A stretch of 9,435 nt of DNA from Pseudomonadota bacterium (GTDB lineage: Bacteria > CALINM01). Where the stretch lies: positions 1 through 9,435 of the forward strand of contig JAOAGA010000064.1 of assembly GCA_026415985.1 (NCBI GenBank), in the 5' to 3' direction. This document shows positions 1 through 9,435 of the stretch, one piece after another. Both the position numbers and the translations under genes were made by a program. Under the pieces are notes generated by a model, which worked only from the letters and a program-made list of their open reading frames with translations, was not told where the DNA came from and searched no databases. Numbering within the stretch: position 1 is the stretch's first letter; each line of letters opens with the position of its first letter.

Positions 1-1
1 A

Positions 2-661
2 TCAAATCTCAGGGAAACCCTATCTTTACTTACAGGATTGGAAGGTGATTATCAGGTTATTGATAACATTGAAATTGATCAAGCTTTTATCAATGAAGAT
101 TATAATACTGAGGAAAGGGCTGAAATAGAGATTGCCAAGAGGCTTCTTTATTTAAAAACCTCGCAGTTAAAGGAAACAGACAGCGATTACTATCCTAAGT
201 TTTATGCAGGCACTGGTATAAATTACGAAGAAAACAAATACAGGGTTAATGACTACAATTATTTTCTTACCTTTGGTATGAAAGTTAACCTCTACTCAGG
301 CAACTCAACAACGAACGAAAAATTATCCATCACCAGAGAGATTGAAGAAGAAAGGGAAAAACTAAGCTTAGCCAGAGATATTGTAAAGACCGATATAAAA
401 CAAGCATTAAACGATTTTAAAACCGCCGAGCACAAAAAAGAGGTTGCCAAAACAGCAATAACACAGGCCGAGGAAAACTTAAAGATTCAACAGGGCAAGT
501 ACGAAGAACATCTGATCCCTGCCACTGAGCTCATTGATGCAACGCTACTTTTATCAAGGGCGAGGCTTAACTACACCCTCGCCTTTTTCGAATACAAAAC
601 TGCCTATCTAAAACTATACTGGGCAAAGGGAAAACTCGTTAACTTATGGGGAGGTAAATAA
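2..661 (+). CDS. TolC-family outer membrane efflux protein, C-terminal part (5' truncated)
   Basis: The reading frame is open from base 2, so the gene starts left of the window; a TTG at 38 is an internal Leu codon and not a start. About 219 residues are visible, roughly half of a usual 420-480-aa family member. The visible part has a beta-strand-like stretch (around YFLTFGMKVNLYSG) typical of the second beta-barrel half. After it come long charged helices rich in Glu, Lys and Ala, which form the periplasmic coiled coil, and the family-like segment LIPATELIDATLLLSRARLNY near the C-terminus. Such proteins trimerise to give the outer-membrane exit duct of tripartite efflux pumps. The TAA stop shares one base with the ATG of the adaptor gene that follows, so the pump genes are co-translated. 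Family assignment is secure from pattern and context; the transported substrate cannot be read from the sequence. Confidence 0.88.
   Translation, partial: SNLRETLSLLTGLEGDYQVIDNIEIDQAFINEDYNTEERAEIEIAKRLLYLKTSQLKETDSDYYPKFYAGTGINYEENKYRVNDYNYFLTFGMKVNLYSGNSTTNEKLSITREIEEEREKLSLARDIVKTDIKQALNDFKTAEHKKEVAKTAITQAEENLKIQQGKYEEHLIPATELIDATLLLSRARLNYTLAFFEYKTAYLKLYWAKGKLVNLWGGK
648..655 (+). promoter_or_regulatory. Strong Shine-Dalgarno for the adaptor gene
   Basis: GGGGAGGT lies inside the last codons of the TolC-family gene. Its GGAGG core ends 6 nt before the ATG at 661. It fixes the start of the membrane fusion protein and suggests high translation despite the 1-nt overlap with the upstream stop. 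Confidence 0.8.
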
Positions 662-1671
662 TGGCTCAAGAAAAACCAGTCGCTGAGAAAAAAAAGAAGA
701 TTATTTTTATTATCTTTTTCATTCTAATCCTGCTTGGTGGGCTATCATCATATTACATATATAAACACAGCAAAACCTATGTAAAAACCGATAACGCCTA
801 TGTAAAGGAAGACTTTACACTTATCTCTTCAAAGATAGACGGGACCGTTATCTCAGTATATTGTAAAGAAAATGATTTTGTTAAAAAGGGGACCCTTTTA
901 CTTGAGATAGACCCAAAGGACTATGAACTAAAGGTTGAACAGGCAAGAATGGCGGTGTATGAAGCGAGGAACAGAATCGCCGAATTAAAAACCAAAACAA
1001 AAGAAACAGATGCATTAATAGAGATCAGAAAAGCTGAATTGGAGAAGGCTGAAACAGACCTGAACAGGGCAAGAAAGCTATATAGTAAAGGTTTAATACC
1101 TAAGGAGCAATTAGAAAGAACAGAAACATACTATAAAGTGGCAAACGGAAATCTTAACTCAGCATTAAACCAAAAAGAAACTATCCTGGCAGGCATCGGC
1201 AAAAAGATAGAGGGTGAAGAGGCGGTAATAAAAAGAAATGAGAAGCTATTGGAAGAAGCGAAACAATATCTCAGTTACTCTAAAATATACGCACCTATGG
1301 ATGGCTATATAACCAAGAAAAATGTAGAAACTGGCAATGTAATAGGCAGAGGTCAGCCTCTTATGGCTCTTGTTCCTATGAAAGATTTTTACATAGAAGC
1401 AAACTTTAAAGAAACAGAGGTTGGCAAAATTAAGATAGGTGACAGGGCTGATATCAAGATAGACATTTATCCGGATTTAAAATTAAAGGGCGTTGTAGAA
1501 AGTATCTCTCCGGGAACAGGTGTTGTTTTTTCTTTACTTCCTCCTGAAAATGCTACCGGTAACTGGATTAAGGTCGTTCAGAGAATACCTGTCAGAATTA
1601 AGATAATTGATTTACCACAGGATAAAAAACTCAGACTTGGACTTTCCTGTGAGGTAAAAGTGTATATATGA
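661..1671 (+). CDS. emrA: EmrA/HlyD-type membrane fusion protein (periplasmic efflux adaptor)
   Basis: The product bridges an inner-membrane transporter to the TolC-type duct. After a Lys-rich cytoplasmic start there is one membrane anchor (about residues 14-34). The first half of the biotinyl-lipoyl-like domain follows (YVKTDNAYVKEDF to the KKGTLLLEIDP region, about 40-86). Residues about 87-205 form an alpha-helical hairpin with a turn around YSKGLIPKEQLE, the zone expected to touch the TolC tip. The second lipoyl half is about 206-240 (APMDGYITKKNVETGNVI). A beta-barrel follows, carrying the EmrA-like stretch LLPPENATGNWIKVVQRIPV (about 292-311). At 336 aa it is slightly shorter than E. 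coli EmrA (about 390). The ATG at 661 has a strong ribosome site and overlaps the upstream stop. The stop overlaps the next start as ATGA. The family is clear; the exact substrate is unknown. Confidence 0.93.
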   Translation: MAQEKPVAEKKKKIIFIIFFILILLGGLSSYYIYKHSKTYVKTDNAYVKEDFTLISSKIDGTVISVYCKENDFVKKGTLLLEIDPKDYELKVEQARMAVYEARNRIAELKTKTKETDALIEIRKAELEKAETDLNRARKLYSKGLIPKEQLERTETYYKVANGNLNSALNQKETILAGIGKKIEGEEAVIKRNEKLLEEAKQYLSYSKIYAPMDGYITKKNVETGNVIGRGQPLMALVPMKDFYIEANFKETEVGKIKIGDRADIKIDIYPDLKLKGVVESISPGTGVVFSLLPPENATGNWIKVVQRIPVRIKIIDLPQDKKLRLGLSCEVKVYI

Positions 1672-3206
1672 ACTGGCTAAGATTGGCTTTTATTACTTTA
1701 GCAGCAATGCTCGGCACCTTTATGGAGGTGCTTGATACAACAATTGCAAATGTTGCTATACCTCATATTGCAGGAAACCTCTCTGTCAGCACCGATGAGT
1801 CAACCTGGGTTATAACATCCTATCTTGTTGCAAATGCCGTTATACTTCCAATAACACCATGGCTTGCAGGTATTATAGGAAGAAAGAGGCTCTTTATGCT
1901 TTGCGTTCTTACTTTTACTGCGAGCTCTTTTCTCTGTGGCATCGCTCCCAACCTTGAAACCTTAATTATTGCGAGAATCCTTCAGGGTTTAGGAGGAGGT
2001 GGTCTTCAACCAATTGAACAGGCAATCCTGTTAGAAGCATATCCGCCCGACAAAAGGGGTCTTGCCATGGCCTTTTACGGGCTTGTTGTAGTTATAGCAC
2101 CTGTATTAGGACCTATTGTTGGCGGATGGATAACCGATAATTACAGCTGGAGATGGTCATTTTTTATTAATCTGCCAATCGGAGCACTCTCTTTTATTTT
2201 AATATATCTCTTCATAGAAGACCCTCCCTATCTGAAAAGGATAAAAACTTCCTTCGATTTCATTGGACTCTTTCTCCTTGCCCTTTTTTTAGGAACGTTA
2301 CAATTTATCCTCGATAAAGGGGAAAGAGAGGATTGGTTTCAATCTGATTTAATTATATATTTTTCTATAATTTGTGTAATTGCGGGATCCTTCTTTTTTA
2401 TCTGGGAAAGACAGGAAAAGGAGCCCGTTGTTGACCTTTCATTATTAAAAAACTGGAACTTTACACTTTCAATAATATTTATAACTGTTCTTGGTGTTGT
2501 GCTATATGGAAGCATAACACTTGTTCCTGTTATGTTACAAAATCTGGCGGGATATGATGCCTTTACTGCGGGTCTTGTCCTTGGAACCGGCGGAATAGGC
2601 GGATTTATAAGTATGTTTCTGACAGCAAGACTTATTACAAGAATAGACGGCAAATATCTTATAATGCTTGGGGTTGGGCTTCATTTTATCTCAATGATTT
2701 TGATGTCTTCGCTAAACTTATCGGCAAGTTTTATCGAGTATTGTATCCCGAGATTCATTCAGGGTTTATCTTTAGGATTTCTTTTTATCCCCATATCAGT
2801 TGCATCAGTTGCCTATCTGCCCAAAGAAAAGATCGGAAGCGCAACGGGTATTTACAATCTCATGAGAAATATCGGTGGCAGTATTGGTATAGCCATGGTT
2901 ATGACCTTACTAAACAGAAGGGCACAGTTTCACCAGACAATGCTTGTAGATAATCTTCATAGCCTAAATAATAATTTTAATTATAACATAAACAAGCTAA
3001 CCTTCTTTTTGAAACAAAAAATTATCAATATCCCCGGCTATGAAAAGCTACTTTCCTATAATTTATTAGGCTTAGAGGTTCAGAGACAGGCATATTTAAA
3101 GAGTTTCCTTGACAACTTCTATCTCTTCTCTTTTCTAACCTTAATAATTGGCTTTGCCTTTCTTCTTAAAAAGATCCCTAAAGATAAGGAAATAAGCCTT
3201 CATTAG
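1668..3206 (+). CDS. emrB: EmrB/QacA-type MFS drug:proton antiporter (DHA2 family, 14 TM)
   Basis: This is the inner-membrane motor of the pump, a proton-driven antiporter of the 14-helix DHA2 subfamily; 512 aa is the normal length. Visible motifs are LDTTIANVAIP at 22-32 in the first helix (motif D1), GRKRLF at 71-76 in the loop after helix 2 (motif A), RILQGLGGGG at 103-112 (motif B), and APVLGPIVGGWI at about 144-155 (motif C, the antiporter signature). WRWSFFINLPIG at 161-172 is a typical EmrB segment. Hydrophobic segments continue to the C-terminus, with a longer soluble loop around residues 420-460 before the last helix, as in EmrB. The start ATG at 1668 overlaps the adaptor stop (ATGA), with GAGGT at 1651-1655 as a somewhat distant ribosome site. 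Export of hydrophobic toxic compounds is the family role; the specific substrate is not visible. Confidence 0.94.
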   Translation: MNWLRLAFITLAAMLGTFMEVLDTTIANVAIPHIAGNLSVSTDESTWVITSYLVANAVILPITPWLAGIIGRKRLFMLCVLTFTASSFLCGIAPNLETLIIARILQGLGGGGLQPIEQAILLEAYPPDKRGLAMAFYGLVVVIAPVLGPIVGGWITDNYSWRWSFFINLPIGALSFILIYLFIEDPPYLKRIKTSFDFIGLFLLALFLGTLQFILDKGEREDWFQSDLIIYFSIICVIAGSFFFIWERQEKEPVVDLSLLKNWNFTLSIIFITVLGVVLYGSITLVPVMLQNLAGYDAFTAGLVLGTGGIGGFISMFLTARLITRIDGKYLIMLGVGLHFISMILMSSLNLSASFIEYCIPRFIQGLSLGFLFIPISVASVAYLPKEKIGSATGIYNLMRNIGGSIGIAMVMTLLNRRAQFHQTMLVDNLHSLNNNFNYNINKLTFFLKQKIINIPGYEKLLSYNLLGLEVQRQAYLKSFLDNFYLFSFLTLIIGFAFLLKKIPKDKEISLH

Positions 3207-3221
3207 TCTGATTTCAAAATT

Positions 3222-3288
3222 TTTAAGAAAGAATTAACATTAGATTTTTTTTATTGATTTTTTCTAACAAATAATGTTATTTCTTAAA
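3222..3288. repeat. Long imperfect inverted repeat (17 bp paired, 4-nt bulge)
   Basis: TTTAAGAAA (3222-3230) pairs perfectly with TTTCTTAAA (3280-3288). Four unpaired bases GAAT (3231-3234) follow, then TAACATTA (3235-3242) pairs perfectly with TAATGTTA (3272-3279). The loop of 29 nt is T-rich. It sits 15 nt after the emrB stop and 7 nt before the next small gene. There is no T-run after the stem on the + strand, so it is not a standard intrinsic terminator. It could be a 3'-end stabilising stem, an operator or a remnant of a small element. Confidence 0.6.
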
Positions 3289-3295
3289 GTGAAAA

Positions 3296-3514
3296 ATGAA
3301 GAAAGCGATAATTTATTCAATTTTTATTTTGATAACAATAACTTTTCCTGACTTCGCAAAAGGAGATGAAAACCATTCGAAGCATTACAACTGGGAGTTT
3401 TTTGATCAGGTTAAAGATAAAAAGGCCACAAGAAAGGCAAAACTCAGGCATTACCACGGAGACAACGTAAAACTTACCTCAAACTATAACTGCTGTAGAA
3501 TCAGAAAGAAATGA
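3296..3514 (+). CDS. Hypothetical small putative secreted protein (72 aa)
   Basis: I do not recognise this protein. Its first 23 residues look like a Sec signal peptide: MKK, a hydrophobic core IIYSIFILITIT, then FPDFAKG with A21 and G23 at the -3/-1 positions of a signal peptidase site. The predicted mature part is about 49 residues, strongly basic and rich in Lys, His, Asn and Tyr, ending in NCCRIRKK with an adjacent Cys pair. It has no twin-arginine motif, so it is not an obvious Tat substrate despite the tat genes downstream. The ribosome site is weak (TAAAG at 3285-3289). A poor sigma-70-like pair (TTGATT at 3254, TTATTT at 3277, 17-nt spacer) lies just upstream. The gene stands alone, flanked by an inverted repeat and a terminator-like hairpin. 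It could be a real small exported peptide or a chance or degenerate frame; the signal-like start tips me towards real. Confidence 0.45.
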   Translation: MKKAIIYSIFILITITFPDFAKGDENHSKHYNWEFFDQVKDKKATRKAKLRHYHGDNVKLTSNYNCCRIRKK

Positions 3515-3543
3515 TAATTTAGCTATACAATTTCGGTTTTTAC

Positions 3544-3580
3544 AGGTCCAAAATTCCAAAAATAAGACCTTTTTTGTTTT
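3544..3580 (+). terminator. Weak intrinsic terminator candidate
   Basis: AGGTC (3544-3548) and GACCT (3566-3570) form a 5-bp stem with a 17-nt loop, followed directly by six T, one G and four T (3570-3580). The T-tract position fits an intrinsic terminator for the 72-aa gene, but the stem is short and the loop large. Confidence 0.35.
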
Positions 3581-3612
3581 AATGACCCCGTTTATGAAGG
3601 CTATTGTTTTCC

Positions 3613-3641
3613 TTGAAAAATCTATTTAGAAATAATAGAAT
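3613..3641 (+). promoter_or_regulatory. Sigma-70 promoter candidate for the tat genes
   Basis: TTGAAA (3613-3618) and TAGAAT (3636-3641) are separated by exactly 17 nt; each hexamer matches four or five of the six consensus bases. A start 7 nt after the -10 box would fall on the A of the ATG at 3648, which would give a leaderless message. This agrees with the lack of any Shine-Dalgarno sequence before that gene. Confidence 0.5.
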
Positions 3642-3647
3642 TTATAT

Positions 3648-3965
3648 ATGTTTAATATCGGTTTACCGGAACTTATTCTAATAATCATTATCGCCCTCGT
3701 TGTAGTTGGCCCTGACAGGATACCAGAGGTGGCAAAGACACTTGGAAGAACAATCGGGACACTCAAAAATGCCCTTGATGATGTTAAAGGTTCCATAGAA
3801 AAAGAGGTCTACAGCGAGGTGGAAAAGCCTCTGAAAGATATAGACGCAGAGATTAAAGTTGAGGTAGAGAAGGCTTATCAGGAAGCACAGAAGATTAAAG
3901 AAGAGATAGAAAAGCCTGTAGAATCCGCCAAGGCAGATAAAGATAAAAGTGATTACTCAATCTGA
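3648..3965 (+). CDS. tatB: Twin-arginine translocase subunit TatB (TatA/B family)
   Basis: TatA/B proteins work with TatC to move folded proteins carrying a twin-arginine signal across the inner membrane; TatB forms the substrate receptor with TatC. The N-terminus MFNIGLPELILIIIIALVVV is the short membrane helix with the polar residue E8 conserved in TatB. It is followed by the hinge G21-P22 and an amphipathic helix (PDRIPEVAKTLGRTIGTLKNAL). From about residue 45 the tail is highly charged and probably coiled (Glu/Lys-rich). The opening closely resembles E. coli TatB (MFDIGFSELL...GPQRLP), so TatB is preferred over TatA, although some bacteria use one bifunctional protein. At 105 aa it is shorter than E. 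coli TatB (171 aa). The ATG has no convincing ribosome site. The 3' end overlaps tatC by 17 nt. Confidence 0.88.
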   Translation: MFNIGLPELILIIIIALVVVGPDRIPEVAKTLGRTIGTLKNALDDVKGSIEKEVYSEVEKPLKDIDAEIKVEVEKAYQEAQKIKEEIEKPVESAKADKDKSDYSI

Positions 3966-4677
3966 AGATAAAAAACTCCCCTTTAGAGAACACCTCATTG
4001 AGTTACGGCAACGAATTATAAAAATTCTTATAACCATCGGTTTTTTTTTCATTATCTCATTTAATTATGCAAAGGAGATCCTTTTTTTTCTCACAGAGCC
4101 TCTGAAGGGGTTCACAGGAGGGGGAAATCTTGTCTATCTGAAACTTACCGATGGATTTTTCTTGTTTTTTAAAACTTCTCTCATTATCGCCCTTATTCTT
4201 TCATCGCCCGTACTCATTTATCAAATTTTTATGTTTATGGCACCGGGCCTGTTCGAACATGAAAAGAGGCTTTTAAAAATATTTATCCTAATTGGTTTCT
4301 TAAGCTTCTTTACCGGTTTTGCCTTTCTATATAAACTTGTTTTGCCGTTATTTCTTGCCTTTTTCAGTAAGTTTGTCTTTGATTTTTATGAGGTCTATCC
4401 AAACATCAATGATTACATTGATTTTATTTTAAAATTCAATTTCTATGCAGGGGTTCTCTTTACGATCCCCTTCGCAATTTTTTTAATGGTCCATTTCAGG
4501 ATAATTGAATTAAACCGCCTTATAGAGTTGCGGAAGGCATTTATAATCCTTTCCTTTATCATCTCAGCTATAATTACCCCTCCTGATTTACTCTCTCAGA
4601 TTATTGTCTCAGTTATAATAATAGCTTTGTTTGAGATGGGTTTGCTAATTGCAAGGATAAGAACTGTCTTATCCTGA
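3949..4677 (+). CDS. tatC: Sec-independent protein translocase TatC
   Basis: TatC is the six-helix membrane core that recognises the twin-arginine signal; 242 aa is normal length. Visible features are the cytoplasmic N-terminus LPFREHLIELRQR with E18 and R20 (E. coli E15/R17), MFMAPGLFEHEKRL with E105 (E. coli E103) after helix 2, TPPDLLSQ with D213 (E. coli D211), and a last helix ending FEMGLLIARI. The intramembrane Glu usual in FEVP-type helix 4 (E. coli E170) aligns with T172 in FTIP here, which is unusual. The start is a GTG at 3949, overlapping tatB by 17 nt with no clear ribosome site. No in-frame ATG occurs before the conserved HLIELR block, and GTG gives the family's usual short N-terminus, so translational coupling is likely. 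The reading frame contains a T9 run at 4041-4049. Confidence 0.95.
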   Translation: MITQSEDKKLPFREHLIELRQRIIKILITIGFFFIISFNYAKEILFFLTEPLKGFTGGGNLVYLKLTDGFFLFFKTSLIIALILSSPVLIYQIFMFMAPGLFEHEKRLLKIFILIGFLSFFTGFAFLYKLVLPLFLAFFSKFVFDFYEVYPNINDYIDFILKFNFYAGVLFTIPFAIFLMVHFRIIELNRLIELRKAFIILSFIISAIITPPDLLSQIIVSVIIIALFEMGLLIARIRTVLS

Positions 4678-4697
4678 TAAACAGTCAGAGTTTTTTT
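4663..4697 (+). terminator. Intrinsic terminator candidate after tatC
   Basis: ACTGT (4663-4667) pairs with ACAGT (4681-4685). After a one-base bulge, TTAT (4669-4672) pairs with ATAA (4677-4680) around a CCTG loop. A T7 run at 4691-4697 follows after five bases, and a second T8 run lies at 4703-4710. The stem overlaps the tatC stop codon. The hairpin is AU-rich and bulged, so efficiency is uncertain, but the placement between two functional units fits. Confidence 0.5.
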
Positions 4698-4745
4698 AAT
4701 TATTTTTTTTAACTGAAAAATATAGTATTATGATACAGAATCGCC

Positions 4746-4751
4746 GGAGAG
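4746..4751 (+). promoter_or_regulatory. Shine-Dalgarno supporting the TTG start of the hybrid kinase
   Basis: GGAGAG lies with its GGAG core 8 nt before TTG at 4758. No in-frame ATG precedes the first membrane helix, so this site supports the non-ATG start. Upstream, -10-like TATTAT (4726) and TATGAT (4729) lie in an AT-rich stretch, but no convincing -35 box can be seen. Confidence 0.65.
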
Positions 4752-4757
4752 AAAGGA

Positions 4758-7265
4758 TTGAAAATAAGTAATAAATCATACCCCTATATAGCATCTGCAT
4801 CAACGGTTTTAGTAATCTTTCTTGTCGTTTTATCAATGAGTATTCTTGAGAAAAAGCGATATTTAAACGAGCTTCGTGCGGAAACAATCAACCATTTAAG
4901 TGCCTTTCGTGTCCGCCTTGAAAGTGCCCTTAACTCAAGATTATATGTAACACAAAGTATGGCAGCCTATGTGGCTACCCGTCCGAATATAACACAGCAA
5001 GAGTTTGAGCAGATTGCCAAAGAGTTAATTAAACAGGATGCGGTTGTAAACAGCATTTCATTGTCAAAAAACGCTGTTATAACCCATATACACCCCTTTA
5101 GAGGACATGAATCTGCCATCGGACTTAATCTTATGGTTCACCCTCAGAGAAGACAGATGGTGGAAAAAACGATAGAAAGCAAAAAGGGGTTTATTGCAGG
5201 ACCTGTAGAGTTAGTGGAGGGAGGGGTTGCCTTTATAAGTTATACACCCATTTTCCTGTCGGTGCCTTATAATAACAAAAAAATCGGCCAGTTCTGGGGA
5301 TTAACAGATATAACTATCCTTGTAGAAAATTTATTAAAAGAAGCAGGAATTTATTATGAATCTCCTATCTTATCCATCGCAATCAGGGGAAAAGACGGGC
5401 TGGGAGAAAAAGGTGATATCTTTTGGGGAGACCCAAAGATTTACGAATCTGATCCTGTCTCTCTAAATATAACCATTCCCAACGGTTCCTGGCAGATATC
5501 TGCTATACCCAAAAAAGGCTGGGATACAAGATCTCCCTTTATGATAATACTTTGGACCGGTGGAATAATCTTAATGATCGCAAGCGGACTCCTTGCTTTT
5601 GTCCTTGTCAGAACTCCTATCAAGTTAAGGGAGATGGTTGCAGAGGCTACGGAATCACTGAATAAAAGTGAGAAAAAATACAGGGAGCTTGTAGAGAACG
5701 CAAACAGTATTATCTTAAAATTAGATACCGAAGGAAATATCACATTTATAAATGAGTTTGCCCAGAACTTTTTTGGTTACAAGGAACACGAGATAGTTGG
5801 CAGAAATATACTAAACACTCTTGTCCCCGACAGGGACAGTGATAATACCGATTTATCTCTGATGATTAAGGAGATTTGCCAGTATCCATGGAAGTTTACC
5901 ACTAATGAAAATGAGAATATCAAAAGAACCGGCGAGAGGGTATGGATTTCCTGGACTAATAAGGGAATCTATGAAGAAGGGAAGCTTACCGGTATATTGT
6001 GTATAGGCAATGATATTACAATGCTTAAAAAAACCCAGCAGGAGCTCCAGACCCACCGTAAAAACTTAGAGGAAACCGTTAAAAAACGGACTGAAGAGTT
6101 AGCCATAGCAAATGAAAAATTAAGGCTGGCATCTCAGCACAAATCGGAGTTTCTGGCAAATATGAGCCATGAGATCAGAACGCCAATGAACTCTATATTA
6201 GGAATGACCGAACTGTTAGAGGAAACAGAGCTTACAAAGGAGCAGAAAGAATATTTAGAGATATTGAAAAACAGCGGAGAAGGTCTTTTAAATATCATAA
6301 ATGACATTCTTGACCTTTCAAAGATTGAGTCCGGTGAGCTTTCCATGGAGTATGTAAATTTTGATTTAAGGGAGTTAGTAAACAAACTCATCGGCACAAT
6401 GTCTTTTAAAGCAAAAAATAAGGGTCTGACCCTTTCGGTCAGCATATCATCAGACGTTCCTGACAGACTTACAGGAGATCCCCATCGTCTGCGTCAGGTC
6501 TTAACCAATCTTATCAATAACGCAATTAAGTTTACTGAAAAAGGGCAGGTCCTTTTAACTATAAGTATTGAAAAAAAAATTACTGAACACAATCAGACCA
6601 TCGCAACCCTTCTTTTCTCTGTAAAAGATTCAGGAATCGGGATTCCTAAAGAAAATTCAGAAAAAATTTTTGAAAGATTTACACAGGCTGATTCTTCCAT
6701 CACAAGGAATTACGGGGGAACCGGTTTAGGATTAGCAATATCAAAAAGCCTTGTCGAGATGATGGGTGGGAAAATATGGGTAGAAAGTGAGCCAAACAAG
6801 GGAAGTATCTTTCATTTCACCGTTAAGATGATTGTTCAGGAAGAGAACCAAAAAAATGGAAATGCTGAAGTAAGTCATAGTATCAGACCACTATCAATGA
6901 AGATACTTTTGGTTGACGATTCTTTGGAAAACTGTTTGTTAATCAAAACATTTCTTAAAAATACAGACTGTAAAATAGATACCGCAGAAAACGGCATCTC
7001 TGCATTGGAAAAGTTTAAAAAAGATAGCTATGATATTGTCCTGATGGATATAGAGATGCCGGAGATGGATGGTTATTCAGCAGTCAGATTAATGAGAGAA
7101 TATGAGAAAGAAAGGGGGCTGAAGCCTTTGCCGATAATTGCTCTTTCCGCTTACGCAATGAAGGAAGAGATAGAAAAAAGTATTTCCTCTGGTTTCACCT
7201 CTCATCTGACAAAGCCCATAAAAAAATCAAAAATATTAGAAGTTTTATATAACTACGCCAATTAG
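4758..7265 (+). CDS. Hybrid sensor histidine kinase: CHASE-PAS-HisKA-HATPase-REC
   Basis: This is a membrane sensor kinase of 835 aa. It has a first helix at about 11-30 and a periplasmic CHASE-type sensor at about 40-255, with the typical stretch [13 protein letters not shown]...[12 protein letters not shown]. The second helix is at about 260-284, followed by a signalling helix and a PAS domain at about 304-422. After a coiled coil comes the dimerisation domain with phospho-acceptor H471 in [14 protein letters not shown]. The ATPase domain has N588 in [17 protein letters not shown] (624-630), IFERFTQAD and GGTGLGLAI (653-661). The C-terminal receiver has acidic D720/D721, phospho-acceptor D764 ([13 protein letters not shown]), S797 and K819. 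All catalytic residues look intact. CHASE domains sense small extracellular molecules; the ligand here is unknown. The TTG start is chosen because GGAG sits 8 nt upstream and no earlier start fits. It is the first gene of a three-gene relay operon, 13 nt before the HPt gene. Confidence 0.93.
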
Positions 7266-7278
7266 AGAGATACCTTTG

Positions 7279-7596
7279 ATGGAAGAAAAAAAGATTATTG
7301 TTTTTATTAATGAAGAGCTTGAAGAGATTGTCCCCCTTTTTATTGAGAAAAGATATAAAGATATAGAGGAAATATCAAAATGTTTAAACTCAGAAGATTA
7401 TGATACCATAAGAAGGTTAGGACATAATATAAAAGGAACTGCTGGTGGATATGGTTTTCTGAAAATTATGGAAATAGGCAGAGATATTGAAAGATACGCT
7501 TCTGAAAAAAGTTCCGGTAAAATTATTGAAGAAATTAATAAATTAAAATACTTTCTTGACAATTTGGAAATCAGATATGAAAGAGAACATCTATGA
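7279..7596 (+). CDS. Free-standing HPt phosphotransfer protein
   Basis: The protein (105 aa) matches an HPt four-helix bundle: LGHNIKGTAGGYGF carries the phospho-accepting His (residue 49 from this start) with the usual following Lys and Gly, flanked by amphipathic helices on both sides. HPt proteins shuttle phosphate from the receiver of a hybrid kinase to the receiver of a separate response regulator; they are cytoplasmic and have no kinase activity. I chose ATG at 7279 over an in-frame TTG one codon earlier, because ATG is the stronger start and AGAGAGA (7264-7270) lies 8 nt upstream. Its TGA overlaps the start of the activator gene as ATGA. Sitting between a hybrid kinase and a response regulator, it is the expected missing link of the relay. 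Confidence 0.88.
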   Translation: MEEKKIIVFINEELEEIVPLFIEKRYKDIEEISKCLNSEDYDTIRRLGHNIKGTAGGYGFLKIMEIGRDIERYASEKSSGKIIEEINKLKYFLDNLEIRYEREHL

Positions 7597-8954
7597 AGCG
7601 TTATAAAATACTTGTGGTAGATGATGATATATCCTTTAGGCTTCTCATAGGAAAACAACTTAAAAAATATTACCTTGACATTTCTTATAGTGAAAATGGC
7701 AAAAACGCATTGGAAATTTTACAAAAAGAACCCTTTGATCTTGTCATTTCCGATCAGATGATGCCCGAAATGGATGGTATTGAGTTACTGAAAGAGGCAA
7801 AAAAAATTTGTCCTGATACCCCCTTTATAATTCTTACAGCCTTCGGAGATATAAAAAATGCAGTTACAGCAATAAAACTCGGCGCCTATGATTATTTAGA
7901 AAAGCCCTACCGGGTGGAAGATTTGGTGGCCACAATAAGCAGAGCGATAGAACATAAACAGCTAACAATGGAAAATAAAAATCTGAAAGCCCAGTTACAA
8001 AATATATATAATTTTCAAAACTTTGTAACAAAATCACCTGCAATGATAAAGATCCTTAGGCTGGCTGAAAAGGTTGCGAAAAACCCGGAGACCACCATAT
8101 TGATTTTAGGAGAAAGCGGAACAGGTAAAGAAATGCTTGCCCGAGCAATTCATTATGCCGGTGATGGTATGGCAAATAATTTTGTAGCAGTAAACTGTGC
8201 CGCTATCCCCCCTGCCCTTTTGGAAAGTGAACTTTTCGGACATGTAAAAGGCGCGTTTACCGGTGCCTATAAAGACAGAGAAGGAAAAATTGCCTTAGCT
8301 AAAGGTGGTACACTTTTGCTTGATGAGATTGGAGATATGCCGTTGGAAACACAGGCAAAGCTTTTAAGAGTTTTGCAGGAAAAGGTTTATGAAAAATTAG
8401 GTTCCGATAAACAGATGGGAACAGATTGCAGAATAATTGCTTCAACCCACAGGGATTTAGCCAAACTTGTGGAAAAAGGATTGTTCAGAGATGACCTTTA
8501 TCACAGGTTAAATGTATTCCCCTTACACATACTCCCCTTAAGAGAGAGAAAAGAAGATATACCGGTTTTAACAAACCATTTTCTGGAACAGTTAAGGATA
8601 GCACTCGGAAAACAGCATATTGAAATTTCCAAAGAGGCAATGGATATGCTTTTAAGCTATGATTGGCCGGGCAATGTCAGAGAGCTTAGAAACTGCCTGG
8701 AAAGGGCAATTATAGTCGCAGACAACGGATTGATAAATGAAGACAATATTATACTGGCACAAAAAGATAACTCCCGTAAAGTTAGCTCCGATACTTTTAA
8801 TCTACCGTTAGATTTAAGCTCTCCCGATTTCTCTCTCCAGCATGTAATAGATGAGGTATTTTCACTTATACTTCAGAAATGTGGTGGCAACAAAACTTTG
8901 GCATCTAAACTGCTTAAGATTGACCGAAAGGCCTTTTATCGCAGGAAAAAGTGA
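7593..8954 (+). CDS. NtrC-family sigma-54-dependent response regulator (REC-AAA+-Fis HTH)
   Basis: This 453-aa transcription activator has the classical three domains. The receiver (about 4-120) has acidic D10-D12, phospho-acceptor D54 (DLVISDQMMPEMDG), T82 and K104. The AAA+ domain (about 145-375) has Walker A GESGTGKE (173-180), the sigma-54-contacting loop GAFTGA (220-225), Walker B LLLDEIGD (241-248), FRDDLYHRLNVFPL with the arginine-finger region, and WPGNVRELRN (358-367). A Fis-type helix-turn-helix at about 412-453 ends GGNKTLASKLLKIDRKAFYRRKK. It should bind enhancer-like DNA and, when phosphorylated, use ATP to open promoters held by sigma-54 polymerase. The start ATG overlaps the HPt stop, with a purine-rich site GAAAGAGA just upstream. 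The linker between AAA+ and HTH is slightly longer than minimal; length and motifs are otherwise ordinary. The target gene is not given by homology; see the promoter just downstream. Confidence 0.95.
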   Translation: MKRYKILVVDDDISFRLLIGKQLKKYYLDISYSENGKNALEILQKEPFDLVISDQMMPEMDGIELLKEAKKICPDTPFIILTAFGDIKNAVTAIKLGAYDYLEKPYRVEDLVATISRAIEHKQLTMENKNLKAQLQNIYNFQNFVTKSPAMIKILRLAEKVAKNPETTILILGESGTGKEMLARAIHYAGDGMANNFVAVNCAAIPPALLESELFGHVKGAFTGAYKDREGKIALAKGGTLLLDEIGDMPLETQAKLLRVLQEKVYEKLGSDKQMGTDCRIIASTHRDLAKLVEKGLFRDDLYHRLNVFPLHILPLRERKEDIPVLTNHFLEQLRIALGKQHIEISKEAMDMLLSYDWPGNVRELRNCLERAIIVADNGLINEDNIILAQKDNSRKVSSDTFNLPLDLSSPDFSLQHVIDEVFSLILQKCGGNKTLASKLLKIDRKAFYRRKK

Positions 8955-9000
8955 CTGTTCCAAAAAGTCACATTTTGTCCAATAAAAGAACATATTGTTC
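8951..9000 (+). promoter_or_regulatory. Candidate enhancer (activator binding sites)
   Basis: TGTTC at 8956, TGTCC at 8976 and TGTTC at 8996 recur at exactly 20 bp, about two helical turns. Two inverted repeats overlap them: GTGACT/AGTCAC (8951-8956 and 8966-8971) and GAACA-TAT-TGTTC (8988-9000). The block begins inside the activator stop codon and ends 46 bp before the -24 element of a sigma-54 promoter match, a normal place for NtrC-type binding sites. No protein-specific consensus is known to me, so the role is inferred from position and repetition. Confidence 0.45.
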
Positions 9001-9044
9001 AGCTTAATCATATTTTTCCTGACATTATATCAGATAGTTATCGA

Positions 9045-9060
9045 CGGCATTTATTTTGCA
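9045..9060 (+). promoter_or_regulatory. Sigma-54 (-24/-12) promoter candidate
   Basis: CGGCAT-TTATT-TTGCA matches the sigma-54 consensus TGGCAC-N5-TTGCA at nine of the eleven defined bases (both differences are C/T changes). It has the essential GG (9046-9047) and GC (9058-9059) at exactly the required 10-nt separation. Transcription would begin near 9071 and run rightwards. It lies about 90 bp after the stop of a gene for a sigma-54 activator, which raises the prior considerably. Confidence 0.65.
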
Positions 9061-9092
9061 TCAAACTTTTTTATTGAAGTAATTCAGTCTTA

Positions 9093-9106
9093 TTTATAAT
9101 TATAAA
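9093..9106. repeat. Perfect AT-only palindrome
   Basis: TTTATAATTATAAA is a perfect 14-bp palindrome downstream of the predicted sigma-54 start point. It contains TATAAT (9095-9100) on both strands. A TTGAAG at 9074 would give only a 15-nt spacer, so a sigma-70 promoter here is doubtful. Such a sequence can also arise by chance in AT-rich DNA. Confidence 0.35.
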
Positions 9107-9131
9107 AGGGACATTTTAAATCCTTTTTGCC

Positions 9132-9161
9132 GAGGGGTAATAAATGTATATAAGCAGTTAG
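9132..9161 (+). CDS. Possible 5-codon leader peptide with its ribosome site
   Basis: GAGGGG (9132-9137) stands 6 nt before ATG at 9144, an ideal spacing and the best ribosome site in this intergenic region. The frame reads M-Y-I-S-S and then meets four stop codons in a row in the same frame (TAG TGA TAA TGA, 9159-9170). The ATG of the following open frame (9167) is embedded in these stops. This could be a leader peptide coupled to the next gene, or the ribosome site may only look functional. The listed interval includes the ribosome site; the reading frame itself is 9144-9161. Confidence 0.3.
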
Positions 9162-9166
9162 TGATA

Positions 9167-9435
9167 ATGAAAAAGAATAACCACGTGATGAAGTTATCCT
9201 CTCTCTTTCTTAAGATAAATTATATCTGTTACCTGTCTCAATTTATACCTAAAGAAACAAAATCAATAAAATTTTGTTTTAAAATCTACAGTCAATTATG
9301 CTTCGTTCCTATCAGTGTAAATATTTTTCCAAAAGTTTCCCAAAAAAATATTTTTCTGTTTGTTTTTTCTTTTTTGACAATTACACTATGCCTTGTAAAT
9401 AATTCTTATACCGCAATATACGGATATGCTACAAA
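9167..9435 (+). CDS. Unrecognised open frame running off the right edge (5' part)
   Basis: From ATG at 9167 the frame stays open for 89 codons to the end of the window (the same frame is open from 9083). I do not recognise the product. The first 60 residues are rich in Lys, Phe, Ile, Ser and Cys without a visible domain. A strongly hydrophobic stretch, NIFLFVFSFLTITLCLV, then leads into NNSYTAIYGYAT, which resembles a signal peptide and possible cleavage site. If that is a true signal peptide, the real start may be further right at a non-ATG codon, because 60 residues before it is too long. No Shine-Dalgarno precedes 9167 directly. The gene would be the natural target of the sigma-54 promoter about 110 bp upstream. 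An open frame this long is moderately unlikely by chance in such AT-rich DNA, but it may be non-coding. Confidence 0.35.
   Translation, partial: MKKNNHVMKLSSLFLKINYICYLSQFIPKETKSIKFCFKIYSQLCFVPISVNIFPKVSQKNIFLFVFSFLTITLCLVNNSYTAIYGYAT
9374..9403 (+). promoter_or_regulatory. Possible sigma-70 promoter at the right edge
   Basis: A perfect -35 hexamer TTGACA (9374-9379) is followed after 18 nt by AATAAT (9398-9403), five of six matches to the -10 consensus. It lies inside the open frame that leaves the window. It may serve a gene outside the window if that frame is not coding, or be a chance match in T-rich DNA. Confidence 0.3.

Follow-up and report, generated by a model that had tools for sequence, protein, structure and literature searches.

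The enhancer-binding protein regulons of Desulfovibrio vulgaris, in which most sigma-54 promoters lie at most 100 nt from the nearest activator site, this being the commonest distance (PMC4641369), offer the closest described parallel to the locus analyzed in our study. The two are alike in their GG-N10-GC promoter element, in a two-component activator with a GAFTGA motif, and in operators, here putative ones, within about 100 nt; unlike those regulons, our locus has a C before the GG, its TGTYC motif with a 20-bp period matches no named regulator, and it is known from sequence alone. On a broader scale, Francke et al. (2011, PMC3162934) have assigned sigma-54 a controlling role over the outside of the bacterial cell, with emphasis on polysaccharide, LPS, flagella, lipoproteins, and wall precursors. 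The likely target of our locus would also be exported or surface-exposed, but as a DUF7933 (DUF11-like) protein. As for named regulators, AtoC, ZraR, and PrsR (PEP-CTERM) have the REC-AAA-Fis layout in common with the regulator studied here, to which their general similarity is high, although the scores fall far below the cut-offs.

The window, that is, the whole stretch of DNA analyzed, is the entire 9435-bp contig C122 of the genome assembly G000 (1.57 Mb, 161 contigs, 84% complete), and the comparison set within the phylum consisted of G000 and two further genomes, G001 and G002. We consider it likely that a relay formed by a CHASE hybrid kinase, an Hpt protein, and an NtrC-type regulator activates a promoter at 9045-9060 and so transcribes an exported-protein gene from 9167 or 9188.

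The relay operon and its activator

The operon is encoded on the + strand and begins with a hybrid histidine kinase of 835 aa (4758-7265, putative start) organized as CHASE-PAS-HisKA-HATPase-REC, whose Pfam domains CHASE, PAS, HisKA, HATPase_c, and Response_reg all score over their cut-offs. It is followed by an Hpt phosphotransfer protein of 106 aa (7276-7596) with the motif HNIKGTAGG and a Pfam Hpt score of 29.9 bits (cut-off 24.6), and by an NtrC-type response regulator or enhancer-binding protein of 453 aa (7593-8954), in which Response_reg, Sigma54_activat, and AAA_lid_14 are over their cut-offs. By predicted domain content, the three proteins constitute a complete His-Asp-His-Asp phosphorelay. 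The earlier note had recognized an NtrC-family gene with an intact GAFTGA loop upstream of the promoter, which is borne out, as the gene encodes a complete REC-AAA-Fis activator whose GAFTGA motif lies at 8250-8267; the note's description of an orphan signaling operon, by contrast, has to be corrected, given that hybrid kinase, Hpt protein, and response regulator are all present.

The C-terminal HTH_8 domain of the regulator scores 21.9 bits against a cut-off of 22, a shortfall of 0.1 bit that is due to its short C-terminus. Its profile scores are 421 bits for AtoC, 377 for ZraR, and 388 for PrsR (TIGR02915), where the curated cut-offs are 714, 760, and 502.6, and the NtrC model is also under its cut-off; consequently, no named ortholog can be given for the regulator. 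Neither G001 nor G002 contains an ortholog of the CHASE kinase or of the relay, and a scan of genome contigs for relay orthologs returned only relatives of at most 43% identity. Elsewhere in the window, an orphan frame of 72 aa (3296-3514) is flanked by an EmrAB-like efflux operon and tatA-tatC; its start resembles a signal peptide, and Pfam gave no match for it.

Sigma-54 in the genome and the site at 9045-9060

The sigma factor on which this reading depends is present in G000 as an intact rpoN (467 aa, RpoN box ARRTVTKYRE) placed in an operon behind an LptB-like ABC gene, and ten G000 proteins have a strong Sigma54_activat domain, the one on C116 being cut by the contig end. In genome-wide pattern searches, where counts were compared with those of the reversed pattern, TGGCAC-N5-TTGCW with at most two mismatches was found 572 times versus 200, and the class NGGCAH-N5-TTGCW 35 times versus 3, an approximately tenfold enrichment. 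Members of this class lie a short distance 5' of the starts of glnA, a ferredoxin-like gene, a radical-SAM operon, and a pilin-like gene. When 30 members were sorted with gene boundaries from a simple open-reading-frame caller, 11 of the 17 that begin with T were intergenic or at gene starts; among those without T, 11 of 13 were intragenic, approximately the background level. The local sigma-54 consensus is TGGCAT-N5-TTGCW, and G000 appears to make use of sigma-54, since T-first sites precede glnA and other gene starts.

The -24/-12 element at 9045-9060 on the + strand, CGGCATTTATTTTGCA (CGGCAT-TTATT-TTGCA), was assigned by sequence, pattern class, and matrix, with a predicted transcription start at about 9071. 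Its GG (9046-9047) and GC (9058-9059) are ten bases apart (GG-N10-GC), in agreement with the earlier claim that both elements stand at the required separation. It is located 3' of the activator stop codon (8954), in an intergenic region of 212 bp, on the same strand as the downstream frame and 5' of the start of that frame at 9167 or 9188. The element has two mismatches to TGGCAC-N5-TTGCW and one to the consensus of G000 itself. It is important to note that the window contains 8 matches with at most three mismatches to TGGCACG-N4-TTGCW, where 6.8 are expected, so that by mismatch count alone the site is not above chance. In the matrix scan it scores best in the window, with 0.05-0.08 such matches to be expected in 9.4 kb when both strands are counted, and first-order Markov versions of the intergenic region reached its score on the + strand in 3 of 5000 and 1 of 4000 cases; a chance sigma-54 site this good in this particular 212-bp region would arise about once per thousand.

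Two matrices were used, both small: a generic one, written from general knowledge of the consensus, and one built from G000 sites that had been picked to begin with T. By the latter, 9045-9060 obtains 14.0 bits versus 16-20 for T-first sites. As regards the genome-wide rank that the earlier note had proposed as a check, the site is the best in the window by matrix but stands below the very top by the G000-trained one. The base before its GG is C in place of the T of the extended consensus, and this is the weak point of the site because class members without T are mostly intragenic; its location, on the other hand, speaks in its favor, since activator genes in G000 are frequently followed by a same-strand sigma-54 site. 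Taken on pattern and matrix evidence, 9045-9060 is nevertheless a genuine sigma-54 promoter-like element, and the original observation is confirmed. The G000-trained matrix ranks higher (15.6 bits) a second sigma-54-like match, TGGCATCTAAACTGCT at 8899-8914, within the 3' end of the activator coding sequence. We rejected it as a true promoter: in addition to its intragenic position, the first T of its TTGC is replaced by C, and the putative operators would fall downstream of its start.

An operator-like array between activator and promoter

In the interval from the activator stop codon to the promoter, the pentamers TGTTC, TGTCC, and TGTTC (three times TGTYC) begin at 8956, 8976, and 8996, with an exact period of 20 bp. 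The operator-like copies, all on the + strand, are TGTTCCAAAAAGTCACA (copy 1, 8956-8972), TGTCCAATAAAAGAACA (copy 2, 8976-8992), which is a near-palindrome of the form TGTCC-N7-GAACA, and TGTTCAGCTTAATCATA (copy 3, 8996-9012), the weakest of them; counted from the predicted start at 9071, their centers would lie at about -107, -87, and -67. The site of NtrC itself is a 17-bp dyad, the same length as the near-palindrome of copy 2. Three-copy repeats of equal quality, at any period from 17 to 31, occurred in 1 of 1000 dinucleotide shuffles for 5-mers and in 6 of 1000 for 17-mers, figures computed after the array had been noticed. In the assembly, TGTYC-N15-TGTYC is found 6 times versus 14 for the reversed pattern, two of the six being the window array, and no second TGTYC array was found in the assembly, at its 84% completeness; having no match elsewhere, the array fits a local target. 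We regard its copies as candidate upstream activating sites, lying at the usual enhancer distance from the promoter.

An inverted repeat, GTGACT-N9-AGTCAC, extends over the activator stop codon (8944-8980), where it would form an RNA hairpin of -11.4 kcal/mol (z -3.4). It overlaps copy 1 and may be an operator, a terminator, or both. A scan for terminators with a T run 3' of the activator found none, and Rfam gave no credible RNA element in the leader. The leader also contains, at 9130-9161, AGGGG followed by a five-codon frame (ATG TAT ATA AGC AGT TAG), a possible leader peptide.

The downstream gene

Among the six frames, only the right-hand one, whose start is at 9188 or 9167 and which is open at the contig end (9188-9433, + strand), has a codon score that is not negative (1.8, versus -26 to -54 for the rest). 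Its product has a long signal-peptide-like leader that ends in a hydrophobic stretch and is followed by NSYTAIYGYAT. Because the contig ends at 9435, the gene to the right could be identified only through a relative. In a homology search of G000, G001, and G002, there was one match elsewhere at E 8e-4, with the rest above 0.04: residues 58-89, the last 32 of the product, align without gaps to a protein of G002 contig C84, with 15 of 32 identical (47%, pairwise E 2e-8). On the G002 side, the alignment covers the last part of the signal region and the beginning of the mature protein (NSYPAMYGYATNATG...). The G002 protein is also cut by its contig end and has a DUF7933 domain (E 4e-33), along with DUF4394-like and carboxypeptidase-regulatory-like stretches that are both under cut-off. 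This make-up probably marks it as a secreted surface protein with repeats, and the target in the window is, by homology, probably an exported, large, surface-exposed protein. The target is thereby named through 32 residues of a homologue, while the gene itself stays cut at 9435. Neither the window end nor the G002 protein had a match in another G000 contig that could continue the gene, and no further homologues of the surface protein were found in 290 genomes beyond G002.

Upstream of the G002 gene (L203:1228-1243) is TGGTATAAAAATTGCA, likewise a GG-N10-GC element, the score of which was reached in 72 of 4000 randomized sequences; it is weaker than the site in the window. There is no activator beside this gene, so that sigma-54 control seems to be common to the two genes, while the neighboring relay is not. 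A comparison for a common operator gave only TTTTGTCCA, with a likeness reached in 747 of 2000 shuffles, which is not significant.

Recurrence of the gene order

The order activator, sigma-54 site, and mostly exported protein recurs in G000 and G001. On contigs C83 and C93 of G000, an activator is followed by a same-strand sigma-54 site of 18.8 and 16.3 bits, respectively; the former precedes a small exported protein, rich in Ala, Pro, Lys, and Glu, whose gene is facing one of the Fur family (L041, C83:9255-12752), and a small protein and a transporter lie 3' of the latter. On C152 of the same genome, the site behind the activator is weak (11.8 bits) and precedes a signal-peptide protein. The nearest relative of the window regulator (44%) is encoded on C65 of G001, where two tandem TGTTACCAAAAAGTAACA-type palindromes lie 3' of the regulator, followed by AGGCACAGCTTTTGCT, a site likewise without T before the GG, and by a cytochrome c7/FeS/molybdopterin-enzyme operon.

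The likeness between the G001 palindrome and copy 1 of the window array (TGTT-CCAAAAAGTCACA) was reached in 30 of 2000 shuffles (1.5%), and, together with the value of 4% for C83, it is no more than suggestive of related operators between the systems. The same shuffle test gave 7 of 2000 for L140, with an alignment made up mostly of A/T runs, and no significant common operator for the upstream regions of C93, C152, and glnA. In the G001 region (L052, C65:30000-42000), a PhnD-like binding protein, a kinase, and the NtrC-type regulator adjoin the cytochrome c7/4Fe-4S/molybdopterin oxidoreductase operon, and this arrangement, with the tandem palindromes and the sigma-54-like site in between, is likely to be an electron-acceptor sensing system.

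Discussion

The claim of the earlier note that the relay controls what lies to the right of 9071 is supported at the sequence level by the presence of rpoN and of the activator, by the array between activator and promoter, and by the G002 homologue with its sigma-54-like site. In the mechanism that we propose, phosphate would pass from the CHASE kinase to its own receiver, then to the Hpt protein, and finally to the NtrC-type regulator, following a His-Asp-His-Asp path. The phosphorylated regulator would bind the three operators at 8956-9012, which are spaced by 20 bp and lie on approximately the same helical face, from where DNA looping would allow it to reach the sigma-54 polymerase waiting at 9045-9060. 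Its GAFTGA loop would then open the polymerase, and the exported protein would be switched on. Counting against this reading are the C before the GG, the absence of an activator beside the G002 gene and the weaker sigma-54-like site of that gene, and a target homology that extends over 32 residues, from the signal peptide into the beginning of the mature protein.

The sigma-54-like site of the G002 gene with no activator beside it, along with the presence of ten activators in G000, also favors an explanation in which the promoter is real but responds to another of the enhancer-binding proteins, the neighboring relay controlling other genes; we consider this unlikely, given that the array lies between the regulator stop codon and the promoter and is matched nowhere else in the assembly, and that activators beside their targets recur in G000 and G001. 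That the GG and GC elements arose by chance, with a sigma-70-type promoter driving the downstream gene and the repeats acting as a terminator for the relay operon or amounting to noise, would accord with the C before the GG, with the background-like behavior of class members without T, and with the hairpin across the regulator stop codon, but it is quite improbable in view of how rarely randomized intergenic regions reach the score of the site, of the lack of a terminator-like site with a T run, and of a sigma-70 scan that found 2 sites versus 3.2 in shuffles, the sole one on the + strand being within the downstream frame.

Control of the exported-protein gene by the adjacent relay is thus the reading that we prefer. 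A more specific version of it, which we put forward tentatively and with some doubt, is that the CHASE-sensor relay is dedicated to a single sigma-54 target, a giant repeat-bearing surface protein, and would couple an external small molecule to the production of one surface protein. If control by the relay is true, a signaling operon of a barely sampled lineage would be given a concrete output in the form of an exported surface protein, with a defined operator and promoter, and the locus would add to the view of sigma-54 as governing the cell exterior. In addition, the recurrent order of activator, sigma-54 site, and mostly exported protein would be usable for assigning targets to activators in this lineage.
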